Shown here one piece after another: positions 1 to 36,885 of a stretch of 36,885 nt of DNA; position 1 is the first letter of the stretch; the number at the start of each line of letters is the position of its first letter. Source of the DNA: a virus; the IMG/VR virus record IMGVR_UViG_3300030107_004705, positions 1 through 36,885 of that record; one strand, given 5' to 3'. Position numbers and translations under genes: made by a program. The notes under the pieces are model-generated. The model did not search any database, had not been told where the DNA came from, and was given only the letters and a program-made list of their open reading frames with translations.

Positions 1-99
1 GTGTTGTGCATCAGCCATCGCCATTTTCGTCTCTTGACGTTTCTTAAAAATGTGCGTTCCGGCCTGTAAAGCTACTTTTGCTAAACCAAACCAAGCCAT
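1..99 (-). CDS. Hypothetical virion-region protein, 5' part only (cut by window edge)
   Basis: The first 33 codons are present, beginning MAWFGLAKVALQAG and continuing through a basic helical stretch (FKKRQETKMAMADAQH), then the window ends. The ATG at 99-97 overlaps the TAA stop of the upstream 60-aa gene in a TAATG junction, which fixes the start and implies translational coupling. It lies directly downstream of TerL, portal and the 60-aa gene, so a morphogenesis role is likely. I recall similar N-termini in uncultured marine phages, but no function is known to me. Joining this end straight to the right end of the window does not keep the frame with the partial gene there, so sequence is missing between them. 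Confidence 0.75.
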   Translation of the reverse strand, partial: MAWFGLAKVALQAGTHIFKKRQETKMAMADAQH

Positions 100-281
100 T
101 AGTACGCTTTAGATTTTCTTTTCTTCTCTGGTCTTACTGCGCCTTGTCCAGGTATGTCCATTTCAGGCTTTCCAGTAGAAATATAGTTATAAGCTTTTGT
201 AGCAGTAGTTTTTGATCTAGGATCAATCTCAACACTCTGCTCTGCAGCCTTAACTTCTTGGATTTTGTCTAGTTTTTCCAT
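99..281 (-). CDS. Small hypothetical protein of the portal operon (60 aa)
   Basis: A 60-aa hydrophilic protein with a Lys/Arg-rich C-terminus (RPEKKRKSKAY) and no membrane segment. A good ribosome binding site (AAGGAGA) sits 5-6 bases upstream of its ATG. It starts 24 bases after the portal stop and ends in a TAATG overlap with the next gene, so it belongs to the same late transcript. The function is unknown; its place between portal and the missing capsid region suggests a small virion or assembly factor, but that is inference only. Confidence 0.75.
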   Translation of the reverse strand: MEKLDKIQEVKAAEQSVEIDPRSKTTATKAYNYISTGKPEMDIPGQGAVRPEKKRKSKAY

Positions 282-305
282 TTTTTCTCCTTGTTTTTTA
301 TTAAA

Positions 306-2792
306 TTAATTTTCTTTTCTTATAATGTCAATGTCTGGTATCATTTGGTCAGCATTTGGCAGTGTTTTACTTAAAATTGTCTTTTGTATGGACGTATCTG
401 CTCTCATTTTAGACAATTCTTCGTTTTGCTCTAGCTTATTCTCTTGATTTTCTTGATTCATCATCGCTCTCATCTTGTCAAGGTTTAATCTTTCCGCTCC
501 TTCACGCTCTTTTCTCATATTTTCTTGCGCTCTAAGGTCTAATTCTCTGTCTCTTAACTTAGCAATAGGATCATTTGCAAAATCACCCAATATTTTCTTC
601 TCTTCTTTGTTATAATCCTCCATCATTTCTGCAATTAACACAGCTTTTCTAGATTCTATCTTCATAGTTATGTCCATTACACCTTGTTGTATCGAAGGAT
701 TTTGCATTGCTTGTGGATCTTGTTGTATTTGTTGTAGTTGTGCTATCTCTGATTGATATTCCATCTCTACTTGCTCTAAAGACATCAAAGATATGTGCTC
801 AAAAATATTTTTTTGTAGACTTGCCATGACCACTGGATTGTTTCTAGCCATGTTTGTCCCCATAAAATTTAAATGCGCTGTAATATGTGCTTGATGATCT
901 TGTCCTTTAAACGCTTGAAAAGGTTTTCCAGATAAAGCTTGTATATGCTCTACAGCAGGGTCCATTGGTGCAGGTCTTGCTATTGGTTTTAAAATTGTAT
1001 CTATGTTTTTTACACCCAAAGCTTCATACATGTTTCTATACGCAGCATACAAATTATGAAGCTGTGGGTTGGAGCTAGCCAATTGCAGTTCCGTTTGGGC
1101 AATAGAAATTCTTTGCGCTTGAGAGAAAATATTTGGATCTGCAACTGGTATGATGTCTATCTTGTCGTCAAAGTCTTGTTGCTTAATCATTCTTTGACCT
1201 CCCACGACATCATATGGGTATTCGTTTGGCAAGTATAATTTAAATACTCTAGCCATTAATTTAAATTCGTTTTTAAGTGCCGTATAAATTCTTTTGTGGA
1301 TCGCTGACATTGTTCTCGATCCACGTTCCAACAAAGCTACTGTCGTGCCCACGGCCGCTTGTTGATTACCCTCTCCAACTTGAAGATCTGCTATCGACGC
1401 GAAACGCTGTCCCGCAGAAACCACGACACCCATAAGCTGTAATAAAGTTGCAGATGGTTCTTTAAAAGGTAATGTCATAAAAGAATCTTTTATGTTACCG
1501 CCTGGTGCATCTACATCTCTAAATTCTCCTGGTTGTATGGATTGCGCATCATCTCTAATTCTAATGCCACGCATTTTAAATCCTGCAGGTAAGTTAGAAA
1601 GTGTTCCTGCATCAAGCAACGAACGTAGGGCTGTTGTCGCTGTTCTTGATAATCCACCAATCATGTGAATCAAACCAAAACCGTAAAAACCTAAACCAGG
1701 TAAAAATTTAAAATGAACAAAGTATGGTATCTTTTGTTTTTTATCATCACCTATTTCATAATTTCTTCTGATAGATAAAATATCTCTTGAACCTTCTTCA
1801 ATAGTTACAATGTATGGTAGTTTAATTCCTGTGATCTCGCCGTCAGGTCCACGGTCCTCGAACCCTTCTAAATCTAAATTGATGTGAAATTCTAAAAGCG
1901 TGTATATGTCCTCGTTAAAGTTTCTTTTAGTTCCCTCTAACATTCTTTCTTTTTTCTCTACTTCTGTTTCCATGTTCATGGGTCTTGGTAATTCTACGTC
2001 ACGATAGAATCCACCAACTTGTTGTTTTCTTAAATCGTTTTCAGACATTTTAATTCTGTGGATCACGGCCTCTGCATCATCTAAAGATGTTGCGTTGTAT
2101 GGCACGATTAAATCGTCAGCTGGTACAAACTTAGAAACGGTTCTACCTAAAAGATCATCATAATAAATTTTCTTAAAGGAAGAACCGCTGAGAGGGAGAT
2201 AAAAAAGCATTTGGTCAAACTCTGGTTCGTACTCTTTCATCACATCCATGAGCTGATAGTTCATGAATTCTTTTACACGTTCTGCTTGGTCATTCTTTTG
2301 TGGACTTGGCATTCCGATTATTCTTGTTCTTACAGGACCATCTGCAGGTAGTAATTCTTTATATGCTAATGCTTGAAACTGTGTAACAGCCTCAGCTAAC
2401 ACCGGGTGTGTGGCACCACTTGCGCCTTGGAAAGGTTGTGAAGGTGTTTCATATTTGAATCCTAAAAGATCTAAACCTTTTGCATAACTATCTTCCCAAT
2501 CTTTTCTTGATGCTTTGTACTCTTGATAGTTTTGGACTAACTCAGATCCAAGAGGATTTAAAACTTCTTCTGGTAATAATTCTGCTAGGTTATCAAAATG
2601 ACTTTCACCTTGTTCTTGGTTAAAGGCACCTGGTTCAAAATCAATTTCAGCACCGCCATCTTCTAATTCTGTAATCTCAGTCTCACTAGGATCAGGTAAA
2701 GTTTCTTTAACTTTTATTTCTTCTTCAACCTGTTCCGCTACCGGCGGTATTTCTATGGTTTTTTTATTTGGTAAACTTTTGTCTATTGCCAT
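306..2792 (-). CDS. Portal protein (828 aa)
   Basis: The portal is the dodecameric ring at the capsid vertex through which DNA is packaged and ejected. Position two genes after TerL, the large size, the acidic N-terminal extension (about residues 1-75) and the body with QAERVKEFMNYQLMDVM, FLPGLGFYGFGLIHMIGG and LLDAGTLSNLPAGF motifs fit the long podovirus-type portals found in P22-like and marine phages. The last 130 residues are Gln-, Glu- and Met-rich and likely form the coiled-coil barrel. P22 gp1 has 725 residues, so this is longer than usual. The ATG is preceded by TTGGAGAAAAAG. It overlaps the upstream 56-aa gene by 29 bases. Confidence in the portal call rests on context and recalled motifs, not on a search. 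Confidence 0.85.
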   Translation of the reverse strand: MAIDKSLPNKKTIEIPPVAEQVEEEIKVKETLPDPSETEITELEDGGAEIDFEPGAFNQEQGESHFDNLAELLPEEVLNPLGSELVQNYQEYKASRKDWEDSYAKGLDLLGFKYETPSQPFQGASGATHPVLAEAVTQFQALAYKELLPADGPVRTRIIGMPSPQKNDQAERVKEFMNYQLMDVMKEYEPEFDQMLFYLPLSGSSFKKIYYDDLLGRTVSKFVPADDLIVPYNATSLDDAEAVIHRIKMSENDLRKQQVGGFYRDVELPRPMNMETEVEKKERMLEGTKRNFNEDIYTLLEFHINLDLEGFEDRGPDGEITGIKLPYIVTIEEGSRDILSIRRNYEIGDDKKQKIPYFVHFKFLPGLGFYGFGLIHMIGGLSRTATTALRSLLDAGTLSNLPAGFKMRGIRIRDDAQSIQPGEFRDVDAPGGNIKDSFMTLPFKEPSATLLQLMGVVVSAGQRFASIADLQVGEGNQQAAVGTTVALLERGSRTMSAIHKRIYTALKNEFKLMARVFKLYLPNEYPYDVVGGQRMIKQQDFDDKIDIIPVADPNIFSQAQRISIAQTELQLASSNPQLHNLYAAYRNMYEALGVKNIDTILKPIARPAPMDPAVEHIQALSGKPFQAFKGQDHQAHITAHLNFMGTNMARNNPVVMASLQKNIFEHISLMSLEQVEMEYQSEIAQLQQIQQDPQAMQNPSIQQGVMDITMKIESRKAVLIAEMMEDYNKEEKKILGDFANDPIAKLRDRELDLRAQENMRKEREGAERLNLDKMRAMMNQENQENKLEQNEELSKMRADTSIQKTILSKTLPNADQMIPDIDIIRKEN

Positions 2793-2934
2793 GCTTTTTC
2801 TCCAATCTTACATCTTTAACAGTATTATATTCAATATTCAACCCTTGTGGTGTGGGACCACTTTTAGGGGGCACTGTGGTTGTTAGCTTTTTAGGCTTAA
2901 TATATTTACTCGGGTGTTTAAATGTAAATGTCAT
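2764..2934 (-). CDS. Small conserved hypothetical protein between TerL and portal (56 aa)
   Basis: This gene starts MTFTFKHPSKYIKPKK and contains a GLNIEYNTVKDVRLEKKHG segment before ending RQKFTK. Its ATG overlaps the TerL stop in a TAATG junction, and its last 29 bases overlap the start of the portal gene. It is Lys- and Pro-rich with no cysteine or membrane helix. I recall proteins with a similar GLNIEYN motif at this place in marine phage genomes. Function is unknown; a tiny basic protein between terminase and portal could help packaging or portal assembly, which is a guess. Confidence 0.8.
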   Translation of the reverse strand: MTFTFKHPSKYIKPKKLTTTVPPKSGPTPQGLNIEYNTVKDVRLEKKHGNRQKFTK

Positions 2935-4412
2935 TACCAATAATATTTAAAATTTTTTCTAGGTAAGGGCTCATCTTTATAGTCATCTGGGTGCATAATC
3001 AAGCCTCCATCTCTAAACCTCATCACCGCTTGTGTGGTGCTATCAACTAAATCATCATGATCCCCATACGGAAAAGCAGCGCATTCTTCTATAACCTCTT
3101 GAGCAAACTCTCTAGTTTTCGGTGCGTATATCTTGCCCGACTCAAAAAGGGGGGCTACGGAGTTTACTCTTGCATGTTTATCATTACCTCGGCTAGGGGT
3201 AAAATCTGCAACAGGTATACCCATACGACGTAACTCAAATATCAAAGGTAGTCCTGCAGCCTTTGCCTCAACTAAAACTGTTTCAGGTTTCCAATACATG
3301 TATTGATCGTATGCTATTCGTTTTAATTCAGGAAACTCATACCGCCCTTTGATTGCATCTATTAACATTAAACATTGTGGTGAGTCTTCATTCTCTCTAA
3401 ACACACCCCATGTTGTAATAGCAGAATAATCTGCAGTTTGTTTTTTAAGAAATGCGGTATCGTAAGATTGTATAACATGTTCTAGTATTGGCATCTCTTC
3501 GCTCTCCCAATCCATCCACCACTCTCGTTTGATTAAAGCCCCTTCGTCCGAGGTTGGGTTTTGCATATACTGTGCATTCCATTTATTTACTCCAGCAGAT
3601 GCTTTTACAGCTTCAAGGTCCTCGAGCTTCCAATATTGAGGCCACATAGGTTCACCACTTGGCATAATCGCAGGGAACTCTATTACCTCCCATTGATCTG
3701 CTTTTTCTTCTTTTTGTGAGTTTAGTAACATCTGCGTTAAATCTTTTTTACTCCATCTTGTCATGACAAGAATAATTCTACCGCCTGGTTGTAAACGTTG
3801 TCTGGGTCCTGAAGTATACCACTCGTATGTTTTTTCAAATGCGTTGGGTGAGTTTATGTCTTGCTCTGAGTGTGGATCATCGATGATAAGAAGATCAGCA
3901 CCTCTCCCGGTTACCGCACCTTGGACACCGACTGCAAAATACTCACCGCCCTTTGACGTGTTCCATCTTCCTGCAGCCTTTGAGTCTTCTTGTAATCTTG
4001 TTGTAAAAAGTTTTTGGTAAGGTTCACTATCGATTAAGTTTTTTGTTTTACGACCAAAGTTTACTGCTAGCTCTGCTGTGTGAGTTGCTTGAATTATTTT
4101 AAGATCTGGATAGTTACCTATCATCCATGCAGGTAAAAAGTAAGATGCAAACTCAGACTTTGTATGTCTTGGTGGCATATTAATAATTAACCTAGTCAAT
4201 TCACCACTAGCTATCTTATTAAATTTTTCTGATACTTCTTTGTGATGTTTACCTTCAATAAACTGTGGCCACATTCTTTTAACAAAGGTTAAAAAATCCT
4301 CTCTAGCAGCTGTAGCTTTTTGGTTTTCATAACCAGCTATTATGTTCTGTTTTAATCTTTCTCTTTCCTGAACATCAGGAATTTTATTGATCTGTTCTAA
4401 AGTTAGTTTCAT
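2934..4412 (-). CDS. terL: Terminase large subunit (TerL), DNA-packaging ATPase and nuclease (492 aa)
   Basis: TerL drives DNA into the procapsid and cuts the concatemer. The ATPase domain has a Walker A-like motif MPPRHTKSE at residues 79-87 and Walker B LLIIDDPH at 174-181. The nuclease domain shows the acidic residues expected of the RNase H-like fold: D318 in QSYDTAF, E382 in VEAKAAG, and D451-D457 in DHDDLVD. Length is typical. It is the first gene of the late minus-strand run and is coupled to the next gene by TAATG. There is no clear Shine-Dalgarno sequence before the ATG; a TTGCTT-18-TATAAA promoter candidate lies only about 20 bases upstream, so the leader would be very short. The small subunit is encoded more than 4 kb away on the other strand. 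Confidence 0.95.
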   Translation of the reverse strand: MKLTLEQINKIPDVQERERLKQNIIAGYENQKATAAREDFLTFVKRMWPQFIEGKHHKEVSEKFNKIASGELTRLIINMPPRHTKSEFASYFLPAWMIGNYPDLKIIQATHTAELAVNFGRKTKNLIDSEPYQKLFTTRLQEDSKAAGRWNTSKGGEYFAVGVQGAVTGRGADLLIIDDPHSEQDINSPNAFEKTYEWYTSGPRQRLQPGGRIILVMTRWSKKDLTQMLLNSQKEEKADQWEVIEFPAIMPSGEPMWPQYWKLEDLEAVKASAGVNKWNAQYMQNPTSDEGALIKREWWMDWESEEMPILEHVIQSYDTAFLKKQTADYSAITTWGVFRENEDSPQCLMLIDAIKGRYEFPELKRIAYDQYMYWKPETVLVEAKAAGLPLIFELRRMGIPVADFTPSRGNDKHARVNSVAPLFESGKIYAPKTREFAQEVIEECAAFPYGDHDDLVDSTTQAVMRFRDGGLIMHPDDYKDEPLPRKNFKYYW

Positions 4413-4429
4413 ATGGAACCAAAAAGTAT

Positions 4430-4459
4430 TTTATAGGATAAATTATTCAAATCAAGCAA
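4430..4459 (-). promoter_or_regulatory. Candidate sigma70 promoter for terL
   Basis: Read on the minus strand, TTGCTT at 4459-4454 is followed after 18 bases by TATAAA at 4435-4430. The predicted transcript would begin around 10 bases before the terL ATG, giving a nearly leaderless mRNA. The -35 match is imperfect, so confidence is modest. Confidence 0.4.
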
Positions 4460-4565
4460 TATAAGGGTATATGTTAGGATCCCTTTTGCACAAACGCGAA
4501 TCGACAAAAATAAAAAATCCAAAAAACCAAAACGGTCTGGTACCTCTATGAGGGGTGAGAGATCG

Positions 4566-4594
4566 GGGTGGGCCCCGCCCACATGCTCTTCTCT
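4566..4594 (+). repeat. GC-rich palindromic repeat, copy 1 (long form)
   Basis: Its core is GTGGGCCCCGCCCAC, a 6-bp stem with a CCC loop, followed by ATGCTCTTCTCT. The 29 bases are identical in copies 1, 2 and 3. The GC block stands out sharply in AT-rich sequence. Downstream, an ACATGTTGTGT stretch resembles the ACATCTTGTGT that follows copy 6, so homology runs past the core. Confidence 0.9.
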
Positions 4595-4673
4595 ACATGT
4601 TGTGTTTTATAATTTTGTTGACACAAGATCTAGTTATGCAGTTTTTGCATAGGATAATCTAGGAGGTGCGACA

Positions 4674-4685
4674 ATAGTATACTAT
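4674..4685. promoter_or_regulatory. 12-bp perfect palindrome, possible operator
   Basis: ATAGTATACTAT reads the same on both strands and lies about 50 bases upstream of the chosen ArdC start, inside the likely promoter area. A short perfect palindrome at this place is typical of a repressor dimer site. No cognate regulator is identified; the ribbon-helix-helix-like protein at 11449-11637 is one candidate in this genome. Confidence 0.35.
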
Positions 4686-4735
4686 ATTATCCTATAAAAT
4701 AATATAAGCTTATATTTATGAAAGGAAATAAAAAT

Positions 4736-5662
4736 ATGACTAAATCAAAAGAAACACTCAAGGCGTTTGTTGGTGAGGTTATCAATGAGATGATACACAA
4801 CAACGACAATTGGGTAAAAATGTTTGGTGATGAAAATTTATTACCGGCAACAAATGCAATAACAAAAAATAGATACAAAGGTATCAACTATTTTATGTTA
4901 GCTGCTACAACTAGAGACAAAGGCTATAAACAAAATGTTTGGGCTACTTATAAACAATGGGCAACAGTTGGCGCTCAAGTTACTAAGGGCTCAGAGTCTA
5001 CAACAATTATTTTTTATAAGCCGCCAATGTACAAAGACAAAAAAACTGGCAACATAATTACAGGTCGAGTTAATTATTCAGATCATGAAAAAGTAACGGG
5101 TCCAATAATGAGCGCGGCGAGCGTGTTCAATGTTGCTCAAGTTGATTTGTCTAATTCAAGTTACAAAGTAGAAGAGAAAACAAACACTCAATACTCTGTA
5201 GCTAACATTGACAAGTTCGTAAAAGATACCGGCGTTAAGATTATCTTTGAGGATGACACTAGATGTTATTATCAAGAGTCAGAAGATTTGATTAACATGA
5301 CACCAAAAGAAAAATTTCATGACACTAGCGACGCGGATGCGACTCAGCATTACTACGCGACTCTATTTCATGAATTAACTCACGCGACTAAACATAAGTC
5401 TAGATTAGATAGAAAAGCGCAGTTTGAGGACGACGCTCAAAAATCTTACGCTTATGAGGAATTAGTAGCTGAGTTGGGTTCAGTTCTACTGTCACAACAT
5501 TTTAATCAGACTAAGACAGTTAGAGAGAACCACGCTCAATACTTAAACAGTTGGATAAAAGCGTTACAAAAAGATTTTACTTTTTTGACTAGCGCCGCTC
5601 AAAAAGCATCAGCAGCTGTTGAGTATTATTTAAATCAACAATCAAAACAAAGGGCAGCGTAA
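4736..5662 (+). CDS. ArdC-type antirestriction protein with zincin metallopeptidase domain (308 aa)
   Basis: The N-terminal part (about residues 30-100) matches the ArdC ssDNA-binding domain family (ITKNRYKGINYFMLA, VWATYKQWATVGAQVTKG). The C-terminal part carries a HELTH zinc motif at residues 212-216 followed by KSRLDR and a downstream YEELVAELGS that can supply the third ligand. ArdC proteins are ssDNA-binding anti-restriction factors of plasmids and phages. An ATG 18 bases upstream (4718) gives six more residues, but that ATG overlaps the AAAGGA ribosome site placed 9 bases before 4736, so 4736 is preferred. The gene heads a two-gene plus-strand unit bounded by repeat copies 1 and 2. A 7-bp hairpin GGGCAGC-GTAA-GCTGCCC spans its stop codon. 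An early counter-defence role is inferred. Confidence 0.85.
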   Translation: MTKSKETLKAFVGEVINEMIHNNDNWVKMFGDENLLPATNAITKNRYKGINYFMLAATTRDKGYKQNVWATYKQWATVGAQVTKGSESTTIIFYKPPMYKDKKTGNIITGRVNYSDHEKVTGPIMSAASVFNVAQVDLSNSSYKVEEKTNTQYSVANIDKFVKDTGVKIIFEDDTRCYYQESEDLINMTPKEKFHDTSDADATQHYYATLFHELTHATKHKSRLDRKAQFEDDAQKSYAYEELVAELGSVLLSQHFNQTKTVRENHAQYLNSWIKALQKDFTFLTSAAQKASAAVEYYLNQQSKQRAA

Positions 5663-5669
5663 GCTGCCC
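5652..5669 (+). promoter_or_regulatory. Intercistronic mRNA hairpin at the ArdC stop codon
   Basis: GGGCAGC (5652-5658), loop GTAA, GCTGCCC (5663-5669). It contains the TAA stop and lies just before the GGAAGGGA ribosome site of the 73-aa gene. There is no T-tract, so it is more likely an mRNA stability or coupling element than a terminator. Confidence 0.5.
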
Positions 5670-5682
5670 GGAAGGGACGACA

Positions 5683-5904
5683 ATGGACAAAACAACGTTT
5701 GATAAAAAAATACATAGAGCAAAAGAAAGATTGCATCAAATGCACGATGTATCAAGACACCAAAAAGATATCGGGGATTTAATGGACATGACGTACATAG
5801 AAGAACGTTTGGTTTCATGGGCCTTGTTAAATATGTCTGATAAAGAATTTAAAAATCAGATTAGACAAGTTGAAGATAAAAATAAAACACTTTACAAATC
5901 TTAA
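5683..5904 (+). CDS. Small hypothetical protein co-transcribed with ArdC (73 aa)
   Basis: A charged, His- and Lys-rich, probably alpha-helical protein (MDKTTFDKKIHRAKERLHQMHDV at the N-terminus) without membrane segments or cysteines. It follows the ArdC gene by 20 bases, has a strong GGAAGGGA ribosome site, and is followed at once by a strong terminator, so the two genes form a closed bicistronic unit. I do not recognise the family. Pairing with an antirestriction gene suggests a partner or a second anti-defence protein, which is inference. Confidence 0.7.
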   Translation: MDKTTFDKKIHRAKERLHQMHDVSRHQKDIGDLMDMTYIEERLVSWALLNMSDKEFKNQIRQVEDKNKTLYKS

Positions 5905-5910
5905 ATAGGA

Positions 5911-5945
5911 ACACGGGCCACGAACAGTGGCCCGTGTTTTTTTAT
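5911..5945 (+). terminator. Rho-independent terminator of the ArdC unit
   Basis: A perfect 11-bp stem, ACACGGGCCAC (5911-5921) with GTGGCCCGTGT (5927-5937), a GAACA loop, and a run of seven or more T directly after. It closes the ArdC and 73-aa transcript seven bases after the stop codon. Confidence 0.93.
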
Positions 5946-5952
5946 TTTTTTT

Positions 5953-5976
5953 AAAAAAAGGGTGGGCCCCGCCCAC
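5953..5976 (-). terminator. Repeat copy 2 used as a minus-strand terminator
   Basis: On the minus strand the repeat forms GTGGGC-GGG-GCCCAC (5976-5962), followed by CC and seven T (5959-5953). It lies downstream of the minus-strand 78-aa gene that ends at 6030. The other repeat copies lack this T-run on the minus strand, so terminator activity is not the general property of the repeat. Confidence 0.55.
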
Positions 5977-5988
5977 ATGCTCTTCTCT
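5960..5988 (+). repeat. GC-rich palindromic repeat, copy 2 (long form)
   Basis: Identical to copies 1 and 3 over 29 bases. It lies straight after the T-tract of the ArdC-unit terminator and before the hairpin at 5993-6014. Confidence 0.9.
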
Positions 5989-5992
5989 GGCT

Positions 5993-6014
5993 GGTGTTGC
6001 CTTTCGGCAACACC
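5993..6014. terminator. Stem-loop downstream of the minus-strand 78-aa gene
   Basis: GGTGTTGCC (5993-6001), loop TTTC, GGCAACACC (6006-6014): a 9-bp perfect stem with a tight loop. On the plus strand a T6 run follows after six bases; on the minus strand the repeat-derived terminator follows. It probably belongs to the 3' end of the minus-strand gene. Confidence 0.55.
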
Positions 6015-6029
6015 ATTGCTTTTTTACAA

Positions 6030-6266
6030 CTATGCAGATTTCTCTACATCGACAAAGGACTTGTAAAAAACTTGTTGAATTTTATATTGAGTATGTTTCC
6101 AAGAAAATCTCGGAGACATTCGCTCAATCGTGTCCTTTGCATCGATGTATTTTTTAGCATTTACCATAAGATCAAAACTTTCAACAACGTCAATTTCTGT
6201 TTTGCCATTGTCTTTATCTTCACCAATTCTCAATACTAAAAAAGTAGAGTGTGTATTTTCCATCAT
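6030..6266 (-). CDS. Small hypothetical protein (78 aa)
   Basis: Starts MMENTHSTFLVLRIGEDKD. An in-frame ATG six codons upstream (6284) overlaps the AAAGGAGG ribosome site, which is 7 bases before the ATG at 6266, so the shorter form is chosen. A TTGACA-17-TATATT promoter lies just upstream (6291-6319). The protein is soluble and mixed alpha/beta in appearance, with no recognised family. It is the only minus-strand gene in the accessory zone and diverges from the 57-aa gene across a shared promoter region. Confidence 0.7.
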   Translation of the reverse strand: MMENTHSTFLVLRIGEDKDNGKTEIDVVESFDLMVNAKKYIDAKDTIERMSPRFSWKHTQYKIQQVFYKSFVDVEKSA

Positions 6267-6285
6267 AATTATTCCTCCTTTCATA

Positions 6286-6319
6286 TTGACAATATAGGAT
6301 TTCCTGGTAATAATGTCAA
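6286..6319. promoter_or_regulatory. Overlapping divergent sigma70 promoters
   Basis: Minus strand: TTGACA (6319-6314), 17 bases, TATATT (6296-6291). Plus strand: TTGACA (6286-6291), 16 bases, TAATAA (6308-6313). Each -35 box lies beside the other promoter's -10, so the two hexamers form an inverted repeat TTGACA-22-TGTCAA, and use of one should block the other. They serve the 78-aa gene (minus) and the 57-aa gene (plus). Confidence 0.75.
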
Positions 6320-6337
6320 GTAGAAAGGATAAAACAA

Positions 6338-6511
6338 ATGAAAGTAAAAGATTTAATTAAAAGATTAAAATGCCAAAATCAAGAAAAGGATGTTGTTTTT
6401 TGGCACGAAGATTTAGATGAAAACTATTGGGGATGTGAGATTAACGAAGAATGGTGTAACGATACCGATGTCGTTATTTACCCTACACTATATGAAGAAA
6501 ACAATAGTTGA
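6338..6511 (+). CDS. Small acidic hypothetical protein (57 aa)
   Basis: Starts MKVKDLIKRLKCQNQEKDVVFW and is rich in Trp, Asp and Glu. The ATG follows AAAGGA by 8 bases. Its first ten residues (MKVKDLIKRL) closely match those of the next gene (MKINNLIKKL), pointing to a shared N-terminal element or duplication. The family is unknown to me. Acidic, DNA-mimic-like small proteins are common anti-host factors, so its composition in this zone is suggestive but not proof. Confidence 0.7.
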   Translation: MKVKDLIKRLKCQNQEKDVVFWHEDLDENYWGCEINEEWCNDTDVVIYPTLYEENNS

Positions 6512-6560
6512 TTAAGTTAATAATAGGAGTATAAAGGATAATATGAAAGGACGAAATAAT

Positions 6561-6737
6561 ATGAAAATAAATAACTTAATAAAAAAACTAAATGAAGAGA
6601 ATGCTCCTCCAGATGGTTGGAAGGACGAAGATAAAGTGCAGCTTGAATGCCGTGCCAAGAAATGTAGCAGCACTCTCAAACCTGATTGGACATCGAAGCT
6701 TGATCCAAGATATTGTTTAGATTGTATGCCGTGGTAG
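6561..6737 (+). CDS. Small Cys-containing hypothetical protein (58 aa)
   Basis: Starts MKINNLIKKLNEENAPP. An upstream in-frame ATG at 6543 would add six residues, but the AAAGGA site placed 9 bases before 6561 and the match to the neighbour's N-terminus favour 6561. The C-terminal half has four cysteines (LECRAKKCSS and RYCLDCMPW), which could bind one zinc ion. It follows the 57-aa gene by 49 bases on the same strand and is followed by a terminator, so the two form a unit. Confidence 0.65.
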   Translation: MKINNLIKKLNEENAPPDGWKDEDKVQLECRAKKCSSTLKPDWTSKLDPRYCLDCMPW

Positions 6738-6746
6738 ATATTAGTA

Positions 6747-6778
6747 AGCGCTGATCCTAGATCAGCGCTTATTTTTTT
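6747..6778 (+). terminator. Rho-independent terminator after the 58-aa gene
   Basis: A perfect 10-bp stem AGCGCTGATC (6747-6756), loop CTA, GATCAGCGCT (6760-6769), then TA and seven T. Repeat copy 3 begins two bases after the T-run. Confidence 0.92.
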
Positions 6779-6779
6779 A

Positions 6780-6808
6780 GGGTGGGCCCCGCCCACATGC
6801 TCTTCTCT
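6780..6808 (+). repeat. GC-rich palindromic repeat, copy 3 (long form)
   Basis: Identical to copies 1 and 2 over 29 bases; again it directly follows a terminator and precedes the leader of the next plus-strand gene. Confidence 0.9.
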
Positions 6809-6887
6809 CGGTGCGTCAGTATGTCCTATTTTATCCTATAAAGAATAATGTAGGATAATCCTATAACTAATAACAAAAGGAGTAGTT

Positions 6888-7472
6888 ATGAAACCAATAA
6901 GAAGCAACGAACTTGAATTCTTTAAAGAGTTAATTAAAGACAAGTTCAACGACAAGGAAGAAGCAGTTAAATCAGAAATCCACATGGAAGCTGATAAGCT
7001 GTCTCAAAAAAACAAAGCGTCATTCCCTAAGGCGTGTGGCGTGGATAAGGAGTTGAAGGTACTTAAAAAAGCAAATGATGAGTATTTAAACTTCAGAAGG
7101 TCTAAATCAACCGTGGAAGCAAAACTATTGCAGAAGGTTAGTGATATTGCAGAAGGTATTAGCAGTAAACTAGGTAGATTAGGCAAGACTAGACAATGGT
7201 ATGAGAGCTTTGATAACTTCAGCCCTAAGGAAGATGGGCCTGAATATTTTACTAATAAGCTCGATGATTTATGCTTTCAGGAAGCAGAAAAGCATATCAA
7301 GAAGGGCCATAAGATATATAATGCTCTTCGAGAGAAGCGAGATAATTGTAAAGTTATCATTCATACTGGTAGTGACATTAACAGTACAGTTAAGACGCTA
7401 CAAAAAGAAATGGCAACCGCAGATATACGACTTGCCATTCCTAACAACTTACTTCAATTAGCTTCAAACTAA
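6888..7472 (+). CDS. Hypothetical accessory protein (194 aa)
   Basis: A highly charged, largely helical protein with likely coiled-coil segments in residues 1-100 (ELEFFKELIKDKFNDKEEAV and later stretches). No catalytic motif, membrane helix or signal peptide is apparent. The ATG follows AAAAGGAG by 7 bases. The gene stands alone between repeat copies 3 and 4, with an AT-rich leader containing several TATCCTATA or TAGGATAA words and its own terminator downstream. I do not recognise the family. Its cassette-like setting suggests a transferable accessory function. Confidence 0.75.
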   Translation: MKPIRSNELEFFKELIKDKFNDKEEAVKSEIHMEADKLSQKNKASFPKACGVDKELKVLKKANDEYLNFRRSKSTVEAKLLQKVSDIAEGISSKLGRLGKTRQWYESFDNFSPKEDGPEYFTNKLDDLCFQEAEKHIKKGHKIYNALREKRDNCKVIIHTGSDINSTVKTLQKEMATADIRLAIPNNLLQLASN

Positions 7473-7478
7473 ACGACC

Positions 7479-7512
7479 AATGGCCCTCGCAAGAGGGCCA
7501 TTCTTTTTTTGT
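7479..7512 (+). terminator. Rho-independent terminator after the 194-aa gene
   Basis: A perfect 10-bp stem AATGGCCCTC (7479-7488), loop GCAA, GAGGGCCATT (7493-7502), then C and seven T. It ends the single-gene unit just before the repeat array. Confidence 0.93.
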
Positions 7513-7526
7513 TTTTTATTTTTTTT

Positions 7527-7628
7527 GGTGGGCCCCGCCCACAAGCACAACTCACAAGCAACAGGGAGGGCCCCGCCCACAAGCACAACCCACAGGCAGC
7601 AGGCATAGGGAGGGTCCCGCCCACATGC
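7527..7628 (+). repeat. Short array of the GC-rich repeat (copies 4, 5 and 6)
   Basis: Three units begin at 7527, 7564 and 7608. Each carries the GGGCCCCGCCCACAAGC-type core (copy 6 has GGGTCCCGCCCACATGC) followed by a related tail (ACAAGCACAACTCACAAGCA; AAGCACAACCCACAGGCAGC). Spacing is 37 then 44 bases. Copies 5 and 6 have GGGAGGG where copies 1-4 have GGTGGG, which weakens the hairpin stem. The units vary and there is no constant-repeat, unique-spacer pattern, so this is not a CRISPR array. Confidence 0.85.
7601..7628 (+). repeat. Left 28-nt direct repeat flanking the GC-rich RNA-like segment
   Basis: The 28 bases starting AGGCATAGGGAGGGTCCCGC recur at 8073-8100 with two differences (T/C and T/A). 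Together they bracket about 440 bp containing the structured RNA candidate. This copy includes repeat copy 6. Confidence 0.85.
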
Positions 7629-7696
7629 ACGCCACACTACATCTTGTGTCAATCACTTTTTAGTTGAAAGTTTTTTTATTTTTTTTAATTTTTTAT

Positions 7697-7725
7697 TTGA
7701 CAGAACCTTGGATCTAGGATATTGT
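7697..7725 (+). promoter_or_regulatory. Sigma70 promoter for the structured RNA candidate
   Basis: TTGACA (7697-7702), 17 bases, TATTGT (7720-7725). A perfect -35 and ideal spacing; the -10 is four of six. The start point would be around 7732. No ORF with a ribosome site follows, which supports a non-coding transcript. Confidence 0.65.
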
Positions 7726-7731
7726 AGGACT

Positions 7732-8030
7732 GTATTGTTAAGTTAATCCACGGACACCTCTGGCAAACACTGACCTCGTTTGGAGCTTTTCCGGTCGATA
7801 AATTTGTCAAAGCTCCAGGGTACCTGGATCGAGAGTGGTCGCACCACTCCTGATCCCTGGTCCAGCAGCTACGTGCCGGATAAGCTCCCGCGGGGCAACT
7901 GCTGGACCTGGGATCAGAATACTGATCGAGCAAAGCGCTCAGGCATGGAACCTGCAGTTAGTTCAACAGATAAAATGTCGGGGAATGGTTGGAACCCGAG
8001 GCTGCAGGCTAAGCCCTATTTTAAATTTTC
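7732..8030 (+). ncRNA. Candidate structured non-coding RNA, about 300 nt, family not recognised
   Basis: The segment is much richer in G+C than its surroundings, has no credible ORF with a ribosome site, and is full of compensating helices. They are: 7781-7789 with 7809-7817 (9 bp); GAGTGGT-CGC-ACCACTC at 7833-7849; a 19-position helix 7850-7868 with 7899-7917 (18 pairs, one U-U); an inner hairpin GCTCC-CGC-GGGGC at 7884-7896; CCTGCAG 7951-7957 with CTGCAGG 8002-8008, enclosing TCGGG 7978-7982 with CCCGA 7995-7999. A sigma70 promoter lies just upstream. The 3' end is uncertain: GGC-TAA-GCC at 8007-8015 followed by a T-rich run is a weak terminator. I found no tRNA, tmRNA, RNase P, hammerhead or group I intron core signature. 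Position between direct repeats suggests a mobile or cassette-borne RNA. Confidence 0.6.
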
Positions 8031-8399
8031 AAGGAACAAGCAACATGCGGAAAGGCCACAAGCCACAGGCGTAGGCATAGGGAGGGCCCCGCCCACAAGC
8101 GCGTGCACCGCGGTCCCTTCATAAAGTTTTATGCCAGAAGGCTCAAGGGCCTTTGGCAGGTATTTTACCATGATGAAACTGTTCTTTGGATGCCTAATAT
8201 GGAACGATATTTGATGTGGTGATAGCCTCGGAAACTTACTCAAACTTACTTTTAATTCAACAGTAAAAAATTTATTATATTTGTTGTATCCCAACAGATC
8301 TGGCGTACCATGAGCAGCAGAATTCTCAAGCCTAGTCCAGCTTATTTTACATTTATAGTCTTTGATTTGCTTCCAAAATTTAGACTCATTCTTAGGCAT
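8016..8399 (-). CDS. Putative PD-(D/E)XK nuclease with a repeat-derived C-terminus (127 aa)
   Basis: The first 95 residues look like a small VRR-NUC or Holliday-junction-resolvase-type nuclease: E25 in WTRLENSAAHGTPDLLG, D34, E48 and K50 in FTVELKV, and Q63 in PHQISFH. Such enzymes cut branched or flapped DNA during replication and packaging. Residues about 101-107 are encoded by repeat copy 7 (LVGGALP) and the rest by the 3' edge of the RNA-like segment, giving a low-complexity, Cys- and Pro-rich tail unlike a nuclease fold. The repeat seems to have replaced the original stop codon. Start ATG 8397-8399, with no strong ribosome site. The nuclease call is moderate. Confidence 0.65.
   Translation of the reverse strand: MPKNESKFWKQIKDYKCKISWTRLENSAAHGTPDLLGYNKYNKFFTVELKVSLSKFPRLSPHQISFHIRHPKNSFIMVKYLPKALEPSGIKLYEGTAVHALVGGALPMPTPVACGLSACCLFLENLK
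8073..8100 (+). repeat. Right 28-nt direct repeat, including repeat copy 7
   Basis: Matches 7601-7628 at 26 of 28 positions. It contains repeat copy 7 (8080-8100, GGGAGGGCCCCGCCCACAAG core) and lies inside the 3' end of the minus-strand nuclease gene. Confidence 0.85.
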
Positions 8400-8436
8400 T
8401 TTTTAAAGTAATTTTCAGAGTAAGTGTGGTTTAAAA

Positions 8437-8664
8437 TTAGTCACCAATCTTCTTCAAAACTTTACCCATATTCCAGGATTCAGCCTTGACCGTAAACACC
8501 AATCTATGACTCTCACGGTGACCTATGATTTTATTTTCTAGCAACTGTAAAGAAGTTACATCATAAAATTTACCGTCGGGTAAGCATACCTGCACCCTTG
8601 CATTTTGGGCGGAGGGAGATACCATCATCTTATCTAATACTTGACTTAATAACTTTCCATTCAT
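8437..8664 (-). CDS. Conserved small hypothetical protein (75 aa)
   Basis: Begins MNGKLLSQVLDKMMVSPSA. A TTG four codons upstream could extend it to 79 aa, but the ATG at 8664 is preferred. The body (VQVCLPDGKFYDVTSLQLL, ENKIIGHRESHRLVF) suggests a compact alpha/beta fold; I recall similar proteins in uncultured marine phages. A TTGAAA-16-TATATT promoter lies 11 to 38 bases upstream, so the leader would be very short. It diverges from terS. Confidence 0.7.
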   Translation of the reverse strand: MNGKLLSQVLDKMMVSPSAQNARVQVCLPDGKFYDVTSLQLLENKIIGHRESHRLVFTVKAESWNMGKVLKKIGD

Positions 8665-8674
8665 TCTTACTTGC

Positions 8675-8702
8675 AATATATCCTATATTTTATATATTTC
8701 AA
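8675..8702 (-). promoter_or_regulatory. Sigma70 promoter for the 75-aa gene
   Basis: On the minus strand TTGAAA (8702-8697) is followed after 16 bases by TATATT (8680-8675), with the recurrent ATAGGA word inside the spacer just before the -10. Confidence 0.6.
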
Positions 8703-8704
8703 CC

Positions 8705-9223
8705 ATGGGAGTACCAAAAAGATTAACAGAAAAACAATTAAAGTTTGCCAATCTAATTATAGCTAACGAAGGTAGAAAGACAGCGACTGAGTGTGCAGTC
8801 TTAGCTGGTTATGATGAAGAGTCTGCTTATGTTAGAGCTTCAGAACTGCAAAATCCAAAGAAGTATCCGCTTGTTGTAGAGTATATAGGTAAAAGAAGAT
8901 CAGAGTTATTAAAGAAATACGACATAAGTTTTGATGGACATATGGTAGAGTTAGGTAAACTTAGAGATGAGTTTAGGGAAAACAAAGCCTGGACCGCAGC
9001 AGGTAATATGGAAGTTTCACGTGGAAAAGCTGCTGGATATTACAACAACCAACAAATACATTTACATAAACACGAAGGCTTATCGCAAGAAGAAATAGAT
9101 GCAAAGGTTGTTGAAGCTTTGAAACACTATCAACCTATCATAGACAAAGATGCAGAGGTAGTTACAGACGAGTTATCTTCTTTACCCAAGCCCGAGGAAT
9201 CATCGTCCGATCACCAAAAGTAA
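8705..9223 (+). CDS. terS: Terminase small subunit-like protein (TerS, 172 aa)
   Basis: TerS recognises phage DNA for packaging and hands it to TerL. The N-terminal 60 residues have the helix-turn-helix-like pattern of the Terminase_2 family: LTEKQLKFANLI, then TATECAVLAGYDEESAYVRA and LQNPKKYPLVVEYI. A central helical oligomerisation part and an acidic Ser- and Glu-rich tail follow. Length is normal. It lies over 4 kb from terL on the opposite strand, close to the early promoters. No good ribosome site precedes the ATG. Its last 62 bases overlap the 3' end of the convergent 95-aa gene. Confidence 0.8.
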   Translation: MGVPKRLTEKQLKFANLIIANEGRKTATECAVLAGYDEESAYVRASELQNPKKYPLVVEYIGKRRSELLKKYDISFDGHMVELGKLRDEFRENKAWTAAGNMEVSRGKAAGYYNNQQIHLHKHEGLSQEEIDAKVVEALKHYQPIIDKDAEVVTDELSSLPKPEESSSDHQK

Positions 9224-9449
9224 TTCCGTCATCATCCTTATCATAACTTGCAAACATTTTAATTGAAGTCTTATCTTTAGAATACAACCAACCTTCATTG
9301 ACAGGCATAGCTAACTTCATCTTATCAAATTCTTTATCGGTAGCCCAGCCACTATCAGATACACAATCAACCCATTCGACTCGTACCTTTGGGTAAGGTA
9401 TATCAAGAGTTGTTTGAGTGATGGTAGCTTTTCTTCTTTTCCTAGGCAT
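9162..9449 (-). CDS. Conserved small hypothetical protein (95 aa)
   Basis: Starts MPRKRRKATITQTTLDIPYP and contains EGWLYSKDKTSIKMFASY followed by an acidic DKDDDGITFGDRTMIPRAWV segment. I recall a similar WxYxKD ... FGDRTxIP pattern in marine phage proteins, without known function. A GAGGT ribosome site sits 1-5 bases before the ATG. It is convergent with terS and overlaps it by 62 bases. Its upstream region holds the TGTAACA box cluster, so it may be controlled by that element. Confidence 0.7.
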   Translation of the reverse strand: MPRKRRKATITQTTLDIPYPKVRVEWVDCVSDSGWATDKEFDKMKLAMPVNEGWLYSKDKTSIKMFASYDKDDDGITFGDRTMIPRAWVKKITRL

Positions 9450-9530
9450 ACCTCAATATACACCGTATAGAACTTTTCTCTAGGGACATTTTTACAAAAA
9501 ATATTTTTCCATACGCGCGCCCCGGAAAAA

Positions 9531-9661
9531 TTGTAACATTTGAAAAGTCAATAAATATGCGTATTGTAACACGTGTAACATGGTGATGTTACAATCTTAT
9601 CTTAAATAAGCAGCCTATATCAATACTTATTTAACATTGTAACATATATAGAGCTGTAACA
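9531..9661. repeat. Cluster of six TGTAACA boxes in a non-coding segment
   Basis: TTGTAACA at 9531-9538, 9564-9571 and 9637-9644; GTGTAACA at 9573-9580; CTGTAACA at 9654-9661; and the inverted form TGTTACAA at 9587-9594. The surrounding 9450-9707 has no gene and also carries a perfect 9-bp inverted repeat (9602-9610 with 9626-9634). Iterated boxes in the longest gene-free stretch of the replication half suit either a replication origin (iterons) or a multi-site operator. The evidence is pattern only. Confidence 0.65.
9602..9634. repeat. Inverted repeat inside the TGTAACA cluster
   Basis: TTAAATAAG (9602-9610) and CTTATTTAA (9626-9634), a perfect 9-bp AT-only inverted repeat with a 15-base spacer. 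An easily melted element beside iterated boxes is typical of origins. Confidence 0.45.
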
Positions 9662-9707
9662 TGGTTTTGAAAATAAAAATTTATTTTTTTATTTCTAGAG
9701 AAAAAGT

Positions 9708-10439
9708 CTATACAGACTTTTCGGTGTGGTATTGCCCAACTTTGGTCAACCATTTGTACATATATTGCCTAAATTCCTCATCAGATACCTCAAATTTTTG
9801 AAAGTACCCATCTTTGCTGCACATTAGAATCACTCCAGACTGTATCTTGGTTTGATATATATGGTTGTGAGCCATAGCATAGGCAGCCAATTGAACAAAG
9901 TAATCTTCTACCCACTCCCTACGTTTAGGCTTGTTTGTTTGCTTAAAGTCTATTATGCTTTCGCGTCCATTGTAAACACCCACTACATCTGTCTGTCCTG
10001 CATATAAATCTGGATACCATACTGTGACCTCAGACCCCCATATTTCGTCCAGAGAGCCCTTTATACCATCATCAATCACCTTTTGGGCCATAGAGGTAGC
10101 CTCTTGCCCTATATCCGTTAAATCAGCGTGGTTTTGGCCCAGCAAATAGCGTTCTAAAAGGGTATGCATGGCTGTTCCACGGGCAGCTGCTTGGTCCATG
10201 GTCCTTTGTGCTTCTGCCTCACCTACTTTAGCACGCCAATTGGCCAATGAATCTTGCTTCTCTTTTGATTGAGTTTGTGATATTATAGTTGTTACAGATG
10301 GTAACTTTTGATTATCTACTGCGTAGTGTCTTTGACCCATGACTAATTCTCTTTGACTCTTTGGGTAAGAGAATTGTTTATTCCATTTAAGAGTCCAGGT
10401 ATTTTTATTATATTCTTCTATATCTTTATCTTCCATCAT
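9708..10439 (-). CDS. RecB-like PD-(D/E)XK exonuclease (243 aa)
   Basis: The catalytic set of the RecB or Cas4-like nuclease superfamily can be read in order: E137 in GSEVTVWYPD, D151 in LYAGQTDVVG, D164 and K166 in IIDFKQTNK, and the QxxxY motif QLAAY at 183-187. An N-terminal region (LPSVTTIIS, ARGTAMHTLLERYL) matches the helical part with the family's conserved GTxxH. The enzyme probably degrades or resects DNA in phage recombination or supplies nucleotides from host DNA. It overlaps the 37-aa membrane protein gene by 14 bases and is the last gene of a minus-strand operon. Confidence 0.85.
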   Translation of the reverse strand: MMEDKDIEEYNKNTWTLKWNKQFSYPKSQRELVMGQRHYAVDNQKLPSVTTIISQTQSKEKQDSLANWRAKVGEAEAQRTMDQAAARGTAMHTLLERYLLGQNHADLTDIGQEATSMAQKVIDDGIKGSLDEIWGSEVTVWYPDLYAGQTDVVGVYNGRESIIDFKQTNKPKRREWVEDYFVQLAAYAMAHNHIYQTKIQSGVILMCSKDGYFQKFEVSDEEFRQYMYKWLTKVGQYHTEKSV

Positions 10440-10539
10440 CTTTCATTACCTCATTAATTATATACCAAGCAATTATACCACCAATGATAATAGCAAACAT
10501 ACCAAGTATAAACATACCTAGTCCATGAAACAATGTCAT
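10426..10539 (-). CDS. Very small membrane protein (37 aa)
   Basis: The ORF begins MTLFHGLGMFILGMF and continues through AIIIGGIIAWYII to end VMKDDGR, so most of it is one transmembrane helix. Its ATG overlaps the stop of the LAGLIDADG gene in an ATGA junction and its end overlaps the exonuclease start by 14 bases. Tight overlaps on both sides argue for a real, translated gene. Its function is unknown. Confidence 0.65.
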   Translation of the reverse strand: MTLFHGLGMFILGMFAIIIGGIIAWYIINEVMKDDGR

Positions 10540-10964
10540 TTCATCCTCTGTCGTTTAATTTTATAATTAGCTATATTAATTACTTTAGCTTTTATTTTTT
10601 CTGTTCCTAATTCAGAATAGTGTTTAATTATTTTATTCATCTGTTCTAATTTTACATGAGCATAAGGTTGTAATAATAAACAAACATAATACGCATCTCT
10701 TAACTGACATCTCCAACGCCATTGCTTCTTCCAACCAACTGTATAAGCTGTTTTATATTTCTTCTCAGTAACAGTTCCAACGCCCAATAGATCATGTATC
10801 AATAACAATACAGACTTATCGGTCATCGCTACTTCCATTCTAACCGACCATGTAGGGTAGGGCTTTTTATTATGTGGGCGTTTACGCATGTATTGTTTGT
10901 ATTGAATATGGCCTTCACCATCAAAGAGTCCTGCTATGTATGCAGCGTTGACATCACTTATCAT
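10536..10964 (-). CDS. Freestanding LAGLIDADG-type homing endonuclease (142 aa)
   Basis: The N-terminus has the signature AAYIAGLFDGEGHI (residues 8-21), followed by an arrangement with a basic middle and an LLLQPYAHVKLEQ segment near the end typical of single-motif LAGLIDADG proteins, which work as dimers. Homing endonucleases cut a specific site and spread by repair copying. No intron or intein is seen around it. It is embedded in the operon with an 11-base overlap upstream and an ATGA overlap downstream, so its expression depends on the neighbours. The family call is good; the target site is unknown. Confidence 0.8.
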   Translation of the reverse strand: MISDVNAAYIAGLFDGEGHIQYKQYMRKRPHNKKPYPTWSVRMEVAMTDKSVLLLIHDLLGVGTVTEKKYKTAYTVGWKKQWRWRCQLRDAYYVCLLLQPYAHVKLEQMNKIIKHYSELGTEKIKAKVINIANYKIKRQRMK

Positions 10965-11166
10965 TATAAAATTCTTTCAAGATAATCAACTTCTCCTCAG
11001 CGTTAGCAATCTTTTCAATTAACTTATCTACTTCATCAACGTGCTGCGGGTGTTCCCCTATACCAACACTATTCTCAAAATAAATTTTTATAGTTGCATC
11101 AGCTTCAGATATCTGTGCATTGTATTTATCTTCTAAAGCTTTAATCAATACCGACTTTATGCTCAT
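10954..11166 (-). CDS. Small hypothetical protein (70 aa)
   Basis: Starts MSIKSVLIKALEDKYNAQI. A longer in-frame start at 11190 exists, but GGGGAGCGGGG lies just before 11166, and the shorter form fits the gene overlaps. Residues about 40-70 (EVDKLIEKIANAEEKLIILK) form a helix. It overlaps the 58-aa gene upstream by 26 bases and the LAGLIDADG gene by 11. I do not know its function. Confidence 0.65.
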   Translation of the reverse strand: MSIKSVLIKALEDKYNAQISEADATIKIYFENSVGIGEHPQHVDEVDKLIEKIANAEEKLIILKEFYNDK

Positions 11167-11317
11167 ACCCCGCTCCCCTTTGTATTGCATTTAATTTTTG
11201 TTCTTGCTCTTTTATAGTTTTACCTGCTCTTCTACATGCGTCTTGTAAAATTTTTTTCTGTTTTTCTAACTGTTCAATTTTGTAAGTTAGATCCAGAGGT
11301 CCCCGATCCTCGATCAT
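11141..11317 (-). CDS. Small coiled-coil protein (58 aa)
   Basis: Begins MIEDRGPLDLTYKIEQLEK and continues as an uninterrupted heptad-like helix (KKILQDACRRAGKTIKEQEQ) to about residue 45. It overlaps the DnaJ-type zinc-finger gene by 44 bases and the 70-aa gene by 26. Coding in a third frame between two overlapping genes is less certain than a clean gene, but composition and the continuous chain of starts and stops support it. Confidence 0.5.
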   Translation of the reverse strand: MIEDRGPLDLTYKIEQLEKQKKILQDACRRAGKTIKEQEQKLNAIQRGAGYEHKVGID

Positions 11318-11462
11318 AGTCTACTTCTCCCTGGTTGTTGCAAAATTCACAATCAGCCCATTGTTCTTCTCGAGCTAATTCGAATGGCACTCTTACGAAG
11401 CCATTACCTCTACACACGGTGCAGATTTTTTTACCGTCTTCTTTACCGTCAAGAGTTGCCAT
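11274..11462 (-). CDS. DnaJ-type zinc-finger protein (62 aa)
   Basis: Two CxxC knuckles, CTVCRGNGF and CEFCNNQGE, with the glycine pattern of the DnaJ central zinc domain, suggest one bound zinc ion. It lacks a J domain. An upstream ATG at 11486 adds eight residues, but the ATG at 11462 is preceded by a CTAAGG site and overlaps the previous stop by 14 bases. Small proteins of this type occur in phages and may bind unfolded protein or nucleic acid; its role is unknown. Confidence 0.7.
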   Translation of the reverse strand: MATLDGKEDGKKICTVCRGNGFVRVPFELAREEQWADCEFCNNQGEVDYDRGSGTSGSNLQN

Positions 11463-11637
11463 TTTTTGCCTTAGATATTTTACCATTCATCTTTGAAATT
11501 TTTTCATTAACTAAGATGTTAATAGTTTGAGCACGGGATAGTGTAGTGTTCGGCACTATAACCTTTCTCAACTTATCCACCTTAGAATATGTGTCCAAAG
11601 CTAGTGATACGTTTTTGTATTTGCTAAAGTCTGTCAT
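11449..11637 (-). CDS. Possible ribbon-helix-helix regulator (62 aa)
   Basis: The pattern KYKNVSLALDTYSKVDKL (a short strand then helix) followed by TLSRAQTINILVNEKIS (a second helix) resembles MetJ/Arc or CopG-type ribbon-helix-helix proteins, which dimerise and bind palindromic operators. The size is typical. It is the first gene of a minus-strand operon, behind a promoter containing the 14-bp palindrome ATAGGATATCCTAT (11668-11681), which it might bind itself. The assignment is tentative. Confidence 0.5.
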   Translation of the reverse strand: MTDFSKYKNVSLALDTYSKVDKLRKVIVPNTTLSRAQTINILVNEKISKMNGKISKAKNGNS

Positions 11638-11667
11638 TTGTTATAACCTTTCTATTTTCCTCATAAT

Positions 11668-11703
11668 ATAGGATATCCTATTATAATTACAAGGGAGTGT
11701 CAA
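11668..11703. promoter_or_regulatory. Divergent promoter region with a 14-bp palindrome
   Basis: Minus strand: TTGACA (11703-11698), 17 bases, TAGGAT (11680-11675), serving the 62-aa regulator and its operon. The perfect palindrome ATAGGATATCCTAT at 11668-11681 covers the -10. The plus-strand gene starting at 11703 must use the same region, though its -35 is not clear. A protein bound to the palindrome would control both directions. Confidence 0.6.
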
Positions 11704-11915
11704 TGAAATTTGTGTTAGTTTTAATCATGTGTTCTTCGATGAGCAACAGCTGTTTAGAGCCGTTTGAGTGGCCAACTAGATTTGACACAATGTATGAGTG
11801 TTTACAATTTGGTTACAATGAATCATCTAAAAAATTGGCAGAGATGGGTCCAGATACAGTAAACAAAGTCCACGCTCACATAAAGTTTTATTGTCAAAAA
11901 GTAACTACCATCTAG
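11703..11915 (+). CDS. Small exported Cys-rich protein (70 aa)
   Basis: The ATG at 11703 follows AAGGGAG by 5 bases; a GTG at 11697 is less likely. The N-terminus MKFVLVLIMCSSMSNSC looks like a short signal peptide or lipoprotein-like segment, followed by LEPFEWPTRFDTMYECLQFG with further cysteines (Y-E-C and F-Y-C) that could form disulfides outside the cytoplasm. I recall similar small CLEPFEWP-type proteins in marine phages. It stands alone on the plus strand and overlaps the convergent 73-aa gene by four bases. A role at the cell envelope is inferred. Confidence 0.65.
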   Translation: MKFVLVLIMCSSMSNSCLEPFEWPTRFDTMYECLQFGYNESSKKLAEMGPDTVNKVHAHIKFYCQKVTTI

Positions 11916-12133
11916 TTCCATATACAACCATAGAAGTCACCACTACCATCATTCATCACATGAGCGTTGATAGGGTAATCAGCATAGGTTGTAAGCTTCA
12001 ACCTTAGAATATCACAAAGATCAAATAAATTTATCTCAGTAACATATAACTTCATGTCCAGTAACATTTGCTTTGTTACTGGAATAAGTTGATATACTCC
12101 GTCGTTTAGGATTATTAATTCCATTTGATTCAT
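11912..12133 (-). CDS. Small hypothetical protein (73 aa)
   Basis: Starts MNQMELIILNDGVYQLIPV; the ATG at the fourth codon is an alternative. The protein is mixed alpha/beta and soluble, ending DFYGCIWN. It follows the 98-aa gene by two bases and forms a two-gene unit driven by the promoter at 12457-12484. No family recognised. Confidence 0.6.
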   Translation of the reverse strand: MNQMELIILNDGVYQLIPVTKQMLLDMKLYVTEINLFDLCDILRLKLTTYADYPINAHVMNDGSGDFYGCIWN

Positions 12134-12135
12134 TT

Positions 12136-12432
12136 CTATATCATTGTGGTTGTACTAGAGGTCGTTACTCCATTAGGAGTAGCAAACTGTCCAATTGTCG
12201 TCTTCTGAGGTTCTCTCTCATAAAGAGCAACAATTTTTTTTAGTAATTTAGTTTCTACCTGTAGAGAAAAAAGTTCTATCTCTTTGATATGTTTCTCTAA
12301 CTTTTTAATCTCTGCCTCTTTAGAAGCAGTGTCATCTGATTCTTGATGCCACCAACCTTCATATTTTTGTCTTTCTTTTGTTTCCGCAGCTAATTGTTCT
12401 TTAAGCTTTAGATATTCTTTTTTATATTTCAT
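12136..12432 (-). CDS. Coiled-coil protein (98 aa)
   Basis: Residues 1-75 are a continuous charged helix with heptad character (KKEYLKLKEQLAAETKERQK; KEAEIKKLEKHIKEIE). The last 25 residues are a Thr- and Ser-rich tail. An AAAGGA site is 8 bases before the ATG and a TTGACA-16-TATATT promoter lies upstream. It probably oligomerises. Function is unknown. Confidence 0.65.
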   Translation of the reverse strand: MKYKKEYLKLKEQLAAETKERQKYEGWWHQESDDTASKEAEIKKLEKHIKEIELFSLQVETKLLKKIVALYEREPQKTTIGQFATPNGVTTSSTTTMI

Positions 12433-12456
12433 AGTTATCCTTTCGTAATACTATTT

Positions 12457-12484
12457 AATATAATATCCTATACTAAAATGTCAA
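12457..12484 (-). promoter_or_regulatory. Sigma70 promoter for the 98-aa and 73-aa genes
   Basis: TTGACA (12484-12479), 16 bases, TATATT (12462-12457) on the minus strand. The spacer carries TATAGGAT. The -35 begins four bases after the stop codon of the last gene of the replication-lysis operon. Confidence 0.75.
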
Positions 12485-12487
12485 CCC

Positions 12488-12622
12488 CTATTGTGGTCTA
12501 CCTTGACGGTGGTAGGGTTTATGCGATCTTTTTTTATGTTTATTTAATGATTTTGAGTGTCTTCTAGGACGTTTGCGAGGCTTTGGTCTTGGTACAAAAT
12601 TTGTAAACTTACGCTTTGCCAT
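12488..12622 (-). CDS. Very basic small protein (44 aa)
   Basis: Starts MAKRKFTNFVPRPKPRKRPR and is dominated by Lys, Arg, His and Pro to the end (YHRQGRPQ). The ATG overlaps the zinc-ribbon gene end by 14 bases. Composition suggests nucleic-acid binding. I recall nearly identical short basic proteins in marine phage genomes, next to lysis genes. It is the last gene of the operon. Confidence 0.75.
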   Translation of the reverse strand: MAKRKFTNFVPRPKPRKRPRRHSKSLNKHKKRSHKPYHRQGRPQ

Positions 12623-12824
12623 GCTCCCTTAACCAATTTTTTTCTTCATCTGTAAGTCGTATATATCTTATACTACCATTAACGTGTTGTTTAGTATCTG
12701 CTCCACAATTAGTGCATCTATAAAAATCTGTTACGATTGCAACTAAAATAGACTCCTCCTCACATTGATGGCAATGACCTATCACTGTATCTATATTAGA
12801 AAAATTAAAACTTAATTTTTTCAT
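12609..12824 (-). CDS. Zinc-ribbon protein (71 aa)
   Basis: Two CxxC knuckles (CHQCEEE and CTNCGAD) about 20 residues apart form a typical zinc ribbon, followed by a basic strand and helix (RYIRLTDEEKNWLREHGKA). It starts in an ATGA overlap with the endolysin gene. A nucleic-acid binding or regulatory role is plausible but unproven. Confidence 0.7.
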   Translation of the reverse strand: MKKLSFNFSNIDTVIGHCHQCEEESILVAIVTDFYRCTNCGADTKQHVNGSIRYIRLTDEEKNWLREHGKA

Positions 12825-13297
12825 ATTAAATCTCTAGCGCTTCCTAATATAGGTTTATATTTTGTTTTACCTTCTGATTTAAATGCATGTAAGAATGATG
12901 CTCTTGGTTGGTCTGGTATCCAGCTACAATGTATCCACCCACTGTTAGGTTCACCCGGAGTGTAGAATTCGAGTATCAATTGATCTGGTTCAAGGTTTGA
13001 TTTAATCCAATCAAAAAGTTCAGCGTTGTCCACACCAATACATTCGAAGTCTGCGGCCTCAGCTTTAGCGTGCTGTGAATTTACAGAGCTACCTATCGCT
13101 GCACATAATTCTGGGCTACGGTATCCGCTGGTAATTTTAACTCTGCCGAAGTGATCACGTACTGGTTGCAAAATATTTTCACACAATAATTTTAATTTTT
13201 CTATTTGTTCTGCGTTAGGATTATTATTGATGCCCTTACGTATAGCAGTATCGCTTTTGATAAGTTCTGAGAGAGTGAAGTTACGTGAAAGATTCAT
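12821..13297 (-). CDS. M15-family peptidase endolysin (158 aa)
   Basis: The enzyme should cleave peptide cross-links in peptidoglycan to release progeny. The zinc site is visible as H76 and D83 in the SQHAKAEAADF motif (SxHxxxxAxD) and H123 in GWIHCSW, matching the M15 D-Ala-D-Ala carboxypeptidase or L-Ala-D-Glu endopeptidase fold, with ITSGYRSPEL upstream. Length is typical of single-domain phage endolysins. There is no signal peptide, so release needs a holin; the small membrane proteins encoded upstream in the operon are candidates. Start is two bases after the stop of the 44-aa gene. Confidence 0.88.
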   Translation of the reverse strand: MNLSRNFTLSELIKSDTAIRKGINNNPNAEQIEKLKLLCENILQPVRDHFGRVKITSGYRSPELCAAIGSSVNSQHAKAEAADFECIGVDNAELFDWIKSNLEPDQLILEFYTPGEPNSGWIHCSWIPDQPRASFLHAFKSEGKTKYKPILGSARDLI

Positions 13298-13298
13298 T

Positions 13299-13433
13299 TT
13301 AAATAAGTTGACTATGGGGTAACATTTGTTGTTTTATTTTTTTTCTATCATATGATTTTTTAGATTTTACCACACGTTGACGGTACCGTCTATCCTTTAA
13401 TTCTTTTGCAATTTTGTTATTTTTTTTAGTCAA
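13299..13433 (-). CDS. Very basic small protein with TTG start (44 aa)
   Basis: Reads TKKNNKIAKELKDRRYRQRV after the initiating TTG, continuing VKSKKSYDRKK. A TGA stop lies two codons upstream in frame and no ATG is available until residue 37, so TTG is the likely start. It overlaps the preceding stop by eight bases (TTGACTAA), and the next gene starts two bases after its own stop. I recall the KYRQRVVKSKK-type sequence in marine phages. A nucleic-acid binding role is a guess. Confidence 0.65.
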   Translation of the reverse strand: MTKKNNKIAKELKDRRYRQRVVKSKKSYDRKKIKQQMLPHSQLI

Positions 13434-13641
13434 GGATCAATGAAAGAATTTTCTTCTCCCCCATGTATACTTCTATGTTTGCTTTAGATTGTATGCACTT
13501 ATATACAACTCTATCACCAGGACTCTTGTCCTTCATAGCATAGCGCTTGGCCTTGAGACATTTTGATAATGACTCGTGATAACGGTGTTCTACTATCTTA
13601 TGGTCTACAATAAGTAACAGAGCAAAAACCATCTCAACCAT
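13426..13641 (-). CDS. Small hypothetical protein, possibly exported (71 aa)
   Basis: The N-terminus MVEMVFALLLIVDHKIVEHR has a short hydrophobic segment; two cysteines follow (SKCLKAK, VYKCIQS) in a pattern similar to other small envelope-directed proteins of this phage. It is coupled to the 132-aa gene by TAATG. It lies in the lysis cluster. Confidence 0.6.
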   Translation of the reverse strand: MVEMVFALLLIVDHKIVEHRYHESLSKCLKAKRYAMKDKSPGDRVVYKCIQSKANIEVYMGEKKILSLILD

Positions 13642-14039
13642 TAGTGACCGTTACCATTTCTAATTAATTTTTCTACATCTTCTGTAAGTTTCTTTGTTCT
13701 TTCTTGCAAGAATTCTATATTAACTGCATTATTTCTCATGCTCTTTACCTCTGCATCTATGTCCTCTAATAAACCTGCGAGGTGCTCCACCAACATAAAA
13801 AGCTCCGCTTCCCCACTTGACTGACCAAGTTCTCCACGCGGGTATTTAATTCTAAACTCTGTGTTGTGTTCTAAATCTTTTTGCATCAACTCTAATTGTG
13901 TGCTGTGTTTGTTTAGAGTTTCTTGCACTCCAAAAAAAGCCCAGGTCCCAATTGCAACGAGAGCTATCAATGAGGCAACCGTCTTCATCGGCATCTGCAC
14001 TGCAGCTTGTTCAGAAATTTTTAAAGGTTTATTACTCAT
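13641..14039 (-). CDS. Membrane-anchored protein, holin or spanin-like candidate (132 aa)
   Basis: One clear transmembrane helix at residues about 19-38 (MKTVASLIALVAIGTWAFFG), a short basic N-terminus, and a long periplasmic-type helix afterwards (IDAEVKSMRN, LQERTKKLTEDVEKLI). The topology fits an inner-membrane spanin or a type III-like holin. It overlaps the 173-aa gene by eight bases and lies three genes before the endolysin. Role inferred from context. Confidence 0.6.
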   Translation of the reverse strand: MSNKPLKISEQAAVQMPMKTVASLIALVAIGTWAFFGVQETLNKHSTQLELMQKDLEHNTEFRIKYPRGELGQSSGEAELFMLVEHLAGLLEDIDAEVKSMRNNAVNIEFLQERTKKLTEDVEKLIRNGNGH

Positions 14040-14553
14040 TTGGTCCTATAAATTTATCACCCATTAATTTAATATTAGGATTTTCTTTCTTATAATTATC
14101 TTTTAGATCATCCCAATGACTACCTTCAGGCTTCTTGTTTTCAGGTATAATTATACCAGAACATTTAGATACTAGCAATTTGAAGTTTTCATTACGTTGA
14201 ATAGTGGGATTATTATTGACTTTTCCACACATTTTCATCAGCTCTAACTGTTGTTTAAGCTGCATATTTTCTTCTTGTGTTTTTTTAAATTCTTTGGTGC
14301 AGGCTGAACCTAAGTATTTCCTGTAAGTAAATTCCAACCTACGATTGTCATCGTTATTATTATAATTATTAGTGGAATTGTAATGATTGTATGCACCATC
14401 TCTGTCCTCCTGTGATACACGTATGTCAAATGAACCAGTAGAACAAGTATTAGTACCATCATTAAGATACTCATTTCTAGGATATGCCGGGGTTGTACAA
14501 AAAGCTAAAGCTGTCAACATTAAAATAAGAATTCCTGTAAAATAATAATTCAT
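14032..14553 (-). CDS. Secreted Asn-rich hypothetical protein (173 aa)
   Basis: Starts MNYYFTGILILMLTALAFC, a signal-peptide-like stretch. An ATG five codons upstream (14568) is possible, but GGAG is placed before 14553. The mature part has an Asn-rich region (YNHYNSTNNYNNNDDN), a helix with LKQQLELMKMC, and several cysteines that may pair. Lying among lysis genes, it could be an envelope or spanin-type protein; no family is recognised. Confidence 0.6.
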   Translation of the reverse strand: MNYYFTGILILMLTALAFCTTPAYPRNEYLNDGTNTCSTGSFDIRVSQEDRDGAYNHYNSTNNYNNNDDNRRLEFTYRKYLGSACTKEFKKTQEENMQLKQQLELMKMCGKVNNNPTIQRNENFKLLVSKCSGIIIPENKKPEGSHWDDLKDNYKKENPNIKLMGDKFIGPNE

Positions 14554-14574
14554 CCTGGCTATCTCCATAATTCA

Positions 14575-14874
14575 TTACCTACTTAAATCCTTAATATCAT
14601 AGTCGTGTTCTCTGACTTGATCAGCTAGTTGTCTGTACAAATTTTCTGCCATCTGCCATGTTGCTTCAGCAGATGATAATCTTGTATTTATTTCTGTAAT
14701 TTTTTTCTCAACTACTTTTAAATCTCTTTGTAGATTTATTATATTTTGTTCTGATTGATTAATACTATCAGTTAAATTAACTACGTATCTGACTCCCGTA
14801 AATGTCCCCACTACTAATGAAGCCACTACGGGAACCATTACTATATTTTTCTTTAATAAATCTACTAAATTCAT
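14575..14874 (-). CDS. Membrane protein with coiled coil, holin candidate (99 aa)
   Basis: A transmembrane helix at residues about 10-32 (NIVMVPVVASLVVGTFTGVR) precedes a long helix with heptads (SEQNIINLQRDLKVVEKKIT). It is coupled by TAATG to the 33-aa membrane protein upstream. Two adjacent small membrane proteins near an endolysin resemble a holin pair. Confidence 0.6.
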   Translation of the reverse strand: MNLVDLLKKNIVMVPVVASLVVGTFTGVRYVVNLTDSINQSEQNIINLQRDLKVVEKKITEINTRLSSAEATWQMAENLYRQLADQVREHDYDIKDLSR

Positions 14875-14975
14875 TATTTAATAATTAAAGCTGCCACTAA
14901 AACTATAAACACAAGAGATTCAATCTTGTGGTTTGCCCAGTAATGCATTGCTTTACTTTTAATTTTATCAATCAT
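14874..14975 (-). CDS. Very small membrane protein (33 aa)
   Basis: Reads MIDKIKSKAMHYWANHKIES followed by LVFIVLVAALIIK, so an amphipathic basic head and one membrane helix. The ATG overlaps the 216-aa gene by eight bases and the stop is shared in a TAATG junction with the 99-aa gene; GGAGAAG precedes the ATG. I recall very similar MIDKIKS-type peptides in marine phages. It may be a pinholin or antiholin. Confidence 0.7.
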   Translation of the reverse strand: MIDKIKSKAMHYWANHKIESLVFIVLVAALIIK

Positions 14976-15618
14976 TTTTCTTCTCCTCTATTTCGTAAAA
15001 GAAATTGTCGGTGTCTTCTGTTTTCCAACTTTGAGTATCTTCTACATTCCAATAATTAGTTTGAACCTTCCAATCAGGAATTTGGTCTTTTACCGTAAAC
15101 GACGGTATATCCCATATTAATCTGTTGTTGGGTTGAGCTGCATAGTTGCCATCATTTAAGGCAAGTATGTGGGCGCACTTGTGTTCGTGCGGGATCTCTG
15201 AATGATCAGTGTCTAGTATATTAGGCTCTGGGTGTGCAAAGTCAACAGTAAATAAATATTTACCATGATGCCACTTTTTATCTTTACCAATGTATTTACC
15301 TGATTGTGCTTCTAAGATATCCCAACTAGTAATAGCAGGATAGTAACTAAAAGAATTCCAAAGCTGAAGTTCATCAAGTCTTCGTATGGGTACATCTTCG
15401 GGTTTAAATCCTCTTTGAATAAACGCTGTAATAGGTAATCTATAAAAGATCGCACCGTTTTCCATAATTGCATGAAACAACAATGCACGACCTGTAATAC
15501 AAGTAACACCAAAGATAATACAGTCTTCAACTTCTCCATGATGTTTTTTAAGATCGTATAAATATTCTCTTCTGATTTGTGCATACTCTACTGGTATGTT
15601 TCCGTTTAAATAAGCCAT
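14968..15618 (-). CDS. Conserved hypothetical protein (216 aa)
   Basis: Begins MAYLNGNIPVEYAQIRREYL and contains an ITGRALLFHAIMENGAIFYR segment and many Trp, His and Asp residues in the second half (FSYYPAITSWDILE, GKDKKWHHGKYLFTVDFAHP). It looks like a compact mixed alpha/beta protein. I recall homologues next to DNA polymerase or lysis genes in marine phages, all unnamed. It starts two bases after the polymerase stop. Function unknown. Confidence 0.7.
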   Translation of the reverse strand: MAYLNGNIPVEYAQIRREYLYDLKKHHGEVEDCIIFGVTCITGRALLFHAIMENGAIFYRLPITAFIQRGFKPEDVPIRRLDELQLWNSFSYYPAITSWDILEAQSGKYIGKDKKWHHGKYLFTVDFAHPEPNILDTDHSEIPHEHKCAHILALNDGNYAAQPNNRLIWDIPSFTVKDQIPDWKVQTNYWNVEDTQSWKTEDTDNFFYEIEEKKND

Positions 15619-15620
15619 AA

Positions 15621-17483
15621 TTAATCCTTATCATAAATATCCCCCCAAGTTTTACCAGACTCATAGTCAACTTTGTTAGGGACTTCTAGACTAACGGCAT
15701 TTTCCATAATTTCAATTATCTTTTTTGCCTGTGCGTCTGACTCCACAGATAGATCTAACTCATCATGTATTTGTATGTGTGCTAAAATTCCTTCTTTATA
15801 TAACTCCAACATTGCTTTTTTAGTCATGTCAGCTGCACTACCTTGAATTAATTTATTTAAAGCTTTGTATGTAAACGCTCTTCTAATTCCTGGTCCATGT
15901 TCCCTGAGTGCATCTTCATGAGACATGGCTTTATGCATACCAAACTGGTTTGGCTCCCACAAATGAAACCGGCATAACCGACCAAGAAGTGTACGTATTT
16001 GTCCACGTTCCTGTGCACGATTAGAGGCCGAGTTCATTAGCTGTTTAACAAAGGGAACCTTCGCATGGTATTGGTCAAACAATTCTGCTGCTTTTTCTTT
16101 TGATACTCCTAGTTCAGCCTGAAGTTTAGCTTTACCCATTCCATAAAACAAACCTAAGTTTATTGTCTTCGCTTGATCTCTTGGAATTTTTGCAAGATCA
16201 GCTACGGTTTGGTGGAAGTCTGTTGATGAATCGTTTTCATATGCATCTACTACATCGTATACTGTTGGAAATTTATGTAGAGAAGCATAATGCACAACTA
16301 GTCTTGGTTCTTGTTGTGAGTAATCAAAACATCCCCACGTGCATCCTTCTTCTGGTAGAAACAAAGACCTAATCATAGGTCCAAGTTCCTTGTTCCGTGC
16401 AGGAAGTTGCTGTAAATTAGGATTGTTATAGCTAAATCTACCAGTAACTGTACCTCCAGCATCAGACCTTATTTGATTTATTTCTGCGTGGATTCTACCG
16501 TTATGTTCATATTTAATTATGGTATCAATAAATGTAGTATGGGCCTTGTTTATTTCTCTAGCTTTTGCTATTTGTTTAACAATAGGATGTGGATGTTCTT
16601 GTAAAAAATTTTTTGTGAAAGAAGGTGCTTGTGTTTTCTTTGTTCGTTCGTAAGGTAATTTTAATTTATCAAAAACTGTGGCAATCGATCTTGCTGCCCA
16701 TATTTGAACATCTATGTTACTTTCTTTTTTTATTTGTTTCAGTAATAAGTTTTCTTGGTATTCTAAGTCTTGTTTTAATTTATGAGCATGTTCGACATCT
16801 ACTCTCACCCCTAAGAAACGCATATCAACCAGACAAGGAAAAAGATCAGTCTCTAAATTAAATATAGATTCAACGTCTTGGTAAACAATTTCTTTTTTAA
16901 AAATTTGCCAAAGCTCTAATGTGAGCTCTGCATCTTTTTCTGCATAAGATCCAACCTCCATGGCTGGTAGTTGCCACAGGTCAGCTTTAGGATCTAGTCC
17001 TCTTGACTTTGCAGCTTCGTTTAATGCTGCCTCGGACTTACCAAAACCAAGATAGTCCCAAGACAAAGTATTTAAATCGTATCTAAATCTGTTTTCATCT
17101 ATTAAAGATGCAGCTATCATTGTGTCAACGATTAAACCATTGATTTTTAAACCTAATTTTCTTATCCAACATACATCATACATTGCGTTATGAAAAATTT
17201 TTGTAGCATCTGATAATAGAATATCTTTAAACCACTCTAGTGTTCTAACTTTATCCATGTTAGGTCCAGAGCCATGAGCAATTGGAAAATAAAATTTTTT
17301 ACCAGGCACAGCAACAGCTATGCCTACTACCTCTCCTAAACCTATAACAGAACCAGATCCTCTTGTTTTTAACTCTGGATCTCTAGTCTCTAAGTCAATC
17401 GCTATCTCATCATACGATCTTAGATCTGGATATTCTTCGGGCTCTATCCACTCCGTTTGTGCCTCGAATATAGGTACTTTCAT
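15621..17483 (-). CDS. Family A DNA polymerase with 3'-5' exonuclease (620 aa)
   Basis: The replicative polymerase. The exonuclease domain has D30 and E32 in AIDLETRD, FHNAMYDVCWIR (Exo II) and SYAEKDAELTLEL (Exo III), so proofreading looks intact. The polymerase domain has motif A GCFDYSQQEPRLVVHYAS, motif B RDQAKTINLGLFYG and motif C IQIHDELDLS near residue 570. A TTG 13 codons upstream is possible, but the ATG at 17483 forms an ATGA overlap with the DUF3310 gene, as at two other junctions in this operon, so it is preferred. Unlike HMO-2011-type marine phages, I see no DnaJ-like insertion. Confidence 0.95.
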   Translation of the reverse strand: MKVPIFEAQTEWIEPEEYPDLRSYDEIAIDLETRDPELKTRGSGSVIGLGEVVGIAVAVPGKKFYFPIAHGSGPNMDKVRTLEWFKDILLSDATKIFHNAMYDVCWIRKLGLKINGLIVDTMIAASLIDENRFRYDLNTLSWDYLGFGKSEAALNEAAKSRGLDPKADLWQLPAMEVGSYAEKDAELTLELWQIFKKEIVYQDVESIFNLETDLFPCLVDMRFLGVRVDVEHAHKLKQDLEYQENLLLKQIKKESNIDVQIWAARSIATVFDKLKLPYERTKKTQAPSFTKNFLQEHPHPIVKQIAKAREINKAHTTFIDTIIKYEHNGRIHAEINQIRSDAGGTVTGRFSYNNPNLQQLPARNKELGPMIRSLFLPEEGCTWGCFDYSQQEPRLVVHYASLHKFPTVYDVVDAYENDSSTDFHQTVADLAKIPRDQAKTINLGLFYGMGKAKLQAELGVSKEKAAELFDQYHAKVPFVKQLMNSASNRAQERGQIRTLLGRLCRFHLWEPNQFGMHKAMSHEDALREHGPGIRRAFTYKALNKLIQGSAADMTKKAMLELYKEGILAHIQIHDELDLSVESDAQAKKIIEIMENAVSLEVPNKVDYESGKTWGDIYDKD

Positions 17484-17722
17484 TTTTTCTGATCTTTTAA
17501 TTTTAACATCTCTAGCTGACAATAGTGAACAATCTTTTTAAGATCCTCTACTCCTCCTTTACGCTGATACCTGCAAACGTATTTAATAACGTTGCCTTGA
17601 AAAAACGAAAGATTATTTTTAGAAATAAACTCATAGGGTTGTATGGGAAACTTAGTGTAGTGATTTCCTCCTATCTGAGTAAACTGTGGAAATACCTCTT
17701 CAAATATATCTTTATGTGTCAT
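17480..17722 (-). CDS. DUF3310 protein (80 aa)
   Basis: The core GGNHYTKFPIQPYEFISKNN followed by GNVIKYVCRYQRKGGVEDLKK is the DUF3310 signature, related to T7 gp1.7, a nucleotide kinase-like protein. It is encoded between the helicase and polymerase with ATGA overlaps at both ends. A role in nucleotide supply for replication is likely by family knowledge. Confidence 0.85.
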   Translation of the reverse strand: MTHKDIFEEVFPQFTQIGGNHYTKFPIQPYEFISKNNLSFFQGNVIKYVCRYQRKGGVEDLKKIVHYCQLEMLKLKDQKK

Positions 17723-19152
17723 AAGTTGTAACCATGCCTTTCTATTTTTGCTCGCATTAAGTATAAATTATTTTTGCTACGAGTTATACCTACATACCAG
17801 ACTCTGTGTTCTTCATCTCTTTTCTTACTACTTTTTAACACACCTTCTCTAATTTTCCTAGCGTTATCCAACACTAATATTACGTTATCGCACTCTCCTC
17901 CTTTTGCTGCATGTATGGTAGATATTTTTATTCTTGGATCTTCTGTTAATTTTTCTTTGTTTGATAGTAGTAATCGTATGTAATTTTTATCTTCAAGATT
18001 TGCTTTATCAAAAGCTTCATACCATGGAACTAATTCATTCCAATTATCTTCTGACATATAGTCTTCTACGTCCTCTTTTTGTGTTTGTTCTAAATCTTCA
18101 CCATCTGCCCATCTAGAATAATACACCGCTGCTTTGTGCAACTTTGTATTAAAATTTTTAATGTATTTATTTTCAAATAAAAAACCTTTTTGTTTTATTT
18201 GCTTTGCAATCTCTATCGATTTGTTGATTGTTCTAGTTAAAATTAACCAATTATCTTTTGATAAATCTACATTTTCTAAGTTATTAATTTTTATTGAGGA
18301 ACCTTCTTCATTCTTTGGATAGTATATTTTATCTGCCCTTAGTCCCTCAATACGACTAATTATAATATTAGACACCTCTTGAATCTTAACAGGAACTCTT
18401 CGTGATTTTTTTAATACTACTTCTTTGGCTGGTTCTTTTATAAATCTATCAACATCTGCCCCCGCCCATGCATATATAGCCTGGTCATCATCACCAGCTA
18501 GATACATATCTTTTGTATTAGCTTTTAATATATCGTACATCATCCACTGTATCGGTGATAAGTCTTGTGCTTCATCTATAAACACCACATCAAATTTAGG
18601 ACACAAATATTTTTTTTCAATAAACTGATGAATCATATCAGTATAATCTATCAAGGCGTTATTCTCTTTGTACTTAAAATAATTAGCAGCTATGTGTTTT
18701 AATATACCAGGATTTATATCCTTATCGTATTCAGCCGTGCAATACTCATCCCAAACTTTTATATTCTTTTCTCTAGATTTTAATATGATCTGAAAGTATT
18801 CATTATCACAAGTTAAATAAGGTGACGAATCCAAATCTCTTTTTGCTTTTACACTGATGCTTAAAGTTTTTCCTATGTCATCATAGTGATAGTCTTGCAT
18901 AACATTCTCTTCTTTAAGTCCTAAAGTACGGAAAGCTAAAGAGTGTAGTGTTTGAAAATATTTAAGATCTTTTTTTTGAAACTGTCTGTTTTTATTTAAC
19001 ATTCTTTCTTTAGCAGTGTTGGCCGCTTTCTTTGTAAATGCAAAGTATCCAATGTTTTTTATGTCAGTGCCGGACCTCACATAGGCTAAAGCTCTTCTTA
19101 TTAACTTTTCTGTTTTACCTGTGCCTGGCGGCCCATAAAATTTTTTTATCAA
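17719..19152 (-). CDS. UvrD/Rep-like superfamily 1 helicase (477 aa)
   Basis: Walker A GPPGTGKT (7-14), Walker B FIDEAQDLSP (191-200), motif III-like GDDDQAIYAWAGAD (220-233), motif V STIHAAKGGECDN (411-423) and motif VI VWYVGITRS (451-459) are all present, so it is an active ATP-dependent ssDNA translocase. It probably unwinds the fork or serves recombination. The start is a TTG overlapping the primase stop as TTGA, so translation should depend on primase translation. The next gene is joined by ATGA. Confidence 0.92.
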   Translation of the reverse strand: MIKKFYGPPGTGKTEKLIRRALAYVRSGTDIKNIGYFAFTKKAANTAKERMLNKNRQFQKKDLKYFQTLHSLAFRTLGLKEENVMQDYHYDDIGKTLSISVKAKRDLDSSPYLTCDNEYFQIILKSREKNIKVWDEYCTAEYDKDINPGILKHIAANYFKYKENNALIDYTDMIHQFIEKKYLCPKFDVVFIDEAQDLSPIQWMMYDILKANTKDMYLAGDDDQAIYAWAGADVDRFIKEPAKEVVLKKSRRVPVKIQEVSNIIISRIEGLRADKIYYPKNEEGSSIKINNLENVDLSKDNWLILTRTINKSIEIAKQIKQKGFLFENKYIKNFNTKLHKAAVYYSRWADGEDLEQTQKEDVEDYMSEDNWNELVPWYEAFDKANLEDKNYIRLLLSNKEKLTEDPRIKISTIHAAKGGECDNVILVLDNARKIREGVLKSSKKRDEEHRVWYVGITRSKNNLYLMRAKIERHGYNL

Positions 19153-20783
19153 AGTATATCCTCTTTACTTTTCATGTCTATGATCTCCACTTCCTCCTCG
19201 TTTCTTTCAAAGAATGTCATCGGAACTTTAATACATCTAATTGGGTTGTGTGATTTTTTATCTGTATCTTTTTTAGGATATCGTTTTAAATATCCCAACT
19301 CAGCTTTGAATTCTTCTATCAACATCCTACCAGTTTTTTCATACTTCATCTTCCATTCTTTATTTTTTAAATAATTAAAAAATACTTCCATAGTAAAATA
19401 TGCAAAGCCTTCTTCTTTTAATATAGATCCACTACTAAATGATGTTGCGCTAATTGCTGGAACACCGTGTATGTGCTCCTCTAAATATTTGTGTAGTATT
19501 TCTTTTGGTGACGTTCCTGCTGGAGGTGGCTGCACCGTCTCTGTTTCTTTTAATTTTTCTACTATGTTTTGAAATTCATCTTGTTTAATTCTAGGTGGTG
19601 CTATCGGTGTATGTGCACCTATTAATCTTCTACATTTCTCCATGTCCATTAGATAATTAATATCTCTTGCCACCACTTGTTTACTCATCTCTCCGTCTTG
19701 TTTATCATTGAAATGAACTGTAAATCTAAATTCTGGTTCGGGTTGATAGTCAATTCTAATTAAGGCAGATAGTTGTGGAAACTTCTTTTGTTTATCTGAC
19801 ATGTATCCAAACTGTCTTTTGGCACACTCTGATTTAATACAAAAATTTCTAATAGGGTCTTGATCGCAAAGATGTCCTGCGGTTGGTTTACGCCAAGATT
19901 TTATCTTGTCTAAAACTTTTTTATCACCCCATTCTTCGTCGTACAAAATATATTTTCTTGCACCCTCCAAGACTTTCTTCTCCCAAAGGTCTGGGTATTT
20001 CTTTTTACAAAACACCATGTAATTAAATAAAAATCTATCTCTTTCGTCTGGTAATTTATTACTGTCATCAATTGTTTTTGATATAGCTTGTAGGCATGGA
20101 GGGCCATCATTAAATTCTTCAGCACCGCCCATTAATATTTTAGTTATATGTGCATCTATAAACTCGTTGAGTTCTTTTTCTGATTTTAAATTTGCCTCTA
20201 CGACTTGAACATATTGATCAAAAGAAAACTCCTCTCCATTTAAATTCAACGCAACTCTTTCTGTCTTGTTGTAGTAAGGTAAATTTATAAAGTTACCGTT
20301 TGTAAAACTACCATCAGGCCCTGTTCCTAGTTCTGTTTGCTTTGGATATATTTCAGTTGTTGGATTTAATTCTAATGTATATAATAGTTTGTCTAAAAAA
20401 TTTCTTAAAAAGCTAGCTTTAACTTTTTCTTTTGTATGGATATATAAATGTAGCCCACCACTTTTGGACTTAACAGGAATTACTGGTAAATTATTTTTTT
20501 CAATTATCTCTAAATATTTTCTTGGGCTAAAGTCTTGATATGCTTTTGAATCTATATCTATAGCACCAAAATTAACCATACCAGTATCATCACAGGGTTG
20601 AATGCCTATAGATTTACGACCACTAAGGTGGTCCATATAGTCTGAACTAGTAAGAGGTTTACCTGCCCAACCGTGTTTTACTTTAAACTTACCTGTGGTT
20701 GTGTCTTTGTAGCCGTTGCTAATCTCTGCGTAACCATAATCTCTTCTTAATCCATCAAAAATTTTAACAAATTTTTCTTCCAT
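19149..20783 (-). CDS. Archaeo-eukaryotic (AEP/TOTE-type) primase (544 aa)
   Basis: The N-terminal 200 residues carry the AEP catalytic set: D76 and D78 in NFGAIDID, a sGGLHLYIH motif with H112, and TEIYPKQTELGTG. The middle has a CDQDPIRNFCIKSEC zinc-binding-like cluster at about residues 305-322. The C-terminal 140 residues may be a winged-helix or linker part. AEP primases of this type make primers for phage replication and are also known from TOTE-type conflict elements. It lies between the SSB-like gene and the helicase. A strong hairpin and T-rich run precedes it, so expression may be attenuated. Confidence 0.88.
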   Translation of the reverse strand: MEEKFVKIFDGLRRDYGYAEISNGYKDTTTGKFKVKHGWAGKPLTSSDYMDHLSGRKSIGIQPCDDTGMVNFGAIDIDSKAYQDFSPRKYLEIIEKNNLPVIPVKSKSGGLHLYIHTKEKVKASFLRNFLDKLLYTLELNPTTEIYPKQTELGTGPDGSFTNGNFINLPYYNKTERVALNLNGEEFSFDQYVQVVEANLKSEKELNEFIDAHITKILMGGAEEFNDGPPCLQAISKTIDDSNKLPDERDRFLFNYMVFCKKKYPDLWEKKVLEGARKYILYDEEWGDKKVLDKIKSWRKPTAGHLCDQDPIRNFCIKSECAKRQFGYMSDKQKKFPQLSALIRIDYQPEPEFRFTVHFNDKQDGEMSKQVVARDINYLMDMEKCRRLIGAHTPIAPPRIKQDEFQNIVEKLKETETVQPPPAGTSPKEILHKYLEEHIHGVPAISATSFSSGSILKEEGFAYFTMEVFFNYLKNKEWKMKYEKTGRMLIEEFKAELGYLKRYPKKDTDKKSHNPIRCIKVPMTFFERNEEEVEIIDMKSKEDIL

Positions 20784-20784
20784 G

Positions 20785-20826
20785 CGAAATAAAAGTGGGC
20801 AACTCCACTCTCGCTTTGTTGCCCAC
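20785..20826 (-). terminator. Hairpin terminator or attenuator between the SSB-like gene and primase
   Basis: On the minus strand GTGGGCAAC (20826-20818), a 14-base loop, GTTGCCCAC (20803-20795), then TTTTATTTCG. It lies in the only sizeable gap (54 bases) of the operon and would lower primase, helicase and polymerase expression relative to the SSB-like protein. Confidence 0.75.
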
Positions 20827-20837
20827 CACCTAGGATT

Positions 20838-21602
20838 CTAGTAATGTGATGATTCACTTGTTTGTTCTTCACCATGTTTTACTTGCACATCCCCCTTACT
20901 GATGCTTTCAGCAAAACTTTTTGCTTGTTGGTAAAGATCAGCGTTCTCTATCGGTCCGATCTTACTTATCTCCCAACCAAACCAACTACCCTTATCATTA
21001 GATTGTTGATTGGTTTTCAATAAGTATTCGTGACTAAAAGAAGCTGGAGTGAACATACCATTCTTACCCTTGAGTTTGACACTTTGCATCATACTATTCC
21101 ATTTTCTACTAATTTTTAATTGAGTAGATTTCATAGCAATTAAAGCTGTGGTTGGAACTTCACCACAAACTATTACAAAGTGCTGCGCAGTCTTCTCGAT
21201 ATAATTACCGTTTTGTAACCTATCTTTAAAGTCTGTGCCTCTTGTAGTTTTAGTCATGATGTCTGAAGAAGACGGATAGATATTTACTGGTGCTCCAGAT
21301 CCATCTTTTCCTCTATCTCTCCATTCAACATACTCCAACTTATAGTGACAAGGTATAATATTTACACCTCGCTCACCGTCAAAGAGTTCACCTGTTACTG
21401 AATTAAATATCATTCCAGGTTGCGCTCCCTCTACATACTTGCCATCTCTTTTGTTTACCTCCGGAGACAGTTGTCCAAGTATTTTAAGAAATGGTAATGC
21501 TAAATCATCTTGTGTTAGATTACCCATTCCTTTGTTTGCATCTTCTTCAAAGTTACTAATCGCCAATGACCCATTAGCCTTCTTTATTGGTTCTTTACTC
21601 AT
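20838..21602 (-). CDS. Probable single-stranded DNA-binding protein (254 aa)
   Basis: The protein begins MSKEPIKKANGSLAISNFEE and has a beta-rich middle with GERGVNIIPCHYKLEYVEWR and HFVIVCGEVPTTALIAM, ending in a Glu- and Ser-rich tail. Placement directly before primase, helicase and polymerase, the need for high abundance (a terminator follows it), and recalled annotation of similar marine phage proteins as SSB support the call. No OB-fold motif can be proven by eye. Confidence 0.6.
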   Translation of the reverse strand: MSKEPIKKANGSLAISNFEEDANKGMGNLTQDDLALPFLKILGQLSPEVNKRDGKYVEGAQPGMIFNSVTGELFDGERGVNIIPCHYKLEYVEWRDRGKDGSGAPVNIYPSSSDIMTKTTRGTDFKDRLQNGNYIEKTAQHFVIVCGEVPTTALIAMKSTQLKISRKWNSMMQSVKLKGKNGMFTPASFSHEYLLKTNQQSNDKGSWFGWEISKIGPIENADLYQQAKSFAESISKGDVQVKHGEEQTSESSHY

Positions 21603-21607
21603 CGTTA

Positions 21608-22156
21608 TTACCTCTTGGTTATTTTGGTTCGGTTTCCTGCGAACACATTAAATAGTTCCGTGGGCATCTCTTGTCCAGACTCAAGACGCTCACGGACTAA
21701 AGCTTTAAGTGTCATAGGTTCAACCTTTAACTTCTGGACAGGTTGATATCCTTGACCTTGTGCAAGGGTTGCATAAGCAATTGCCTTGTTATCTTCGTTA
21801 CGACCGAAGGAAACGGTGACCTCATTTTTAATAAGATCGCCTAGGCCATTATTACGAAGCCAGTTATATGCCTCTTCCTTTTTTGCAGGTGATATCGAGG
21901 CACCATAGACGGGTTTAACTTCAACAGAAGATCCGTCCGATAATTTTAAAGTAGATAAATTCATTTCTTGCATCATTGTAGGAATGACCTCACCTGAAAT
22001 TAAATCAATATCTTTTTTTAATTTTTTTATTTGATCTTCTCTTGCTGCTAAGTCAGCTTCCATAGCTTGTAATTTTATTACTTGCTCAGACAAAGACTTA
22101 GCCTCACTAACTTTTGCTAATGAGTCTTGTTTATCTTGTTCAAAGTTTATGTTCAT
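21608..22156 (-). CDS. Early operon protein with N-terminal coiled coil (182 aa)
   Basis: First gene of the replication operon. Residues 10-55 form a coiled coil (SEQVIKLQAMEADLAAREDQ); the rest is a compact domain with VEVKPVYGASISPAKKEEAY and a conserved end (MTLKALVRERLESGQEMPTE, then FNVFAGNRTKI). I recall this C-terminus in many marine podovirus proteins, without an agreed function. AAAGGA precedes the ATG and a TTGACA-16-TATATT promoter lies just upstream. Confidence 0.7.
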   Translation of the reverse strand: MNINFEQDKQDSLAKVSEAKSLSEQVIKLQAMEADLAAREDQIKKLKKDIDLISGEVIPTMMQEMNLSTLKLSDGSSVEVKPVYGASISPAKKEEAYNWLRNNGLGDLIKNEVTVSFGRNEDNKAIAYATLAQGQGYQPVQKLKVEPMTLKALVRERLESGQEMPTELFNVFAGNRTKITKR

Positions 22157-22176
22157 AATTATCCTTTCGTGTATGC

Positions 22177-22204
22177 AATATAGTTACATAAAATCCTATG
22201 TCAA
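22177..22204 (-). promoter_or_regulatory. Sigma70 promoter of the replication operon
   Basis: TTGACA (22204-22199), 16 bases, TATATT (22182-22177) on the minus strand, with ATAGGAT right after the -35. It serves the 182-aa gene and the genes that follow. Confidence 0.78.
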
Positions 22205-22206
22205 GT

Positions 22207-22587
22207 TTAATCTTCAATATCTCCTTTCTCGTATAGGTTGACTCTTATTGGATAATACATTTTTTCTTGTCTATCCCATTTTAAGAAATTAAACTTTCCA
22301 TTATTAATATCTGATACGATAGAGCAGGCTACACCTATGATTGCAGGATCGCCTGTAAGTAGTAAGTAATCGTTTTTATTAAAGTTTTTTAGAAGCTTTC
22401 TAAGTTTAAATATTAATGGACCCGGAGACATAATTATTTGAGAATTTTCCGGCAATAAAGTTTTTATTTCACCATATTTTGAAGCACCCATAATATTATA
22501 TTTAGGAATTCCTATCTTGGTTCCGGGTAATTCTTGTATTACATATACTTTTGAAGAACTAGTTTGTTTTATATCTTCATATTTCAT
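22207..22587 (-). CDS. Conserved hypothetical protein (126 aa)
   Basis: Starts MKYEDIKQTSSSKVYVIQEL and contains the patterns PGTKIGIPKYNIMGASKYGE, LLPENSQIIMSPGPLIFKLR and NDYLLLTGDPAIIGVACSIV. I recall strongly similar proteins with the same LLTGDPAxIG motif in uncultured marine phages; no function is known to me. It is the first gene behind the bidirectional promoter at 22590-22641 and diverges from the SNF2-like helicase. Confidence 0.7.
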   Translation of the reverse strand: MKYEDIKQTSSSKVYVIQELPGTKIGIPKYNIMGASKYGEIKTLLPENSQIIMSPGPLIFKLRKLLKNFNKNDYLLLTGDPAIIGVACSIVSDINNGKFNFLKWDRQEKMYYPIRVNLYEKGDIED

Positions 22588-22589
22588 TA

Positions 22590-22641
22590 TTGACTTTTTT
22601 CCTTTCTCGTCCTATATAGCTTATTAGAAAGAAAAAGTAAA
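22590..22641. promoter_or_regulatory. Bidirectional promoter with a shared -10 box
   Basis: Plus strand: TTGACT (22590-22595), 17 bases, TATATA (22613-22618). Minus strand: TTTACT (22641-22636), 17 bases, TATATA at the same 22618-22613. The palindromic -10 can serve both directions with ideal spacing, so polymerase binding in one direction should exclude the other. Confidence 0.7.
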
Positions 22642-22642
22642 C

Positions 22643-24076
22643 ATGAATTACAAATTTAAAACAAAACCGTTTGCGCATCAATTAAAAGCGTTAGAGAAAT
22701 CTTGGAAAGAACCTTACTTTGCATATTTTATGGAGATGGGTACTGGTAAATCAAAAGTATTAATAGATAATATTTCTATGCTTTATGACAACGGTAAAAT
22801 AGATGGTGTCTTAATTGTGGCACCAAAAGGCGTGTATAAAAATTGGTACGATCAAGAAATTCCTACACACATGGTTGATCACATAGAGAAAAAAACTGTG
22901 TTGTGGCAAGCAACTATTAGTCAAAAACAACAAAGAGAATTAGATAGTTTGTTTGAAACTGGTGAGGATCTACATATTTTAATTATGAATGTTGAGGCTT
23001 TGTCTACACAAAAGGGATATGATTTTGCACATAAGTTTTTATTTTCACACAAAACTTTAATGGCTGTGGATGAAAGCACCACAATAAAAAATCCCGATGC
23101 AAAACGAACTAAAAACATTTGTCAGCTTGGTCTTGCTGCTAAGTTTACTAGAATATTAACAGGTTCACCTGTAACTAAATCACCTTTAGATTTGTTTAAA
23201 CAATGTGAATTTTTACAACCAGACTTGTTAGGGTATTCATCTTACTATGCTTTTAGGGCTAGATATGCTAAATTAAAAAATACTAACTTTGGTGGTAAAT
23301 CTTTTCAATTGGTTGTTGGGTATAAAAATTTAGATGAGTTGTCAGAAATAATAAAACCTTTTTCTGATAGAGTATTAAAAAAAGATTGCTTAGACCTGCC
23401 TCCCACTAACTATATTAAGAGAACAATACAGCTGTCTTCGGAGCAACAAAAGCTTTACAATCAAATGAAAAGAATGGCGATTGCTGAACTTAGCGGCAAA
23501 ACTATGACCACAGCCACGGCCCTGGTTCAATTAATGCGTTTACAACAAATAACCTGTGGCCACTTTAAGGCAGATGATGGCACAGTAAAACAAATAAAAA
23601 ATAATAGAGTTGGTGAATTGTTAGAAGTTTTAAATGAAGTAGAAGGTAAAGCTATTATTTGGTGTCACTGGAGACATGACATACAAAGCGTAGTTAAAGC
23701 TTTAGAAAAAGAATATGGTCCCCGATCCTTGGTTACTTATTATGGTGACACTACTACTGAAGATAGACAGGATGCTATTAAACAAATACAAAACCCAGAC
23801 AGTGAAGTAAGATTTTTAGTTGGCACACCACAAACTGGTGGGTATGGAATTACTTTAACAGAAGCAAATACAATGATTTATTTTTCTAATGGCTATGACC
23901 TAGAAAAAAGAACACAATCAGAAGCTAGAATAGATCGTATCGGTCAAACTAGAAATATGACCTATGTAGATATTATTGCAGAGAACACTGTGGATGAAAA
24001 AATTGTAAAAGCTTTACGTAAAAAGATTAATATAGCTAGTCAAATTATGGGTGAAGAATTAAAAGATTGGATCTAA
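22643..24076 (+). CDS. SNF2-like superfamily 2 helicase (477 aa)
   Basis: Walker A MEMGTGKSKV (30-39), a DEST box at 143-146 in place of DEAH, motif III-like GSPVTKSPLDLF, the ZxxQxxR-type end motif QSEARIDRIGQTR (425-437) and the SNF2-type VDIIAENTVDEKI are visible. It is a dsDNA-translocating ATPase, possibly for recombination, replication restart or removal of bound proteins. It is the only large plus-strand gene in the right two-thirds of the window and shares a promoter region with the 126-aa gene. Its stop overlaps the convergent 65-aa gene by four bases. Confidence 0.88.
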   Translation: MNYKFKTKPFAHQLKALEKSWKEPYFAYFMEMGTGKSKVLIDNISMLYDNGKIDGVLIVAPKGVYKNWYDQEIPTHMVDHIEKKTVLWQATISQKQQRELDSLFETGEDLHILIMNVEALSTQKGYDFAHKFLFSHKTLMAVDESTTIKNPDAKRTKNICQLGLAAKFTRILTGSPVTKSPLDLFKQCEFLQPDLLGYSSYYAFRARYAKLKNTNFGGKSFQLVVGYKNLDELSEIIKPFSDRVLKKDCLDLPPTNYIKRTIQLSSEQQKLYNQMKRMAIAELSGKTMTTATALVQLMRLQQITCGHFKADDGTVKQIKNNRVGELLEVLNEVEGKAIIWCHWRHDIQSVVKALEKEYGPRSLVTYYGDTTTEDRQDAIKQIQNPDSEVRFLVGTPQTGGYGITLTEANTMIYFSNGYDLEKRTQSEARIDRIGQTRNMTYVDIIAENTVDEKIVKALRKKINIASQIMGEELKDWI

Positions 24077-24270
24077 AGTTTTTGTATTAACACTATAATA
24101 ACACCAGCCATGCCGGTCATAACGGAGCCCATAGAAACCAACAATATTCTTTCTATTCTAGTTATTTGACCCTGTAATTGTTGCATTCTATCATAGGTTT
24201 GCTTTTGCATTATTCTGCAAAGTTTCTCATGCGATTCTATTCTTTGTATTGCATCATCTTTTTTAGTCAT
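24073..24270 (-). CDS. Small membrane protein, XhlA/holin-like (65 aa)
   Basis: An N-terminal coiled coil (QKQTYDRMQQLQGQITRIER) followed by one transmembrane helix (ILLVSMGSVMTGMAGVIIVL) and a short tail, the layout of XhlA-type holin-associated proteins. It is coupled by TAATG to the large internal virion protein and ends the structural operon. A late holin function is inferred. Confidence 0.65.
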   Translation of the reverse strand: MTKKDDAIQRIESHEKLCRIMQKQTYDRMQQLQGQITRIERILLVSMGSVMTGMAGVIIVLIQKL

Positions 24271-27200
24271 TACGCAATTCCTCTGTTTCTTAACAAACTA
24301 AATATGGGTGATCTCTCTAGTTCTGTTAAAGTTATAGGTTTTTTAGTCTGAGCAATAATCTGTGAGCTTGGTGCGTTAGCTAAGTTTGGATCTGCGGGTA
24401 GTTCTATTTTTTGTGCAACTTGATCAGATATAATTCCTCCTGTTGGGACTGAAGGAACTTCAAACAATCCTCTTATTCTATCAGATATAAAGCTAGGATT
24501 TAAACCTAATTCTTCATCATCCACTTCATCTCTAATGTCCTCTATTATGTCGATTGCCTCTTCAATTTCTGATTCTACTTTAGCTGCAGCTATGGGATCT
24601 TCTCTCTCTAATCTCTCTATTAAAGTTTTAAATCTTTCTTCTGAAAAATTAGGTGCTCTGTATTCACCATCCATCATAGCATTGGTTTGTTTTTTATTTC
24701 TAAATCTTTCTGATACTCCTTCTTCTATCGTGTCCTCATCCACTCCAATAGTTTTCATATCAGAAATTATTCTAAATAAATTACTTTGTGATCTATAAGA
24801 ATCTTCTAAATACTCTTGCATAAATCCAACTCGACCCCTAACATCAATGTTAGGGCTATAAGCATTTCTAGAAAATTTATTTCTAATATTTTCTGTGTCT
24901 CTGTTATATGAAGATATTATAAAAGGTAGACTATTTAACGGTTTAGCTGTCTCAATTCTTAAACCAGTAGTTAAAGCGGCAAATTCAGTTGCTCCATCGT
25001 ATTGAGTCCCAAAATCATTAAAAGATTCTGTAACACCTTTGTAAACTCTTCTAGCACTTCTTGATGCCCCAGGTTCTAATTGTCCAATTAAATGTCCAAA
25101 AGATGCATCTAATATTTCCATAATACCATCTTGTGGGTAATAGATTATTTTTCCGTCTTTAGTTCTACCACCTCTTATAGTTAAATCAGCTATAGCACCC
25201 GCTCCAATCGACTCACTAACAAAAGGAGTTATAAATTCTGTGAGAGCACCAGGTGCATTTGTGTCTCTGTCAAATATAAAAGAGTCATAAAGTATTTCAC
25301 TTAAGCTAGCATCGTTTAATTGTCCATTAGTGTGTGCACTTAATATAGCATTAACCGGTCTTGTTAAAGAATCATAAGGATTTGTGTAAGAAAAATTAAA
25401 ATATTTAAATTCTCCATTTTCATCTGGTGCAGTTAAAGGTATTAATGTTGAATTTTTTTGAAAATCAGGCGCTATTGATCTTTTAAACGCAGCCATTTTT
25501 TCATCACTTACACCCGTTAATTTTTCTGCTGTCCCTGCAACTATCGCTCCTGTTCCTCCAAATACAGAAGCAGCACCTAATAATCTTCTTGCTCCCATTT
25601 GTCTAATAAAAGGATTTGCACTCATTAGTTCTCTGCCACCTATAGTTATTAAGTGAGTTCCTGTTCTTAATATTTCTGCGGGAAAAGCTATGAAATTACC
25701 TAACGGTAAATTTCTAATATTTTTTATTATCTTTGGAACTCTACTATAAGTTGGTATCGTATTTGTAACTAAATAAGAAGATACATCTCCAACACTTCTT
25801 AAATTATTAAATTGTTGAGATAAACCAGCTGCTTCGTTAGCTGTTTTAGCGTTATTTATTCTATTGTTTAATGAAGCTAATTCATCAGCTATGTCATCCT
25901 GTTTAGCAATAGTTCTATACCAATCAATCATGTTTTCTCTAATAGCTCTGTCTCCACTTACACCTGCTTTTGCTTGTTGAGGAGAAACATAACTAAAAGC
26001 ATCTTTTAAAGCACTTTGATAAAATTTATCTGCATATATTTTCCAAACGTTGTCACCACCTTGATAAAGATCAAAAGCTCTTTTTACTATTGGATTTTCA
26101 ATTAAAGCTTGTAAAGTAAAATTACCTTTTTTTGCTTTATCTAAAATATTCTTAATTTCATTTACCTCAATGTTTTGATCAACAACACCTCTTCTTATTA
26201 AATCTTCCATTTTTTTTGCAACATCACCTACTTTTATAAATTTTCCAGGAAACAAATCATCTGCTAGTAATTTAAAAGCATCTGTTAAACTAGCTCTGCC
26301 ACCAATTAAACCGCTAGCTAGTGCGAAGAAAGACGCTGTTGATACGTTTCTTATTTGAGTCATTGGTGAAAAAACTGTTTTACCTACTTGACCTGCTGCT
26401 TTTACAGACATTAAAGCTTTATATCCTGGTAAATCAAAAAGTTTTGTTAGATATTCATCTTGACCTCTGATGGCGTTGGCTATTTCTGGTAAAGCGTATA
26501 GTGGACCCGGTAATTCTGCTCCTGCTTCTCCTATTCTAATACCTGCATTAAACATGTCACTATCAAAAACTGTATAAGTAGGACCTGGTGTAAAATCTTT
26601 TGCAACGGGCACCATCGTATCTGCATTTTTAAAACCTTTAGCTGCTGCTTCAGCTCTAGATCTAAATAAAAAACCTCTTTCCAAACCTGTTTTAGCAGTT
26701 CTATCAAAAAAATCTTTTTGATATATTTGTTTTGTTGCGGTCATAACGGTGTCAACAACTGCATCTTGATAGCTTTTTGTTGGTGTTAGATATGCTCCAA
26801 TAATAGCATCTGCCTCTGTTTTAAGAGTTGATCTCATCAAATCTTGAATAGGAACCCCTGCTTCTAACAAACTATCAACACCTATTTTGGCTTCAGCTGT
26901 TGGAATTTTAAATGTTTGCGTAACAGTTCTAAATAAAGATTCTGGACTTCTATTACTTTGTATCAAAGTATTTTTTAAATCTCCTAAAATGCTGTCGGCA
27001 ACAAAATCAACAGCCTCTGATCTAGATATATTATCTTTAGCCATCTTATCTGTAACTATTCTTGAGTATTCCTCAGACCTAGGTATGACTTTTTCTTTAA
27101 AATATTTTGTAGCTTTTTTTAAAAATTCTTCGTTTGGTTCAAACGCTTTATTTTTCATAGCAGAAAATGTTTGTTTTAAATAAGCCCCACCGTTTTTAGT

Positions 27201-28565
27201 TATTTCGGCTGCTAAAGCTTCTAAAGATTTATCACCGCTATCTGCTAATATTTTTCCATATTGATTATTTAATTTAACTACTAAATTTTTTAAAGAAGAG
27301 GCAGATTCTCTTACAGATTCATCTAAATTATTTAATAACCCTTTGTCCATACCTACAGGGGCTTTTAAATAATCAAACATATCATCATTCATTTTGCCAT
27401 ACATTACATCACTTTTATCCATTATCTTTGATGGATATTGTATTTTAGAGTCTCTTAAATATTTAGGAAGCTTTATAGCCTGATTATTTGCAATATCTTT
27501 AAATTTAGAATCTATGTCTTTAACAAATCTAGCTATGTTTTTTCTATCAGCATCTGCGTATTGAACAACCTCTCTTGCTTCTTGAGCAGTTGCATCATCA
27601 AGTGGGTCAGTAAATAAATTTTTTACTTTGTCTAACTTACGTTTAAATCTATCAAGTAAAGGTGCATTAGGTGAGTCTGATAATTTTTTCCAACTACCTG
27701 GTTCTGATAATCCTAATTTACTTCTTAATGTTTTAGTTTGATTGCCGATGAATTCACCAGCAGCTTGAGTTCCTTTACCTACTAATTCTGTTGAAGCTAA
27801 TTTACCTATTGGATTAAATACTAAAGCGTCTGCAGTTTTAAAAGCAGCTTGTCCTACTGGTTTAACAATGTATTTTCCTGCTGGCACTATTCCATATTTA
27901 AAACCTAATGTGCCTGCAACAGGTAAAGCAGTTACTACACCACCTCCTAACAATGCACCTTCCGCACCAAATCTAATTTTTTCTTTAAAATCTTCAATTG
28001 CTCTGTCTCTACCTTTTAATTCTTTACCTTTATAAGCCTCTCCAAAACCAAAAGTTTCTGAAAATGTAGGTAGATCACCAGGGGTTGAAACTGCAAAATC
28101 AGTAACCGCACCTATACTACCATAGTAACCTGCACGTTTTGCAAGTTCACCACCAGCACCTGCTATGTCATAAGTGCCGTCCGCTTTTTTAAAACTAGAT
28201 AATTTTTTTAATTGACTAGCTTTACTTAATTTTAACATGCCGTTTGCTACTTTTACGGCAACACCTGCTGGTAATCCAAATTGACCTAAAACAGAGGTTA
28301 TGTCTCCTACAACTGTATCTGTTTCAGGTGTAATTTTTTCAAAAAGACCATCTATTTTAGAAGTTAAATTAGTATCAAAAGCATAGTCAATTGGTAATGC
28401 ACCTAAACCAATTAGGCCCTGAACTGCTTGGCTAACACCTTTTACTAAACCTAGTGGTATATCTGTTACATAATCAAAAGCACCAACTCTTCTTGGTAAC
28501 GGATCTGATTCTGTAATAGATAATTGATCTGATATTGATTCAAATAAACCTTTTTCTTCAGCCAT
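24270..28565 (-). CDS. Large internal virion protein (1431 aa)
   Basis: The largest gene of the window. Size and position at the end of the structural operon compare with T7 gp16 (1318 aa), which forms part of the ejection channel. It has an N-terminal region with small-residue-rich hydrophobic stretches (LGLVKGVSQAVQGLIGLGAL, GALLGGGVVTALPVAGTLGF), a long helical middle with many charged heptads, and another hydrophobic patch around RRLLGAASVFGGTGAIVAGT. I see no clear transglycosylase motif. A GTG five codons upstream is part of the AGGAGG ribosome site, so ATG 28565 is chosen. Confidence 0.75.
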   Translation of the reverse strand: MAEEKGLFESISDQLSITESDPLPRRVGAFDYVTDIPLGLVKGVSQAVQGLIGLGALPIDYAFDTNLTSKIDGLFEKITPETDTVVGDITSVLGQFGLPAGVAVKVANGMLKLSKASQLKKLSSFKKADGTYDIAGAGGELAKRAGYYGSIGAVTDFAVSTPGDLPTFSETFGFGEAYKGKELKGRDRAIEDFKEKIRFGAEGALLGGGVVTALPVAGTLGFKYGIVPAGKYIVKPVGQAAFKTADALVFNPIGKLASTELVGKGTQAAGEFIGNQTKTLRSKLGLSEPGSWKKLSDSPNAPLLDRFKRKLDKVKNLFTDPLDDATAQEAREVVQYADADRKNIARFVKDIDSKFKDIANNQAIKLPKYLRDSKIQYPSKIMDKSDVMYGKMNDDMFDYLKAPVGMDKGLLNNLDESVRESASSLKNLVVKLNNQYGKILADSGDKSLEALAAEITKNGGAYLKQTFSAMKNKAFEPNEEFLKKATKYFKEKVIPRSEEYSRIVTDKMAKDNISRSEAVDFVADSILGDLKNTLIQSNRSPESLFRTVTQTFKIPTAEAKIGVDSLLEAGVPIQDLMRSTLKTEADAIIGAYLTPTKSYQDAVVDTVMTATKQIYQKDFFDRTAKTGLERGFLFRSRAEAAAKGFKNADTMVPVAKDFTPGPTYTVFDSDMFNAGIRIGEAGAELPGPLYALPEIANAIRGQDEYLTKLFDLPGYKALMSVKAAGQVGKTVFSPMTQIRNVSTASFFALASGLIGGRASLTDAFKLLADDLFPGKFIKVGDVAKKMEDLIRRGVVDQNIEVNEIKNILDKAKKGNFTLQALIENPIVKRAFDLYQGGDNVWKIYADKFYQSALKDAFSYVSPQQAKAGVSGDRAIRENMIDWYRTIAKQDDIADELASLNNRINNAKTANEAAGLSQQFNNLRSVGDVSSYLVTNTIPTYSRVPKIIKNIRNLPLGNFIAFPAEILRTGTHLITIGGRELMSANPFIRQMGARRLLGAASVFGGTGAIVAGTAEKLTGVSDEKMAAFKRSIAPDFQKNSTLIPLTAPDENGEFKYFNFSYTNPYDSLTRPVNAILSAHTNGQLNDASLSEILYDSFIFDRDTNAPGALTEFITPFVSESIGAGAIADLTIRGGRTKDGKIIYYPQDGIMEILDASFGHLIGQLEPGASRSARRVYKGVTESFNDFGTQYDGATEFAALTTGLRIETAKPLNSLPFIISSYNRDTENIRNKFSRNAYSPNIDVRGRVGFMQEYLEDSYRSQSNLFRIISDMKTIGVDEDTIEEGVSERFRNKKQTNAMMDGEYRAPNFSEERFKTLIERLEREDPIAAAKVESEIEEAIDIIEDIRDEVDDEELGLNPSFISDRIRGLFEVPSVPTGGIISDQVAQKIELPADPNLANAPSSQIIAQTKKPITLTELERSPIFSLLRNRGIA

Positions 28566-28572
28566 AATCCTC

Positions 28573-30060
28573 CTACGCACTTTCTGGAGGTAATACTAAA
28601 GTTACTCCATATTTTAAATTAAAAGAATTAACATCTCCTTGAGTTCTAATGTAAGAAAAATCTTGTAATGCTTGATCATCATTTACCAAAAGTCGTACAA
28701 TATCGTCTGTAATTTCTCTAGGTAATCTAGTTCTTAATGCATTGTAGTCCAATCTATCAACCTGAGCCGCCGGTGCTTTTTGAACTTCTGCAGCCTCTCC
28801 CACAGTCCCTGGAAAGGACTCTGCTAAGTTTACTCTACCACCATCTGATTTAAGAAGTCTTTGAATAGCAGCTAAATCTTTACTTAAAAAAGCCTCAGCT
28901 AACGCTATTTCTTGTTCGTATTCTGCTATCTTTTCAGGTCTAGCTTTGTCCCCTTTAGCTCTTTCTTTAGCTAATTTTCTTTTTGTTTTTGGTAATTCCG
29001 AAATAGTTTTTGCTACTGTTGCACCGGTTAATGTAAAGTCTCCTTTTTTATCTTTTAATAAATCTTGTATATCACGAGTGGTTTTTAAATAGTCTTGCGC
29101 AGCGCTAACAGCTTCTTTTGAATATTTACTTTTGTTATTTATTACGTCTGCTGCTTTAAATAATTTATTAAATCTTTTTTCTTCAAAAGTTTGTTTTCCT
29201 GCAACTGTTCTTGCTTTTTCTAAATCAGTTGCTGCAGCGAAGGCTAATTTAGCAAGTTCTTTCTTATCTGTTCTTTTAGCTCTTACTTTACTTAATAAAA
29301 AACTATTTAAAGAAGCGGCTTTATCCGCAAGTGTACCAGGTGTTCCGATTGCATCAGACAAGGCTATAGCCAATTCTCCTTTTGAGGTATCATCTTTACC
29401 TATGTATTTTTGAAGTCTTTTATATTGTTTTTCAAATTCATTTCCAAAAGTATCTTCGCTTTTTACCACTTCATCAAAAGAAAGCTCTTTTTTATTTTGT
29501 TCGTTTAAATCTTTTCTTTCAAGAAATTCTTTTTCTCCTTCTAAAACTTTTTGTTGAAAATCTTTTTTAGCTTTATTATCTTTAATAATATTGTCAGATA
29601 CCTCATCCATATCAATTTTAGTTTTTTCAGCATCTTTTCTTTTTTTAAGTTCTGCTCTAGTTTCTTCAGTCCCCATTATTTTTAACATGGTATCAGAAAG
29701 TTTTGTTAAATCTGTTTCTGGGCCTTTTGGTATTTCACCATAGCCACCTATTTCTATCATCTCGTTCATTTCTTGATTTAATTTTTGTGTGTTACTAATT
29801 GGTCTAGTTTTAGCAACAGAAGCTACACCCATTGCAGATGCATCCATAGGAAAACTTTTCATTTTTCGAGCACTAGATGGAATTACTCCTCCAGATGTGC
29901 CAACACTAAATCTTTGATTTTGTAAATTTTTTAAATTAGATGGTAGAAAAAACATATCTCTATTACCAAGAAAACCTTCTTGAGCTTGTACTCTTGGTGT
30001 TAAACTGTCTATACCAGTGGGCATTCCACCCATTCTAAGTGAAGGTCTTTTATAAAACAT
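28573..30060 (-). CDS. Internal virion protein candidate (495 aa)
   Basis: Begins MFYKRPSLRMGGMPTGIDSL, then a highly charged helical middle (KKRKDAEKTKIDMDEVSDNI and similar). Near the C-terminus a KSDGGRVNLAESFPG stretch resembles the GGRIGF motif repeated in the 530-aa protein. TAATG links it to the 374-aa gene upstream; its stop is seven bases before the next start. By position it compares with the T7 gp15-type ejection proteins. Function is inferred. Confidence 0.65.
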   Translation of the reverse strand: MFYKRPSLRMGGMPTGIDSLTPRVQAQEGFLGNRDMFFLPSNLKNLQNQRFSVGTSGGVIPSSARKMKSFPMDASAMGVASVAKTRPISNTQKLNQEMNEMIEIGGYGEIPKGPETDLTKLSDTMLKIMGTEETRAELKKRKDAEKTKIDMDEVSDNIIKDNKAKKDFQQKVLEGEKEFLERKDLNEQNKKELSFDEVVKSEDTFGNEFEKQYKRLQKYIGKDDTSKGELAIALSDAIGTPGTLADKAASLNSFLLSKVRAKRTDKKELAKLAFAAATDLEKARTVAGKQTFEEKRFNKLFKAADVINNKSKYSKEAVSAAQDYLKTTRDIQDLLKDKKGDFTLTGATVAKTISELPKTKRKLAKERAKGDKARPEKIAEYEQEIALAEAFLSKDLAAIQRLLKSDGGRVNLAESFPGTVGEAAEVQKAPAAQVDRLDYNALRTRLPREITDDIVRLLVNDDQALQDFSYIRTQGDVNSFNLKYGVTLVLPPESA

Positions 30061-31184
30061 TAGTTTCCTCCAAATATGTTACCTAGACCATAAGCTGTTA
30101 ATCCAACTTGTAATGCTTGTGACAATGGACTTGCTACTGGTTGCGTTGTTCCTAGTGTTTGAGTAGTTGTTGGGACACCACCGACTTGTGATGCAAGCCC
30201 TGATCCAAGAGCCTGGATTCGACTTATTGGTTCTTGATAAGCTAATTGTGCTCTCTGTTGATCTGCATCTAATAGAGCCTGTCTTAGTGATAGTGCACCA
30301 GTTCCAGCTGTACCTAGTTGCTGTTGTGTTGCAGCTTCTAAGGAAGGTTGTAATGATGCGAGTCCTCTTGAGAACTCACCTAGTCCTAATTGTGATGTTG
30401 CTAATCCACCAGTTGTTGTACCAAGTCCTAGTTGTGATTGTGCTAGGTTTTGTTGTAAACCAGTTAAAGCTTGTCTTCTAGCAAAGTCTTGTTGGGCTAG
30501 ATTTTGAGCTTGTGTAAATCCTTGTTGTAATAATTGTGCCTCTAACGCTGCTCTATTTTTATCTGATTGAGCTTGATATTCTGCTAATCTAACACCCTCT
30601 CTACCACCACCAAATGCACCAGCTGCAATAGCACTCGCTTGTAGGGCAGGTATACCAGCCGCTGCTTGATCATCAAACGCATCTAAAGTTGTTTGAATAA
30701 CTTGTTGTTGATACGGAGACATAAATTGTTGAAAGGCGGTAGGTCCGGTTAAAGCTCTGGCTGCTGTAATATCTGCTGGAATCCCACCTAATGTTGTTCT
30801 AGCTGCAGCAATATCTGTAGGCACTGCTCCTAATGTAGTTGCTGCATCGGTTTGAAATTGTTTTGCTTGATCTAAGAATGGTTCAAATCCCGCAACACCC
30901 GTGCCTGTTCCAATACCACTTACTGTTCCTTCTGGTGTAAATGTTAAAGAGCCCAACCCTGCTTGTGTGGCTGCTCTTTGTTGCGCTGCTTGAGTTAACG
31001 GATCAACTCCTGCAACCTGTGGACCTAGTTGAGCTATGGTTGGAATTGTTCCTATTACATTTCCTTGAGCGTCTGTAATTTGTGAGCCAGGAGCACGACC
31101 TACCTGTTGTGTTAATAGATCAATATACGACTCTTGAGCCGCTTCAAATTCTGGAGATCGTCTTACTCTAGTTTCTGCTACCAT
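30060..31184 (-). CDS. Gln/Ala-rich internal virion protein candidate (374 aa)
   Basis: Starts MVAETRVRRSPEFEAAQESY. The middle (QFMSPYQQQVIQTTLDAFDD, AIAAGAFGGGREGVRLAEYQ) and the long Gln-, Ala- and Leu-rich stretch (LQQGFTQAQNLAQQDFARRQ; repeated QLGLG units) suggest a helical, low-complexity virion protein. Similar proteins precede ejection proteins in marine podoviruses as I recall. TAATG overlaps are present at both ends. Confidence 0.65.
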   Translation of the reverse strand: MVAETRVRRSPEFEAAQESYIDLLTQQVGRAPGSQITDAQGNVIGTIPTIAQLGPQVAGVDPLTQAAQQRAATQAGLGSLTFTPEGTVSGIGTGTGVAGFEPFLDQAKQFQTDAATTLGAVPTDIAAARTTLGGIPADITAARALTGPTAFQQFMSPYQQQVIQTTLDAFDDQAAAGIPALQASAIAAGAFGGGREGVRLAEYQAQSDKNRAALEAQLLQQGFTQAQNLAQQDFARRQALTGLQQNLAQSQLGLGTTTGGLATSQLGLGEFSRGLASLQPSLEAATQQQLGTAGTGALSLRQALLDADQQRAQLAYQEPISRIQALGSGLASQVGGVPTTTQTLGTTQPVASPLSQALQVGLTAYGLGNIFGGN

Positions 31185-32776
31185 TATGCTTTACCTACTT
31201 TTTCTGCTTGTTTCATGACGTTGTATAGCTTTTCAGCGCCTTTATCAACGCTTCCTCCGCCGATACCTCTTACAGCATCTGCGGTCATTACAAATTCGTT
31301 TTTAGATAACATCGCAGGTACATCATCTGCTTTTTCTTTTACTCCTACAGGCACAAAGCCACCGCTTTGTCTGTAGTCAAGCTCTTCGATCCCCACTTTG
31401 TTTTTTCTTACAGGCACTTCAGTGCCCATCTTAAATCCTATTCTACCACCGTCTTTCTTACCCAATCCCACTATGGCTATTTGTTTTAATACTGTTGCAT
31501 CACCTATGTTACTAGGACTATTAGGATTACTTAATATTCTATACAATTGTGGCATAGTATAAGATCTTTCTCTACCACCAGACCCACCTAGTTTTCTAAA
31601 TAAATATGATTTTTCTTGTCTACTAAAACTAATACCTGTGCCAGCCATTAGATCATCCATGTCTGTCATGTCTGGATCTTCGTTTTCAATAATTTCACCG
31701 CTTAATAATTTTTTAAATTCTTCAATCTCATCAGAATCTTCATTAATAGTTCCACGTGCAAAACCTATTCTACCACCCTTAGCTAATTTTAAATTAAACT
31801 CTTTAAATAAATCTGATTTAATTTCTTTAATCTTATCGTCGTCTCCTGCAGTTTCTGCCTCTTCTAATAATTTAAATAGTTGAGTTACACGACTACCACC
31901 TTTATTAAAACCTATTCTGCCACCGTCTTTTCTACCATCAAAAAAGTTCTCTAAATAACCAGCGTACTCTGCTTTCTTATCTGCTTTTTTAGCTTCGTCA
32001 TATTCTTCTTCAGTAATTTCTGTACCAGCGTCTTTAGCCAGTGCCAATGCCTCTGCATAACTAGCCGCTCCAGATACGGCAGCAATGATAGCAGTTTTAT
32101 CTAATGAACCATCTTTATTAGTAAAAAATGCTTTTCCACCTTTTTTAAGTAAATCATAACTTGTATCTAATATATTTTTTACAGCGCCACCTCCAGCCTC
32201 TGTACCTATTTTATTAAAAGCTTCCATTTCTCCAACTGTAACCGGCATTTCTCCTGCAGCTGTTTCAATAAGAGCACTTTGATCAACTCCACTCACACCC
32301 TCTAAAGATTTTGCTTTTAAAGCTTGTCCTTTTGCAGCAGCTCTATCACTTAACATTTTTCCTACACCAGTTTCTGTTCCTAATGGAGAACTAAAGCCTG
32401 CTTTAAGTCCCTCAAGGCCACCTCTAAATGCTCCACCTTCTGTAAACGGATTACCTTGAAATCCTGCACCGCCTATAAATCTAGCTAGTTGTCCACCACC
32501 ATAAGTTAGTGCACCTCTTTTTAATGAATCACCTATTCTTCCTGTTTTGTCAAAAGAACCTATACCTGCCATAGCTGCAGCGACAGCTGGGTTAAAAGGA
32601 GCAACAAAAGGAGCAGCTCTAGTTGCTATCTCTGCTACTTCGTTTGGTATTACTTTTCTTACAAACTTTTTAAATTTACTACCAAGGCCAAAGTTCTCTC
32701 TTGGCACTGGTGAAAGATCCATGATCCCGCCATCTTGTCTTAATTGTCTCTGCATTTGTCCTCTAGTTATTGCCAT
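31184..32776 (-). CDS. Virion protein with repeated GGRIGF motifs (530 aa)
   Basis: Residues 1-250 are Gly- and Ala-rich with hydrophobic patches (AAPFVAPFNPAVAAAMAGIG). The motif (K)DGGRIGF occurs at 283-290, 333-339 and 441-448, each beside acidic, helical linkers. The C-terminus (DDVPAMLSKNEFVMTADAVR, then GAEKLYNVMKQAEK) is a module I recall from many marine phage structural proteins. The motif copies may be processing or docking sites. TAATG links it to the 374-aa gene downstream. No function is established. Confidence 0.7.
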   Translation of the reverse strand: MAITRGQMQRQLRQDGGIMDLSPVPRENFGLGSKFKKFVRKVIPNEVAEIATRAAPFVAPFNPAVAAAMAGIGSFDKTGRIGDSLKRGALTYGGGQLARFIGGAGFQGNPFTEGGAFRGGLEGLKAGFSSPLGTETGVGKMLSDRAAAKGQALKAKSLEGVSGVDQSALIETAAGEMPVTVGEMEAFNKIGTEAGGGAVKNILDTSYDLLKKGGKAFFTNKDGSLDKTAIIAAVSGAASYAEALALAKDAGTEITEEEYDEAKKADKKAEYAGYLENFFDGRKDGGRIGFNKGGSRVTQLFKLLEEAETAGDDDKIKEIKSDLFKEFNLKLAKGGRIGFARGTINEDSDEIEEFKKLLSGEIIENEDPDMTDMDDLMAGTGISFSRQEKSYLFRKLGGSGGRERSYTMPQLYRILSNPNSPSNIGDATVLKQIAIVGLGKKDGGRIGFKMGTEVPVRKNKVGIEELDYRQSGGFVPVGVKEKADDVPAMLSKNEFVMTADAVRGIGGGSVDKGAEKLYNVMKQAEKVGKA

Positions 32777-32829
32777 AGTTTTGCCAAAGTTGATGATAAA
32801 GCAGGTATGAATATCCTGAATTTATCACT

Positions 32830-33000
32830 CTATTTTGTTTCCCCAAATAAGTCAAGACTCGGCATTATTACTCTAACATCCTTTCTTATCTCGGATTCAG
32901 GTATGCCTTTAGCCTTCCACTCTTCATCGTTTTTATACTTTTCACCTGTTCTAAGGTTATATATTTCTTCTATTACTTCTTTTGGTTCTAATACTCGCAT
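32830..33000 (-). CDS. Small acidic hypothetical protein (56 aa)
   Basis: Starts MRVLEPKEVIEEIYNLRTGE and ends VIMPSLDLFGETK. It is coupled to the 113-aa gene by TAATG and followed by a 53-base gap before the 530-aa gene. Soluble, helical, highly charged. It is a small virion-operon protein of unknown function. Confidence 0.7.
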   Translation of the reverse strand: MRVLEPKEVIEEIYNLRTGEKYKNDEEWKAKGIPESEIRKDVRVIMPSLDLFGETK

Positions 33001-33341
33001 TATGTTGTTACCTCTCTTGGCTGTATTTGTAGTATGGAAGCTATGACATGTAGCTCATTAGCATCTGCTGCTTGAACCTTCAATATCTCTTTTTCTTCCA
33101 TAACTAATGGTTGGGTTAATAATTCTGTTGTTGCATTACCAGATATAGTCTTTGTTTTAAATAAACTAAACACATTAGCACTAGCATCTGTTAAGGTTAC
33201 CGTTATCGTGGTCCCTGATCCGGCGTCCTCTGATACAAGCAAAGATTTTATAACAGCTGTATTTGCATCTGGCACAGTATACAAAGTTGTATTGTCTGTA
33301 GTAGTTAAGTCTACTTTTTTATTTAAAAAACTATTTGCCAT
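33000..33341 (-). CDS. Small beta-rich virion protein (113 aa)
   Basis: Begins MANSFLNKKVDLTTTDNTTL and alternates Thr/Val-rich strands (TAVIKSLLVSEDAGSGTTIT) with turns, like head-decoration, fibre or tail accessory proteins. TAATG overlaps on both sides place it in the structural operon. No exact homologue is recognised. Confidence 0.65.
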   Translation of the reverse strand: MANSFLNKKVDLTTTDNTTLYTVPDANTAVIKSLLVSEDAGSGTTITVTLTDASANVFSLFKTKTISGNATTELLTQPLVMEEKEILKVQAADANELHVIASILQIQPREVTT

Positions 33342-33505
33342 TAATTTAAAAAGAAGTTTTGCGCTTCTACCTCTTGTTTTAATTCTTCTTGAAACGTAGT
33401 ATTTAATTTTTCTATGATAGCATCTATATCTCTAACTTGTGCCTCTGCTGTTCCTAAATCATATTCATCACTTGGTCTTGTTAACACTTGTACTATCTTA
33501 GCCAT
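33341..33505 (-). CDS. Small hypothetical protein (54 aa)
   Basis: Starts MAKIVQVLTRPSDEYDLGTA and ends in a helix (AIIEKLNTTFQEELKQEVEA). AGGAGGAGAG gives a strong ribosome site, and TAATG overlaps occur at both ends. A virion or assembly role is inferred from the operon. Confidence 0.7.
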   Translation of the reverse strand: MAKIVQVLTRPSDEYDLGTAEAQVRDIDAIIEKLNTTFQEELKQEVEAQNFFLN

Positions 33506-34665
33506 TACTCTCCTCCTCCTGGATCAAACGGATCATTGTAAGAAGTATCATCTCCTTTTCTTGATTCACCTCCAGAGTATTTATCTCCTGTTTCTTCTCT
33601 ATATGCTCTATCTATGTCTGCTCTATCTTTTGCTCTTTGAGCTGTTTGTAACGCTTGTAACTCTTTAGCTTTTTCTGCTTCTAGTTGAGCCAGTCTAGCT
33701 GTTAAAACGTCTGATTCTTTTTTCTTTAAAGTTTTTTTAATAGTGTCTATTCTTTTTTGGTAAGCTCTTTGTAGTCCATATCTTGTAGGATCACCAAATC
33801 TACCACCTGTTATCATATTTAAAAAACCACCTGATACAGGACTATATCCTGCCATTAATCCTGATTGTATTCTCCCTATGCTATCTAAACCAACAGATGC
33901 GCCTGTTGGATCTCTGTAATAATTTCTAATCGCACTAAATCTTGGATCTTGTTTTAATAGAGAACCTATGCCTCTTAATATATTACCCGTAATACCACCG
34001 CTAGTTATAAAATCTTTTATCTTTTGACCAAAACCTACTTTAGGTATTTGACTTGGTGGGAGAACGTCTCTAAATTTATCACTAAATAAAGTCATTATTT
34101 CTGCATCAGTTCTACCCACTAGTTCTGGATTATTTTCTCTAAATTTATCTACTAAATCTGGATCAATTCTTAAACCTGTGTCTTCGGGAGTTCTAGTATA
34201 AAGACCTTCAGAAAATAATTTATTATAAAAATTTCTATTTGGATCTGCAGTAATTTGATCAACAGAAAGAATACCAGAGGTATCATTTACAGTTGCCCCC
34301 ATAGGTATACTATCACTTAAACTAGCTGTTAAAGGAAAACCATATTGATTAGTTAAAAACGCTTGTTGAATATCAGCATCTTCAGGAAATTGTTGTTTTA
34401 AGTCTTGTATTTTGTTTTCTAAATTTTGATATTTATTATAATTAAGTTCATTTATATCTTTTAATAAATTAATATCACCACCAACAGGGCTAGTAAGTAC
34501 GTTTTGATCTTTTCTTAAATCTTCTATTTGATCTAAAGCTTTTTCTTCTGCACTTTTAAATAAAAAAGCTTGGTCCATATTTTGATTTACAGGAAGAGCC
34601 ATACCTTCCAATGGCTGTAACCCAATAATTCCAGAATTATTTAAATCATTAAAATTTATTGCCAT
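33505..34665 (-). CDS. Structural-operon protein with C-terminal coiled coil (386 aa)
   Basis: The N-terminus MAINFNDLNNSGIIGLQPLE is followed by helical and Gly-rich parts (SGGITGNILRGIGSLLKQDP). Residues 300-360 form a charged coiled coil (KRIDTIKKTLKKKESDVLTA, KAKELQALQTAQRAKDRADI), and the end is Gly- and Asp-rich. It starts in the TAATG overlap with the P22 gp10-like gene. I recall similar C-termini in marine phage virion proteins. Exact role unknown. Confidence 0.6.
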   Translation of the reverse strand: MAINFNDLNNSGIIGLQPLEGMALPVNQNMDQAFLFKSAEEKALDQIEDLRKDQNVLTSPVGGDINLLKDINELNYNKYQNLENKIQDLKQQFPEDADIQQAFLTNQYGFPLTASLSDSIPMGATVNDTSGILSVDQITADPNRNFYNKLFSEGLYTRTPEDTGLRIDPDLVDKFRENNPELVGRTDAEIMTLFSDKFRDVLPPSQIPKVGFGQKIKDFITSGGITGNILRGIGSLLKQDPRFSAIRNYYRDPTGASVGLDSIGRIQSGLMAGYSPVSGGFLNMITGGRFGDPTRYGLQRAYQKRIDTIKKTLKKKESDVLTARLAQLEAEKAKELQALQTAQRAKDRADIDRAYREETGDKYSGGESRKGDDTSYNDPFDPGGGE

Positions 34666-36830
34666 TATCTTCTTCCGTCTGGTTGTATATCTAATCTAAA
34701 AGTTCCAAGTTTCCAACTTTGATTAGTTGATGTGTTTGCTATTTTTAAAGCTATTGCTCTAGCTCTTGCACGGGTATCTACTTTACTAGTAGATGATGTA
34801 ACTGTAAAGGGTCCTAATGAAGAACTTGATTGAGAATCATTAGAAAAATTTCTTAAATTTAAAGTAACTTGAGTGTTACCTGTTTGGGAAATAAAGTCTG
34901 GTACAAATCTTCTTATCTTCATAATAAACTCACCATCTCCTCTAATACTAGCAACACCCTGTTGCTGTTGTGTTATATCAAAATCTCCAGACTCAATGCT
35001 TGCAACTATCGCAGTTGTTGCCCCACCTTTTATTTGATCAGTCCCTGTTTCATGTTGATAGTATGTTGTTCTACCTTCTGTATTTCCTACAACATCAAAC
35101 GATGTATCTGTAGCTGCATCATACTCTAAAGCATGTGGATTACCAAAAACGGCTGAGTCTTGCCACATTGTTCTAGCTAAAGTTCCCACTGTCCATACGG
35201 GTCTTTGCGGAGTAGAATCAAAATAATTATACGTAACCATTCTATTAACAACAGAAGATGTAGAAGTTGGATAGAACCACATCACTTCACCAAATAAATT
35301 ATTTAATCCAGCAGACACCATTTGATTACCAGATTCTAAATTAATATCATCAAATACGTGGTCCTCCACTAAACAAGGAAGAGATTCTAATTTACCAGCG
35401 TATCTAAAGAAACCATTTTCTGACATCCAGTATGCAGAGCCATCAACTTCTACACATGCGTTTTGTCCAGCTAATCCACAGTTAGTTCCAACCTGAGAAA
35501 AACCAAATGTAAATGGCGGACCAATAAAACGTTGTGTAAATAAAGCAGTGTCAGTCCAAACATAAATTGCATCTCTACCTCTGATTGCTCCTCTAATTTG
35601 TGATCCGTCGGCCAGTCTTTGTGTACCAGCTGTATTAGTTGCAGTTGGTGTATATGTGTTAATATCCTCTTGGTCGGAGAATCTTATAAACATATCATCT
35701 TGTGTTGTAGGAGTTCCTATAGTTGTTTCTGTTCCAAAAAACACTAAGTGTCTATCCGGTGTTGATACCAACATATGACGCGATGCTGTTGGTGCACCAG
35801 TTATAATTGTTGCTCTATTCGATGTTGCGTCTGTTGCTGCAGAGTTCCATTCAAAAACAGCACTATCATGTATTAAACAAATAGCTTTATCACCAAAGTT
35901 ATCTAACGACCACATACCTGGTTCTAATACCAAATCTCCTGATGCTGCCTCACCCCACGCTACAAAATTAGTAGAACTTGTAATTGTTGCACCACCACTG
36001 TGTGCTGCCGCAGTTGTCCCTGCTACACCTCTTGTAACACCGGTAAGTTCTCCTGTAGCTGTAATACCTGTGTAGGATATTTCTTCACTATCTATAATTA
36101 GAAAATTTGTTCCTGCTGTTGGAAATTGTGATGAGTCTACCAATATGATACCTGTTGTTGCAGTGTCCGTAATACCATTTTGTAAAGTGGTTGTTGGTTC
36201 TCCTGCTACTTCTCCACCCCAAGATCCTAGTGACCAACCAAAACCTTTTGCTTGCACAGCCGGTCCTACTGGATAATAGTGTTGTACTCTAATGCCACCT
36301 GATGTTGTTGCACCAGATCCCGATTCATTAGAAGGCATTGTTATGGTCAAAGTTGTGCTATTAGGCACAGTGGTTACCATAAATTTTTTATCATTAAAAT
36401 CTGCAGCTGCAAAATTAGAATTAGTGATTGCAGAAAAATTATCTAATAATATGATATCTTGCGCTGATATATTGTGTGCGCCTGAAAAAGTTATTGTAAC
36501 TGTTGATGATCCGTTAGTCGTGCTAAATGCACTTGTAAGCGTTGTCGTAGATTTAATTGGATGTATGTCGTAAAATACACCTCCTGAATATGCATATAAA
36601 ATTCTATTTGTTCCTATAATAGCATACTTTCTACCTAAAGTATTTACGAAATGATGAAGACCTCTACCTGCGCCTGTTAGATTATCGTCTCCTAGTTGCT
36701 TCCAACCCCCTATTTTTTCAGGTGTACCGTATCTAAATCTAACATTATCACAGTTTGTCCACTGACCTTCAGCGCCTGTGGCTGTAATTTGTTTGTTGAT
36801 ACCGGGAAGAAAACCTATCTTTTGTAGCAT
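34665..36830 (-). CDS. P22 gp10-like tail hub / DNA-stabilisation protein (721 aa)
   Basis: The N-terminus QKIGFLPGINKQITATGAEG and NVRFRYGTPEKIGGWKQL, the repeated beta-propeller-like blades, and the ending WKLGTFRLDIQPDGRR are typical of the protein that closes the portal channel in P22-like virions (gp10, 472 aa in P22). This one is much longer because of two inserted beta modules: a Thr/Ser-rich block at about 95-180 and a block at about 221-284 with LIIDSEEISYTGITATGELT and GVTRGVAGTTAAAHSGG. Such modules recur in tail and baseplate proteins. It is followed at once by the 386-aa gene through TAATG. Confidence 0.75.
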   Translation of the reverse strand: MLQKIGFLPGINKQITATGAEGQWTNCDNVRFRYGTPEKIGGWKQLGDDNLTGAGRGLHHFVNTLGRKYAIIGTNRILYAYSGGVFYDIHPIKSTTTLTSAFSTTNGSSTVTITFSGAHNISAQDIILLDNFSAITNSNFAAADFNDKKFMVTTVPNSTTLTITMPSNESGSGATTSGGIRVQHYYPVGPAVQAKGFGWSLGSWGGEVAGEPTTTLQNGITDTATTGIILVDSSQFPTAGTNFLIIDSEEISYTGITATGELTGVTRGVAGTTAAAHSGGATITSSTNFVAWGEAASGDLVLEPGMWSLDNFGDKAICLIHDSAVFEWNSAATDATSNRATIITGAPTASRHMLVSTPDRHLVFFGTETTIGTPTTQDDMFIRFSDQEDINTYTPTATNTAGTQRLADGSQIRGAIRGRDAIYVWTDTALFTQRFIGPPFTFGFSQVGTNCGLAGQNACVEVDGSAYWMSENGFFRYAGKLESLPCLVEDHVFDDINLESGNQMVSAGLNNLFGEVMWFYPTSTSSVVNRMVTYNYFDSTPQRPVWTVGTLARTMWQDSAVFGNPHALEYDAATDTSFDVVGNTEGRTTYYQHETGTDQIKGGATTAIVASIESGDFDITQQQQGVASIRGDGEFIMKIRRFVPDFISQTGNTQVTLNLRNFSNDSQSSSSLGPFTVTSSTSKVDTRARARAIALKIANTSTNQSWKLGTFRLDIQPDGRR

Positions 36831-36844
36831 ATAACCTCATTGTA

Positions 36845-36885
36845 TTACATCTTCGCAAATGCTGGAAGACCTAACATTGGCCGTT
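36845..36885 (-). CDS. C-terminal end of an unidentified gene (cut by window edge)
   Basis: Twelve codons and a TAA stop are visible, reading RPMLGLPAFAKM at the C-terminus. The next gene starts 14 bases later with no overlap. Its length and identity are unknown; the missing capsid, scaffold or head-tail genes should lie upstream. The frame does not connect with the partial gene at the other end of the window. Confidence 0.55.
   Translation of the reverse strand, partial: RPMLGLPAFAKM

Follow-up and report, generated by a model that had tools for sequence, protein, structure and literature searches.

A single-orientation GC-rich repeat bounds accessory cassettes between the terminase genes of HTVC023P-type pelagiphages

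Among the described arrangements in which phage genes are exchanged as blocks, the PeSL modules of T4-type phages are the closest to the locus considered here. PeSLs (promoter early stem-loops; Arbiol 2010; Comeau 2014; described in PMC4503421 and PMC3950731) are repeated intergenic stem-loop elements, and whole gene modules are shuffled among the related lytic phages that carry them. Conserved boundary (linker) sequences, as discussed for the modular theory of phage evolution in PMC3029335, are short stretches of shared sequence that lie between modules and permit homologous recombination. Integron arrays (attI/attC, the attC site having conserved outer and inner boxes and a variable centre) are composed of small units in the same orientation, each ending in a recombination site and gained or lost singly, and the morons of lambdoid phages are accessory units, with their own promoter and terminator, situated between core genes.

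The stretch of DNA that we analysed, referred to as the window (36,885 nt), derives from a partial HTVC023P-type (SAR11) phage, an assignment based on a homologous TerL (67.5% identical to that of HTVC027P and 58% to that of HTVC023P) and on the same terS-variable-terL layout. Between terL and terS lie seven same-strand copies of a GC-rich core. The core GGGCCCCGCCCAC occurs on the plus strand at 4570, 5964, 6784, 7530, 7568 and 8084, and the copy at 7612 (plus strand), GGGTCCCGCCCAC, has one mismatch to it. There is no copy elsewhere in the window and none on the minus strand, and shuffled versions of the window gave a mean of 0.05 copies with a maximum of 1. The preliminary description, made from the sequence alone, had claimed seven copies with nothing like them elsewhere in the window, the first three sharing 29 identical bases; both claims held, the shared bases at 4566, 5960 and 6780 being GGGTGGGCCCCGCCCACATGCTCTTCTCT. 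Copies 4-7 depart from these in flank and tail (TGGTGGG..., GGGAGGG...). The features of the locus are as follows.

2934..4412, minus strand: TerL, the fixed left flank (Terminase_6C, 1.4e-09)
4566..4594, plus strand: repeat 1, GGGTGGGCCCCGCCCACATGCTCTTCTCT; left edge of the array, ~150 bp from the terL start
4566..5959 (1394 bp), no strand assigned: cassette 1, with a leader containing a promoter-like TTGACA, the ArdC gene (4718-5662), a 73-aa ORF (5683-5904) and a terminator (5907-5941); cassette cluster 7, 10 loci, some truncated at contig ends
5960..5988, plus strand: repeat 2, the identical 29 nt GGGTGGGCCCCGCCCACATGCTCTTCTCT
5960..6779 (820 bp), no strand assigned: cassette 2, with ORFs of 84 aa (6030-6284, minus), 57 aa (6338-6511, plus) and 64 aa (6543-6737, plus) and a terminator (6743-6773); cassette cluster 6, 19 loci
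6780..6808, plus strand: repeat 3, the identical 29 nt GGGTGGGCCCCGCCCACATGCTCTTCTCT
6780..7525 (746 bp), no strand assigned: cassette 3, with a 194-aa ORF (6888-7472, plus) and a terminator (7479-7502); cluster 9
7526..7554, plus strand: repeat 4, beginning TGGTGGGCCCCGCCCACAAGC; opens a close triplet (repeats 4-6)
7564..7592, plus strand: repeat 5, beginning GGGAGGGCCCCGCCCACAAGC
7608..7636, plus strand: repeat 6, beginning GGGAGGGTCCCGCCCACATGC, core with one mismatch
7608..8079 (472 bp), plus strand: cassette 4, non-coding and GC-rich; cluster 25, 3 loci
7697..7725, plus strand: sigma-70-like promoter of the non-coding cassette, TTGACA-17-TATTGT
7727..8060, plus strand: probable structured RNA, with a clamp hairpin from 7852 and a conserved 3' domain to 8015
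8080..8108, plus strand: repeat 7, beginning GGGAGGGCCCCGCCCACAAGC; right edge of the array
8437..9223, no strand assigned: fixed right flank, with a 79-aa ORF (8437-8676, minus) and the terminase small subunit (8705-9223, plus); cluster 5

Repeat 7 lies inside the 3' end of a 127-aa ORF (8016-8399, minus strand) that is itself part of the fixed right flank, and the small subunit matches the corresponding PHROG family (1.1e-09). The product of the ArdC gene matches ArdcN (1.3e-22), MPTase-PolyVal (6.8e-34) and PHROG anti-restriction (4.8e-63) profiles, whereas profile searches with the ORFs of cassette 2 matched no named family. The 194-aa protein is modelled as all-helical (pLDDT 90), and its fold has no informative relative in the PDB or the viral library; one row, from a cultured-phage record, was left out of the alignment. 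Its family recurs across many arrays, with the gene sometimes in the orientation of the repeat and sometimes opposed to it, and it therefore looks more like a frequent slot than like an accessory carried now and then. The earlier proposal that these modules serve counter-defence is borne out only for ArdC; it is unsupported for the small acidic ORFs, which have no known relatives, and for the 194-aa protein, which has no relative of known function.

Across related marine viral contigs, the window's repeat, class A, has 1049 copies at 256 loci, nearly all in one orientation (both strands are used in a single locus), and the reversed-pattern control returned 0 copies. A sister class, class B, has its own repeat (384 copies, 125 loci), so that the repeat differs between lineages, as comparison of the two shows. 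One repeat recurs 3-9 times per genome, and none of the loci whose TerL reaches 71% identity and whose sequence runs 333 bp or more past terL lacks it. Wherever a class A or class B locus holds both genes, the array lies between TerL (minus) and TerS (plus), and of 9 larger related records, 8 have the repeat only as a single cluster of 5-8 copies. Genes occur on either strand of a cassette while the orientation of the repeat stays constant. The slots are partly conserved, some families favouring the TerL side and GP88 or RNA cassettes the TerS side, and cassette shuffling is therefore not free. The dominant repeat had no match among 84,980 prokaryote genomes, so that by this test it is not a host element, and there was no significant match to the repeat in cultured phages.

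The position of the array raises the possibility that the repeats are TerS recognition or packaging sites, with cassettes piled up between pac-like sites and recombination starting from ends made there. In favour of this, terL and terS always flank the array, orientation is constant, and both the repeat class and TerS change with lineage (identity to the window's TerS is 50-100% in class A and 34-57% in class B). However, the class change also tracks general divergence and so provides no specific evidence; the copies extend across several kb and have genes in between, an arrangement not known from described pac sites; and HTVC027P and HTVC023P share the gene layout without these repeats. In the absence of binding or end-mapping data, we regard this explanation as unlikely.

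The preliminary description had proposed that the repeats are recombination points, and that gene content should change exactly at their edges in syntenic relatives. This test was run, in a tighter version since a first, loosely clustered one was too blurred, and was passed. In contexts shared on the left, identity is 0.93-0.97 up to the repeat and then 0.34-0.28 (random, 0.26-0.36); in those shared on the right it is 0.93 after the repeat and 0.26-0.5 before it, the higher values arising from shared T-tracts. The step was seen in 45 left and 56 right contexts, representing 216 and 182 distinct swaps, and class B repeats bound cassettes equally well, replicating the result. One-sided breaks account for 81% of resolved comparisons at repeats (1216 versus 293 conserved) and for 7% at control words (195 versus 2423 conserved). 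Relatives with TerL 98-100% identical carry three different extra cassettes (570, 825 and 984 bp) exactly at repeat 3, as clean presence or absence; a 469-bp cassette, 96.4% identical, occupies slot 3 in one relative (L065) and slot 2 in another (L075); and another cassette shows 82% identity over its full length in phages that share 74% in the terL-side flank. Because gene content breaks at the repeats in relatives, these comparisons show that the repeat is a cassette boundary, at which whole units are gained, lost, replaced and moved. The recombination-point idea is thus supported by the edge steps, the repeat-3 insertions, the relocated cassette, the controls and class B. Neither of the patterns that would have refuted it was seen: the same gene order without repeats (the repeat is in all qualifying loci), or repeats scattered without relation to the breaks (the copies keep to the array). 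The repeat's 3' tail moves together with the cassette downstream of it, and linkage data do not locate the exchange point within the core.

All of this evidence is comparative and comes from metagenomic assemblies, and no recombination event was observed directly. It could be argued that assemblers joined unrelated phages at short repeats and that the swaps are chimeras, since every locus is a metagenomic contig and assemblies classically go wrong at a stretch of 29 identical nucleotides. However, 103 junction types were found in at least two independent metagenomes, and alternative partners were each found in at least two for 10 left and 15 right contexts; because alternative junctions recur in this way, chimeras do not explain the pattern. 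The relocated cassette, moreover, is 96% identical rather than identical, the TerL-TerS array layout is consistent, and repeats are found in every relative with enough sequence. An artefact is thus very unlikely, and it is very likely that exchange takes place at the repeats.

Core identity is 0.9996 where the flanks are at 0.86, with position 8 free (0.80), and comparison shows strong purifying selection acting on the core of each individual copy. Within-genome homogenisation by gene conversion was rejected, as repeats from the same genome are no more alike than those from different genomes at most variable positions. Class A repeats have an internal hairpin with a 5-6 bp stem (DNA folding z -2.55), whereas class B repeats have no stable hairpin (z 0.23). 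An RNA-level function of the repeat is weakened by its constant orientation while gene strand varies, by the variation of position 8 opposite the invariant stem G12, and by a 4/16 pair that is often broken in GGGAGGG copies.

Terminator-like hairpins with T-tracts finish just upstream of copies 2, 3 and 4 (5907-5941, 6743-6773 and 7479-7502), and the succession of terminator and repeat that had been read from the window holds for these copies. It fails as a general rule: T-tracts upstream of repeats are common in relatives, but strict terminators precede only 25 of 461 repeats (5%; 3 of 709 control windows), and the terminator was rejected as a generally defining part of the system. There is no consistent T-tract after the repeat hairpin in either direction, and a role as minus-strand terminator was rejected for lack of a consistent T-run. 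The repeat is neither promoter nor terminator, and the promoter-like boxes found downstream of it vary. A regulatory alternative holds that the repeats serve every cassette promoter as a common upstream operator or activator site, with exchange as a by-product. Consistent with this, a promoter-like TATAGGATAT and a TGCGACA motif are enriched within 100 nt downstream of repeats, and the genes of the equivalent region of HTVC027P form their own temporal cluster (PMC12753301). Against it, the orientation of the repeat is fixed whichever strand the cassette genes occupy, and close doublets and near-empty intervals of 31-46 nt occur that carry no promoter; we consider this alternative unlikely.

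The array also appears likely to hold a new structured RNA (7727..8060), inferred from sequence alone, whose clamp hairpin reads GATCCC-T-GGTC...GACC-T-GGGATC. No known RNA family was matched at gathering threshold in the window and 15 loci, and sub-threshold matches in the array were regarded as chance.

Taken as a whole, the explanation that we prefer, with moderate confidence, is that the array consists of accessory transcription units between terL and terS of HTVC023P-type pelagiphages, split by one single-orientation GC-rich repeat. Related phages would co-infect one cell and their arrays would recombine at the repeats, which would act as short islands of guaranteed identity amid otherwise unrelated sequence. 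On balance we lean toward a homology-driven rather than site-specific mechanism, in which phage or host enzymes would carry out homologous or strand-annealing recombination; the phage PD-(D/E)XK exonuclease encoded at 9708-10439 of the window may be one candidate, and no RecT, Erf or Rad52 annealase was recognised in the window, the only sequence searched for them. Strict conservation of the core exceeds the needs of a pure homology island and counts against homology alone. Homology would demand far less conservation than the core shows, from which we infer that some phage factor (terminase, regulator or unknown protein) may read it sequence-specifically, although without binding data the case for such a reader is evenly balanced.

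The main competitor is a dedicated site-specific system, integron- or Y1/REP-like, in which an unrecognised phage or host enzyme cuts or joins DNA at the repeat and moves cassettes. Constant orientation, a lineage-specific site, a sequence-specific invariant core containing a hairpin, and the clean gain or loss of units by single-repeat insertion and deletion speak for it. Against it, class B repeats bound cassettes equally well without a stable hairpin, and profile searches of 12 records, near-complete genomes included, found no integrase, resolvase or Y1 transposase (PF00589 and PF01797 both absent), nor was there an integrase among the window proteins scanned. Because the searches yielded neither a tyrosine or serine recombinase nor a Y1 transposase, we favour homologous exchange together with an unknown sequence-specific role, and judge the site-specific system unlikely, while an unrecognised or host enzyme remains possible. 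A bolder reading, which is no more than possible, is that phages possess a dedicated cassette-exchange system not described until now, for which the repeat is the recognition site: a trans-acting factor, perhaps the terminase, would read GGGTGGG-N7-9-CACAWGC-like sites and promote whole-unit exchange among co-infecting pelagiphages. If true, this would be an integron-like gene-capture platform without an integrase, each lineage having its own site.

The carriers are viruses of the most abundant ocean bacteria, and the repeat is a tag by which their genomes can be cut into exchangeable units, exchange rates measured from sequence alone, and a catalogue made of a pool of small genes, mostly without names, whose action is probably on the host. 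The locus also raises a concrete question, namely what reads the core so strictly.

How, then, does the array compare with known systems? It resembles an integron in being a same-orientation array of small units gained or lost one at a time. However, it lacks a detectable integrase, its cassettes are equipped with promoters of their own and in some cases hold several genes, on either strand, and its repeat is nearly invariant throughout. It differs from REP/Y1 transposase (RAYT) or IS200/IS605-like systems in the absence of PF01797 from the 12 records. Like morons, its cassettes are accessory units inserted between core genes, although each moron is a lone insertion and no boundary repeat is common to them. 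The likeness to PeSLs consists in a motif that separates the modules of a hyperplastic region and at which gene content changes. PeSLs, however, are described as composite promoter-terminator motifs of T4-type myoviruses, whereas this repeat is neither, has an invariant core, is confined to a single terL-terS array in one orientation whatever the gene strand, and is carried by SAR11 podoviruses of HTVC023P type. Finally, linker sequences are said to be unidentifiable at most mosaic boundaries (PMC3029335), whereas here the repeats stand at several boundaries in each genome and hundreds of exchanges can be read, providing a clear example from nature for the long-standing proposal, usually beyond testing, that the mosaicism of phages originates at conserved boundary sequences.

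The preliminary description had placed seven copies of a GC-rich core in the window, and all seven are confirmed, offset by three bases because flanking sequence had been counted. Every core lies on the plus strand, one with a mismatch, against a chance expectation of 0.05, and no further copy was found elsewhere in the 36.9-kb record. Three copies have 29 bases in common, GGGTGGGCCCCGCCCACATGCTCTTCTCT, and the terminators described before copies 2-4 also held, as terminator-like hairpins upstream of each.

The same description had proposed that gene content breaks at repeat edges in related phages; this comparison was run, and the proposal held. In relatives sharing 98-100% TerL identity with the window, the sequences before repeat 3 ('...agcgcttattttttta') and after it ('cggtgcgtcag...') are both kept, and between them lie a different cassette and one additional repeat (825 bp in locus L025, 984 in L092, and 570 in L015). 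Genome-wide, across 45 left and 56 right independent contexts, with 216 and 182 distinct swaps, identity in those sharing a left flank is 0.93-0.97 as far as the repeat and drops to 0.34-0.28 beyond it, and those sharing a right flank are 0.93 identical after the repeat and 0.26-0.5 before it (random, 0.26-0.36), the higher values being due to shared T-tracts. One-sided breaks account for 1216 of 1509 resolved comparisons at repeats versus 195 of 2618 at control words within cassettes, counts that leave out intermediate comparisons (373 and 1904, respectively). The sister lineage's own repeat (class B) shows the same identity step, with 33 and 33 swaps. A 469-bp cassette, 96.4% identical end to end, occupies slot 3 in locus L065 and slot 2 in L075, and phages with 74% identity in their terL-side flank share a 402-bp cassette at 82% identity. 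Cassettes sometimes break internally, for example within RNA-bearing units.

Chimeric assembly could also produce swaps, but 103 junction types recur in at least two metagenomes, and alternative partners, each of them recurrent, exist for 10 left and 15 right contexts. Chimeras are therefore unlikely, and we retain the reading that cassettes change at repeats. Tandem repeats only 6 nt apart (cgaaaa) at L091 1109-1172 resemble an empty cassette or deletion scar, and a C-rich run (e.g. CCCCCCTCCCCCC) directly before GGGTGGG ends three different inserted cassettes (L025 ~4532, L092 ~5607, and L012 ~8285).

The window's TerL (2934-4412, minus strand) is 67.5% identical to that of Pelagibacter phage HTVC027P, 65% to 023Pt_psg01, and 58% to HTVC023P, all three of which share the window's order of terS, variable genes, and terL. 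A related 56.5-kb record, G003, includes the complete arrangement, cut inside the array, and the window thus corresponds to roughly two thirds of a pelagiphage of the HTVC023P type. In a paper on this phage group (PMC9599517) the words cassette, palindrome, and intergenic are absent, and its three uses of 'repeat' concern other things.

An exact 27-nt search returned 96 viral contigs; two further scans gave at least 120 rows each. The fetched loci include 256 with copies of the window-type repeat (class A), 1049 copies in all (some loci being from the same contig); copies lie on both strands in one locus only, and a reversed-pattern control gives 0. The class A pattern is absent from all 84,980 prokaryote genomes searched. 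All TerL relatives at least 71% identical with at least 333 bp beyond terL carry the repeat; those near 67% carry instead a related element (384 copies, 125 loci) that never co-occurs with class A. In every class A or B locus with both terminase genes, the array lies between TerL (minus) and TerS (plus).

Other repeat forms, in the same place and orientation as class A
L105, L163-L167, at least 120 contigs: sister-lineage repeat (class B), GGGWGGGTGGGCCCNNAGNNCACAAGC
L162 only: third form, GGGTGGGGGTAGGNCACGGGC...CCCCACCC

By eye, the three forms have in common GGGTGGG, 7-9 bases, and CAC[A/G]-[A/T/G]-GC. The HTVC027P region has AAGC-type heptamer runs in place of the repeat; these (L104 5011-5147, 5901-5958, and 6231-6258) lie in the terS-terL region near gene boundaries, and CACAAGC units resembling them are present in the window at 7540-7606, in its repeat cluster. 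Locus L257 carries class A repeats though its TerL is only 61% identical to the window's, which suggests inter-lineage transfer of TerL or array.

In comparisons with orthologous flanks on both sides (86% identical), identity reaches 99.96% at 17 core positions but only 80% at position 8; the tail (positions 19-29) mainly accompanies the downstream cassette. Gene conversion as the source of this constancy was rejected, since at most variable positions repeats from a single genome resemble each other no more than repeats from different genomes do. A hairpin of 5-6 bp is possible in the class A core; as class B cannot form one, it was rejected as a common property. We infer, without strong preference either way, that some factor of open identity reads the core sequence-specifically. 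None of PF00589, PF00239, and PF01797 occurs in 12 related records, and the window encodes a PD-(D/E)XK exonuclease (9708-10439), PolA, helicases, and a primase; no annealase was recognised among the window proteins scanned, full records not being covered. Given those absences and the exonuclease, we lean slightly towards homologous or annealing exchange at repeats, which would occur during mixed infections. A LAGLIDADG homing endonuclease lies at 10536-10964, between replication genes.

The median interval, among those of at least 300 bp, is 865 bp (5-95%: 429-1402), and 198 of 792 intervals are doublets of less than 120 nt, mostly toward the TerS side. Repeat direction is constant and cassette genes are found on both strands: many phages have a minus-strand 198-aa gene in cassette 2, and its 194-aa homologue, in the window's cassette 3, is on the plus strand. 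Immediately upstream of repeats T-tracts are enriched, as are promoter-like boxes immediately downstream, so many cassettes resemble self-contained transcription units, an inference from sequence alone. In the equivalent region of HTVC027P, gp33 and gp34 fall into a temporal expression cluster of their own (PMC12753301). A TGCGACA motif (window 4667; many loci) lies within about 30 nt downstream of ~20% of repeats of both classes (controls, 0-0.6%) and may be an operator of cassette promoters.

The suggestion that the cargo is counter-defence held for ArdC alone, whose identification is clear; the others lack named relatives or such evidence. Other cassettes hold GP88 (PF17338) and a DUF2786/DUF7168 protein, and no named relatives were found for the remaining cargo, including the 194-aa protein. 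The latter (6888-7472), carried by many arrays and by cultured HTVC023P, is predicted to be all-helical (model pLDDT 90), without an informative fold match; its weak PADLOC match to PDC-S06 (2.6e-4) is probably an effect of helical composition.

The last cassette probably encodes, at 7697-8060 on the plus strand, a new structured RNA with its own promoter, again judged from sequence; the RNA occurs also at L004:4359-4528, L015:11457-11641, and in L346, and matched no Rfam family. A clamp, GATCCC-T-GGTC...GACC-T-GGGATC, surrounds an inner stem whose sequence is free to vary while pairing is kept, and a conserved 3' domain follows. The GATCCC-GGTC/GACC-GGGATC clamp is shared by 71 distinct hairpins (85 loci, classes A and B), with inner stems pairing over a mean of 5.4 bp versus 1.3 with swapped partners, G-U pairs being common. 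Near-identical hairpins occur in class A (the window) and class B (L346), with a compensatory change from C-G to T-A between them.

The PeSL modules of T4-type phages are similar in that modules are shuffled at boundaries, but the window repeat fails the defining promoter-terminator composite (as PeSLs are defined in citing papers). The likeness to an integron array is superficial, as an integrase, a defining integron feature, was not found. The array works similarly to the boundary sequences that modular theory describes, and we class it as a new form of module shuffling mediated by boundaries.

Follow-up and report, generated by a model that had tools for sequence, protein, structure and literature searches.

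Phage RNAs that form multimers and carry symmetric kissing loops are already known. GOLLD, which is found in phages, and OLE are RNA-only homo-multimers (Nature 2025, PMC12286853). ROOL, another phage RNA, likewise has such a loop, L18, which is highly conserved rather than variable (PMC12286853). The palindromes of the OLE loop L9.3 are GGCC, GAUC and AGCU, and the study of the OLE, GOLLD and ROOL structures argued from adjacent bases, as we do below, that such loops pair symmetrically between copies (PMC12286853). Retroviral dimer initiation and phi29 pRNA also pair copies of one viral RNA (PMC12286853), although in viruses and contexts different from the one described here. Flavobacterium-1 RNA (RF02976) forms part of transcripts like the one described here in Pelagibacter phage HTVC027P and at locus L057; it covers just one module and is absent from the DNA analyzed here.

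The RNA described here resembles GOLLD and OLE in being structured and non-coding, with putative symmetric kissing loops whose palindromes covary. In contrast to GOLLD and OLE, it has no Rfam match (a difference from ROOL as well), is about 0.3-0.5 kb long and is a mosaic. Its palindrome is hypervariable and lies on an exchangeable module atop a constant stem.

The window, the whole stretch of DNA that was analyzed, is a 36,885-base virus record with genes for a portal and a terminase large subunit. By both terminase proteins, its nearest record in the phage collection is HTVC027P (53% and 68% identity), whose host in culture is Ca. Pelagibacter HTCC1062. The segment of interest sits among small gene cassettes between the two terminase genes, and in the lineage of the window the RNA gene is placed beside the terminase small subunit gene. 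Six plus-strand copies of GGGTGGGCCCCGCCCACA, with at most 3 mismatches, occur at window positions 4566, 5960, 6780, 7526, 7564 and 8080. They mark cassette junctions between the terminase genes, several of them after a terminator-like hairpin and T-run, and these repeats may keep the cassette region together. The cassette region also encodes an ArdC-type anti-restriction protein (PF08401, PF18818) at 4718-5662. The features of the segment and its surroundings are as follows.

7526-7650, plus strand: flanking GC-rich repeats GGNGGGCCCCGCCCACA, upstream of the RNA; another copy lies at 8080
7697-7725, plus strand: promoter TTGACA-17-TATTGT, the same one as in L002, L003, L004, L007 and L015
7732-8030, plus strand: proposed RNA, its start inferred from the promoter and its end from GCC and a T-rich stretch past the last helix
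7772-7816, plus strand: 5' H-type pseudoknot, from compensatory changes read from the sequences; helix 1 pairs GACC 7772-7775 with GGUC 7793-7796, and helix 2 pairs GGAGCUUU 7782-7789 with AAAGCUCC 7809-7816
7833-7849, plus strand: small hairpin GAGUGGU-CGC-ACCACUC, from the centroid of the predicted fold
7850-7862, plus strand: constant left arm CUGAUCCCUGGUC, from comparison with relatives
7863-7904, plus strand: exchangeable apical module, in which CAGCAG/CUGCUG lengthen the stem
7870-7894, plus strand: loop module UACGUGCCGGAUAAGCU, then the palindromic 8-mer CCCGCGGG (7887-7894), the proposed kissing loop
7905-7917, plus strand: constant right arm GACCUGGGAUCAG, with a U-U mismatch to the left arm
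7918-8016, plus strand: terminator-like 3' domain, from an alignment of relatives and pair counts; a hairpin, then CCUGCAG 7951-7957 and CUGCAGG 8002-8008 around an H-type pseudoknot with helices CAAC 7964-7967 / GUUG 7988-7991 and UCGGG 7978-7982 / CCCGA 7995-7999
8705-9223: terminase small subunit gene

A preliminary description of this segment, made from the sequence alone, took it for a structured RNA of unrecognised type that has its own promoter, and this reading is supported. The promoter it named is present, with TTGACA at 7697-7702 and TATTGT at 7720-7725 separated by 17 bases. Elsewhere, only 29 of 105 first hairpins have an exact TTGACA promoter in front; the opposite strand gives 17 of 105 and random windows 4%, and this promoter frequency is one of two weaker points of the confirmation. 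The RNA probably extends from about 7732 to about 8016-8030, with both ends inferred rather than measured. The markedly GC-rich composition also held: 7732-8016 has a GC content of 53.7% and the whole window one of 35.5%, and 0.26% of 285-base windows are as GC-rich. So did the pairing of 7850-7868 with 7899-7917, an inverted repeat that is 95% complementary. The predicted fold of 7725-8025 has an energy of -112.1 kcal/mol (z -3.66), which none of 100 shuffles reached, and the hairpin by itself gives a z of -6.9. The other weaker point is that the 5' part (7769-7815) has a poor nested-energy fold (z 0.19), which we attribute to its helices being pseudoknotted. There is abundant covariation, the check proposed earlier, in the hairpin; it is strong in the loop module and is found in the 3' domain as well. 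The main point, an exchangeable hairpin module with palindromic hypervariable loops, was invisible in that first reading.

A protein gene or a chance GC-rich sequence was considered and rejected. Mechanical open reading frames of 114, 79 and 82 amino acids overlap the segment. The loop is 42 bases long in the window and 32, 49, 62, 37 and 38 in close relatives; since some of these differences are not divisible by three, no frame survives across the relatives. The preliminary description had held that a conserved frame would refute it, and none was found.

Known RNAs were also excluded. No Rfam family matches the window at gathering score, and at E<=10 there are just far-below-threshold matches, mostly to microRNA models. 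ARAGORN finds neither tRNA nor tmRNA in the segment. The GOLLD, ROOL and OLE covariance models give no gathering-score match in the window and none at E<=10 in 7450-8450, and the Rfam models of group I intron, RNase P, hammerhead and twister, as well as RF02976, have no match in the window. Group I intron and HDV-like cores, weighed by eye, were dropped after the Rfam search at E<=10. The 5' domain may resemble the SAM-II and SAM-V pseudoknot riboswitches. Model searches lend this likeness no support, with 0 matches at E<=10 in a stand-alone copy of this domain (L297 1985-2060) and no SAM-type match in window 7740-7860, but models of this kind cannot score pseudoknots. BLAST of the window segment and of an L088 segment against phage records returned nothing useful, and a first exact pattern drawn from the 3' domain led nowhere.

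A cellular RNA was rejected as well, with 0 matches to the exact hairpin pattern in a collection of 84,980 genomes. A degenerate pattern gave 4 matches in the same collection, 3 of which look like chance inverted repeats. The fourth (L308 362) is a credible hairpin with the palindrome CTCGAG on a 6.5-kb scaffold labelled as a Flavobacterium single cell; the scaffold could be phage DNA in that sample. This hairpin and the name of RF02976 suggest that the RNA also occurs in phages of Flavobacteria.

Comparison of loci shows the structure at the RNA level, its strand, its modularity and the covariation of its palindromes. We fetched 80 loci, each encoding a relative of the small terminase, and aligned 8 of the closest with the window. 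The downstream repeats are common to all and the promoter to 5, and the inserts differ. The hairpin with 18 of 19 pairs is a recurring module with a near-constant 13-bp stem (CUGAUCCCUGGUC/GACCUGGGAUCAG), a conserved U·U mismatch and a variable apical part. It is present at 22 of the 80 small-terminase loci and at 20 of the 31 closest, also occupies a second locus about 1.3 kb upstream (L002, L005, L006), and is doubled in tandem in L014 and L015. Pattern scans of viral contigs and the small-terminase loci identified at least 217 hairpins in at least 145 loci, with at least 185 distinct loops. Counts from the pattern scans are lower bounds. A second stem type (TTGAGCCC/GGGGTCAA; 26 hairpins at 17 loci) carries the same kinds of modules.

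Changes in the arms are rare and concerted. The arms are identical in 159 of 217 hairpins, and compensatory variants include UCUG/UGAG, CUUG/UAGG and GAUC/GAUC. The 160 distinct loops in the pairing counts form 119 clusters at 70%. The apical bases adjoining the arms, which the search pattern left free, pair in 624 of 640 cells and use several pair types; pairs 1-4 inside the arms are standard in 160, 160, 151 and 153 of the 160 loops. Among the apical pairs beside the stem, G-U occurs 97 times and A-C 4 times, which indicates that the RNA is the strand with the U-U mismatch, the plus strand of the window. This count used solely hairpins with the U-U arm pair and excluded composite loops with a second arm and loops longer than 95 nt. 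The apical part can be replaced wholesale: the flanks of L002 and L004 are 98% and 100% identical, and their loops are 39% identical (45% when shuffled). Conversely, one loop can occur at different loci (L005 5097 and L006 3889).

The loop module of the window consists of UAYGUGCCRRAUAANCU followed by a palindrome. This 17-base signature occurs in 23 distinct places across all loci examined, and the hexamer at a fixed position is palindromic in 21 of them, a figure obtained by testing the prefix alone. Six hexamers occupy that position (CCGCGG, CGCGCG, CGTACG, ACTAGT, ACATGT and TGCGCA). Both non-palindromic exceptions, L362 and L445, lack pairing flanks when judged by eye. In an alignment of 20 members, the 14 bases ahead of the hexamer are near-invariant and the hexamer is variable. 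An earlier outer-helix search had returned 27 matches, 7 of them without a palindrome and none of those with the TAY prefix; the alignment consists of the other 20. Across the 10 distinct rows the hexamer cells pair in 30 of 30 cases (shuffles 59.6%), with 11 both-side changes (shuffled 2.9±1.4; 0 of 500 as high). The central pair of a palindrome consists of neighboring bases that cannot pair within one strand, which points to loop-loop pairing between two copies. The module fits the criterion used for GOLLD, ROOL and OLE, a palindromic loop that covaries at adjacent bases. A weak internal helix of the predicted fold partly encloses the palindrome of the window.

Palindromes are enriched among the loops in general. 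With composite loops and loops above 95 nt again excluded, a palindrome of at least 6 nt occurs in 97 of 148 loop clusters (shuffles 59.3±5.5), and one of at least 8 nt in 52 (shuffles 17.6±4.0). No palindrome of 6 nt or more was found in 51 of the 148 clusters, including L004 and both loops of L015; hence either some loops do not kiss themselves or some have a different partner. Palindromic hexamers have a higher unpaired fraction than other hexamers (0.62 vs 0.49, p 8e-8), and merely 17 of 97 are wholly unpaired in the predicted fold. In 16 of 90 hairpins an unpaired run contains a self-complementary 6-mer, against 0.4 expected from pairing with the loops of other phages. Near-identical homologous loops can differ by their palindrome, as in L060 (CTTAAG) and L368 (CTCGAG), and homologous loops have different palindromes in L095 (TCCGGA) and L053 (TTCGAA), L101 (GGTACC) and L199 (GCCGGC), and L086 (TCTAGA) and L111 (CTCGAG).

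A separate search for the widespread module CUAUUASUG..GKGAAGAG gave 109 distinct matches. A palindromic hexamer is present in 41 of the 54 matches that have pairing flanks (shuffled 20.7±3.3) and in 12 of the 55 that lack them; several chance coding matches persist among the 54. Of eleven predicted 7-nt loops in this module, 8 have a palindromic hexamer and then a purine. Adjacent hairpins of one RNA rarely have a common palindrome, but chance sharing would be rare too, and this does not demonstrate orthogonality within an RNA. The tandem hairpins at L126 8633 and 8810 (reverse strand coordinates) have identical non-palindromic loops, and may pair via another partner.

The hairpin is flanked by two pseudoknot domains. 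Both-side changes in the 5' pseudoknot were read from the sequences of L002, L004, L097, L200, L320 and others. One search for this pseudoknot reported matches only if they were paired and serves as an illustration, not as a test. The 5' pseudoknot also occurs by itself, with a promoter before it and a start codon after it, at L262 ~6749-6795 (minus strand) and L297 ~2000-2042, a placement that, by analogy, could be that of a riboswitch or leader. The stand-alone copy of L297 has no Rfam match. In L003 (~237-520) and L007 (~2644-2925), a short reading frame beginning MKYISIYEAVREHGG (translated by eye) replaces the 5' domain; the hairpin lies shortly past its stop, and so the module can occupy the 3' end of a message. 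For the 3' domain, 98.4% of cells pair in 15 aligned sequences (14 distinct). Both-side changes occur in 5 of 23 pairs (shuffled 1.8), and the pairing is destroyed by sliding the partner. One helix is misaligned in the window row of this alignment, and for both helices of the 3' pseudoknot and the helix around them, the window row is the sole source of both-side changes.

The related transcripts are mosaics of a promoter, one to three hairpin copies and other recurrent modules with pairing ends. Another recurrent module, TTTGGTCGAGAC..TGGGTATGGTCCAG..CATCA(A/G)CCAAA, occurs in the hairpin-bearing transcripts of L124, L176 and L007. HTVC027P has the hairpin in an unannotated stretch between gp35 and gp34, and the 3' part there is RF02976. 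This homologous locus lies at about 17,720-18,190 on the minus strand of record MN698241. This family matches HTVC027P (L201 3909-4029) at 90.2 bits and L057 at 93.3 bits, and also matches L262. The genes gp33 and gp34, just after the hairpin, form their own temporal cluster and are highly expressed at 6-9 hours (ISME Commun 2025, PMC12753301). The words intergenic, non-coding and noncoding are absent from the main text of that 2025 transcriptome paper.

The best explanation of these observations, which we consider likely (probability about 0.72), is a phage-specific self-associating non-coding RNA. Its dimerisation, type specificity and role in infection are inferred from sequence alone, without expression, probing or dimerisation data. 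The promoter would drive a modular RNA made up of the 5' pseudoknot, a single hairpin whose constant stem displays the exchangeable apical module, and the 3' pseudoknot domain, which would also terminate the transcript. The apical module would expose a self-complementary sequence, and two RNA copies would pair through a symmetric kissing loop to form a homodimer or a larger homo-oligomer. The contact sequence would be free to change as long as it remains self-complementary. Since related phages differ in this palindrome, by replacement or by concerted change, the RNA would associate within its type and not with that of a co-infecting relative. During infection it may build a phage-specific assembly comparable to those of GOLLD and ROOL, or act as a sensor of its own copies. 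A bolder reading, less likely than not, is that the swappable palindromic loops are a type label in a combinatorial set of marine phage RNAs. Such RNA self/non-self recognition would, when phages co-infect a cell, restrict each RNA to assembly within its type, and competition between co-infecting phages would drive the diversification of labels.

Other explanations account for parts of the evidence. The RNA could be a variable-loop antisense RNA, in which the constant stem is a scaffold, the loop targets messages of the host or a rival phage, and the palindromes are a by-product. Wholesale loop replacement between near-identical phages and the third or so of loop clusters without a palindrome favor this idea. 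However, random targets would not preserve palindromes, as seen in 21 of 23 places in the module of the window with six sequences and 100% of cells paired, and we consider it unlikely. It is more doubtful still that the palindromes act at the DNA level, as sites for a restriction enzyme, methylase or recombinase, or as part of a DNA-hairpin element that spreads the modules. Six-base palindromes do resemble restriction sites, and the modules clearly move between loci and stems. Yet the 97 G-U against 4 A-C pairs beside the stem reveal selection on one RNA strand, and the palindromes keep a fixed place within the loop module.

A self-pairing loop could also sense copies of its own RNA in control of copy number or superinfection. 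Loop types set plasmid incompatibility, which provides an analogy. The self-complementary, type-specific loops, the promoter and the position beside the terminase small subunit gene fit this view, but we identified neither a target gene nor a leader that carries a matching loop, and HTVC027P is described as lytic (PMC11066056). We regard this explanation as improbable too. A self-associating RNA remains the preferred reading.

In the open-access literature searched, we found no description of a mosaic RNA whose self-pairing loops are hypervariable and exchangeable. Among the most abundant phages in the ocean are those that infect SAR11-type hosts (see also PMC11066056). A widespread phage RNA gene with no described function, and with no Rfam entry except for one module, provides a new annotation for many genomes. 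If its loops drive association, these phages would offer a rich natural collection of symmetric kissing loops, highly varied in their palindromes, and the question would arise of why phages need self-recognising RNAs. Since the cultured phage HTVC027P carries one such RNA, this question is testable.
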